Virus record (IMG/VR): IMGVR_UViG_3300034272_001932 | Location: 1-33,982 of that record | Length of the DNA: 33,982 nt | Source: a virus | Direction: 5' to 3' (one strand) | In this document: positions 1-33,982 of the stretch, one piece after another | Position numbering within the stretch: the stretch's first letter is position 1 | Layout of the letters: each line of letters starts with the position of its first letter | Translations under genes and position numbers: made by a program | Notes under the pieces: model-generated | What the model was told of the DNA's origin: nothing | The model's database searches: none | Seen by the model: only the letters and a program-made list of their open reading frames with translations

Positions 1-398
1 CTGTTAATGTCTGGGAAAACTACTGTAATTACTTTTGGGTGTGAAAAATGTTTTAGGTATGCAAAAATATTTTTTACTATTAGATGTATAGATGCTCCCA
101 GAATAGACAAATTATCATAATCTTTTTTCATACTATTTGACAACATATTTCCCCAAGTTCCATCTATTGGAACCCCTATACCAACAGTATTAGAACATCC
201 AGATACTAGAAGCTCTGAATTACCAAACTCTTTAGACCTATATCCTAAAGAATTATATTTATACTCAGTATTTAAGTCTAACTCAACTATCTTATTGTTT
301 CTAATGGTTTCTAGACCCATCCTTGACTCTACCAAAGGCCTTAAAATATTGTTCTGGCCAATTAGAGATAATTTTTCATAATCAAGATCTAGAATCAT
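1..398 (-). CDS. SGNH/GDSL hydrolase-like protein, 3' end cut by window edge
   Basis: Open from an ATG at 398 to the window edge, about 132 codons visible. The stretch NSLGYRS (residues 49-55) followed by SGCSNTVGIG (66-75) looks like SGNH-hydrolase block I, with Ser69 as the candidate nucleophile; the downstream Gly/Asn/His blocks lie outside the window. SGNH enzymes are esterases or lipases, and many phage and cell-wall members remove or add O-acyl groups on glycans. The ATG overlaps the stop of the GT60-like gene by 4 nt (ATGA), so it is translationally coupled to it. I infer a role in the same glycan or virion modification cassette. Family call is moderate because only block I is visible. 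Confidence 0.6.
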   Translation of the reverse strand, partial: MILDLDYEKLSLIGQNNILRPLVESRMGLETIRNNKIVELDLNTEYKYNSLGYRSKEFGNSELLVSGCSNTVGIGVPIDGTWGNMLSNSMKKDYDNLSILGASIHLIVKNIFAYLKHFSHPKVITVVFPDIN

Positions 399-1399
399 GT
401 TTCTATTATTGGTTGGTCTTTAAGATGCTTGCAGTGTTGATATTTGTCAATTTTATCATAATCAGGATTGTACTCTGTAGCTTTTATATTTAATCCAGTA
501 GCATCACAATATTTTAATATTTTATTTTTTTCAATGCCAAACTTATCTTCTAATTTTCCAGAAAGAAGCAAATTAAGTTTAATCATAGAACTGTCTGAAT
601 GGTTCCAATAATCAATTTTATTTTTATCTACCCATGGCCTATGCGTTTCAAATCTAGGCTTATCTTCTCCAGGATATTGCTTAAAGGTATCGTGATAATA
701 CAAGACCACTGGGGTGGCATAAAACCTCCATCCACGACACCAGGCTTGTATAGACATATATGGCTCTTCTGCATTAAAGTTAATATCTGGGTCTATTGGA
801 ACTTCTTTTAAAAAGTTTTTATTGGCAAAGCACCAGGTGTAATGTAGCCAGACACCTTCTCGAACATCTTTGTCGTTTGGACTTTCTGGTATTACCCAAC
901 CTCTAGGGAAATGATATCCTGGAGTAAAGTCTTCTAAATAGTGCTTAACATATACATTTGTGTTTTTTGCATCTTCTGGTGCGTACTCAATTGAACCATC
1001 ATTATTAAATCTATAGTCTGGACCACAATATGTTAAAACAACATTATCTGATTCATTTTTAATAATTGCTTTTTGATATTCTTGTAAACATAACTCATCC
1101 CAATTTTCTACAAATCTAGTGTGAGCACAAATAAAAAGAATATAGTCATATTCAAAATGAGTTTCTGTAGTTTTATTTCTTGCCCATAATATTCCACGAT
1201 ATTCTGAAAGATCATACTTTCTATAAAGAATTTGATTGTCTGGGACAAAATTCAGATTGGAATAGTTTTCTGGATGATCTTCTTCTACAATAGAAAAATA
1301 AATGTTTTCTTTATTTTTTGCTTTTGAATAGCAATCAAAAATTGTACCAAACAAATCTTTTTCTTTATATGCAATAACAGAGATCAATATTTTTGACAT
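395..1399 (-). CDS. GT60-like glycosyltransferase (Skp1-hydroxyproline GlcNAc-transferase family)
   Basis: 334 aa. It begins SKILISVIAYKEKDLFGTI, the typical start of the GlcNAc family (Pfam GlcNAc, CAZy GT60), whose best known member adds GlcNAc to a hydroxyproline of Dictyostelium Skp1. Further family landmarks are EYRGILWAR (67-74), ICAHTRFVENWD (90-101), the acidic pair NAEEPYMS (199-206) and a late YYHDTF (His226). Where the family usually has Asp-Ser-His before the RF..WD block, this protein has Cys-Ala-His (91-93), so a metal or sugar-nucleotide ligand may be altered. Start overlaps the previous stop by 1 nt (TAATG). It follows five oxygenase genes in the same cassette, which suggests it acts on hydroxylated protein. 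Fold assignment is fairly sure; substrate is inferred. Confidence 0.72.
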   Translation of the reverse strand: MSKILISVIAYKEKDLFGTIFDCYSKAKNKENIYFSIVEEDHPENYSNLNFVPDNQILYRKYDLSEYRGILWARNKTTETHFEYDYILFICAHTRFVENWDELCLQEYQKAIIKNESDNVVLTYCGPDYRFNNDGSIEYAPEDAKNTNVYVKHYLEDFTPGYHFPRGWVIPESPNDKDVREGVWLHYTWCFANKNFLKEVPIDPDINFNAEEPYMSIQAWCRGWRFYATPVVLYYHDTFKQYPGEDKPRFETHRPWVDKNKIDYWNHSDSSMIKLNLLLSGKLEDKFGIEKNKILKYCDATGLNIKATEYNPDYDKIDKYQHCKHLKDQPIIET

Positions 1400-1971
1400 T
1401 ACTGCTCTTTATCATAAAATATTGAAATTGCTGCTCTTGGGTCTGGACAATAAACTGTATGTGCAATACCAGAAGGAACAAACAAAACATCTCCTGGCTT
1501 TACCCACAATGATTGATATGGCAATGTGTGATCATCTTTATCATATATTCTCCACTCTACAGTTCCTATTGCTTGCCACAAAAAGGAATCTCTTATGTCC
1601 GTGTGAATTGGAATAGTTTTTTGATTACCTATAAAGTTAATCAGGGTACACCCTCCGTTTGGCATTCTCCCATAGAGAGATGCTGTTTTTTCAAATATAT
1701 CTTGTAGCTGATGAAAAAAGTTACCTTCATTTACATAATAACCAGCAACAAAAAAATCATCCCAGACCTGTAGGGCGTTTATAATTTTAACTGGGCTATC
1801 TAGTGTTTTTTCTTTATTTTTTGTAGTAAAGTCTGAGTGTGCAATAAACTCATCCCAACCTGTATTAGAAGGTATCAAACTAGGGATATGAATCAAGTCA
1901 ACTTCTTGCTTGGCTTGCATAATAACTTCGTGATTTATTGAATTAAGATCTTTTGTAATAATTCTATTCAT
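1399..1971 (-). CDS. JmjC/cupin-like Fe(II)/2-oxoglutarate oxygenase (B)
   Basis: 190 aa. The sequence IPIHTDIRDSF (His123, Asp125) gives an HxD iron-binding pair, and KPGDVLFVPSGIAHTVY (158-174, His171) gives the distal His of a double-stranded beta-helix, the arrangement of JmjC-like/cupin hydroxylases. The final strand is DPRAAISIFYD. It resembles its upstream neighbour (His132/Glu134/His174) in order and spacing of motifs, so the two look like diverged tandem paralogues. Starts inside the stop region of that neighbour (8-nt overlap) and is followed by the GT60-like gene with a TAATG junction. Proteins of this fold hydroxylate protein side chains or small molecules; the substrate is not evident. 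Could be a non-catalytic cupin. Confidence 0.62.
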   Translation of the reverse strand: MNRIITKDLNSINHEVIMQAKQEVDLIHIPSLIPSNTGWDEFIAHSDFTTKNKEKTLDSPVKIINALQVWDDFFVAGYYVNEGNFFHQLQDIFEKTASLYGRMPNGGCTLINFIGNQKTIPIHTDIRDSFLWQAIGTVEWRIYDKDDHTLPYQSLWVKPGDVLFVPSGIAHTVYCPDPRAAISIFYDKEQ

Positions 1972-2545
1972 TTAAAATCACCAAATTTATAACTGCCCTT
2001 GGAGCCTCTAAAGTTTCTATCTCATGCTGAATTCCTCTTGGAATAAAAATAAAATCACCTGGCTCAATAATATCTTCATACTCTAGATTATCACCAGTTC
2101 TCCAGATAGACTTTCCATGACACTGCCACTGAAGTTGATCAATTTCATCATGATGCTTGTTTCCAACTTGCCCACGATTTTTTACCAGACTAACCAGTGC
2201 GAATGAGTTTGCATATCTCTGTCCGTAGTTTTCTTTTGCCCACTCAACAAGAGGTACTAACTCTTTTATATTATCTTCTAGTAAATCTTCTTTATCAAAA
2301 AGCTGAAAGGTTAGTCTTGACCAAAATCTGCAACGTAGCTGAAAGCTTAAATAAGGCTCATCCAAATTGTTTCTATCTAGATATTCTTTGCTTGGAAAAT
2401 CGATAGTATCTTTAGAAGCAAACCTGCTAAGTATTTTAATAAAAGAGTCCCATTGCGGAAGATCTGGAAAAGGATTCTTGAAGATGTGAATTCTTTTATT
2501 GTCGATTGCTTGCTGAATCAATGTCATATCTATTGCTGTACTCAT
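1964..2545 (-). CDS. JmjC/cupin-like Fe(II)/2-oxoglutarate oxygenase (A)
   Basis: 193 aa from ATG 2545 (MSTAIDMTLIQQ). I reject the longer open frame back to 2779 because it would lie over 200 nt inside the preceding prolyl hydroxylase gene, whereas ATG 2545 starts 7 nt after that gene's stop. The metal site candidates are NKHHDEIDQLQW (His131/132 with Asp133/Glu134) and EPGDFIFIPRGIQHEI (161-176, His174), the usual JmjC/cupin pattern with a final APRAVINLVI strand. The Trp and Cys of LQWQCHGKSIW lie between the ligands, as in JmjC-like asparaginyl and lysyl hydroxylases. The upstream half is less recognisable. Likely a protein or peptide hydroxylase acting with the neighbouring oxygenases; substrate unknown. 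Confidence 0.62.
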   Translation of the reverse strand: MSTAIDMTLIQQAIDNKRIHIFKNPFPDLPQWDSFIKILSRFASKDTIDFPSKEYLDRNNLDEPYLSFQLRCRFWSRLTFQLFDKEDLLEDNIKELVPLVEWAKENYGQRYANSFALVSLVKNRGQVGNKHHDEIDQLQWQCHGKSIWRTGDNLEYEDIIEPGDFIFIPRGIQHEIETLEAPRAVINLVILNE

Positions 2546-2552
2546 AGCTTTA

Positions 2553-3326
2553 TTATACACCAACCCCTGCTGTTGGATTATCATTATATTCTGCTGTAGA
2601 TCCGTCTGATCTAGGAACTCTAATGTCTCCCTGTATTGGATCGTCTGGCATTCTTTTACCCCAATAGCCTGGTGGATACCAGTAAGGTTGCTCTTCATTG
2701 TCCGTTCTTGCTGGTTTAGGATTTTGATTATAAAAACCTTCTTTAGTAACCAAAGACGCAAGGCAGAACCTATCTCCACTAAGTACTTTTTTTACACCAT
2801 GCTTTGTGGTTCCAGAGTGAAAAGCTATAGACCCAGATTTTGGTTTATACCAATAGTTATAGTCTGGGTAATAAATTTCTCCACCCTCATAATCATCGTT
2901 TGGATATACAACGGTACCCCACAAAATTGGTTTCTCCATATGCTCTTGGTTATCAATATGAATAAACATCTCTAGCGTGTCATTAGCACCAAAGTTAATG
3001 GGACTAGAATCACGGTACATTTTAATTAAATTATGAGGAGACGGCTCCCATTTTGCTTCGTGGTCAAACTCATTTAAAACATCTTTAGTTCTTTGAATTA
3101 TGTCTGCAAGTAAATCTTTTATTGGGTCTAGTACATTTTCATATCCAGGAATTTTTTTCATATCATGATCATTAATTAATCTTTTGCCCCAAAATTTAAA
3201 ACTGTGTTCTGGCAAATTTTCATAGTCAAAGTTTTTCATAAAACTAGAAATCATCTTAGATTCCTCTGATGACAAGAAGTCTTCGTATATTACAACATTT
3301 CCATCACATTCAACTATTTTTTTCAT
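2553..3326 (-). CDS. Prolyl 4-hydroxylase-like 2OG-Fe(II) oxygenase with C-terminal extension
   Basis: 257 aa. It carries the full P4H signature: FIHIDN (His123, Asp125), GGEIYYP (148-154), PKSGSIAFHSG (162-172), distal TTKHGVKKV (His176) and Arg186 in SGDRFCLASL as the 2-oxoglutarate carboxylate ligand. Prolyl 4-hydroxylases convert peptidyl proline to 4-hydroxyproline using Fe(II), O2 and 2-oxoglutarate. After the catalytic core (ending near residue 195) there is an extension of about 60 residues rich in Pro, Gly and Asp (PYWYPPGYWGKRMPDDP and beyond), not part of the usual domain; it could bind a partner or be a substrate itself. A clear AAGGAGAG ribosome site precedes ATG 3326. The paralogue at 4632-5192 shares the GG..YYP..N.....PK.GS block. 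Confidence 0.8.
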   Translation of the reverse strand: MKKIVECDGNVVIYEDFLSSEESKMISSFMKNFDYENLPEHSFKFWGKRLINDHDMKKIPGYENVLDPIKDLLADIIQRTKDVLNEFDHEAKWEPSPHNLIKMYRDSSPINFGANDTLEMFIHIDNQEHMEKPILWGTVVYPNDDYEGGEIYYPDYNYWYKPKSGSIAFHSGTTKHGVKKVLSGDRFCLASLVTKEGFYNQNPKPARTDNEEQPYWYPPGYWGKRMPDDPIQGDIRVPRSDGSTAEYNDNPTAGVGV

Positions 3327-3353
3327 AACTCTCCTTTTATACTTATTATACTA

Positions 3354-3899
3354 TTAGGCATTTCTTTCCCTTGCATTTTGATATCTAATCTCATCGTGTT
3401 TTTCTTTGGGTTCTGTTAAAAACCAATGATCTGGCTCAATATAAAAGAAAAAAACATTACAGACAATATTGTCTTTTCCTTCTGGAAAATCTTCTCTCCA
3501 ATGCTTTTGTCCTTCCCCATAATATAGAAGTGCTTCGTTTTCTTGCAGAGTATAGGGAATTCCCTCAACATATAGATCCCAAGGTACTGTCTGATATACA
3601 CAAAGATCTATGCTATACGTACAGGGAGCAACGTCTCTATGCTTTTCTAATGAGGCCTTTCCATAGTACCAGGATCCAAAATTAAATGAGGGAACTATGC
3701 TGTCCCTTTCAAAAAAATTTTTAGCTACTGGGGTTAATTTTTTATGCAGTAAGTCTAATATCTCAGAGCCGCCAAACTCGTATCTATTAAATTGATCGGA
3801 ATGTCCAAGTATAGACTTATCAAGCCCTTTAACATAATCTTGCAATTCTTTAAAGTCTTCTGGATCTAAGAAGTTTTTCATTATCAATGGGGTTTTCAT
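3354..3899 (-). CDS. 2OG-Fe(II) oxygenase, prolyl hydroxylase-like
   Basis: 181 aa. SLEKHRDVAPCTYSIDLCVY supplies the HxD pair (His87, Asp89), followed by a Trp-Asp-Leu strand, ENEALLYYGEGQKHWRED (120-137) with distal His133, and a last strand with NVFFFYIEPDH. This is the beta-helix of a 2-oxoglutarate dioxygenase, but the Gly-Gly-x-x-Tyr-Tyr-Pro block of the two flanking P4H-like proteins is absent and the 2-oxoglutarate Arg is not at the usual His+10. It is therefore a more distant relative, possibly with another substrate. ATG overlaps the DUF6065-like stop by 4 nt (ATGA), so the two are coupled. Confidence 0.68.
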   Translation of the reverse strand: MKTPLIMKNFLDPEDFKELQDYVKGLDKSILGHSDQFNRYEFGGSEILDLLHKKLTPVAKNFFERDSIVPSFNFGSWYYGKASLEKHRDVAPCTYSIDLCVYQTVPWDLYVEGIPYTLQENEALLYYGEGQKHWREDFPEGKDNIVCNVFFFYIEPDHWFLTEPKEKHDEIRYQNARERNA

Positions 3900-4651
3900 T
3901 TAGGTACTCTTTTCTGATGATCTTTATATTCTGTTCCGTCAAAGTTTATGCCGTTAAAATATCTACGGCCAGCTTGATGAGGCTTTTCTTTATCTGACGA
4001 ATTTCTTTCATCGCTTAAATTTTTTACTTCTTCAACCTCATTAATATGTAGCTCTTGATCAAAAATATCTGATATTAATTTAGTATCAAAATTATCAACA
4101 AAGTATCTTGGTATCGGGATAAAAGCTCCAAGAGGGTCTCCCTTTTTAACAGATATCTTTAAATTAGGAACTGTAACTTTAAAATTAAAAGTAAAGTCAC
4201 GCCTAATTTGATCTGTCTCAATAACTCCAGTCATAGAAACACATCCTGGAATAAACATATTCGGCGGTTGTATTGTCATTAAATTTATTCCTGGCGAAGT
4301 TTTTAAAGCAAAGGCGTTCTGTACGGTTACAATTCCACTTCCAAATCCAGTTTTTATTGACTGTTTATCAGAATTTTCTTCATTTAAAAAAATAATTTCT
4401 GGATTTGCTTCTGTTCCATCCCAAATTATTTCAAAATCTCTCAAAGACTCTATAACAAACCCGTACTGATTTCCAATTATTAATGGCAAACAATAGTAAA
4501 AATGAGAATTAAACCATTCTCTTTTAGAATTTCCTTTAAGTGGTTTTAATACTTCTTTATAAAAACCGTCATGCTCAATTCTATGAGGAACTACCAAAAT
4601 TGTATTTTTTGGAACCTCGTATCCTTCGTCATTAATATATGGACCAGTCAT
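3896..4651 (-). CDS. DUF6065-like protein within the oxygenase cassette
   Basis: 251 aa, function unknown. The pattern FNSHFYYCLPLIIGNQYGFVI (residues about 48-68, with Cys54 and Pro56), then FEIIWDG (73-79), a central TGFGSGIVT and PPNMFIPG, and KKGDPLGAFIPIPRY resembles a family I remember as DUF6065; I could not check this. It contains no HxD motif of the oxygenase type. The start is supported by AAGGAAAG 5 nt upstream of ATG 4651, inside the end of the preceding P4H gene (20-nt overlap). Position between hydroxylase genes suggests a substrate-binding partner or a further modifying enzyme. The C-terminal 50 residues are charged and probably disordered. Confidence 0.55.
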   Translation of the reverse strand: MTGPYINDEGYEVPKNTILVVPHRIEHDGFYKEVLKPLKGNSKREWFNSHFYYCLPLIIGNQYGFVIESLRDFEIIWDGTEANPEIIFLNEENSDKQSIKTGFGSGIVTVQNAFALKTSPGINLMTIQPPNMFIPGCVSMTGVIETDQIRRDFTFNFKVTVPNLKISVKKGDPLGAFIPIPRYFVDNFDTKLISDIFDQELHINEVEEVKNLSDERNSSDKEKPHQAGRRYFNGINFDGTEYKDHQKRVPK

Positions 4652-5192
4652 AACTTCTTTCCTTATTTTTTGTCCAGAAGGACGCTATCGTGTACCTTAC
4701 TTCATCTTCAACTCTTGTTACTCCATGAAGATGCTCTGAATCTCCTGGGTGAATTGCTAAAGAACCTGTTTTTGGAACCACCTCAAAATTAAAGTTTGGG
4801 TAGTAAGTGTGACCACCAGAATAAGAATCGTTTAGATATATAACAGATCCAAACGATCTATGGTCAAATCCTAGTATGTCTGTGTTGCTCATGTCGTCCG
4901 CATGAGGAGGCTGTTCTGTGCCAGGAAACCATCTTACTATTTGAATAGTATCAGAATAAACCTCTTCTATATCAAACAATTCTTTAATTCGTTGTCCACA
5001 ACGAATATTTGCATCCAACATAATAACTGCAGCATTTCTATCATACTTTCCAATATTATCATAATTTATTACACGATTATCCCAAAATTCGTGACCAGCT
5101 GATTGCCATAAATTAGACTCCACTGCTACATTAATTAAATACTCGCAATCTTCTTTAGATACAAAACCTTCTAGAATTTTTGCATTAAACAT
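4632..5192 (-). CDS. Prolyl 4-hydroxylase-like 2OG-Fe(II) oxygenase
   Basis: 186 aa, about the size of a minimal P4H catalytic domain. Motifs in order: QPPHADDM (His97, Asp99), SVIYLNDSYSGGHTYYPNFN (116-135), PKTGSLAIHPGDSEH (140-154), distal HGVTRV (His156) and Arg166 in DEVRYTIASFW. All three iron ligands and the 2-oxoglutarate Arg are present, so it should be active. These enzymes hydroxylate proline in peptides; bacterial, algal and viral members accept collagen-like or proline-rich substrates. It begins 8 nt inside the Zn-binding protein gene. It lies about 700 nt downstream, in the direction of transcription, of the PASTA/polyproline virion gene, an obvious candidate substrate. Confidence 0.8.
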   Translation of the reverse strand: MFNAKILEGFVSKEDCEYLINVAVESNLWQSAGHEFWDNRVINYDNIGKYDRNAAVIMLDANIRCGQRIKELFDIEEVYSDTIQIVRWFPGTEQPPHADDMSNTDILGFDHRSFGSVIYLNDSYSGGHTYYPNFNFEVVPKTGSLAIHPGDSEHLHGVTRVEDEVRYTIASFWTKNKERSYDWSIY

Positions 5193-5436
5193 TTACATCA
5201 TTGTCTTTCCATTTATTTAAAGGGCATGTTGCATTTTTTAATTTTGTTTTTGCAGACATAAAACATCCACATTTCTTACATTGATTGGTAATCTGAATTA
5301 GTTCTGGGCAACCCTTACATATATCCATTCTAGACTTGGCAACATCTTGATCTGCCATCTCTGTTGTTGGATCTAACATATGCCAGGGCCTACTTTCCCC
5401 TAAGTTTTTTTTATACTGTTGCCAAGCTGAAGTCAT
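5185..5436 (-). CDS. Small four-to-five-Cys zinc-binding protein
   Basis: 83 aa. A C-x2-C pair at ICKGCPEL is followed by QCKKCGCFM and a final ATCPLNKW, giving six cysteines in a compact treble-clef or ribbon arrangement likely to bind one or two Zn ions. Short proteins with this pattern (reminiscent of DUF6171) are common next to phage tail genes, but their role is unknown. It is the first gene of the modification cassette: the next gene (P4H-like) starts 8 nt before its stop. It may be a chaperone or adaptor for the oxygenases; that is inference only. Confidence 0.6.
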   Translation of the reverse strand: MTSAWQQYKKNLGESRPWHMLDPTTEMADQDVAKSRMDICKGCPELIQITNQCKKCGCFMSAKTKLKNATCPLNKWKDNDVNV

Positions 5437-5450
5437 TAGACTAGCCCTTT

Positions 5451-5885
5451 CTATGCTGGATTAAAGTTTTGACCGTCCCAGGTCCATCCAGGCAAAACTG
5501 TGACTGAACTATCTACTGGAATTGATATTGGATTAGACTGCATTGCTGCGTCTATCATCTCTATTTCTTGCTGAGAATATGCTTCGAGATCATATGTTAC
5601 GGTTCCAAATACATCTCCGTCTACAATTGCAGCATACTTTACTGCTCCGCCTAAATTATCTGTATCGGATGGAACCAATGCATTTTCTTTTAGATCGTCT
5701 CCAGGAAGAAAGAAGTTTTGTCCATCCCAGTAAGATCCAGCACAAACATCTGGAACAAGGTTTACCTTTATAAAGGTTGGATCTGAGCTCATTCCAGCAA
5801 TCCATCTAGCAGACATTTCTAAATTTGGTGTAAACTCAAGAACATCAAATACGTCGTTTTCTACGACCATAGCAAACTTACTCAT
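5451..5885 (-). CDS. Tail-associated protein with duplicated 'W-D-G-Q-N-F' module
   Basis: 144 aa made of two similar halves. Each begins with a short strand run (KFAMVVENDVFDVLEF and KYAAIVDGDVFGTVTY) and ends with a Trp-rich turn (GSYWDGQNFFLP near 50-61 and PGWTWDGQNFNP at the end). A single copy of the same module forms most of the 96-aa protein at 10023-10313 (PYWTYEDGEFKMP). Such small modules occur in phage tail-fibre chaperone or attachment proteins. It lies after the PASTA protein and before the modification cassette. I see no catalytic motif. Probably a fibre assembly chaperone or small tail component. Confidence 0.55.
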   Translation of the reverse strand: MSKFAMVVENDVFDVLEFTPNLEMSARWIAGMSSDPTFIKVNLVPDVCAGSYWDGQNFFLPGDDLKENALVPSDTDNLGGAVKYAAIVDGDVFGTVTYDLEAYSQQEIEMIDAAMQSNPISIPVDSSVTVLPGWTWDGQNFNPA

Positions 5886-5936
5886 TTTTATTCCTCATGT
5901 ATATGATAATACCATATTGAAATAATTCTGTCAAAG

Positions 5937-7055
5937 TTAGCATAGTAAGCCTCCGCTGTTTACGCATGCACAGGTGGATGTATATCTTCTAAGTCTTGTA
6001 CATCCTTCTGGACAACATGTACATCCTGAAGATCCGCAAGGTACTATGGTCTCTCCGCAGACTGCTCCTGGAGTACAGCTGGTTGCAATGATAGGTGGGG
6101 TGACCGCAATGATAGGTGGGGTCACGGCGATAATAGGTGGGGTGACCGCAATAATAGGTGGGGTCACGGCGATAATAGGTGGGGTCACGGCGATAATAGG
6201 TGGGGTGACCGCAATGATAGGTGGGGTCACGGCGATAATAGGTGGGGTGACCGCAATGATAGGTGGGGTGACCGCAATAATAGGTGGGGTCACGGCGATA
6301 ATAGGTGGGGTGACCGCAATGATAGGTGGTGGAGGTGGTGGAGGTGGTGGAGGAGGTGGTGGCGCTGCCTGATACACTGCTTTTGTTAAAGCAATTGTGG
6401 TTGTAAAAGACTGTAATCCTCCACCAACTGGAGTTTGTGCAATTATTCTTCCATTTAATGTTTGATATGAAGGTGTTGAACCTATACTATTTGTTACAGA
6501 TATTGTTGTAAATCCAACAACATTTAGTGCTAGTATAGCTTCAGACTCTGTTTTACTTGTCACATCTGGCAAAATTCCCTCTGTCGCTGGAATATAATTT
6601 CCAGCAACTATAGTTACTGTTGCTCCAGGAGCAAGCTGTACTGGTGGTTCTGGTGACTGTCCAATAATAATATCTTGCTTTGTAGGGTCTGGAGTTGAAG
6701 CGGTAACAAGATTGTAAGTAAGTAGTGATGATGTAATTGTAGCTATTGCTGAATTTTTTGTTTGTCCAACAACATATGGGGTTGTTACCGCAGATAAAGT
6801 TCTTACTGTATATTCAATTTTAGTTTTAAATCTAATTCTTTTGCCAGCAGGAACTGCTTGTGCAATAACAACTCCGCCTGTTCCAGAAGTATCTACAAAG
6901 TACTTCTCGTCTGCTCTGAGTCCTTGACCATCTAACTCTATTTGTGCAACGACATTATTTAAACCAATGAGGTTAGGTACAATTACACGGGCATATGGAA
7001 CGTTTAAATGTTCTACTTGCTGATTTTTATCCTTGGGAAAAGACTGAACGGCCAA
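5937..7055 (-). CDS. PASTA-domain virion protein with polyproline, PPIIAVT repeats and Cys-rich tail
   Basis: 372 aa. Three PASTA-like domains (about 25-84, 90-152, 160-225; each with a VP..G or DV..K..SEA.. start and an ..Q.P..G turn) are followed by about 13 consecutive prolines, twelve units of Pro-Pro-Ile-Ile-Ala-Val-Thr, and a C-terminal segment with ten cysteines. PASTA domains bind peptidoglycan or muropeptides in Gram-positive bacteria, so this is a good candidate for a host-wall-contacting tail tip protein. The start is TTG at 7055 with GGGAGA 5 nt upstream. An ATG at 7068 in another frame reads MGDYVGRSVFSQG then stops, so a +1 shift or sequencing error cannot be excluded. The polyproline run should need EF-P for translation and is a plausible substrate for the prolyl hydroxylases nearby. 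Confidence 0.75.
   Translation of the reverse strand: MAVQSFPKDKNQQVEHLNVPYARVIVPNLIGLNNVVAQIELDGQGLRADEKYFVDTSGTGGVVIAQAVPAGKRIRFKTKIEYTVRTLSAVTTPYVVGQTKNSAIATITSSLLTYNLVTASTPDPTKQDIIIGQSPEPPVQLAPGATVTIVAGNYIPATEGILPDVTSKTESEAILALNVVGFTTISVTNSIGSTPSYQTLNGRIIAQTPVGGGLQSFTTTIALTKAVYQAAPPPPPPPPPPPPPIIAVTPPIIAVTPPIIAVTPPIIAVTPPIIAVTPPIIAVTPPIIAVTPPIIAVTPPIIAVTPPIIAVTPPIIAVTPPIIATSCTPGAVCGETIVPCGSSGCTCCPEGCTRLRRYTSTCACVNSGGLLC
6085..6363 (-). repeat. Twelve 21-bp coding tandem repeats plus polyproline tract
   Basis: From 6085 to about 6329 a 21-bp unit is repeated twelve times, encoding Pro-Pro-Ile-Ile-Ala-Val-Thr on the minus strand (the last unit lacks Val). Units differ only at synonymous third positions (for example Ala-Val as GCG GTC or GCC GTG; Ile as ATT or ATC). 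It runs directly into a CCA/CCT polyproline tract at 6327-6363. Such in-frame repeats can expand or contract by slippage or recombination without breaking the gene, changing stalk length. Confidence 0.9.
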
Positions 7056-7070
7056 CGTAGTCTCCCATTT

Positions 7071-7406
7071 TTACTCTGTTTCTTCTTGAACTATACCAGA
7101 AACTGTAAGATTAATTGCTCCAGAAATAGAACATCTTGCATATAGCTTATCTGATACCTCTAAAACCTGTACAATGTCTGCAACCAAAGTTGAGTTGGCT
7201 TCTATTTCTACATCTTGCATAATAGCATTAATTGAGGAAGGGGATCCTTGAAATCCAGTTATTGCAATTCTTACGTTTGCTGCCGTTCCAGTTACGTTAG
7301 ATAAAAGGATCTGCTTCATAATTGTTTTGCTCTGGGCAACATACACTGCCTGATAGTCATCAATCAGGTTGTATGGACCAACGATTCTGGTTGGTATATA
7401 TCCCAT
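7071..7406 (-). CDS. Small beta-rich structural tail protein
   Basis: 111 aa, no membrane segment. Alternating beta-strand pattern (IMKQILLSNVTGTAANVRIAI, EANSTLVADIVQVLEV, AINLTVSGIV) like a small beta-sandwich. The order 'substituent tolerance, Asn-x-Thr turn, late Leu-Val-Ala/Asp-Ile' also appears in the 105-aa protein at 11314-11631, so they are probably related modules of the tail apparatus. It sits 15 nt upstream of the PASTA gene. No function beyond a virion component can be assigned. Confidence 0.5.
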   Translation of the reverse strand: MGYIPTRIVGPYNLIDDYQAVYVAQSKTIMKQILLSNVTGTAANVRIAITGFQGSPSSINAIMQDVEIEANSTLVADIVQVLEVSDKLYARCSISGAINLTVSGIVQEETE

Positions 7407-7418
7407 TTTATCCCCTAA

Positions 7419-8150
7419 CTAAACTACTTGCCACTTAATAGCAAGAGAAGTCTCTACTGTGTCTATTTCTGCTTGAGAAAGAACTCTGTTAAATATTGCA
7501 ATTTCTCCAACTGATATGTTTGAGAAAGCAGATAGGTATCTTCCGATAGATTGTCCTGTCATAGATGAAATTGATCCAGTTCCTGCACCAGATGCTTCTT
7601 CTACTTTATTTCTTCTTAAAAACTTTTCTTGATTTAAAGCGTTGTAAGTCATAATAAACATCTCTGTTGTGTTTGTTGAAACGTTTGGAATAATTGCGTT
7701 AAGGTCATCTGATCCAAAACCAAACTTAAAGGATGTTGCTGAGTTATATCCAATTTGTAGATTAGTTCTTGTAAGTCCACCTTGACCACCTATGATCCAC
7801 TTTTGAATTGGTGTATCTGGTCTATTGCATACTATTGCAATTGTTATAGAAGATGTATTTAAGAAAGACAGTGTTCCGTCTCCCATTAGCATAAAGTCAT
7901 TTGATCCATCATGAACAACTCCAGCCTTACCGCCTACTGTATTTAGAGTGTATCTTGGTTGCTGATTTGATGTTGCTTGAGCTGCATGCCTTGAATTACC
8001 AGAACGATCTCTCCACTGAGAAACATCATTAGAAGCATTTTTTGTAAACGTATTTAGTGCGTCTGCATCATAATGCATCTGTAATCCAGCTGTTACTGGA
8101 AAGGCTGCTCTATTTGCAGTTCTAAAGTTAAATAATACGTGAGGAAGCAT
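7419..8150 (-). CDS. Concanavalin A/LamG-like lectin domain tail protein
   Basis: 243 aa. The sequence LQMHYDADALNTF, VSQWRDRSGNSRHAAQ and GKAGVVHDGSNDFM is the usual opening of the bacterial and phage LamG_3 (concanavalin A-like) domain, ending with GEIAIFNRVLSQAEIDTVETSLAIKW, whose FNR.LS..E sequence is a family hallmark. The single domain fills nearly the whole protein. Such jelly-roll domains bind carbohydrates and sit at the ends of phage tail fibres. ATG overlaps the previous stop by 1 nt (TAATG), tying it to the chaperone-like gene before it. Likely receptor-binding or decoration protein for host surface glycans. Confidence 0.72.
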   Translation of the reverse strand: MLPHVLFNFRTANRAAFPVTAGLQMHYDADALNTFTKNASNDVSQWRDRSGNSRHAAQATSNQQPRYTLNTVGGKAGVVHDGSNDFMLMGDGTLSFLNTSSITIAIVCNRPDTPIQKWIIGGQGGLTRTNLQIGYNSATSFKFGFGSDDLNAIIPNVSTNTTEMFIMTYNALNQEKFLRRNKVEEASGAGTGSISSMTGQSIGRYLSAFSNISVGEIAIFNRVLSQAEIDTVETSLAIKWQVV

Positions 8151-8584
8151 TATGCCCCCTTTGCAGGATCCTCTGGCCAGATAACATCAGACGGACTTTT
8201 CGCTGATGTAATGTCACGAAGTGCAGTACGATACTCTGCATACTTCTTTGTCATTTCTGGTGTTAGAGTATCTGCTAGTTGAGTCCAGTCAGTCTTTGTA
8301 AGCAAATCGTTTCTTTTCATCTTGATTCTTGCCCATGCATTTTCATCTGAAAGTTTCTTTGCTTCGACTCCAATTACTTTTCCGCCTTTTGTAACCTTTG
8401 GTGCGTCTAGATAAACTAATTCTTCGGTATCCTGATTATATGACATTGTCATTTCAACATCTGTTACATTGTTGAGTGTTAGCCATTCCTTATCTGGACC
8501 AGAAGCAGCAAAAGATACGCTTGGGAATAGTTCTGATAACGATCCAAACTTTGATACTTTTCCATCTTCTAGAATTGCGTACAT
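8150..8584 (-). CDS. Phage tail assembly chaperone-like protein
   Basis: 144 aa. The C-terminal half has ARIKMKRNDLLTKTDW, then KKYAEYRTALRDI and a terminal VIWPEDP, the pattern of the Phage_tail_APC / tail-fibre assembly chaperone family (R..RN.LL..tDW ... YR..LRd ... WP). The N-terminal half is variable, as in the family. A second member lies at 12003-12401. These proteins help fold or trimerise the adjacent fibre protein; here the partner would be the LamG protein that follows or the beta-rich protein before it. Confidence 0.7.
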   Translation of the reverse strand: MYAILEDGKVSKFGSLSELFPSVSFAASGPDKEWLTLNNVTDVEMTMSYNQDTEELVYLDAPKVTKGGKVIGVEAKKLSDENAWARIKMKRNDLLTKTDWTQLADTLTPEMTKKYAEYRTALRDITSAKSPSDVIWPEDPAKGA

Positions 8585-8592
8585 TATATCTC

Positions 8593-9021
8593 CTATGCTG
8601 CGTTAATATCTGCGAATGCTACTCCGCCGTAAATTGTTGTTCCCTGATTAGGGGTAAAGAAGTTAAGTAGTGTCACGTTTGCAGAAAGCGTTGGAGCTGA
8701 TGCTGATGAGTCCCACTTAATTGCTGCTGGCCAGTTAATTGTAAAGAGTGAACCACCCTTAATTTCTACCTGCCAGAAATATCCTGTTGAAACTGATGGA
8801 AAGCCAGTAAATGATACTGTTGTAGTAGCACCTGGTTGCCATCTATGAATAGCTGCTGCTGTTACATCTATGGCTAATGTTCCTGTTGAAACTGTTCCAT
8901 AGTTTGTTCTCTTAACTGCAGTATTAAAATAGTCGTAACCGTTTCCGTTGATTGGTGCTTGAACAAAGGTATAAGCCCAAAGTGGAGGTGTTACTTGTGT
9001 TGGTATTGATGTAATTGCCAT
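8593..9021 (-). CDS. Tail fibre C-terminal-type domain protein
   Basis: 142 aa. GYFWQVEIKGGSLFTINWPAAIKW, APTLSANVTLLNFFT and GTTIYGG match the beta-rich terminal domain common at the end of phage tail fibres (the 'W..sikW..g..PtLt...d...f.t...g..w.g' pattern). Upstream half has Asn-Tyr-Phe/Thr-rich strands. A stand-alone copy of this domain next to polyglycine adhesins suggests a trimeric tip component. No enzymatic motif. Confidence 0.62.
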   Translation of the reverse strand: MAITSIPTQVTPPLWAYTFVQAPINGNGYDYFNTAVKRTNYGTVSTGTLAIDVTAAAIHRWQPGATTTVSFTGFPSVSTGYFWQVEIKGGSLFTINWPAAIKWDSSASAPTLSANVTLLNFFTPNQGTTIYGGVAFADINAA

Positions 9022-9046
9022 AATTATCTCCTTGTTATATTATACC

Positions 9047-10009
9047 TTAATTTACTTTTTGCCAGTATTTTACTAGAATAATTCCAGTTGCACCTGCGCC
9101 TGCGTTTTCATCTGAATTAGATCCTCCACCACCTGATCCAGTATTTGCCGATGCATCTTTAGATCTTTGACCATGAACCATTCCTCTACCATATCCACCA
9201 CCGCAAGAACCTGCTCCGCCGCCACCACGAGCTCCTCCACCGCCACCGCCTGCATAGCCTTCAAGCCCTTCTCCGCCATTGCCTCCAACAGACTCTTCAT
9301 GTGATGTGCTATTACCAGCACCTCCACCGCCGCCTGATGCGCCTTCTGCTATTCCAAATCCTCCAGCTCTACCAGATTGAAAATCTGCTTGATGATTGTG
9401 GTTTGAATATCCGCCAAACATTCCTCCTGTTGAAGCTCCGCCTCCGCCTCCTGAGCCACCCCAAGACCTTTGCCACTCTGAACCTCCGCCTCCGCCTGAG
9501 CCTTGACCAGTTCTATTTTCTGCTCCTGGACCCATTGCGCCGTTATTTCCATCACGACCATTGTCAGCAGCCCAACCGCCTCCGCCGCCTCCAAATGCAA
9601 TCATGTGAAATGGCATTGCAACAGAACCGAATTGCGTGTTACCGCCATTATTTCCATTTGTAGCTCCGCTAACAGCTGCTCCACCATTTCCAATTGTTAC
9701 TGGGATCAAACCTAACTGTGCAATGCTAGAAATGTTAAGAATTCTTCTTACAAATTGACCAGCTCCGCCACCTCCACCAAATCTAGAGTTGTTGTTTGAT
9801 GCTCCTCCAGAACCGCCTCCGCCAACGCATGTAACCTCAATAAAATCTGCAATATTATTTGGTCTTGTCCAGTTACCACTTGCCAAAATAGTTTCTTCTA
9901 CCTGAATAAACAAAGGAGTTGGTGGTGTAACATTTCTAACAACCGTTCCAAGAGTATCCTCTAGGCCTGGAATCATTATTTGTTGAGTGGTACTTAGTGC
10001 TGTTGGCAT
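9047..10009 (-). CDS. Glycine-rich tail adhesin (copy 2)
   Basis: 320 aa. N-terminus (about 1-40) is a short attachment region; ILASGNWTRP then starts a glycine-rich domain dominated by GGGG runs with ordered spacers (FGGGGGAGQFVRR, IGNGGAAVSGATNGNNGG, FGGGGGGWAADNGRDGNNG) and ends GIILVKYW. This matches the phage glycine-rich-domain tail protein family; polyglycine-II bundles of this kind form the receptor-binding tip of phage S16 gp38. It is a paralogue of 10313-11290 with the same block order and spacing. The variable loops between Gly runs are the likely specificity determinants. A 96-aa accessory gene separates the two copies. Confidence 0.7.
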   Translation of the reverse strand: MPTALSTTQQIMIPGLEDTLGTVVRNVTPPTPLFIQVEETILASGNWTRPNNIADFIEVTCVGGGGSGGASNNNSRFGGGGGAGQFVRRILNISSIAQLGLIPVTIGNGGAAVSGATNGNNGGNTQFGSVAMPFHMIAFGGGGGGWAADNGRDGNNGAMGPGAENRTGQGSGGGGGSEWQRSWGGSGGGGGASTGGMFGGYSNHNHQADFQSGRAGGFGIAEGASGGGGGAGNSTSHEESVGGNGGEGLEGYAGGGGGGARGGGGAGSCGGGYGRGMVHGQRSKDASANTGSGGGGSNSDENAGAGATGIILVKYWQKVN

Positions 10010-10022
10010 TTATTATTTCTCC

Positions 10023-10313
10023 TTATTTGCTTCCAAGAGGTGGTGTGTCTGGAACAAAATCAGTGTCGACTATTGTTTCTTCAAACATTCCAGTCCCGCC
10101 CTCTTTAGATACTCTTGGATCATTTTCTGGGTCTGGCATCTTAAACTCTCCATCTTCATATGTCCAATATGGCGATGGAATCATTTCCATGTCTGTCACA
10201 TCTATAAAAATCATTCCTTCGTAATCAGGTATGCTTTCTAAGAACTCTCTAGTTCCACCGACAATTGTATTAACAACATCCTTACCATTAACTATTGACC
10301 ATATTTTTTCCAT
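10023..10313 (-). CDS. Small tail accessory protein, single 'W-T-Y-E-D-G-E-F' module
   Basis: 96 aa. KIWSIVNGKDVVNTIVGG and a Trp-containing turn PYWTYEDGEFKMP are one copy of the module duplicated in the 144-aa protein at 5451-5885. It follows copy 1 of the glycine-rich adhesin with a TAATG overlap and precedes copy 2. The C-terminal 30 residues are acidic and Pro-rich, probably disordered. Placement suggests an adhesin chaperone or connector, unproven. Confidence 0.5.
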   Translation of the reverse strand: MEKIWSIVNGKDVVNTIVGGTREFLESIPDYEGMIFIDVTDMEMIPSPYWTYEDGEFKMPDPENDPRVSKEGGTGMFEETIVDTDFVPDTPPLGSK

Positions 10314-11290
10314 TATGATATTCTCCTGTAATATTCAACGATGATTAAACCATCTCCACCTTTACCGCCTCTTGAGCTTCCTGCTTGGCCTCCGCCGCCG
10401 CCTGAACCAGTGCCGTCTCTTCCAGGCTGTCCTTCATTTGTTCTAATTTGATCTCCGCCATTACCCGCACCAGATGCTCCAGGTCCACCATTTCCACCGC
10501 CGCCTCCGCCGCCGCCTGCTAAACCATTAATTCCTTGCCCACCACGGCCACCATGTGTGTGTACAGTTCCCCAAGAGTTTGAACAACCTTGAGCCCCTGA
10601 AGAGGATCCAAATCCGTATCCTCTTCCTCCTGGATATCCAATATAAAATGTTCCAGAAGTTCTTACACCACTTGTTCCTGGATGACCAGGCCCATTTGCT
10701 CCACCGCCACCGCCTCCAGCACAATATTCATGCTGCCAGAATCCTCCACCGCCACCACCTGAACCACTGCCAGTAATACTATTTGCTCCAGCTCCACATG
10801 TTCCAGTATTAGGCTCCCTACCCCAGTCACGAGTATATCCACCACCGCCGCCGCCATAAGCGATTAGGTTATAAGGATTTCCATTAACTCCAAATGTAGT
10901 GTTTCCGCCATTATTACCATTAGTATTTCCAGTAACGGATGCTCCACCTATACCAACAGTTACAGGAATAGTTCCACCAGCAGCAACTGATGTTATATTA
11001 ACATATCTTGTTAGGTATTGTCCTGCTCCGCCTCCACCTGATCCTGCGTTACCCCATGAGCTTCCAGATCCTCCAGAACCTCCACCACCAATGCATGTAA
11101 CCTTAATCCAATTTGCAATTTTAACTGGGTTAGCTGGACGTGTCCAGTTACCGCTTGCATAAATTCTTTCTTGAACTGGTAGGTAAGCACCACCATTAAC
11201 AACAAGGTTTGCTGAAACAATACTTGTTAATGCTGTGGTTAGACCTGGTAAATAGGTTTGTCCAGTTGTAGTACCTACACTGTATGTCAT
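10313..11290 (-). CDS. Glycine-rich tail adhesin (copy 1)
   Basis: 325 aa with the same architecture as the gene at 9047-10009: short N-terminal attachment part (TGQTYLPGLTTALTSIV), IYASGNWTRP, WIKVTCIGGGGSGG, then polyglycine blocks with long variable loops and a final GDGLIIVEYYR strand. Several Cys and Trp occur only in the loops (WQHEYCAGG, QGCSNSWG). A tail-fibre tip adhesin is the best call from family resemblance. Divergence from copy 2 is concentrated in the loops while the scaffold is kept, as expected for two alternative receptor specificities. Confidence 0.7.
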   Translation of the reverse strand: MTYSVGTTTGQTYLPGLTTALTSIVSANLVVNGGAYLPVQERIYASGNWTRPANPVKIANWIKVTCIGGGGSGGSGSSWGNAGSGGGGAGQYLTRYVNITSVAAGGTIPVTVGIGGASVTGNTNGNNGGNTTFGVNGNPYNLIAYGGGGGGYTRDWGREPNTGTCGAGANSITGSGSGGGGGGFWQHEYCAGGGGGGANGPGHPGTSGVRTSGTFYIGYPGGRGYGFGSSSGAQGCSNSWGTVHTHGGRGGQGINGLAGGGGGGGGNGGPGASGAGNGGDQIRTNEGQPGRDGTGSGGGGGQAGSSRGGKGGDGLIIVEYYRRIS

Positions 11291-11313
11291 TTGTAACTCC
11301 TAACTAAATTATA

Positions 11314-11631
11314 TTAAACTTCGTTTACTTTTACGCCAGAAATAAATACTGAGCATGCACTTGCAGTATTCTGATATACAGCAATTGTCTCTACTGTATT
11401 AAGAACAGTCTTGCTATCCAAAGCTACAAGAGAGCGTGGTGGAATATCTAGGTTCTTGCAAAAGAATACCCCTGCCATCTTGATGCTTACTTGAGCTGCT
11501 GAGTCTGTATTATTATTAATTGAAATGCCAGTAACAACATCGATTTGTGATGCTGGTACGGTATACACAGCTACGTCTGTTGTTCCTGGGACATTTGCAT
11601 AAAATCTGACTGGTGTTACTACTGTAGCCAT
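11314..11631 (-). CDS. Small beta-sandwich structural protein
   Basis: 105 aa. VRFYANVPGTTDVAVYTVP, VTGISINNNTDSAAQVSIKMAG and IPPRSLVALDSKTVL give the strand pattern of a small beta-sandwich; it resembles the 111-aa protein at 7071-7406 in length and strand order. It ends 2 nt from the 110-aa coiled-coil-like gene. Probably a minor virion component at the fibre attachment site. No catalytic features. Confidence 0.5.
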   Translation of the reverse strand: MATVVTPVRFYANVPGTTDVAVYTVPASQIDVVTGISINNNTDSAAQVSIKMAGVFFCKNLDIPPRSLVALDSKTVLNTVETIAVYQNTASACSVFISGVKVNEV

Positions 11632-11632
11632 A

Positions 11633-11965
11633 TTAAATTACTCCCATGTGTGAATATATCTTAAAATTATCTAGCACCGCTTCAACTCCTGCGATTGCTG
11701 CTAGTCCTGCGCTTTGGACATTAGAAACCTGAGTTCCTCCTGCTGTTCCAATTTGTGTAACAGCTCCTGAAGAAGCTGTTTGAATCTCATTGATCTTTGC
11801 TGCTGTAGCTGCTAAAACGTCATTAACGCCAAGCAGGTTACCCATTGATTCGATGGCTTTAGCCAAAAAGACTAAATCCTGTGTATTTAAAGTTGAACCA
11901 GACAGAGCATTAACCTTTGTCTTAAAAAGGTCAATCTGTATCTGTAAACTATCGTAACTTGGCAT
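11633..11965 (-). CDS. Helical fibre-linker protein, paralogue of N-terminus of the 222-aa protein
   Basis: 110 aa, mostly helical. MPSYDSLQIQIDLFKTKVNAL, LVFLAKAIESMGNLLGVNDVL and AATAAKINEIQ align residue for residue with MPDYTTLSDQIELFKDKVDAL, LVLLASALNALGASLGVNDIL and QATIDRIAAIE of the protein at 13286-13954. This suggests a duplicated attachment domain that docks different fibre parts to the same baseplate site. Here the coiled-coil and beta-rich tip of the longer paralogue are missing. Confidence 0.6.
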   Translation of the reverse strand: MPSYDSLQIQIDLFKTKVNALSGSTLNTQDLVFLAKAIESMGNLLGVNDVLAATAAKINEIQTASSGAVTQIGTAGGTQVSNVQSAGLAAIAGVEAVLDNFKIYSHMGVI

Positions 11966-12002
11966 TTATCTCACCTCTTGTTAAATTATACCTTAAAATC
12001 CT

Positions 12003-12401
12003 TTAAGAAGGAAGGACTGGCCATTGAAGGTCAGCTCCACTTTTTAGGAGATCTATAGTTATTGTTGATGGAAAATCTCTTAGAGCCTGTCTGTAAGAAG
12101 CCCATTGAGCCTTCTTTTCTTCTGTCATAGGAACTTCAGGATTTACTGTCCAGTCTGACTCTAAAAGCTTTTTATTTCTAGCATCTTTTATCAAAAATAA
12201 TGAAGTTTCTAGAAGTGACTGTCCATTTTCTAAATCTACCTCTTCAGCTGTCATTTCTAAAATTTCACCAGAAACCAATTTGTATCTTTTTCCAGATATA
12301 TCTATATCTGCCATATACCAACCATCTTCTTCTGGGAATACTCCATCAAACCATTTTGCTTCCGCTTGTCTTCCATTGCTATCAAAATTAACGTAGTACA
12401 T
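12003..12401 (-). CDS. Phage tail assembly chaperone-like protein, second copy
   Basis: 132 aa from ATG 12401 (MYYVNFDSNG), whose A overlaps the preceding stop as TAATG; the open frame to 12440 runs into the previous gene and I reject that start. The C-terminal part has RNKKLLESDW, WASYRQALRDF and LQWPVLPS, the same signature as 8150-8584. The N-terminal half has a YYVNF..NG..AEAKW strand pair typical of fibre chaperones. Likely assists the 294-aa protein immediately before it. Confidence 0.65.
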   Translation of the reverse strand: MYYVNFDSNGRQAEAKWFDGVFPEEDGWYMADIDISGKRYKLVSGEILEMTAEEVDLENGQSLLETSLFLIKDARNKKLLESDWTVNPEVPMTEEKKAQWASYRQALRDFPSTITIDLLKSGADLQWPVLPS

Positions 12402-13285
12402 TATGGTCTCTCCCCAAACAGTTCGGCAGTTCTTCTCCAAATTCTATATGAGTTTCTTGAGTTGAACTCATTATTATGGTCGTTATATGTTTCTGCTGCA
12501 AAAGTCATCTTGTGGTCTGGCTGAATCCAAAAATCATTAAATGTTGTATGTAGGTCATAAAACTTATTAATATCAAACCACTTGTAACCTCCAGTTGAGG
12601 TCCAGTAGTACATGCTATTGGCCTGAACTACTGCTACTGTTGTTCTTGCTGGAATAGATACGTTCCATGACCAAGTATACGCAGAGTTTCCGCCAGTTCT
12701 ATTTACTGGAACTGACCATGAAACATCTGAAACGGTTGAATATGAATTGTTAACGTTAGGAGTTCCAATTGCTACTCCAGAACCCTCATATCCTGCTGAC
12801 CACCAATTTGAATAATGACCATACATTGTGCATGACTTAGTTAATGATGGATGATGATTTCTTAAAAACATAATAGTAAATCTCATTGGACCATAAGATG
12901 TATCATTGCTAATTGTATTGGTAGTTCTTTCTCCACCTGCAACGGAGTTTTTAGCATACCTTAGTGTTCCGAGGTCATACGGGTCTACAGATGAGTAGCC
13001 TAAAGTATTTTGTCTATTATTAGTTCCTAGCCCCATCCAAAATGCTCTTTCTGGGTCTGCAGAAGATCCTGCTCCAGTCAAATAATTATGATAGTTGGTC
13101 CATGGGTCGCCCGAGGTCCAGTTATACTGCCATACGTTTCTTCTATTATTCATAGAGGTAATGTATGGTATTGAAAAAGGTCTTCTAGAACCGTCAACAA
13201 CTTCTTTCCATAGTCTATCTTCTGCTTGCTGAATATTAAAAGAAATACCAGACTGATTAGTTTTTAATGTATTTAAATTAGCCAA
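12401..13285 (-). CDS. Trp/Asn/Tyr-rich structural tail protein of unknown family
   Basis: 294 aa, not recognised. Begins LNTLKTNQSGISFNIQQAEDRLWKEV, perhaps helical, then a beta-rich body unusually rich in Trp, Tyr and Asn (WQYNWTSGDPWTNYHNYL, ILFLRNHH-like segments, WSVPVNRTGGNSAYTWSWN). Such composition suits carbohydrate-contacting fibre tips. It abuts the 222-aa fibre protein with no spacer and overlaps its chaperone by 1 nt, so the three probably form one fibre unit. Receptor binding is inferred from context only. Confidence 0.55.
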   Translation of the reverse strand: MANLNTLKTNQSGISFNIQQAEDRLWKEVVDGSRRPFSIPYITSMNNRRNVWQYNWTSGDPWTNYHNYLTGAGSSADPERAFWMGLGTNNRQNTLGYSSVDPYDLGTLRYAKNSVAGGERTTNTISNDTSYGPMRFTIMFLRNHHPSLTKSCTMYGHYSNWWSAGYEGSGVAIGTPNVNNSYSTVSDVSWSVPVNRTGGNSAYTWSWNVSIPARTTVAVVQANSMYYWTSTGGYKWFDINKFYDLHTTFNDFWIQPDHKMTFAAETYNDHNNEFNSRNSYRIWRRTAELFGERP

Positions 13286-13954
13286 TTAGAACACCTTCCA
13301 TCCATAAGTAGAACCACTATAAACCAAAGTTATGTCTCCGCCGTTTACGTTAAACACCAGATTTTCAGCAACACCGTTTATTAAAGATCCGTTTCTTACT
13401 ACTGTAAAGCTTGTTGTTGCTGAAGTTCCAGCTGCATCAACAATCTGAACATTTGATCCAACTGATGGTGTTATTGGAAGTGTTACTGTCTGCCCTGCGC
13501 TTGGAATAATAAGAAGCCTATCCTTATTCGCAATAGTGTATGCACTATCTGTAATAACTTTCCATGTAGAGGGAAGATTAGGGGCAAGTTGGGAGTTGAT
13601 AGTGTTTACTTGAGAAGACAATCCGCTGAAATCGGAAAGACTTGTAGATACAAAGTTTTCTACGTTATCTAATCTTGATTCTTGATCTGCTTGACTTGTT
13701 TCTAGATCTGTAAGCCTATCTCCATTAACAGAAGAGTTAATTGTAGCTATAGCCGCAACTTTAGCTGCTTCTATTGCAGCAATTCTATCAATTGTTGCCT
13801 GAAGAATATCATTAACACCTAACGAAGCACCGAGGGCATTTAAAGCTGATGCAAGCAAAACTAGGTCATTTGCATCCATGGTTGTTGAAGTAAGCGCATC
13901 AACCTTGTCTTTAAATAACTCTATCTGATCAGATAGGGTAGTATAGTCTGGCAT
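13286..13954 (-). CDS. Trimeric tail fibre protein with helical stalk
   Basis: 222 aa. Residues 1-65 are the helical attachment domain shared with the 110-aa protein at 11633-11965. Residues 80-125 (DRLTDLETSQADQESRLDNVENFV and beyond) form heptads of a trimeric coiled coil; residues about 130-222 (IANKDRLLIIPSAGQTVTLP, VQIVDAAGTSATTSFTVVRNG, YSGSTYGWKVF) are a beta-rich tip domain frequently seen at phage fibre ends. The 12-nt spacing from the 1165-aa gene and tight packing suggest co-translation as a fibre subunit. Confidence 0.65.
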   Translation of the reverse strand: MPDYTTLSDQIELFKDKVDALTSTTMDANDLVLLASALNALGASLGVNDILQATIDRIAAIEAAKVAAIATINSSVNGDRLTDLETSQADQESRLDNVENFVSTSLSDFSGLSSQVNTINSQLAPNLPSTWKVITDSAYTIANKDRLLIIPSAGQTVTLPITPSVGSNVQIVDAAGTSATTSFTVVRNGSLINGVAENLVFNVNGGDITLVYSGSTYGWKVF

Positions 13955-13965
13955 TTATTCTCCTT

Positions 13966-16900
13966 TTATGCCTGAGCTTCTGTCCATGTTACACGAGCTG
14001 AAATATTTGCAGCTGCTGTACCAATGTTAGTTGCCACAATTGTAAGAACATCTGGCCCGTTAGGGAAAGATGGGTTTGTCTGAGATCCATTTCCATTAAG
14101 AATTGAGTTACCTAGATCACGAATCTTTTGTGCGTTAAAGTTTGTTACAGAGAATGTTCCACCTGTTGGAGCTTCTGTATAGAAAGCAAATACACGGTCA
14201 CCACCACCAATTGTGTTTGTAGGAGATGTTACTGTTGCTCCCTGTGTACCAGTATTATCGTGGAAGATAACTTGTGCCAGAGAACCAGCACCAACACGAA
14301 CTGTTTCCCATGCTGTAGGTAGTGTAGGTCCGTTCATAGACGCTGGATTTAAAATTCCTTCAATAAGGAACTGTCCAGAAGCCAAAACTCCAATAGAGTC
14401 AAGCTTCAACTGCATTCTATTTGCTAATTCACGTGTACCAAAATTTCTTGCAATACCATTATCTACCGATGGTGCAATTCTTAGCGAAATTAATGGACGT
14501 GGAATTGGTGTTGATCCAAGTGACTGTTGAACAGTACCGTTTGGAATAACAGATGTTTGTGGTTCATCTGGACCAGTATTTGAATAAGTTAATGTGTTTC
14601 CAGATGCTGCAGTTAGTGTAAATACTCCATTGTATGAAGTAGATACTGTTGCAGTTCCAGAAGCAGAGGCAAATGAGACGTTTGGCTGTCCAACTCTGCT
14701 ATACGTAATAGTATTGTTGTTTGGAACTGATGCTACTGTATAGGTTCCATTAAATCTTGAATCCAAACCAGTAATTGTTACTTGATTTCCGACAACTGCG
14801 TCGTGGTCGGACGCCATAAATACTGTAGCGACTCCAGATGTTATTTGTCTACCAGTAATTGTAGAAAGCTGTAGAATACCTGAAATTGTTGCTGAAGATC
14901 CAACCTGCAGACCATGGTTTGTAGATGTGGTCAGAGTAACAATATTTGCCGCTCTTGAACGGTTTGTTACTGTTGCAGAAACTGTACCAGATCCACCAAC
15001 CTGAAGATATCTCTGCATACCAGCAGTGAAGAGGTAGAATGAGTCATCATTAAATCCTCCGTCCATGATTACAGATGAACCCCAGTGGCTCATAACTGGT
15101 GCACAGTTTTGAGAAATAGTTTGAACTGAAACTTGTGCATTTCCAGATCCGCCAGGTATTGAAAGATCTGGAATAAAGTTTACAAGGCTTGATGTTCCTG
15201 TAAGAACGTATGACTGTCCGCCATAAACTAATGTTTGTGGGGCTCTTCTAATTACTGTAATTGGATATGCACGTAATGTAGAGTTATATGCACCAATCTG
15301 TGTATACTCGCAAATTTCAAAATTTGTATTGTCTGAAATTCTTAAGTGTCCTGCTGCTGGCCAACGATCAACATTTTCTACATACAGCAATGTTTGCTGA
15401 GGGAATAGTGTTGAACCACTTACTCCGTCGCCACCTGCAATAAGTCTTGTTGATTCTAGAGGCTCATTAATTGTTTCATATCTCGCTGGAAGGTTACCAG
15501 AACGCATATATGCGGCTGTATTAATATTGTTATTTGAAATCTTATGACCCCAAGCAATATCTCCTTCTGTTGTTCTAAGACCAAATCTAATGTATCCAGC
15601 TCCATACCAAGAATAATCGATATATGTCATCTGCATCTTAGATAGGTCAATCTTGAATCCTGAAGGTCCAGTTCCATCAAATCTGTCTATATTCCATTGA
15701 TCTAGAGGAATTTTTTGAACCTGTGTAATCATATATCTTGCTGATGTGTTTGAAGATCCACGGTATGCTGGAGAAACATACATCTGTGTATCCGAATCAA
15801 TTCCAATAACACGATATGATTGTCCACGAATAACTATATACTGACCTACTACAAGCTGCTTACGGAATCTTGTTCCCTGCCCTATAATTAGATTAGAGTA
15901 TTGTGTACAGGTTAGCTTTCCAAAGAGCTCTTTGTTTGAGAATCTCTTTACTGCATAAAGCTTTGTTCCGTCGTATTCGAAGTAGAATCCATTTTGATCA
16001 TCGTATAGTCCTGCACGTGTAGCTGAGCCCTTCCAACGATATGCTGTAAGGAATGCATTAACTCCACCTGGATATTGATCTAGTCCAGACAGAGTTTGAG
16101 TAAATACTGTTTGAAGTCTAAGCTGTGTGTTATTTATAACTTCATAAACAACATGTACTCCGTTATATGGATTGTATCCAATTGTGTCAATTCCTTCTAA
16201 AAGAACTTCCGCTCCTGGCTGAAGATTATGATCTTGAAGCGTTGTAATGTTAATATAGTTTGATCCAGCTGCTGTAGATGTAGCATAGATATCAGTAATA
16301 TCAAATGTAGGAGTAAACTTTGTACCAGTAGAGAATTGAATTGACTTACCTGACTGATAGCGGAAGTAACGACGAGTTTGACGAATTGTTTGTGTTCCAC
16401 AAACATTGTTTGCTGTTGAAAGGATAACACCTCCGTCAAAAGGTCTGTGGTCCACATAGCCTTCTGGTCTTACGTAAAATCCTAACTGGTCAGTATTAAT
16501 TGGGTTTAATACTAAGTTTGGGGTTTTAAATTGTAATGTGGTTGCTGTTGGAACTTTTGTTACTAGATAGTTTCCGTCAATTGAAGTTGCAGAAGATCCA
16601 GCAAACAATACTGTAACTCCCGCATACAGGCCGTGTGGTCTCTGTGTTTGAATTGTAATTGTTGATCCTCCAGAAGCTACTGAGGCTTCATCGGATACCG
16701 CAGCAAATGCGTTAAACTGTCCTGGAATTCCTCCTGGAATATGTGCATTGTCAAAAATTCCACCACCGTAAATAGTTGTTAGTGTTCCGTCAAGTAGCTC
16801 CCCTACTGGAATAATTCCTTTGGCAACATAGGTAAATACGTTAGCATTTGTAACTTGAATAACAGAAGTTCCGTCAGCAAGTGCGTTTAGCGTTTCTTGA

Positions 16901-17463
16901 ACAGATACAATATCTCCGCTGTTAAGTCCATGTGGTGCTAGAGAATTTGTTGTAACAGTAATTGTTGATCTTGGTGAAGCACCATTAGATGTTACTGACA
17001 ATAGGTCAAATGAGTTTCCGCCAGTTCCTCTTGAGAAGAATGATGGGTAATTGTTTTGAAGTGTAAGGGTTTCCCACTTAGAGTTCTGAACTGAGTATTC
17101 AAAGTCTGTATCGATAAGTGATTGTGGTGTAGAAACACGCATTTTTCCAACAGCATCAATCATTGTCTCGTGAGGAAGGAATCTCTCTACTGCATCGTCA
17201 TATATAATTGATAGGTCATCTGTTGATGCCATGTCTGCAGTATTATACTCAAGAACTACTGTTGTGTCTGGTGATGTTGGGTGGTCGCTGATGGAGTAGC
17301 TTAGTGCACCAAGATTTTGATCTGAAAAGTTATAAATAACCTTATTGCGTGTCACGTTGGTTATCAGCATGAGTCTTTCACGCTGAATTGGTTCTGGAAT
17401 TACAATTGTTCCTGTTACTGGATTAAAAGTATAATCTCTATTTACTAACGTTCTTCTAGCCAT
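13966..17463 (-). CDS. Large modular baseplate/tail structural protein
   Basis: 1165 aa. After an N-terminal attachment part (RERLMLITNVTRNKVIYNF) there are at least five copies of a beta module of about 60 residues recognisable as '..HGL..G..V...G...NG.Y.V..V....T..', for example APHGLNSGDIVSVQE, RPHGLYAGVTVLFAG, DHNLQPGAEVLLEG and TNHGLQVGSSATISG. The middle (about 480-760) contains a non-repetitive Trp/Tyr-rich region (YIDYSWYGAGYIRFGLR), and the C-terminus an FNAQKIRDLGNSILNGNGS segment. No enzymatic motif. It is one of the two largest genes in the tail block and probably forms a baseplate arm or long fibre. Similar modular proteins are known from aquatic phages but have no assigned role. 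Confidence 0.6.
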   Translation of the reverse strand: MARRTLVNRDYTFNPVTGTIVIPEPIQRERLMLITNVTRNKVIYNFSDQNLGALSYSISDHPTSPDTTVVLEYNTADMASTDDLSIIYDDAVERFLPHETMIDAVGKMRVSTPQSLIDTDFEYSVQNSKWETLTLQNNYPSFFSRGTGGNSFDLLSVTSNGASPRSTITVTTNSLAPHGLNSGDIVSVQETLNALADGTSVIQVTNANVFTYVAKGIIPVGELLDGTLTTIYGGGIFDNAHIPGGIPGQFNAFAAVSDEASVASGGSTITIQTQRPHGLYAGVTVLFAGSSATSIDGNYLVTKVPTATTLQFKTPNLVLNPINTDQLGFYVRPEGYVDHRPFDGGVILSTANNVCGTQTIRQTRRYFRYQSGKSIQFSTGTKFTPTFDITDIYATSTAAGSNYINITTLQDHNLQPGAEVLLEGIDTIGYNPYNGVHVVYEVINNTQLRLQTVFTQTLSGLDQYPGGVNAFLTAYRWKGSATRAGLYDDQNGFYFEYDGTKLYAVKRFSNKELFGKLTCTQYSNLIIGQGTRFRKQLVVGQYIVIRGQSYRVIGIDSDTQMYVSPAYRGSSNTSARYMITQVQKIPLDQWNIDRFDGTGPSGFKIDLSKMQMTYIDYSWYGAGYIRFGLRTTEGDIAWGHKISNNNINTAAYMRSGNLPARYETINEPLESTRLIAGGDGVSGSTLFPQQTLLYVENVDRWPAAGHLRISDNTNFEICEYTQIGAYNSTLRAYPITVIRRAPQTLVYGGQSYVLTGTSSLVNFIPDLSIPGGSGNAQVSVQTISQNCAPVMSHWGSSVIMDGGFNDDSFYLFTAGMQRYLQVGGSGTVSATVTNRSRAANIVTLTTSTNHGLQVGSSATISGILQLSTITGRQITSGVATVFMASDHDAVVGNQVTITGLDSRFNGTYTVASVPNNNTITYSRVGQPNVSFASASGTATVSTSYNGVFTLTAASGNTLTYSNTGPDEPQTSVIPNGTVQQSLGSTPIPRPLISLRIAPSVDNGIARNFGTRELANRMQLKLDSIGVLASGQFLIEGILNPASMNGPTLPTAWETVRVGAGSLAQVIFHDNTGTQGATVTSPTNTIGGGDRVFAFYTEAPTGGTFSVTNFNAQKIRDLGNSILNGNGSQTNPSFPNGPDVLTIVATNIGTAAANISARVTWTEAQA

Positions 17464-17477
17464 TCATTTTCTCCATC

Positions 17478-18041
17478 TTATAGAATAAAGCTTGTTGCTG
17501 ATATTGTTCCAGTAACAGTTGAAAGATTTGCAAGGGTGTTATACTTTGGAAAGTATATACCTAAGTTTAGCAGAATATCTAATTCATATGCAGATACTCT
17601 TCTTTCAATGTCCGCCACAACTATTTCACCCGTTGGGCCTGTAGGTCCCGCTGGTCCCGTAGGGCCTGCTGGCCCAATAATATTATCCGCTAATGTCCAT
17701 GCTGGTGTTGGCAAAGAACTGAAGGTAAATAGGTCGCCAGTTGTTGTATTTAAAAATTGATCTCCAGTAAAGTATCCTGATGTTGATACTGGATTTAATG
17801 ACCCAGTAAAATACTTAGATCCTCTTTCACCTGTTGGACCAATTGGCCCTTGAATTCCTTGTGCACCTGCTGGACCAGCCACACCTTGTGGACCTGCTGG
17901 ACCCGCTGGACCTGCAGAACCTGCTGGACCTGCTGGGCCTTGTGAACCAGCTGGACCTTGTGGACCCGCTGGACCTGTTGGTCCAGGACGTGAACCAGCA
18001 ACGGTAACCCATTGCGTCCCATCATAGCGTTTTAATGACAT
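17478..18041 (-). CDS. Collagen-like (Gly-X-Y) tail protein
   Basis: 187 aa. After an 18-residue N-terminus, residues 20-74 are eighteen uninterrupted Gly-X-Y triplets, mostly Gly-Pro-Ala, Gly-Pro-Gln and Gly-Pro-Thr. A second short block (about 123-138, [16 protein letters not shown]) follows a beta-rich insert, and a helical C-terminus ([16 protein letters not shown]) could act as trimerisation domain. A collagen triple helix needs trimers, as in phage fibres. Proline is almost always in the X position; only one X-Pro-Gly (residues 18-20) fits the canonical animal collagen hydroxylase site. It is still a natural candidate client of the P4H-like enzymes encoded downstream. Confidence 0.8.
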
Positions 18042-18076
18042 TAGCTCACACTCCTTATAGAATTATACCAAATTCT

Positions 18077-19669
18077 TTATAATAATCCCATATAACCAAA
18101 GACCTCTAATTGATCTTTTGCATCATTTGGATAAAGTTTTTCCCAAGATGAGGTTAGGGTTACTGTTCCTGTGACAGTTATTGAACCACTCATAGACTCA
18201 TGACCCTGACATACGTAATATAGGTTATCTGGGGCATTATATGGAACATTAAATATAATGGAACCACTGTCTGCTCCATTATTTACTATTCCATAATACC
18301 AATCAAAATTAACTCCAGCCGTAGGCTGAGTTTTAATCCAGAATGGATGTCCTGGAGAATTTATGTTAAATATGTACTTTTTTCCTCTTTGAAGAATTAA
18401 AGGAGGATTTGAATTTCCATTAATTATATAGTTTGTTACACCATTATTTGAAACTGGATATGTTGCCGCAAGCGCATATTCTGGTATGTCTACTCTTGAA
18501 ACATATAGTGATTTATTTTGCTCTACGTACGCTATCATTCCGCCGTGAGTAGAAGCTTGTGGAAGATCTGCAATTGTATTAAACACAGATCTATTTCCTT
18601 CGTAAACATTTGCCACAGTAAATGTTTCTAGTCCTTCTTCTGTAGATGTATCTATCCACAATTCTGATTCTGAAGGAAGAGGTGCGGTTTCTCTTACTGT
18701 AACAAGCTGTCCTGCTAAATCATCTATATCTACCCAAAAATCTCCCTCTATTGGAGTTTGTGATGGAGGCTCTTCATCGGAATATATTAATGGCAACTCT
18801 GGTTCATCTGTATCAACCCAAAGAGTTCCAGATCCATACGTATCTGGAGCTTCTGGTCCAACGTGAATAAATTCTGTATCACCAGCATCATCATCAATGT
18901 CAATCCACAGATCTCCAACGTTTTGTGTTCCTCCAGAAGGTGCTGCTGCTCCAAAGAACATGATTGCTGGTACCTGAGTGGTATCTGTAGATATTAAAGA
19001 AAATGCTGATCCTCCGCCACCGCCGCCAGTCACGGTTGTCCACTGGATACCATTCCAAATTCTTAAAGTATCTAGTGTTGTGTCATAATAAACTTGTCCT
19101 TCTACTGGAGAGCTAGGAGAAGAAGTTAGACCAATTACAACACCCTGATTAAATGTATTCTTTGCAGTCCAAGAATTGGTGGTGGACAACCCAAGGTTTG
19201 GGCTTACAAATTCCCAGGATGAAGAAAGTGCATTCCACACCTTAAGGGCTTTTACATCTCCACGTAATTCGTCTGTGTCAAACCAAAATTCTCCGTCTGA
19301 TGGGGAAACTGGTGCTGTTGCCGACATTATTGCTTTTGAGGGTGGTATTGTTGCTTCAAGTATTAGCTTGTTGTTATCGTCATCGTAAAGAACTTCTATG
19401 TTTGTATGATTTATGTGATTAAGCAGTGGGGCAACAGAATCTTGTATTTGTTCCTGAGTTAAGGTTGCAGATGCTGTAAATATTATTTGATTAGTTTCAT
19501 CATTATAAACAGCACTAACATTAGAGTGATTTGTATGTGTAAATAAAGAAGAAACTGCATCCTGAGATCTTTCAGTAAAGTTATCTATTATTTTCCAGGC
19601 GTTGCCGTTCCACTGATAACCGTTATATATCTGGTTTATAGTTGGATTAGCTGGAAATATAGTTGCCAT
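18077..19669 (-). CDS. Tail fibre protein ending in a cupredoxin-like domain
   Basis: 530 aa. Several short repeats of a fibre-surface module (GEFWFDTDEL, GQVYYDTTLDTLRIWNG, GDLWIDIDDDAGD, GTLWVDTDEPE, GDFWVDIDDLAG) fill the middle. Near residues 400-505 there is a cupredoxin-like domain: SPGHPFWIKT (His441), then YYVCQGHESMSG with Cys487, His490 and Met493. The 46-residue His-Cys spacing and C-x2-H-x2-M-x-G pattern fit type 1 copper sites (amicyanin type). A copper-binding virion domain is inferred; the domain could equally be kept only as a stable fold. A related domain ends the next larger fibre protein. Confidence 0.65.
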   Translation of the reverse strand: MATIFPANPTINQIYNGYQWNGNAWKIIDNFTERSQDAVSSLFTHTNHSNVSAVYNDETNQIIFTASATLTQEQIQDSVAPLLNHINHTNIEVLYDDDNNKLILEATIPPSKAIMSATAPVSPSDGEFWFDTDELRGDVKALKVWNALSSSWEFVSPNLGLSTTNSWTAKNTFNQGVVIGLTSSPSSPVEGQVYYDTTLDTLRIWNGIQWTTVTGGGGGGSAFSLISTDTTQVPAIMFFGAAAPSGGTQNVGDLWIDIDDDAGDTEFIHVGPEAPDTYGSGTLWVDTDEPELPLIYSDEEPPSQTPIEGDFWVDIDDLAGQLVTVRETAPLPSESELWIDTSTEEGLETFTVANVYEGNRSVFNTIADLPQASTHGGMIAYVEQNKSLYVSRVDIPEYALAATYPVSNNGVTNYIINGNSNPPLILQRGKKYIFNINSPGHPFWIKTQPTAGVNFDWYYGIVNNGADSGSIIFNVPYNAPDNLYYVCQGHESMSGSITVTGTVTLTSSWEKLYPNDAKDQLEVFGYMGLL

Positions 19670-19688
19670 TATAAGTACCCTTTACCTA

Positions 19689-22600
19689 TCATATCAGAGT
19701 AATATCCTTTATGTTTATTTGACCGTTCATCATGCTATGCAGTTGACATTGATATTTATAAGTTCCACTTAAAGTTGCTGGTATTTGCCAATAAAGTGTT
19801 CCGCTTGTTTTACCCTGAGCATTAGATCCAGTAGTTACTGTTCCGTCAGTAGCTACGTGAACCAAACCATTATTATAGTTAGCTCCAACAGAATCTTGTA
19901 TAAGGAAAGGATGACCTGGAACATTTAGCTTAAATGCAATAGTTGTTGCAGATATAGCATACAAAGCAGGATTATCTCCAGTATACTGATTTAAGAAATT
20001 ATATGCCATGGCTCCATTATTAGTAACTTCTAATTGAGTTATAGCTGGATATGTAGGTACTATAGTGGGAATTGATAATGTCTGCGGAACCCAAGCTATT
20101 CCGTTCCAATAAAGAACCTGACCTGAAGTTGGGGACATTGTTTCAGTATCAACATCATTTAGGTCATTTATTGTTGAAACTGTTGTTCCAGATATTTCAG
20201 AAGCTTTTGCTAATCTTACCCAGACTGTTCCTGTTGAAACATATATTGACTGATCTGCTGAAACAAAGGCAATTCTTCCTGTATTTGAAGCAGCGGAAGG
20301 TAGAGCCAAAACTGTAGCGTAAAGATCTAGACTGATATTTGTATATTTAAAATCTGTTGTATTTAATTTAGAGTTTATTTGAGTTTGTATTGAACTTGTA
20401 ACCCCATTTAGATGAGCTATCTCTTCTTCAGAAACATTTCCTATATTTGTAGTTTGAGGAAGAACTACTACTCCAGTAAATACTGGATCGTTTATTGGAG
20501 ACTTTTCATCTATTTGATCTTGAATTGCTGAACTAACACCGTTTAAATATGAAAGTTCAGTAGAAGATATATCACCTATTGTTGTTGTTGATGGAAGGAA
20601 TACGTTTCCAGTAAAAGATGGGCTTTCCAGAGGTGCACTTCCAGTTCCGCCTGCTATTGTTGCTGGAACCCAACTTCCTCCATCCCAAGACAAAACTTGT
20701 CCAGCGGAAGGTGAAGTTGTTGCTGTATCTACATCTGAAAGCTCATTAATTGGAAAAGCTGCTCCGCCTGTTGCAATATCTGAAAACTTAGCAACCTTTA
20801 TCCATGCATTATTATGAGAATAGTATGTGTATCCTTCTCCAGAAACATAAACAACCCTTCCAGTATTTGCAGAGGCAACTGGAAGACTGGCTAATGTTGC
20901 ATATGTTTGCACCGCAATATTTGCTGTGTTAAAATTTCCATAAGAAACTTTGTCATCAAGCTGAGTCTGAACAGATCCAGTTACGCCGTCTAAGTGTCCT
21001 AATTCTATTGGAGTTATTTCTCCAATATAGGTTGTTGACGGAAGATTAACTATTCCAGTAAGAGTTGGATTGTTTGCAGATATCTTAGCATTAATTTGAT
21101 TTTGTATATTAGAGGTTACTCCATCCAATTGAGATATTTCTGTTGAAGAAACATTTCCTATAGATGTTGTGCTTGGCAAAGAAACTGTGCCTGTAAATGT
21201 GGGAGAGTCTTTTGGTGCAGTATTTGGAATATTTGATATTATTGATAAGTTTGTTCCGTTATATAAAGTTGTAGCTGGCAGATTTACTGTTCCAGTAAAA
21301 GTAGGGCTTGCTATAGGAGCCTTTGAATTAATCTGTGATTGAATATTTGAAGTAACTCCATTTAAATACTGAACTGTTGATGGAAGTTCTGCTGCGTCCG
21401 CTCCTAAACCACCTGAAACCTCAACCCAATATGAGCCATCGTATACGTACATCACACCAGACTGATTATCATACCATTGATCACCCTCTGCAACATTTGA
21501 TGGTGGTGTATTTGAAACTCTTACTGGCTCTTCTACGTTTAAAGTTATTTTATTTTCAGAATCATTCCATGTTACTTGTACTCCATCGTGACTAGAATGA
21601 TTTAGTAGAGGAGCTACATAAGTATCTATATTGGTAAACTTTCCATCAGTATATCCATTGGAAGCTGCAATCGCATCATCTTTTGCAGATGAAGAATAAT
21701 TAAATGCTGTTGAGTTTATTTGAGTTAGTGTGTTTCCGCCAACCATTTCAGCATTAAGGCCTTCAATCAAATAATCTTGTGCATTTGGACCAAGCACAAA
21801 AGCTGGTCCTACTGAAGATGGGTTAAATGTGTGTGCAGCAACTATTGTTCTTGGGTTAGATATATGAATATACTGAGTGTGATCATCATCAAGTAGTCCT
21901 ACTAACTCTCCGTGCTCTGGGACTGCGGTGGACCCACCACCAGAAGTTGTTCCAGAAGAAGATCTTATGTCTAAGATATCTTGTATTACGGATTGAGCGG
22001 CATTTGTGTAACTGCCTTTATGTTCTAATATTACTCTATATAGTGGATAAAATTCTGATCCTGGAATTCCAAGCAACTCTAGGGAGTTATATGTGTTATT
22101 AGCCTTTGCAGCTGTTATAGAGTTATCTTCTCTTTGACCCATTATTGAAATTATTGGGTGTATAATATTATTTGTTGCAACAACCCAAATTGCGTAGTAT
22201 TTGTTGTTTCCAACAGGTTGAGATATCCAGCTTGAACCAGAGTATACATTTATTTGTGGTACACCAGCAACATCAACATTTATAGGAATTGGGCTTGTAG
22301 CTTTTTTGCTCCACCCTGTTGCACCAGCTCTATAAATAACTGGAAGATTTGCTATAGGTTCTAATATCTGCTCTCCCTCTGAATCTGGAGAAGCCGAATG
22401 AATTATTTCAAAGTCGCTGTCTTCGTCATAAATAGTTCCACCAGTTAAAGAGAACTGGTAATCAGAATTAGATGTTCCATCGGCACCAATATTGTAGTTG
22501 CCAACATTAAATCCGCCAGTAGACTGTGTTCCAAAAGTTCTGTGGAGGTAGTACTGTGTGGCCCAGTCCATTGCAATTCCATGTCTTTCTTCTCCAACAT

Positions 22601-23357
22601 GAAGGACTGATCTATCTTCTCCAATAACTACTACAGCTACTGGACAATCTTCTTTAAAGTTAAACGGTGTTGTTTTTCTAGCAAGCTCGCCGTCGGCACC
22701 ATAGTAAATATAATATATTCCTGGGATCAAACCATTTATGTCATCTGGTATATTCATTGCATCTGGCAAGAACCTTGTAAACTTCTTGCCCTGAACATAA
22801 TAGATATACTGATTTAAGAAATACTCAGCCCACTGCTGTCCATGAGCGGTTCCCCAATATGCTGTTCCAGGAGGATATCCTGGGTTTACTGGTAAAATTC
22901 TTACATAATACTGACCATTGTATGTTACAACATCATCAACATTATAGTCTGCACCATTATCATATGCACCCTTAAACGTATAAGGAGAAGCTCCATATGG
23001 AGAATATAGTGAAGAATTACCAGTTATTTCTAATCTAACTGATTTTGCTGGACCATCCCAAATTAAAGCAGCATCTGCTCTATTTTCAAATCCGCCTGGC
23101 TCTAGTGAATATTTAGTAAGATCTAAATCTAAGTTTAATGTATTGGCAACAGAATCATAATTTATATTGATTCCTTCGTGTGCACCACCAAGGAACATTT
23201 CTTTCATATAATCTACGCTGAGTGGTCTCCACTCAGTTCCAGTATATGAATGTACTGTTTTGTCTAATGTATTATAGTAAAGTTCGCCAACATTTGCACC
23301 AGTCGGTGCTGTATTTAATGAGGGGAGAGATACTGTAGATAGAAGTCTCTTAGCCAT
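19689..23357 (-). CDS. Long tail fibre with stalk repeats and terminal cupredoxin-like domain
   Basis: 1222 aa. N-terminal 20-75 is the LNTAPTGANVGELYYNT surface module; the middle carries a GLLDDDHTQY motif typical of phage fibres and, from about 640 to 1060, at least five stalk repeats of the form 'PTFTG.V.LPSTT.IG..S..EI..L.GVTS.IQ.QI..K'. The final 90 residues form a cupredoxin-like domain with VPGHPFLIQ (His1149) and YQCQLHSMMNG (Cys1204, His1207, Met1210), the same C-x2-H-x2-M pattern as in the 530-aa protein. Most likely a trimeric long fibre, with the copper-type domain at its distal end. Largest gene of the block. Confidence 0.68.
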   Translation of the reverse strand: MAKRLLSTVSLPSLNTAPTGANVGELYYNTLDKTVHSYTGTEWRPLSVDYMKEMFLGGAHEGININYDSVANTLNLDLDLTKYSLEPGGFENRADAALIWDGPAKSVRLEITGNSSLYSPYGASPYTFKGAYDNGADYNVDDVVTYNGQYYVRILPVNPGYPPGTAYWGTAHGQQWAEYFLNQYIYYVQGKKFTRFLPDAMNIPDDINGLIPGIYYIYYGADGELARKTTPFNFKEDCPVAVVVIGEDRSVLHVGEERHGIAMDWATQYYLHRTFGTQSTGGFNVGNYNIGADGTSNSDYQFSLTGGTIYDEDSDFEIIHSASPDSEGEQILEPIANLPVIYRAGATGWSKKATSPIPINVDVAGVPQINVYSGSSWISQPVGNNKYYAIWVVATNNIIHPIISIMGQREDNSITAAKANNTYNSLELLGIPGSEFYPLYRVILEHKGSYTNAAQSVIQDILDIRSSSGTTSGGGSTAVPEHGELVGLLDDDHTQYIHISNPRTIVAAHTFNPSSVGPAFVLGPNAQDYLIEGLNAEMVGGNTLTQINSTAFNYSSSAKDDAIAASNGYTDGKFTNIDTYVAPLLNHSSHDGVQVTWNDSENKITLNVEEPVRVSNTPPSNVAEGDQWYDNQSGVMYVYDGSYWVEVSGGLGADAAELPSTVQYLNGVTSNIQSQINSKAPIASPTFTGTVNLPATTLYNGTNLSIISNIPNTAPKDSPTFTGTVSLPSTTSIGNVSSTEISQLDGVTSNIQNQINAKISANNPTLTGIVNLPSTTYIGEITPIELGHLDGVTGSVQTQLDDKVSYGNFNTANIAVQTYATLASLPVASANTGRVVYVSGEGYTYYSHNNAWIKVAKFSDIATGGAAFPINELSDVDTATTSPSAGQVLSWDGGSWVPATIAGGTGSAPLESPSFTGNVFLPSTTTIGDISSTELSYLNGVSSAIQDQIDEKSPINDPVFTGVVVLPQTTNIGNVSEEEIAHLNGVTSSIQTQINSKLNTTDFKYTNISLDLYATVLALPSAASNTGRIAFVSADQSIYVSTGTVWVRLAKASEISGTTVSTINDLNDVDTETMSPTSGQVLYWNGIAWVPQTLSIPTIVPTYPAITQLEVTNNGAMAYNFLNQYTGDNPALYAISATTIAFKLNVPGHPFLIQDSVGANYNNGLVHVATDGTVTTGSNAQGKTSGTLYWQIPATLSGTYKYQCQLHSMMNGQINIKDITLI

Positions 23358-23367
23358 CTATTATCTC

Positions 23368-24861
23368 CTATCCGTGGATAACTACTCTAAAGGCTCCTAG
23401 GCCTAAGTCGTTTGGACTTTGAGCCATCTTAATAGTAACAGTGTTTGTATCTGTATGCTCTACATCGACTTCAACCTGAGACTTGTCTCCAGTTGATCTA
23501 AATACCTGAACTGTTGTATCTTCTGTTCCTAGGTTATGTGTTATTGCAAAAGTTGTACTTACTGAATCTCCAGGAATTGTTGCTGCTGCTTTTCTAACAA
23601 CAACCGCTGTATCAATCTTTACATTGTCGTCAACAATTTCAAGCCCTAGTCCAGTATTTACTGTTAGAAGGTTTCCTGCTTTAGAAAGACCAGCACCAGC
23701 ATCTATTTGTCCTGCACCAGAGAACTGAGTAAATATTAATGCTACTGTTCCAACTGAAGGTGTTCCATTTGTAGCAAGTACAAATCCATTATCACCGTTA
23801 GTTCCACCCTGCTCTACGAAGAAGAATGAACCGCCAGTTAGTTTTCCATTTACTGCATCTACAGCTCTTGTCCAAGATGCGGTTGTACTTACAACCCAAA
23901 TACCGTTTTCTACAGGATCTGTTTGATCCTTTACAAGTACTCTATCTCCATCGGATAGAGATACTCCATCTACTCCTGTTGTTGTTTGATCAAGAGCAAT
24001 GTTTGCAGTTGTTGCAGCCTTTACGGAATCTTTTACATCTAAACCTTGCTTTAATCCATCTACATAGCCTTTAGTTGCAGCATCAGTAGATTGTGTTGGA
24101 GTTTGATTTATTGTTAAATTTTCTACAGTGATTCTATTTGCAGAGAAGTTACCGCTTGAATCACGAAATACTGTTGTACTTACAACATTGTCTGCTGTAG
24201 CGTTTGATGTAATAGCAACTGATGCACCTTCGCCAGTTCCAGTTGCTGATATTCCATTACCAGATACAGAAACTCCAGCAACATAATCACCAGTTGTATC
24301 TGTTCCAAGCGCTACTGAGTTTGCTTGGACAGCAGTTGTAATTGTTAAATTACCAGAGCCATCCCAGGTTGTAGTTCCAGCTACATCTCCAGCTATCTCT
24401 ACAGTTCTTAAACCATCAAATGCTGTTGCTGTCTGTGCATTTCCAACCAAATCACCATCAAATGTTGGTGCAGTTACTTTTGTAGTTACTGTTACTTCAT
24501 CTGGAAGTGTGATTGTTGCATCACCAGTAGTTCCATCTTTGGTAACTGTAATCTTTCCAGTAGTTCCAACAATGTCTGGAATTTCGTGGCTGTGATCTGC
24601 ACGAGCTACCGCAGTAGAAGTTCCGTCAGACTTAGTGTTTCCAAAAGTTAGAGAAGTTGTCTGTCCGCCAGCACCAAAATCACCTGATGCTCTTAACCAA
24701 GAAGTTCCATTCCAAAAATATAGAAAATTGTCGGTTGTATCAAAATAGATTTGACCCAATCCAGGATTTGCAGGTTTTGCATTGGATGGGGCATTATGAA
24801 TTCTAGCATTGATAAGCTGATTTTTAGCTAAATCAATGTTTATAGCAAATACTCTTGCCAT
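23368..24861 (-). CDS. Tail fibre/structural protein
   Basis: 497 aa. N-terminus (DLAKNQLINARIHNAPSNAK) is followed by GQIYFDTTDNFLYFWNGTSWLRA, the surface module also present in the 530- and 1222-aa fibres. Then come a DHSHEIPDI and TFDGDLVGNAQTATAFDG region (canonical phage fibre motif), TKGYVDGLKQGLDVKDSV near 265-285 and a C-terminal beta domain with AITHNLGTEDTTVQVF. The layout is that of a proximal fibre or baseplate-to-fibre connector. No chaperone lies directly next to it. Confidence 0.65.
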   Translation of the reverse strand: MARVFAINIDLAKNQLINARIHNAPSNAKPANPGLGQIYFDTTDNFLYFWNGTSWLRASGDFGAGGQTTSLTFGNTKSDGTSTAVARADHSHEIPDIVGTTGKITVTKDGTTGDATITLPDEVTVTTKVTAPTFDGDLVGNAQTATAFDGLRTVEIAGDVAGTTTWDGSGNLTITTAVQANSVALGTDTTGDYVAGVSVSGNGISATGTGEGASVAITSNATADNVVSTTVFRDSSGNFSANRITVENLTINQTPTQSTDAATKGYVDGLKQGLDVKDSVKAATTANIALDQTTTGVDGVSLSDGDRVLVKDQTDPVENGIWVVSTTASWTRAVDAVNGKLTGGSFFFVEQGGTNGDNGFVLATNGTPSVGTVALIFTQFSGAGQIDAGAGLSKAGNLLTVNTGLGLEIVDDNVKIDTAVVVRKAAATIPGDSVSTTFAITHNLGTEDTTVQVFRSTGDKSQVEVDVEHTDTNTVTIKMAQSPNDLGLGAFRVVIHG

Positions 24862-24873
24862 TTCAACTCCTCG

Positions 24874-25359
24874 TTAAGACAGATACGCTGTCCCGCTAAA
24901 TTTTTGCGTCATAGTTAGCGTAATGCTGCTAAGATTATTATACTGCACTCCAGTCTCTAATACATCTCCGCCTGTTGCTTTTACAGTGACATTTGGCTTA
25001 AAGCCTAAGTTGTGAAGGATGGTTATTGCCCACCCGTCTGAGTGTGAAACCAGATCATCTGTTCCCCAGCTATACTCAAATGCTACTGGTTCATTGAAAG
25101 GGATTACCGTTGATCCTGTCCACGTTCCAGTACTTGAACCTGGTGTTAATTCTAGCTTTGGACCCCAGAACTTGAAACCAGAAACATCGTAATAAAAGTC
25201 TCCAATAGCCCCAAGCGCATCTGAAGGATTTCCAGAACCATTAAGAATTGTTCTTCCAGAAGGACCCTGTGGTCCAGTTGTTGCAATTTGAATGACTGTG
25301 GTGTTTTCATCTACCTGAATTGATTGATTTAGTTCTGTAACAACTATTGTCTCGGCCAT
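24874..25359 (-). CDS. Small fibre/baseplate connector with short collagen-like motif
   Basis: 161 aa. N-terminal IQIATTGPQGPSGRTILNG has a short Gly-X-Y run, then GAIGDFYYDVSGFKFWGPK, a module typical of phage fibre N-termini, and a C-terminal ITILHNLGFKPNVTVKATG domain homologous in style to the end of the 497-aa protein. It starts by a TAATG overlap with the 116-aa gene and ends 12 nt before the 497-aa gene. Probably a connector between baseplate and fibre. Confidence 0.6.
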   Translation of the reverse strand: MAETIVVTELNQSIQVDENTTVIQIATTGPQGPSGRTILNGSGNPSDALGAIGDFYYDVSGFKFWGPKLELTPGSSTGTWTGSTVIPFNEPVAFEYSWGTDDLVSHSDGWAITILHNLGFKPNVTVKATGGDVLETGVQYNNLSSITLTMTQKFSGTAYLS

Positions 25360-25709
25360 TAAACAGTCACAGCCCTATTTAGAGTAAGAGTTCCTTCAAG
25401 TATTCTTGTTTTAGTAACATTGTCTGGTGCCGTAAGAAGAATGTCATAGAATGACTTTGGATAAATCATCTTATTTGTTCTTTCTGCACTAATAGTAACA
25501 GTTAGCTTTCCAAGTGGTCCATTTATAGATATTCCATCTACATGTGTTAGTGTAAAAGCTAGTTGTTTTCCGCCAGCTTGATCTCTAACCTGCATCTTGG
25601 CTGAATAACCAGTAAGATTTATTGGCTGTTGATTTGAATCATTCCAAACAACATCAAAAGTGTATGTTGCACCTTGGTCGACTGAAAAATTTTTAGTTAC
25701 AAATGGCAT
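25359..25709 (-). CDS. Baseplate/fibre adaptor, Ig-like beta-sandwich
   Basis: 116 aa. DQGATYTFDVVWNDSNQQPINLTGYSAKMQVRD, DGISINGPLGKLTVTISAERT and YPKSFYDILLTAPDN give the strand pattern of small phage baseplate-wedge or BppU-like N-terminal adaptors. First gene of the structural run after ribonucleotide reductase; GAGGAG lies 8 nt upstream of its ATG. Role as fibre adaptor is inferred from position and resemblance. Confidence 0.58.
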   Translation of the reverse strand: MPFVTKNFSVDQGATYTFDVVWNDSNQQPINLTGYSAKMQVRDQAGGKQLAFTLTHVDGISINGPLGKLTVTISAERTNKMIYPKSFYDILLTAPDNVTKTRILEGTLTLNRAVTV

Positions 25710-25756
25710 TTACTGACTCCTCACACAATATCATTTTATCATGAAATGAGTTAGGA

Positions 25757-27691
25757 TTAGGAGCCAATATCTACTACTTCACAACCAGCATCTGATGAAC
25801 AAGCCAGTGATTGGCTTCCAGAAGTTCCATCTTCTGTCTCATACATTGTAAGCATTTCCCAGTAGATTTTTTCTGGCATCTTGGAAAGAGCTTCTTCATA
25901 CTCTTCCTTTGTTGCATCTTGGTATGGTGCTTGCTTATATGTATGATCTGAGTATGGAAGGAATGAAATTCCAGAAACTTCATCAAAATGCTCCCAAACC
26001 CAAGCACCTACTTCCATCCACTCTTCATCTCTTACTGAAACTGTGATAGAAGGCTTATGCTCACACCATGCTCTCTGATAAACAAGCCAAGTATTGAGGT
26101 GTTCAATAGCTGTTAGGTCATTTCTAAGAATTGCTCCTTCTGGAGCTTTTACTGGAAATGAAAATACCTTAGTTTGTGTAGGATTCATAAAGTCATCTTC
26201 TGCAGGAACTCCAGCCTCCATTAAAAATTGCGTTAGAGGATCTTTCTTGTCTCCACGAACTGTACGAATGTAGTAATCGTTATGCCATGGATGCATTCCA
26301 GAAGATACTCCAGTTAATTGAGACACTGTTCCAGAAGGCTTAACGCATGTAATCGCTGCAGAGTGTTGAATACCAATCTTTTCTGCCTCATCATAGTTTG
26401 TCATAACTGCAGTCATTCTAAGGTCATTTAGAACTTGCTCAAGTTTATCTAGACCTTGCTTTCCACTCATCATCTCATGACCAAACTGACCAGTGATAGA
26501 AACTCCTAGCAGTCTTTCTTCTTCAGTGTTCTCTTTCCAAATCTTTCTTAGGTACTTAAAGTTAGTAAGTGTTGATTGCCATGTTCCAAGAATTGTTGCT
26601 AGTTCTACTTTTCTCTTTAGGGTTTCTTCATTATCTTCTGGACGAACAATTACTTCTGAAAGATTACAGAATTGGTATGGACGTAAAATAATTTCAGAAC
26701 ATGGATTAGTTCCATAACGAATTGTCTCATCACGACGACCATATTTTGCTGCCTGCTTTTGTGCAGCCTTTATGTTGTAGATTCCACGCTCACCAGACTT
26801 TGAGTCGTAAAGATTCTTCCACTCTGTAATAAAGTCTGACATTGAAGGACGATCAGTATAAGCAACTGAGTTATTTGCTAGTGCACGATGACCTGTTGCT
26901 TCCCACCATGCTCCAGCTTTTGCTTTTGCCATATCTGTGTCACGCAGATCTGATAGTGAAATCAAAGCAGAACGACGAACGCCTCCTACTACAACTACTT
27001 CTCCGATCTTACACATAATGTCGTGTGCTTCAATTGAGTTTAATCTACGACCTGCTGCATGCTTTACTGTTGAAACGCAAAACTCAAAAAGATTAACAAG
27101 TGGTTCTGGACCTGAAGCACGTCCACCGAATGTCTTAAGACGTGCACCCGCAGGGCGGACATTAGAAACATCCCATGTAGGAATCTGTCCTTGCCACAAC
27201 AATGCAAGAAGTTCTCTTAGTGATTTTGCCCAGCCAGCTTTTGAATCTTCAACTACAATAACAGTGTTTGACTTTTCAAAATGCTCGTTAACTGCTGGTA
27301 GCTTATCAACGTAAACTGACTCAACAGAAAAACCAACACCTGTTCCACACATCAAAATGTACATTGCTTCGTCAAAAGAACGTAGTGAGTCTACTGGAAG
27401 AAATGAGCAATTGTATCCAGCAACATTGTCTCTATCCAAAGCTGGGCCAGCGGTCATAACACCACGCATTGATGGCATAACGTTTCTATTAAATATAGAA
27501 TCACGAATTTCAAATACAAGACTTGCTGATGGCTCGTAGTTATAGTTATCTTTAAGGTGCTTGGTCATATAGTTGACATAGCGGTCAACTGTCTCTCCCC
27601 AAGTTTCTCTTCTCCCATTTTCTGGGATCCATCTTGCATATCTGCTTAGTGCAATGAAATTCTCATATGCGTTATCAATTACTTCTGACAT
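25757..27691 (-). CDS. nrdJ: Class II (adenosylcobalamin-dependent) ribonucleoside-triphosphate reductase
   Basis: 644 aa from ATG 27691 (MSEVIDNAYENF), chosen because GGAGGAG lies 9 nt upstream; the in-frame ATG 24 nt earlier lacks such a site. Makes deoxyribonucleotides from ribonucleotides for phage DNA synthesis, using coenzyme B12. Landmarks: AGYNCSFLPVDS (Cys95, first redox Cys), TNPCSEIIL (Asn329, thiyl Cys331, Glu333), QFCNLSEV (Cys342, exactly 11 after the thiyl Cys as in Lactobacillus RTPR C408/C419), VKPSGTVSQLTGVSSG, and C-terminal ACSSDAGCEVV as the reducing Cys pair. Shorter than the 739-aa Lactobacillus enzyme. It stands alone between GT4 and the tail genes, with its own promoter. 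The host must supply or take up B12. Confidence 0.9.
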   Translation of the reverse strand: MSEVIDNAYENFIALSRYARWIPENGRRETWGETVDRYVNYMTKHLKDNYNYEPSASLVFEIRDSIFNRNVMPSMRGVMTAGPALDRDNVAGYNCSFLPVDSLRSFDEAMYILMCGTGVGFSVESVYVDKLPAVNEHFEKSNTVIVVEDSKAGWAKSLRELLALLWQGQIPTWDVSNVRPAGARLKTFGGRASGPEPLVNLFEFCVSTVKHAAGRRLNSIEAHDIMCKIGEVVVVGGVRRSALISLSDLRDTDMAKAKAGAWWEATGHRALANNSVAYTDRPSMSDFITEWKNLYDSKSGERGIYNIKAAQKQAAKYGRRDETIRYGTNPCSEIILRPYQFCNLSEVIVRPEDNEETLKRKVELATILGTWQSTLTNFKYLRKIWKENTEEERLLGVSITGQFGHEMMSGKQGLDKLEQVLNDLRMTAVMTNYDEAEKIGIQHSAAITCVKPSGTVSQLTGVSSGMHPWHNDYYIRTVRGDKKDPLTQFLMEAGVPAEDDFMNPTQTKVFSFPVKAPEGAILRNDLTAIEHLNTWLVYQRAWCEHKPSITVSVRDEEWMEVGAWVWEHFDEVSGISFLPYSDHTYKQAPYQDATKEEYEEALSKMPEKIYWEMLTMYETEDGTSGSQSLACSSDAGCEVVDIGS

Positions 27692-27745
27692 TTCCGAATA
27701 CTCCTCCTGGCCCATCCATGGGCTTAAAATCTGTTAGTAAATACA

Positions 27746-27774
27746 AGTATAGTGAATCTTATTTTAAAGACCAA
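27746..27774 (-). promoter_or_regulatory. Predicted sigma70-type promoter of the reductase gene
   Basis: On the minus strand, -35 TTGGTC (27769-27774) and -10 TATACT (27746-27751) are separated by 17 bp and lie in the gap after the GT4 gene. Transcription would begin near 27740. A short inverted repeat (GCCCA and TGGGC around 27710-27723) lies between the start and the GGAGGAG ribosome site and could modulate translation. Confidence 0.55.
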
Positions 27775-27780
27775 AAACTT

Positions 27781-28782
27781 TTAAAATTTTTCTTCAATTC
27801 TCTTCATAGCATTATTGGTCAACTGTAACCAATCAAATGATTGAGCAACTTCCGCAGCTTGATTGTAAAAAACTTCAGAATGTGTATTATACCTATTTGC
27901 AACATCTTTTAGCAAATCGCATAAGTGATCAAAGTCTGGTTCTGGCATTTGTCCAGGATGCATGTCTGGCCAAGGCGAAGGGATATAGGAACTCTTTAGC
28001 TCAAGTTCACCTAGATACTTTCTATACTCTGCCCATTCTCCAGTACAAATTGTTGGCATACCAGTTGCAAGGGCTTGAAGCGGAATGAAACCAAAGCCTT
28101 CCCCATAGGAAGGATAAACTAAGCAGTGATGTGTCATAAAAATACCAGCAAGTTGACTTGTAGAAACATCATTTGTTATAATTGATATATTATTAATATT
28201 ATATATATTAGATATATTATATTTATTATATATATTATTATATTTATTATAATTATTATATAATCTAATAGTATTATAATGATGAGCTTTAATTGTTAGT
28301 TGATAATCTGGATCATTCCCAAACACTTGTAAAAAAGCTTCAAAAACCATTTGTCCACCTTTTCTAGGTGCTGGCTCTCCAACATGTAAAAATCTTAATG
28401 GACCATTAGTTTCTCTTTTTACTGGCTTCCATAATTTTTCTACACCATGAGGATAAACATAAACATCTTCTATACCAAGATCTTTGTAAATATTTGCAAC
28501 CCATTGAGACGGAGCCCAAACATCATCTGCTTGTTTTAAAGTTTCTAACCATCCTTGTTTTAACTTAGTTGATTCCCATGGATGAAAAGCAATTTGTTTT
28601 TGATCTTTATTAAATTGAATAAATTGTGGTTGACTAAAATTTAATTGAACTTTAGCTTTTGGGTAACGAAAAGGAATTTTATGTCCTAATTCTTGCATAG
28701 AGGTAACCATATGATACCCTGCATATCCATAACCTGTATTTATATTTAAACTTCCTGGATTTGTATTAAAACTTAAAATCAC
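27781..28782 (-). CDS. GT4-family glycosyltransferase with an AT-rich coding insertion
   Basis: 333 aa, GTG start at 28782. N-terminal GYGYAGYHMVTSMQELGH, WAPSQWVANIYKDLG, VYPHGVEKLWKP and FLHVGEPAPRKG, then CLVYPSYGEGFGFIPLQALATGMPTICT, are the Rossmann and C-terminal nucleotide-sugar motifs of GT-B family 4. In the E-x7-E motif the second Glu is Gln (Glu228, Gln236). Residues about 170-200 are an unusual Asn/Tyr/Ile/Lys low-complexity block (YNNYNKYNNIYNKYN and similar) inserted between KAHHYN and ISIITND, encoded by almost pure A/T. The enzyme probably glycosylates a virion or host surface component or DNA; donor unknown. Divergently arranged with the lysin gene, 40 bp apart. Confidence 0.75.
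   Translation of the reverse strand: MILSFNTNPGSLNINTGYGYAGYHMVTSMQELGHKIPFRYPKAKVQLNFSQPQFIQFNKDQKQIAFHPWESTKLKQGWLETLKQADDVWAPSQWVANIYKDLGIEDVYVYPHGVEKLWKPVKRETNGPLRFLHVGEPAPRKGGQMVFEAFLQVFGNDPDYQLTIKAHHYNTIRLYNNYNKYNNIYNKYNISNIYNINNISIITNDVSTSQLAGIFMTHHCLVYPSYGEGFGFIPLQALATGMPTICTGEWAEYRKYLGELELKSSYIPSPWPDMHPGQMPEPDFDHLCDLLKDVANRYNTHSEVFYNQAAEVAQSFDWLQLTNNAMKRIEEKF
28175..28281 (-). repeat. AT-only minisatellite-like tract inside the GT4 gene
   Basis: About 105 bp of almost pure A/T made of imperfect TATTATATTTAT-type units, in frame, adding an Asn/Tyr/Ile-rich loop. The surrounding gene has ordinary composition, so this is a local expansion rather than general bias. Confidence 0.8.
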
Positions 28783-28785
28783 GAT

Positions 28786-28815
28786 TTGACAAATCCTTTC
28801 ATAATAGGTTAAGAT
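28786..28815 (+). promoter_or_regulatory. Promoter giving an apparently leaderless lysin mRNA
   Basis: TTGACA (28786-28791), 18-bp spacer, TAAGAT (28810-28815). The ATG of the lysin is at 28823, so the expected start point (7 bp after the -10) falls on or next to the A of ATG. No ribosome-binding sequence precedes it. Leaderless mRNAs are frequent in Actinobacteria. Confidence 0.68.
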
Positions 28816-28822
28816 AGTATTT

Positions 28823-29395
28823 ATGTTTACTAAAAACTTAGTAGTAGCTGCCGCAAAGCTAGTGTTCGTTGGTTATTTATTTAGCCAATTTCCGAGCATT
28901 GACTCTACCGCAGTTGCCAATGACATTGTAGCATTATCCGACGTAAAAGTCCAAGATGATGTGAATTACGTATACCTGTCTGATTTCCGTCAGCAGGACA
29001 AGCAATTTTCAGATGAAGACCTGGCCCAACTGCTTTATTGTGTGGGCTTCCGTGGATTAGATCTACGTGAAGCATGGAGCGTTGCTAAGAAGGAGTCAAA
29101 CGGTAGGCCACTTGCTTATAATGGAAATGCAAAAACAGGAGATAGCTCATATGGTATTTTCCAAATCAATATGATTGGAAATTTAGGACCAGAGCGTAGA
29201 GATAAGTTTGAACTAACTTATAATCGAGACCTCCTTGATCCAGTTACAAATGCTGAAGCAGCATTTTTTATGTCTCAGGGTGGAGACAACTGGATATCAT
29301 GGAAGGGTATGACACCTAGAACTAAATCATGGATGGCTCAGTATCCTAAAAACTTTAAGCCACAACCATGCAAGGAGAAGAGAGTAAGTAATTAA
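28823..29395 (+). CDS. Exported lysozyme/lytic transglycosylase-like lysin
   Basis: 190 aa. Residues 5-21 form a hydrophobic N-terminal segment preceded by Lys4 and followed by a small-residue stretch (AVAND), a signal peptide or signal anchor. The catalytic domain has LREAWSVAKKESNGRPLAYN with candidate catalytic Glu91, DSSYGIFQINMIG (107-119) and a terminal MSQGGDNWISWKG; this is the SLT/goose-type lysozyme fold that cleaves peptidoglycan glycan strands. A signal-led lysin can be exported by the host Sec system without a classic holin, and no holin is obvious beside it, though small membrane proteins follow. TAATG overlap with the next gene makes an operon with thyX. Confidence 0.78.
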   Translation: MFTKNLVVAAAKLVFVGYLFSQFPSIDSTAVANDIVALSDVKVQDDVNYVYLSDFRQQDKQFSDEDLAQLLYCVGFRGLDLREAWSVAKKESNGRPLAYNGNAKTGDSSYGIFQINMIGNLGPERRDKFELTYNRDLLDPVTNAEAAFFMSQGGDNWISWKGMTPRTKSWMAQYPKNFKPQPCKEKRVSN

Positions 29396-29607
29396 TGGAC
29401 ATTAGAATTGTGCGGGAATTCTTGGGACGTTTTCATGGGGACAGGGATATAACCTGTCCCTATGATCTTTACGAGATGTTGCCAAATTTAACAGATAATG
29501 ATACAGTGTATCTATATTGCTTGGCATGTAACCATAGAGTTAATGTTGGGTATAATCTGTACGATAGAATGAAAAGAGCGGTACTTGAACCACATCAACG
29601 TAATTAA
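29395..29607 (+). CDS. Small Cys-containing hypothetical protein
   Basis: 70 aa, unknown. CPYD near residue 21 and YCLACNHRVNVG (41-52) place three Cys in a zinc-finger-like spacing. Similar short proteins are frequent near nucleotide-metabolism genes of actinophages. Coupled to the lysin gene by TAATG and overlapped by thyX at its end. Confidence 0.58.
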   Translation: MDIRIVREFLGRFHGDRDITCPYDLYEMLPNLTDNDTVYLYCLACNHRVNVGYNLYDRMKRAVLEPHQRN

Positions 29608-30280
29608 TAATATTGGATATGTAAGACTTGTAGATACACTTGGTAGCGATTTATCAGTAGTTAATGCTGCTAGAGTATCATATGATAAAGAAAGCACAGA
29701 ATTGAGTGAGCGTGACCAGAAGCTCATTCGATTTTTGTTAAAAGAAAATCACACTAGCCCATTTCGTCATGCTGCGATGACGTTTGAAATCTATGCACCA
29801 TTAATGGTTGCTCGTCAATGGTGGAAGTATGCTGTTGCTTCATCTCATATTGACGATCAGAACGGCTGGAATGAATCTTCTCGTAGATATATTACTGAGA
29901 ATGAGATATTCTATATTCCAATGCCTAACGAATGGAGAAGTGCTCCAGAAAACTCTAAGCAGGGTTCAGGAGAGCCAGTATCAGATATTGTAGGTGCTAA
30001 ATATACTCAAGCTCTACGACAGATTTCTGAGTTTGGTATGAGTAAATATGAGGAAGCATTGAGTGATGGCGTCGCACCAGAGATGGCTCGACTTATGTTA
30101 CCTGCATATTCTATGTATGTTCGCTGGAGATGGACAGTATCACTACAAGGTGTTTTAACTTTCCTTGATCAGCGTCTCCCACATGATGCACAGGTAGAAA
30201 TTCAGGAATATGATAAAGCTATAAAAGAGTTTGTAAAAGAGAAGTTTCCTATGACATACGAGGTATATAATAATGAGTGA
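29585..30280 (+). CDS. thyX: Flavin-dependent thymidylate synthase, variant signature
   Basis: 231 aa. Makes dTMP from dUMP with FAD and methylene-tetrahydrofolate, supplying thymidine to a phage whose genome is AT-rich. HTSPFRHAAMTFEIYAPLMVARQWW, ARLMLPAYSMYVRWRWTVSLQ and RLPHDAQVEIQEY are typical ThyX segments. The diagnostic R-H-R-x7-S motif is altered: the sequence is RQWWKYAVASSHIDDQ then NGWNESSRRY (77-102), with Lys-Tyr-Ala in place of Arg-His-Arg and an 8-9 residue insertion before N-E-S-S-R-R-Y. TTG start at 29585 is inferred from overlap and a GAAAAGAGCGG stretch upstream; a later start would cut conserved residues. Partners the class II reductase in dNTP supply. Confidence 0.88.
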   Translation: MNHINVINNIGYVRLVDTLGSDLSVVNAARVSYDKESTELSERDQKLIRFLLKENHTSPFRHAAMTFEIYAPLMVARQWWKYAVASSHIDDQNGWNESSRRYITENEIFYIPMPNEWRSAPENSKQGSGEPVSDIVGAKYTQALRQISEFGMSKYEEALSDGVAPEMARLMLPAYSMYVRWRWTVSLQGVLTFLDQRLPHDAQVEIQEYDKAIKEFVKEKFPMTYEVYNNE

Positions 30281-30485
30281 TCCGAAACCAGAAGTACAAA
30301 ATATTGACGATAACCTGGGTATGGTCAATTATATTCTGCTATCTAGAATTTACGACGTTCTCTGCTTAATTGCAGATGGGGTCGGAAAAGGCGAAGAGAT
30401 GTTGCAGTTAATTGAATCCCATAAAGATGGTAAGTTGCTTGGACCAGATCCAGCGCTAATTGAGGAAGTCGTAGATGAGGCATAA
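30273..30485 (+). CDS. Small hypothetical protein
   Basis: 70 aa, unknown; central LGMVNYILLSRIYDVLCLIADG (15-36) is amphipathic or weakly hydrophobic and the ends are acidic. It overlaps the end of thyX by 8 nt and is probably co-translated. The same motif recurs in small actinophage proteins of unknown role as far as I recall. Confidence 0.6.
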   Translation: MSDPKPEVQNIDDNLGMVNYILLSRIYDVLCLIADGVGKGEEMLQLIESHKDGKLLGPDPALIEEVVDEA

Positions 30486-30633
30486 AGTGGCTACAGTAAC
30501 AGCAGGTATAGCAGTATTATCTGGCTTTGCAGCAGTAGGTTTTGCTATCTATGCTGCTAAGACTCTAGCCGAAGTTTTAGAGGATGATTTATTTTCAGTC
30601 GACGAAGAAGTTGACTTAGAAAATGAGTTATAG
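30475..30633 (+). CDS. Small single-pass membrane protein (52 aa)
   Basis: ATG 30475 reads MRHKVATVTAGIAVLSGFAAV and so on: a positively charged start, one hydrophobic helix (about 5-27), then an acidic tail. GAGGA lies 8 nt upstream. A GTG at 30487 in the same frame, with GAGG 6 nt upstream, gives a 48-aa version. Its size, single helix and place in the lysin operon are compatible with a holin-like or spanin-like role, but nothing proves it. Confidence 0.55.
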   Translation: MRHKVATVTAGIAVLSGFAAVGFAIYAAKTLAEVLEDDLFSVDEEVDLENEL

Positions 30634-30639
30634 TATTCT
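30611..30639 (+). promoter_or_regulatory. Predicted promoter for the 30640-30824 leader/RNA
   Basis: TTGACT (30611-30616), 17-bp spacer, TATTCT (30634-30639), lying over the end of the small membrane-protein gene. Start point expected near 30646. Confidence 0.4.
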
Positions 30640-30645
30640 TATAGA

Positions 30646-30726
30646 AGTGTTTGGTTGAGCATCCACCATGCTCCCTTACATTAGAGGCCCTTGGATTACC
30701 GCAGATCCGAGGGTTCTCGTCTTTTT
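30646..30726 (+). ncRNA. Candidate small structured RNA or leader ending in an intrinsic terminator
   Basis: Between the membrane-protein gene and the 62-aa gene, 191 bp lack any ORF but are dense in inverted repeats. Stem 1 is GAGCAT/ATGCTC (30657-30673). Stem 2 is CCCTTGGAT/ATCCGAGGG (30688-30713; one G-U pair), extended by GAG/CTC and followed by TCTTTTT to 30726, a good terminator shape. A second terminator-like AGGC/GCCTTTTT follows at 30727-30745, then AGGCC-T-GGCCT. Promoter and terminator bound an RNA of about 80 nt; alternatively it is an attenuating leader of the next gene. No known RNA family recognised. Confidence 0.35.
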
Positions 30727-30824
30727 AGGCCATAGAAGCCTTTTTAAGGCCTGGCCTAGGGGAAGGTATCAAAAGTGAGCCGAAAGAGGCTGATAGGCAT
30801 TTTTAAGGCGGAATTAGGGATATT
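30727..30824 (+). other. Intergenic region rich in GGCC inverted repeats
   Basis: Holds a short AGGC...GCCTTTTT hairpin, an 11-bp palindrome AGGCC-T-GGCCT near 30747-30757 and an AGCC/GGCT stem with GAAAGA loop near 30778-30791. No ORF. The GATATT before ATG 30825 is not a ribosome site, so translation of the next gene may rely on RNA structure. Confidence 0.4.
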
Positions 30825-31013
30825 ATGTCAGTTCAGTATAGAGCAGCATATAGGAAGTATATAGAGCAAAAGTACAAGTCATGTACTCTATGCAAGAAAG
30901 AGCTAAAGCTCTTTATCTCCGCCGACTTTTTACCAATAGAAAAGTCAGATCATATATTAAAACCACTATGTAAGAAATGTGCAGATAGAATATGGCAAAT
31001 GCATCAAGAATAG
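30825..31013 (+). CDS. Small zinc-finger protein (62 aa)
   Basis: SCTLCKKELKLF and LKPLCKKCADRIW provide two C-x2-C knuckles 28 residues apart, resembling an HNH-like or treble-clef zinc-binding fold without the HNH residues. Positively charged, so DNA or RNA binding is plausible. Located after the structured RNA region; overlaps the next small Zn-finger gene by 22 nt. Confidence 0.6.
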   Translation: MSVQYRAAYRKYIEQKYKSCTLCKKELKLFISADFLPIEKSDHILKPLCKKCADRIWQMHQE

Positions 31014-31108
31014 TTATCTGTGAGATATGCAAAAAAGAAATCGAAGTTCGATCTGTCTTTGCACATTTCACATTGAATAATCATATATATAGAGAACATA
31101 AATCCTAG
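30992..31108 (+). CDS. Very small C2H2-like zinc-finger peptide (38 aa)
   Basis: ATG 30992 to TAG 31108 reads MANASRIVICEICKKEIEV and then a F-x-x-H...H pattern ending REHKS. C-x2-C followed by two His fits a single C2H2 finger. The gene ends inside the first copy of a direct repeat. Coupled to the preceding 62-aa protein by overlap. Confidence 0.5.
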   Translation: MANASRIVICEICKKEIEVRSVFAHFTLNNHIYREHKS

Positions 31109-31143
31109 TCAACTAGAATATTAGATATTCAAAAATGTTAATA
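31106..31143. repeat. Direct repeat copy 1 flanking the tRNA unit
   Basis: TAGTCAACTAGAATATTAGA plus T, then a near-match, repeated at 31341-31378 (21 identical leading bases, few differences over about 38 bp). Read on the minus strand it carries a TTGACT -35-like hexamer. The unit between copies holds the tRNA and small ORF. Confidence 0.75.
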
Positions 31144-31153
31144 AAATTTTTTG

Positions 31154-31228
31154 TAGGGATATTGGGATTTGAACCCAAACTCGATTGTATATAAGACAAT
31201 TGCTTTAACCAGATTAAGCTATATCCCC
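31154..31228 (-). tRNA. tRNA-Ile(UAU)
   Basis: 75 nt, complete cloverleaf on the minus strand. Acceptor GGGGATA/TATCCCT (G1-U72 wobble), U8 and A9, D-stem GCUU/AAGC with A14, G18-G19 and A21, anticodon stem AUUGU/ACAAU around loop CUUAUAU, T-stem UUGGG/CCCAA with loop UUCAAAU, discriminator A73, no encoded CCA. The loop places UAU at positions 34-36, reading AUA isoleucine codons. Most bacteria read AUA with a lysidine-modified CAU tRNA, so a UAU isoleucine tRNA is unusual. Transcribed from the promoter at 31318-31347. Confidence 0.88.
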
Positions 31229-31233
31229 AAGGG

Positions 31234-31311
31234 TTATATTGCTATCTGATAGCATATGCCAAGTATAAAAGTCATTATAGCAACTATAGTTATGGCAATT
31301 ATTGTTCTCAT
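31234..31311 (-). CDS. 25-codon hydrophobic peptide rich in AUA codons, upstream of tRNA-Ile(UAU)
   Basis: ATG 31311 to TAA 31234, MRTIIAITIVAIMTFILGIC then YQIAI: one membrane-spanning stretch with an Arg at the start. Eight of its nine isoleucine codons are AUA, the codon read by the tRNA that begins 6 nt after the stop. The expected transcription start (-10 at 31318-31323) is at or next to the ATG, so the message would be leaderless. It may be a leader peptide, a membrane toxin-like peptide, or a chance ORF. Confidence 0.4.
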   Translation of the reverse strand: MRTIIAITIVAIMTFILGICYQIAI

Positions 31312-31317
31312 GATCTT

Positions 31318-31347
31318 ATTATATCACCGCCCTTTATTTTTAGTCAA
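31318..31347 (-). promoter_or_regulatory. Strong sigma70-type promoter for the tRNA unit
   Basis: Minus strand TTGACT (31342-31347), 18-bp spacer, perfect TATAAT (31318-31323). The -35 and sequence upstream of it lie in direct repeat copy 2. Confidence 0.7.
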
Positions 31348-31378
31348 CTAGAATATTAGATTTATAAAAATGTGAATA
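31341..31378. repeat. Direct repeat copy 2 flanking the tRNA unit
   Basis: Second copy of the repeat starting TAGTCAACTAGAATATTAGA (see 31106-31143). It provides the -35 box of the tRNA promoter on the minus strand. Confidence 0.75.
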
Positions 31379-31446
31379 TATATTTTTCATGTATGATGCA
31401 TGATTTTTTTCGTACAATTCGGACAAATAGTGCGCCCATAGATCTA
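31379..31446 (+). other. Intergenic stretch before the early region
   Basis: No ORF. Contains a weak terminator-like TCATG/CATGA stem followed by seven T (about 31388-31413), then GC-richer sequence leading into the first Crp-like site. Confidence 0.3.
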
Positions 31447-31462
31447 TGTGATGAACCTCACA
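31447..31462 (+). promoter_or_regulatory. Crp/GlxR-type palindrome (site 1)
   Basis: Perfect TGTGA-N6-TCACA. Its centre (31454.5) is 62.5 bp upstream of the -10 element at 31517. Crp-family proteins (GlxR or Crp in Actinobacteria) bind this consensus. Confidence 0.75.
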
Positions 31463-31500
31463 AAAATAATGTCCGATTTACCCGTTTTTCAACTTGAAAA

Positions 31501-31522
31501 TGTCAGTGGGGGGTGTTATAGT
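31501..31522 (+). promoter_or_regulatory. PafBC/RecA-NDp-type promoter 1
   Basis: TGTCAGTG, 8-bp spacer, TATAGT, matching the mycobacterial damage-inducible consensus TTGTCRGTG-N8-TANNNT except for its first T. TTGAAA also sits 17 bp upstream of the same -10, so basal sigma70-type recognition is possible. Confidence 0.78.
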
Positions 31523-31537
31523 TACACTATTAGAAAG

Positions 31538-31554
31538 TTAGAGAGAGTCTCTAA
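31538..31554 (+). promoter_or_regulatory. 5' leader hairpin, copy 1
   Basis: Perfect 7-bp stem TTAGAGA/TCTCTAA with loop GAG, preceded by GAAAG and followed by ACTAGAAAGG. The leader at 33933-33949 has the same layout with compensating base changes in the stem. Confidence 0.65.
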
Positions 31555-31570
31555 ACTAGAAAGGGTCAAA

Positions 31571-31690
31571 ATGACTAACAGAATATTCGAACAAGGTAAC
31601 ACCCCTCAAATGGAAGAGTGGTTAGGTTATGTAAAGTGCTCTAAGTGTGAGCGTGTTACAGCGTGGGAGACCTGCGTAATGTGTCGCTAA
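31571..31690 (+). CDS. Very small zinc-ribbon protein (39 aa)
   Basis: ATG 31571 (MTNRIFEQGNTPQMEEW) preceded by AGAAAGGG. A longer open frame to 31448 would run through the promoter and is rejected. YVKCSKCERVTAWETCVMCR forms two C-x2-C knuckles, a tiny zinc ribbon, possibly a regulator of host transcription. First gene of the early region, driven by promoter 1. Its stop codon lies inside Crp-like site 2. Confidence 0.6.
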   Translation: MTNRIFEQGNTPQMEEWLGYVKCSKCERVTAWETCVMCR

Positions 31691-31695
31691 TCACA
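31680..31695 (+). promoter_or_regulatory. Crp/GlxR-type palindrome (site 2, degenerate)
   Basis: TGTGT-N6-TCACA, one mismatch from consensus, overlapping the preceding stop. Its centre (31687.5) is 52.5 bp from the -10 at 31740, exactly 10 bp less than site 1. Confidence 0.5.
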
Positions 31696-31723
31696 CCGAC
31701 ACACCCCCTAAAAAGGGTGAAAA

Positions 31724-31745
31724 TGTCAGTGGTAGGTGTTACAAT
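31724..31745 (+). promoter_or_regulatory. PafBC/RecA-NDp-type promoter 2
   Basis: TGTCAGTG, 8-bp spacer, TACAAT. GTGAAA lies 17 bp before the -10. A 5-bp CACCC/GGGTG inverted repeat just upstream may terminate the previous transcript. Confidence 0.75.
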
Positions 31746-31860
31746 ATATCCCATAACAACTTAATAAAAATCCTAAATGAGCCCCTAGCAATAGGGCAAA
31801 TAAGTTAGGTCAAGGAAAGGTTAGAAATACTAACCAAATAAAAAGAAAGGTAGTTAAAAA
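31746..31860 (+). other. Long 5' leader with two hairpins
   Basis: The message from promoter 2 would have a leader of about 110 nt without ORF. It contains CCCTA-GCAA-TAGGG (GNRA-type loop, near 31785-31798) and GGTTAG/CTAACC (31819-31835), then AAAGAAAGG before ATG 31861. Confidence 0.45.
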
Positions 31861-32055
31861 ATGACTACACTAAATAACTATAAGGGTCTATCACTAGACC
31901 AGAAAATTGCTATCGCTGCTCAAATGGTAGTAGATGGAAAGGTAGTATCTTTTAGAGGTGCTTCCGCCGATACCTATAACAAGGTTATGGCTCTTGCTAA
32001 TCGTATAAAGCAAGAACTAGAGTTCCCTCAATGCCCTTGCGGTGAGTGTGAGTAA
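31861..32055 (+). CDS. Small hypothetical protein (64 aa)
   Basis: MTTLNNYKGLSLDQKIAIAAQ, helical and moderately charged, ends with QCPCGEC, a three-Cys tail that may bind metal. AGAAAGG precedes the ATG. Unrecognised. The stop lies within Crp-like site 3. Confidence 0.6.
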   Translation: MTTLNNYKGLSLDQKIAIAAQMVVDGKVVSFRGASADTYNKVMALANRIKQELEFPQCPCGECE

Positions 32056-32062
32056 CCTCACA
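32047..32062 (+). promoter_or_regulatory. Crp/GlxR-type palindrome (site 3)
   Basis: Perfect TGTGA-N6-TCACA overlapping the preceding stop codon. Its centre (32054.5) is 42.5 bp from the -10 at 32097. Confidence 0.72.
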
Positions 32063-32072
32063 CCAAATAGGC

Positions 32073-32102
32073 TTGACTTTTATCCCCTCTATACAATACA
32101 AT
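32073..32102 (+). promoter_or_regulatory. Sigma70-type promoter 3
   Basis: TTGACT (32073-32078), 18-bp spacer, TACAAT (32097-32102). It lacks a TGTCAGTG element, unlike promoters 1, 2 and 4. An overlapping TACAAT at 32092 has a 13-bp spacer and is less likely. Confidence 0.55.
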
Positions 32103-32142
32103 AATCTCAATAAACAAAACTAAAAGAATAGGAAATAAATAA

Positions 32143-32295
32143 ATGACAATTACTTACTCAATTTGGGACGGGTCTCAACTACTAGGCGCTAACTTTACCG
32201 CCTCATCCCCTGAAGAAATGAAAACTTTTGTAGCAGAACTACAGAAGGTTTCTAAAAATGTTGTAGCACATATGCGAAAGGTAGAACAGAACTAA
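32143..32295 (+). CDS. Small hypothetical protein (50 aa)
   Basis: MTITYSIWDGSQLLGANFTA and on to KVEQN; a short beta pair then a charged helix. Unrecognised. Stop overlaps the next ATG (TAATG). Confidence 0.6.
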   Translation: MTITYSIWDGSQLLGANFTASSPEEMKTFVAELQKVSKNVVAHMRKVEQN

Positions 32296-32495
32296 TGTAC
32301 TCTTTTGATAATAGCAAGGTCTCTAAGTGGGACACAATTCAAGCAGATGTAGCAGATGCCTACACTTATTTAGATGAAGACACTGTAGAGGAAGAGGAAG
32401 AAGATTTCTTCGGTTTCTCTAAGTCTATAGAGACAGAACACCTAACAGATGAACAGGTGGATGAAATCCTAGCAATGTTTGGAGAAGACTACTAA
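32295..32495 (+). CDS. Small very acidic protein (66 aa)
   Basis: About a third of the residues are Asp or Glu (DEDTVEEEEEDFFGF near 27-41). Small acidic phage proteins often mimic DNA or bind host enzymes; no family recognised. TAATG junctions on both sides couple it to its neighbours. Confidence 0.62.
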   Translation: MYSFDNSKVSKWDTIQADVADAYTYLDEDTVEEEEEDFFGFSKSIETEHLTDEQVDEILAMFGEDY

Positions 32496-32599
32496 TGAAT
32501 AGACTACTTACTACCGCCGTCCAATTACTTTTGGCAGGCGTTACCATTCCCCTACTAATTCTAGTAATCAAGGACCTACGAGAGAACGGACTAAACTAA
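32495..32599 (+). CDS. Small membrane protein (34 aa)
   Basis: MNRLLTTAVQLLLAGVTIPL then LILVIKDLREN: one hydrophobic helix (about 4-26) with Arg3 before and a charged end after. Coupled to the acidic protein by TAATG. Confidence 0.55.
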   Translation: MNRLLTTAVQLLLAGVTIPLLILVIKDLRENGLN

Positions 32600-32600
32600 A

Positions 32601-32771
32601 ATGATGACACGTAAAGACTACGTAAAAACCGCCGAAATTCTTTCATCCTATAAAGATTTAATCGCTGATAGTTTTACTTATGAAGATTTAGTAGATGAAT
32701 TTGCTTCGATGTTTGAAGAAGATAATCCACGATTTGATTCTCAAAAGTTTTGGGAGGCCTGTACAAAATGA
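32601..32771 (+). CDS. Small hypothetical protein (56 aa), NPRFD motif
   Basis: Starts MMTRKDYVKTAEILSSY and ends ..EEDNPRFDSQKFWEACTK; this end pattern recurs in short actinophage proteins of unknown role (from memory). The stop is inside the next ATG (ATGA). Confidence 0.62.
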   Translation: MMTRKDYVKTAEILSSYKDLIADSFTYEDLVDEFASMFEEDNPRFDSQKFWEACTK

Positions 32772-32830
32772 AAGAACTTTTTATTTTTATTCTGTTTTGT
32801 ACAATTTTTGGGATCTTAATTACTTTATAA
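32768..32830 (+). CDS. Very small membrane peptide (20 aa)
   Basis: MKELFIFILFCTIFGILITL, a single hydrophobic helix after MKE, overlapping the previous stop by 4 nt. Could be chance in AT-rich DNA, but the coupling and composition resemble the other small membrane ORFs of this region. Confidence 0.38.
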   Translation: MKELFIFILFCTIFGILITL

Positions 32831-32880
32831 AAAAAATAAAAAACAAAATTTATTCGGCGTGTTAACTTGACAAGCTGCGT

Positions 32881-32911
32881 AAATTTTGCGGCCCCCGCAC
32901 TCGGGCGTGTC
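32881..32911 (+). repeat. 31-bp conserved module, copy 1
   Basis: AAATTTTGC-G-GCCCCCG-CAC-TCGGGCGTGTC, repeated at 33751-33781 with four differences. Contains a CCCG-N4-CGGG stem. Each copy stands at the start of a DnaA box/Crp-like/promoter array. Confidence 0.8.
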
Positions 32912-32932
32912 TGGGGATAACTATGTGGAAAA
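32912..32932 (-). promoter_or_regulatory. DnaA-box-like pair
   Basis: Read on the minus strand: TTTTCCACA (32924-32932), a match to TTWTNCACA, and TTATCCCCA (32912-32920), one mismatch. Together with the pair at 33792-33841 they suggest replication initiator binding. Confidence 0.45.
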
Positions 32933-32945
32933 CGCAAAAAAACAC

Positions 32946-32961
32946 TGTGATTTTTATCACA
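32946..32961 (+). promoter_or_regulatory. Crp/GlxR-type palindrome (site 4)
   Basis: Perfect TGTGA-N6-TCACA (inner six TTTTTA). Its centre (32953.5) is 62.5 bp upstream of the -10 at 33016, the same distance as at promoter 1. Confidence 0.75.
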
Positions 32962-32998
32962 AAAATAATTTAGAAATACTGGTCAGTAACCCCCCTTT

Positions 32999-33021
32999 TT
33001 GTCAGTGGGGCATGGTAGCCT
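32999..33021 (+). promoter_or_regulatory. PafBC/RecA-NDp-type promoter 4
   Basis: TTGTCAGTG, 8-bp spacer, TAGCCT: every fixed position of the mycobacterial consensus TTGTCRGTG-N8-TANNNT matches. No usable -35 hexamer is present, so recognition should depend on the activator. A further GTCAGT lies at 32982-32987. Confidence 0.8.
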
Positions 33022-33056
33022 TTAGGTATTAGATAAAAAGAAAGGTTGGTTCTAAA

Positions 33057-33329
33057 ATGACTAACACTAAAGTAAATAAGTGTATAGCAAACGATTGCTC
33101 ACACTCTAAAAAATTCGTAGATAGATACGAAATCGTAGATAACAAGGTTATCCGCAAGGATAATCATAAATGGCACTTCTGCCAACAATGCGATAAGGTA
33201 GTTCATAAGGACTACATCGCTTACCACGAAATGAAATGTATTTCGTTTCATAACTTAGCAAAAAATTGTATTGCTAAGGGACACTATGAACAAGGTGTTC
33301 ATAGCACAGGCGTTGCCTGTAACCTCTAA
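33057..33329 (+). CDS. Cys/His-rich probable zinc-binding protein (90 aa)
   Basis: MTNTKVNKCIANDCSHSKKF, then HFCQQCDKVVHKDYIAYHEMKC and a His-rich end. Several C-x2-C and H-x-x-x-C pairs suggest one or two zinc sites. Positively charged. AGAAAGG precedes ATG. Transcribed from promoter 4 with a short leader of about 29 nt. Unrecognised family. Confidence 0.62.
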   Translation: MTNTKVNKCIANDCSHSKKFVDRYEIVDNKVIRKDNHKWHFCQQCDKVVHKDYIAYHEMKCISFHNLAKNCIAKGHYEQGVHSTGVACNL

Positions 33330-33347
33330 AAGAAAGGTCAGATAATT

Positions 33348-33497
33348 ATGACTAAATTCAATGTATTAGTTTCGTATGTATGCGAAACAGAAACAGAATT
33401 GGAAGCAATCTTTGCTCTCAATAAATCACTTCGCCCACTAAGCGAAAACGAATTGGAAAAGTTCAACGCTTTTCATGTTGAGGAGGTTTCAGAATGA
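33348..33497 (+). CDS. Small hypothetical protein (49 aa)
   Basis: MTKFNVLVSYVCETETELEA and on to HVEEVSE. An N-terminal beta strand and acidic helix. AGAAAGG upstream of ATG. Stop overlaps the next ATG (ATGA). Confidence 0.6.
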   Translation: MTKFNVLVSYVCETETELEAIFALNKSLRPLSENELEKFNAFHVEEVSE

Positions 33498-33706
33498 AAA
33501 CAATTATTTCAAACAAAACAAAATTTGATTTTGAAATCGAAATCGAAAACGAAAATCGCTATGACGAATTCTTAGATGAATTTTGTCCTGTTGTTGAAAT
33601 TGGTGCGTTGACTTATTTAGCTTCGCAAGTTTTGAAAGCAGTTGATCCAATTGCTTATCGAATTGGACTTCAAGAATTTTTGGATTTCGAAAACGAAAAC
33701 GAATAA
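33494..33706 (+). CDS. Small acidic hypothetical protein (70 aa)
   Basis: MKTIISNKTKFDFEIEIENE, acidic helices and a FLDFENENE end. Unrecognised; codes ENE-rich ends at both termini. Preceded by GAGGAGG 12 nt before ATG. Confidence 0.6.
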   Translation: MKTIISNKTKFDFEIEIENENRYDEFLDEFCPVVEIGALTYLASQVLKAVDPIAYRIGLQEFLDFENENE

Positions 33707-33720
33707 AAAAAAATAAAAGT

Positions 33721-33752
33721 TTTTAGCGAAATGTATTTGCATTTCGTTAAAA
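33721..33752. terminator. Bidirectional terminator-like hairpin
   Basis: Stem TTTTAGCGAAATG/CATTTCGTTAAAA (13 bp with one G-T pair), loop TATTTG. The minus-strand side is followed by a U-rich run, so it looks better as a terminator for leftward transcription, but it also ends the rightward 70-aa gene. Confidence 0.55.
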
Positions 33753-33781
33753 ATTTTGCTGCCCCCGAGGTCGGGCGTGTC
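33751..33781 (+). repeat. 31-bp conserved module, copy 2
   Basis: Counterpart of 32881-32911 (27 of 31 identical), with the CCCG-N4-CGGG stem kept although the loop bases differ. Confidence 0.8.
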
Positions 33782-33791
33782 CTCCACAGGT

Positions 33792-33855
33792 TTATGCACA
33801 TGATGTACATCACACTGGATTTTACGCTCAAGTTATCCACATGACCTGTATCACA
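33792..33855 (+). promoter_or_regulatory. Two DnaA-box/Crp-like composite elements
   Basis: Element one 33792-33814 and element two 33833-33855 share the form TTATNCACATGA-N6-TCACA. Each contains a perfect TTATNCACA DnaA box (TTATGCACA 33792-33800, TTATCCACA 33833-33841), overlapping by 2 bases a Crp-like CATGA-N6-TCACA. The copies are 41 bp apart, about four helical turns. The centre of the second Crp-like half (33847.5) is 63.5 bp from the -10 at 33911. A replication origin or an initiator-regulated promoter is likely. Confidence 0.6.
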
Positions 33856-33894
33856 TTTCAAAATGTCCGATTTGTGGCATTACCCGTCAGTAAA

Positions 33895-33916
33895 TGTCAG
33901 ACCCCCCTGCTATAAT
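33895..33916 (+). promoter_or_regulatory. PafBC-type promoter 5 (degenerate) with perfect TATAAT
   Basis: TGTCAGAC, 8-bp spacer, TATAAT. GTCAG is also present 10 bp upstream (33886). The weaker activator box is matched by a consensus -10, so it may be less activator dependent. Confidence 0.6.
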
Positions 33917-33932
33917 TCCATTATAAAGAAAG

Positions 33933-33949
33933 TTGAGAAAGGTTCTCAA
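33933..33949 (+). promoter_or_regulatory. 5' leader hairpin, copy 2
   Basis: Perfect 7-bp stem TTGAGAA/TTCTCAA with loop AGG, followed by ACTAGAAAGG. Same position relative to the -10 (22 bp) and same flanks as the hairpin at 31538-31554. Confidence 0.65.
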
Positions 33950-33966
33950 ACTAGAAAGGAATTCAA

Positions 33967-33982
33967 ATGAATTCAACAATTA
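33967..33982 (+). CDS. Start of a further small gene, cut by window edge
   Basis: ATG 33967 reads MNSTI to the window end, preceded by AGAAAGG 10 nt upstream and promoter 5. Only five codons are visible. Confidence 0.5.

Follow-up and report, generated by a model that had tools for sequence, protein, structure and literature searches.

A gene cassette of prolyl-hydroxylase-like oxygenases recurrently linked to proline-repeat proteins in phages

In a 33,982-nucleotide stretch of viral DNA (IMG/VR record IMGVR_UViG_3300034272_001932, positions 1 to 33,982; hereafter the window), a cassette of genes for prolyl-hydroxylase-like oxygenases lies close to a gene for a proline-repeat protein, and this link is recurrent and positional, whether approached from the enzyme side or from the repeat side. 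Judging from gene order, kept iron ligands, protein families, the predicted fold of a transferase and the recurrent linkage, the locus probably modifies one phage proline-repeat protein by hydroxylation and, in some lineages, by glycosylation. Protein decoration of this kind is familiar from plants and protists. The features concerned are as follows.

3..398, minus strand: SGNH-like gene, truncated by the window end, named by motif reading only
395..1399, minus strand: GT60-type polypeptide HexNAc-transferase-like protein with CxH for DxH (PF11397, 3.1e-20)
1399..1971, minus strand: JmjC/cupin-like oxygenase B, H123xD125...H171...R179 (PF08007, JmjC_2, 1.8e-9)
1964..2545, minus strand: JmjC/cupin-like oxygenase A (PF08007, JmjC_2, 2.3e-5, read from 2698; the ATG at 2545 was chosen as start)
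2553..3326, minus strand: oxygenase C, P4H/PKHD-like, H123xD125...H176...R186 (phrog_2297, 1.1e-10)
3354..3899, minus strand: oxygenase B, H87xD89...H133xR135 (phrog_2954, 1.9e-15)
3896..4651, minus strand: DUF6065 protein (PF19541, 1.5e-36), predicted dUTPase-like fold
4632..5192, minus strand: oxygenase A, prolyl-hydroxylase-like, H97xD99...H156...R166 (PF13640, 4e-7)
5185..5436, minus strand: DUF6171-like Cys-rich small protein, usual first cassette gene (PF19668, 2.8e-7; relatives in 77 loci)
5451..5885, minus strand: 144-aa ORF that recurs between proline gene and cassette (relatives in 53 loci)
5937..7055, minus strand: proline-repeat protein, the proposed substrate (PASTA, 1.1e-18, three stretches; a 13-Pro run; 11 PPIIAVT units; Cys-rich C-terminus)
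6085..6372, minus strand: coding DNA for the Pro13 run and the PPIIAVT units, from a repeat scan, with approximate ends set by eye
17478-18041: collagen-like gene (PF01391, 1.2e-11)

The minus-strand row at 395-5436 runs from the DUF6171-like gene through oxygenase A, DUF6065, oxygenases B and C and the two JmjC/cupin-like oxygenases to the PF11397 transferase; the SGNH-like gene, cut by the window edge at base 3, then ends it. An earlier note had described a coupled unit, and both order and spacing bear this out: from the DUF6171-like to the SGNH-like gene, overlaps (-) and gaps (+) are -8, -20, -4, +27, +7, -8, -1 and -4 nt, where the +7 gap is valid only with our choice of ATG 2545 for JmjC/cupin-like oxygenase A (the mechanical ORF start is GTG 2779). 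The TTG start of the proline-repeat gene was the program's choice, and in some profile searches the transferase and some other minus-strand genes were translated without their first codon. Farther upstream in the window lie genes with matches to PHROGs of virion structure and of the baseplate or tail fibre. The proposed position of the cassette behind tail genes holds for the PASTA/polyproline gene, which is next but one to the DUF6171-like gene, but not for the collagen-like gene. The latter was dropped as a substrate, being 12 kb distant and outside the unit, with ORFs of at least 12 Gly-X-Y found in some loci only.

The profile of oxygenase A, compared with the PDB, matched prolyl 3-hydroxylase 1 (P3H1, 2.4e-14) and P4H (3itq, 8.8e-13), and also PHD2, 6ax6 (3.4e-7) and PKHD-type enzymes (5.1e-9), which by name are not prolyl hydroxylases. 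Its closest solved relatives are thus peptidyl-prolyl hydroxylases, with PKHD behind. The entry 6ax6, 'Procollagen lysyl hydroxylase and glycosyltransferase', which we take to be mimivirus L230, presumably acts on Lys of collagen, unlike the Pro target proposed for the window. H97, D99, H156 and R166 are kept in 96-99% of the rows, and R166 would be the basic residue that binds 2OG. Searched as a single sequence, oxygenase C gave only weak PDB matches, led by P3H1 (E 0.066) and PiuC (0.61). Neither B nor C had a Pfam match up to E 1; both match PHROGs annotated as 2OG oxygenase, 'ferrochelatase' or 'DNA endonuclease', and relatives of B occur in 20 phage records, cyanophage genes labelled ferrochelatase / 2OG oxygenase among them. 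In each of the five oxygenase families, 96-100% of rows have the HxD...H ligands, and past the second His comes an Arg (in oxygenase B at a distance of only two residues); the two complete sites counted earlier were too few. Searched for anti-phage defence families, PADLOC gave nothing more than matches to a generic 2OG model (5e-12, 1.2e-6) and a single weak match to CARF (7.4e-4), and a reading as a defence system was set aside.

To follow the cassette across contigs, HMMs were seeded with the proteins of the window (phmmer and three rounds on fetched ORFs); loci found later were scored with these HMMs too. The contig scan yielded 77 loci with oxygenase A relatives, on dozens of uncultured phage fragments. 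A Pro-rich ORF (at least 13 Pro in 40 aa, same strand, first to third gene upstream and at most 2.5 kb away) lay just upstream in 23 of the 26 assessable oxygenase-A groups, window included, a count that, like the other linkage counts, is partly non-independent owing to related phages, near copies and a single-linkage cluster of ten proline proteins. Such an ORF stood upstream of 73 of 812 ORF anchors (9%) in 67 control loci, which had been picked by GT60 and many of which hold TP repeats. Position and strand were used because Pro-rich ORFs under a lenient criterion are common in these control loci (29/67, anywhere in the locus). The three groups lacking a nearby Pro ORF were L135, L142 and L133, the last with one 5.3 kb away.

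The repeat side gave the same picture. A scan for the PPIIAVT DNA repeat found 15 stretches: 14 lie on contigs that the oxygenase-A scan had detected before, and the remaining one breaks off within the repeat gene. Three repeat-pattern scans, PPVT among them, gave at least 120 stretches each. Among the stretches listed, cassette oxygenases lay downstream of 30 of 53 PPVT ORFs and upstream of 0 of 48 (same strand, within 5 kb; first in-frame ORF only, in loci with 3 kb on the examined side); 8 of the 30 were in contigs shared with the oxygenase-A scan and 22 in new contigs. For the 23 PPVT ORFs without a cassette oxygenase within 5 kb, those of L251 lie slightly beyond, and oxygenase A was found in 0 of 23 records of the other 22 and L399, a search that had no positive control and whose records could be fragmentary. 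ORFs with plain Pro12+ had the cassette in 0 of 12 in-frame loci among the stretches listed from a (CCN)16 scan; plain polyproline was therefore rejected as a predictor, proline richness alone being insufficient in just any virus.

The proline proteins carry different repeat types (PPIIAVT, PPPIIAT, PPVT, PPPVA, PPVV, FPPY/F, Pn and TP). With their tracts masked, 23 of them still fell into seven clusters (blastp, E 1e-3; the largest, by single linkage, with n=10), and therefore what the cassette targets seems to be proline richness, as far as these comparisons go. At least three Cys follow the last tract in 21 of the 23 (exceptions L120 and L158), and in the window's protein there are 10. These Cys-rich tips, with radical SAM/SPASM genes in some cassettes (c49, c101), would also fit a RiPP-type maturation in which oxygenases and radical SAM/SPASM enzymes act on the tip and not on the proline stalk. 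We regard this as very improbable: the cassette of the window showed no radical SAM gene, and both the resemblance to prolyl hydroxylases and the link with proline richness favour the stalk.

The oxygenases could also belong to auxiliary metabolism, acting on small molecules of host or phage, nucleotides, sugars or iron, with the cassette simply lodged at its customary site after the tail genes. In the available part of PMC9599517, pelagiphage 2OG-Fe(II) oxygenases with 'ferrochelatase'-labelled partners are interpreted as auxiliary metabolic genes, and no protein substrate is named for them. These pelagiphage and cyanophage clusters resemble the cassette in having several 2OG oxygenases, relatives of oxygenase B among them; S-SM1 likewise has an array, and in cyanophages S-SM1 and ACG-2014b oxygenase genes were present with no Pro-rich ORF in 16 kb. 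The PKHD-type matches of oxygenase A and the predicted fold of the DUF6065 protein point the same way. The model of the latter (pLDDT 88) resembled dUTPases (Foldseek 2.4e-4; VIA Z 10.0, 3.8 Å over 114 residues, 13% identity), so we call it dUTPase-like in predicted fold and claim no dUTPase activity; tblastn gave no match for it in phage isolates. However, the PPVT scan, which starts from the repeat, finds the cassette downstream only, and outside the tract its partner proteins are of several kinds (seven clusters); plain hitch-hiking would not predict this. An auxiliary metabolic role thus appears unlikely.

The transferase scored 73.4 bits against PF11397 (cut-off 21, residues 53-249), a cut-off also passed by the transferases of L126, L095, L134, L163 and L004. 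The nearest structure to its predicted model (pLDDT 86) was ppGalNAc-T2 (Z 22.1), and ppGalNAc-Ts filled the first 29 rows of the comparison (Z 22.1 to 18.7), the next kind following at 16.8; the predicted fold is GT-A, next to GT27. The assignment to GT60 made in the earlier note is consistent with the profile and the model, and a check for placement outside GT60 was negative, but the Asp of DxH, the metal motif named for GT27/GT60 in the text seen of PMC7185993, is absent. The window has CAH and L004 and L163 have CGH, while the other 10 of the 13 oxygenase-linked GT60 representatives have DxH. By its profile, the window's transferase is GT60-derived, and we do not file it as a proven member. 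The oxygenases might then hydroxylate the repeat, with this transferase as a pseudoenzyme or in some other function. We find this distinctly unlikely, since three rows (48-61% identity to the window's), which form one clade (SH-aLRT 100), are of full length and retain the Glu pair and the later His, and PMC7185993 lists GT families that have lost DxD and function without metal.

GT60-type genes occur within oxygenase cassettes in several gene orders and in 7 of 35 oxygenase-A groups, many of whose contigs are short. Canonical phage GT60 proteins are longer than the window's transferase and have DxH. In a quick tree of 75 of 133 GT rows (80% clustering; without L001, L003 and rows below 250 aa or at most 90 bits; best 80 of 117 kept in the GT scan), all 13 representatives with an oxygenase within 4 kb fell outside a 59-row canonical part (support 83). 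As that part has no oxygenase within 4 kb, GT60 in general was rejected as a marker of the system.

As for the acceptor, a GT60-type enzyme might glycosylate Thr of the repeats rather than hydroxyproline, as the Trypanosoma cruzi GT60 does on Ser/Thr (cited in PMC7185993, in the portion consulted), with the hydroxylases acting independently on Pro. There is one Thr per unit in the window's PPIIAVT and in PPPIIAT, PPVT and TP repeats. The Pro-rich tracts listed for the 29 control loci, which have a GT60 gene without the cassette, are mostly TP repeats, several of them near copies, and among the stretches listed, a GT60 gene lay within 5 kb of 12 of 86 in-frame TP-repeat loci versus 0 of 13 out of frame. 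Thr is a real rival acceptor because oxygenase-free GT60 genes are often near Thr-Pro repeats. Against it, GT60-type genes and oxygenases also stand together beside tracts with 0-5% Thr (L005, L006, L150, L157), and the oxygenase-linked representatives lie outside the canonical tree part. On balance, we consider Thr glycosylation rather unlikely. The T. cruzi GT60 and the mucin-type ppGalNAc-T (GT27) resemble the window's enzyme in the PF11397 family and predicted fold and recall the Thr-Pro-rich ORFs near canonical phage GT60; no hydroxylase partner is named for the T. cruzi enzyme in the source as available.

Under the favoured reading of hydroxylation and, in some lineages, glycosylation, the single target would be a proline-repeat stalk, mostly with a Cys-rich tip. 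From their families and genetic linkage, the prolyl-hydroxylase-type Fe(II)/2OG oxygenases A and C, probably B and perhaps both JmjC-like proteins would hydroxylate the repeat. In some lineages, including that of the window, the polypeptide HexNAc-transferase would then add a sugar to the repeat, most likely on hydroxyproline, and, speculatively, the SGNH-like gene and a carbamoyltransferase gene (PF02543, 4.2e-37), carried by the near-identical contig L002 where it runs beyond the window end, may decorate that sugar. The outcome would be a stiff glycosylated stalk, like plant hydroxyproline-rich glycoproteins in idea. The earlier proposal of virion hydroxylation and glycosylation thus gains from the recurrent, positional link, loses the collagen-like gene and is weakened by CxH, by the small share of oxygenase-A groups with GT60 and by Thr as rival acceptor. 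In its broadest form, which we offer tentatively as possible but on the doubtful side, tailed phages would have evolved hydroxyproline-rich glycoproteins of their own. Arrays of phage prolyl hydroxylases would act on the proline-repeat stalks, GT60-derived enzymes, including one subfamily whose metal site has a Cys, would attach O-glycans to Hyp, and carbamoyl or acyl groups would cap the product.

Plant hydroxyproline-rich glycoproteins have long Pro repeats. They are made by P4H and Hyp O-glycosylation (PMC7960765, seen in part) and differ in their arabinose/arabinogalactan and plant pathway. In Toxoplasma and Dictyostelium Skp1, the prolyl hydroxylase PhyA is followed by Gnt1, a GT60 GlcNAc-transferase, on hydroxyproline (PMC6939170, from excerpts). 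The window, known from genes only, shares the pair of hydroxylase and GT60; Skp1 modification concerns one Pro in one protein of the eukaryotic cytoplasm, whereas the window has an oxygenase array, a phage proline-repeat neighbour and CxH in place of DxH.

Among viral enzymes, the P4H of chlorovirus PBCV-1 has repeat substrates. According to PMC7019647, it is active on Pro-containing peptides and packed in the virion, and a search for Hyp in the virion's proteins was negative, which counts against the favoured reading. Like the cassette enzymes it is virus-encoded, but PBCV-1 is an algal virus and the accessible text mentions no linked transferase. Such P4H literature contradicts PMC3368898, where, in the part seen, prolyl hydroxylases are said to be absent from bacteria and viruses. 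Mycobacteriophages carry glycans on capsid and tail-tube proteins (Freeman 2023, as cited in PMC12619734), with no hydroxylation step or proline repeats named in the available text of the latter. The literature searched, which leaves most subscription papers outside its coverage, held no precedent in phages of bacteria for hydroxylation or glycosylation of proline repeats, in agreement with the earlier note, in which no such phage system was known.

In a Baltic Sea virus survey, P4HA was among the abundant auxiliary genes and its viral use was called 'cryptic' (PMC9301287, seen in part); a fixed genetic partner, the proline-repeat protein, makes that use directly testable. If our reading is true, O2-dependent hydroxylation and Hyp-type glycosylation would be an added means for phages to build or mask tails, and a Skp1-like hydroxylase/GT60 pair in phages would bear on the origin of the protist pathway. 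In its broadest form, the reading would also supply a protein substrate for phage 2OG oxygenases that at present count as metabolic genes.

As for the smaller genes, the 144-aa ORF had no Pfam match up to E 1, and the whole SGNH-like protein (289 aa, in L002) matched no family in Pfam or NCBIfam (the top Pfam entry, NeuB, at E 0.09, fell below the cut-off), nor did three SGNH-like relatives match any family profile above the cut-off. DUF6171 alone was set aside as a marker: six named phage loci that have it (L408-L410, L412, L414, L415) had no cassette oxygenase, and the sole Pro-rich ORF listed there (at least 8 Pro in 20 aa) is a 96-aa one in L412, kilobases off. Finally, the PPIIAVT unit varies in copy number, with 11 copies in the window's protein versus 5 in that of L002.

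The window is a single linear record from IMG/VR, 33,982 bases long, and carries in its left fifth a row of genes headed by a proline-repeat protein:

7055-5937, minus strand: proline-repeat protein, first of the row
following it, minus strand: 144-aa ORF, before the DUF6171-like gene
next, minus strand: Cys-rich DUF6171-like protein
next, minus strand: P4H-like oxygenase A, DUF6065 protein (3896-4651), and oxygenases B and C, in that order
next, minus strand: two JmjC/cupin-like oxygenases
last, minus strand: PF11397 transferase, then an SGNH-like gene cut by the window end

The earlier note had described a single coupled cassette, and from the DUF6171 gene onward the neighbouring genes do lie -20 to +27 nt apart. 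A contig 99.94% identical to the window over 6,203 bases (L002) extends beyond the window end; there the SGNH-like gene is complete (289 aa) and is followed by a carbamoyltransferase (PF02543, 4.2e-37). The stretch with the repeat PPIIAVT, at 6085-6372 in the window and at 3-911 in L002, holds 11 copies in the window and five in L002, which may reflect natural variation in stalk length or assembly (collapse). A GT60 gene lies directly before a carbamoyltransferase gene in phage XacN1 (L003, 11989-15706) and in three further loci (L062, L075, and L076); the carbamoyltransferase is thus shared with L002, whereas in L002 the SGNH-like gene intervenes.

Farther upstream, window genes find their matches among PHROGs for virion structural proteins (8.1e-232) and for a baseplate wedge/tail-fibre connector (3e-34 and 1.8e-16). 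By these matches the cassette sits in a tail region, and placement of the proline protein in the virion is putative. The same phage carries a B12-dependent ribonucleotide reductase (25757-27715) and a lysozyme-like gene (28823-29395), both by Pfam, and a ThyX-like gene (29585-30280), by reading only.

Scanning viral contigs with oxygenase A yielded 77 loci, which together with the window form 35 groups at 90% identity. Relatives of the neighbouring genes reappear across these loci in varying yet similar orders, usually DUF6171 first, then A, DUF6065, B, C, and the JmjC genes. GT60-type genes are present in 18 of the 78 loci (7/35 groups), and some cassettes hold a GT61-like protein (PF04577, 3.3e-11), radical SAM/SPASM proteins, a UDP-sugar dehydrogenase, or a nucleotide-sugar epimerase-like protein. 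Two loci (L005:151-10915 and L006:4746-15478) show an FPPY/FPPF-repeat protein, then oxygenase B and a transferase with a CxH motif, along with nine more oxygenase genes, of which the final one is truncated where the locus stops, and two DUF6065 genes, all in one run.

Of the oxygenase-A groups, 26 have 1.2 kb or more of sequence ahead of their first cassette gene, and in 23 of these a proline-rich ORF (at least 13 Pro in 40 aa) lies on the same strand within 2.5 kb upstream, being one of the three nearest genes on that side; in 67 control loci without the cassette, 73 of 812 ORFs had such a neighbour. The repeats vary (PPIIAVT, PPPIIAT, PPVT, PPPVA, PPVV, FPPY/FPPF, and TP), and pure proline runs reach 53 residues. 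With the tracts masked, blastp placed the 23 proteins in seven clusters (10, 5, 3, 2, and three singles, one being the window's protein), and they are therefore partly related and partly unrelated. At least three Cys follow the last tract in 21 of the 23, the exceptions being L120 and L158; by reading, the L006 protein likewise lacks them.

Scans starting from the repeat DNA led back to the cassette. Among the matches listed, 53 PPVT loci had the repeat in frame within an ORF and 3 kb of downstream sequence; in 30 of them a same-strand cassette oxygenase lay no more than 5 kb downstream (8 of the 30 on contigs also recovered by the oxygenase-A scan). Of the 48 with 3 kb upstream, 0 had one upstream. 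Where the pattern lay outside such an ORF, 3 of 23 loci held an oxygenase, and for plain polyproline loci the count was 0/12. The PPIIAVT DNA gave 15 stretches, of which 14 are on contigs among the 77 and the 15th (L399) is on a contig that breaks off within the repeat gene. These 14 are not independent events, since they come from related phages in five of the 35 groups. Oxygenase A was not found in the records of L399 and of 22 of the 23 PPVT misses, in a search run with no positive control; in the remaining miss (L251), the oxygenases lie slightly past 5 kb. The linkage of repeat and cassette is strong, not absolute.

Oxygenase A matches PF13640 (4e-7). A profile built on 42 relatives and compared with solved structures matched prolyl 3-hydroxylase 1 (2.4e-14), prolyl 4-hydroxylases (from 8.8e-13), PKHD-type hydroxylases (5.1e-9), the lysyl hydroxylase/glycosyltransferase 6ax6 (3.4e-7), which we take to be a mimivirus protein, and PHD2 (from 6.7e-5). 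All five oxygenase families retain the HxD...H iron ligands, at 96-100% of aligned rows, in alignments (A 71, C 33, B 32, JmjC-A 15, and JmjC-B 21 rows, seed included) drawn from the loci of the transferase and oxygenase-A scans. We lean moderately towards the oxygenases acting on the proline-repeat protein. The DUF6065 protein, present in 62 fetched loci, has a dUTPase-like predicted fold (pLDDT 88, Z 10.0). Cultured cyanophage S-SM1 (L413, 2119-8372) carries A-, C-, and B-like oxygenase genes in series; both B-like genes are annotated 'ferrochelatase', which may be a misannotation because the window's B family retains HxD...H.

The transferase had been called GT60-like, and it matches the GT60 Pfam family PF11397 (3.1e-20). 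Its relatives (best 80 of 117, from queries with the window and XacN1 enzymes) form two sets, the majority being ~416 aa long with a DxH motif. In a quick tree of 75 of 133 GT rows retained after 80% clustering, 59 representatives group together (support 83), and no cassette oxygenase lies within 4 kb of any of them. The 13 representatives linked to an oxygenase at that distance are short (289-339 aa), show several gene orders, and all fall outside this part, as do three rows without one (L477, L497, and one of L007). The window, L163, and L004 enzymes form a clade (support 100) in which CAH or CGH replaces DxH, and the His, a Glu pair, and a later His are retained. Since their nearest kin are DxH relatives from cassettes (support 96), the Asp was probably lost within this line; GT families active without the motif are described in part of a published account (PMC7185993). 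In a structure search with the predicted model (pLDDT 86), the top 29 rows were polypeptide GalNAc-transferases (Z 22.1 to 18.7), followed by LARGE1 (16.8). The modelled fold is thus a peptide-glycosylating one, and glycosylation itself is predicted. A section of the same account places GT27 and GT60 together (PMC7185993).

The sugar acceptor could be hydroxyproline or Thr. As given in an excerpt on Skp1, the GT60 enzyme Gnt1 acts on its hydroxyproline in a PhyA-dependent manner (PMC6939170), and Ser/Thr glycosylation by GT60 also appears in one passage of PMC7185993. Tract Thr is scarce in some oxygenase cassettes (0-3% in L005 and L006, 5% in L150 and L157), which favours hydroxyproline there, provided that the tract is the acceptor. 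The window has one Thr per repeat unit, so both residues are possible. The full putative reading, a proline-repeat stalk hydroxylated and then glycosylated on hydroxyproline, is tentative, and we would sooner doubt it than rely on it. Its single steps have precedents in eukaryotes or eukaryotic viruses; a search of one literature library, aimed at phages, found none for hydroxylation or Hyp-glycosylation, and a virus survey, in one of its passages, calls viral use of P4H still cryptic (PMC9301287).

Proline-rich ORFs, mainly with Thr-Pro repeats, are present in 29 of 67 canonical GT60 loci, and because such ORFs lie near GT60 genes, Thr is the likely acceptor for part of the family. Starting from TP repeats, among the matches listed, GT60 was found within 5 kb in 12 of 86 loci, a cassette oxygenase in 9, and both in 4. 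Long mucin-like Thr-Pro repeat ORFs were seen in canonical GT60 loci without the hydroxylase cassette (for example L044, L052, L063, and L071), and canonical GT60 with Thr-Pro repeats looks like a second, Thr-type system.
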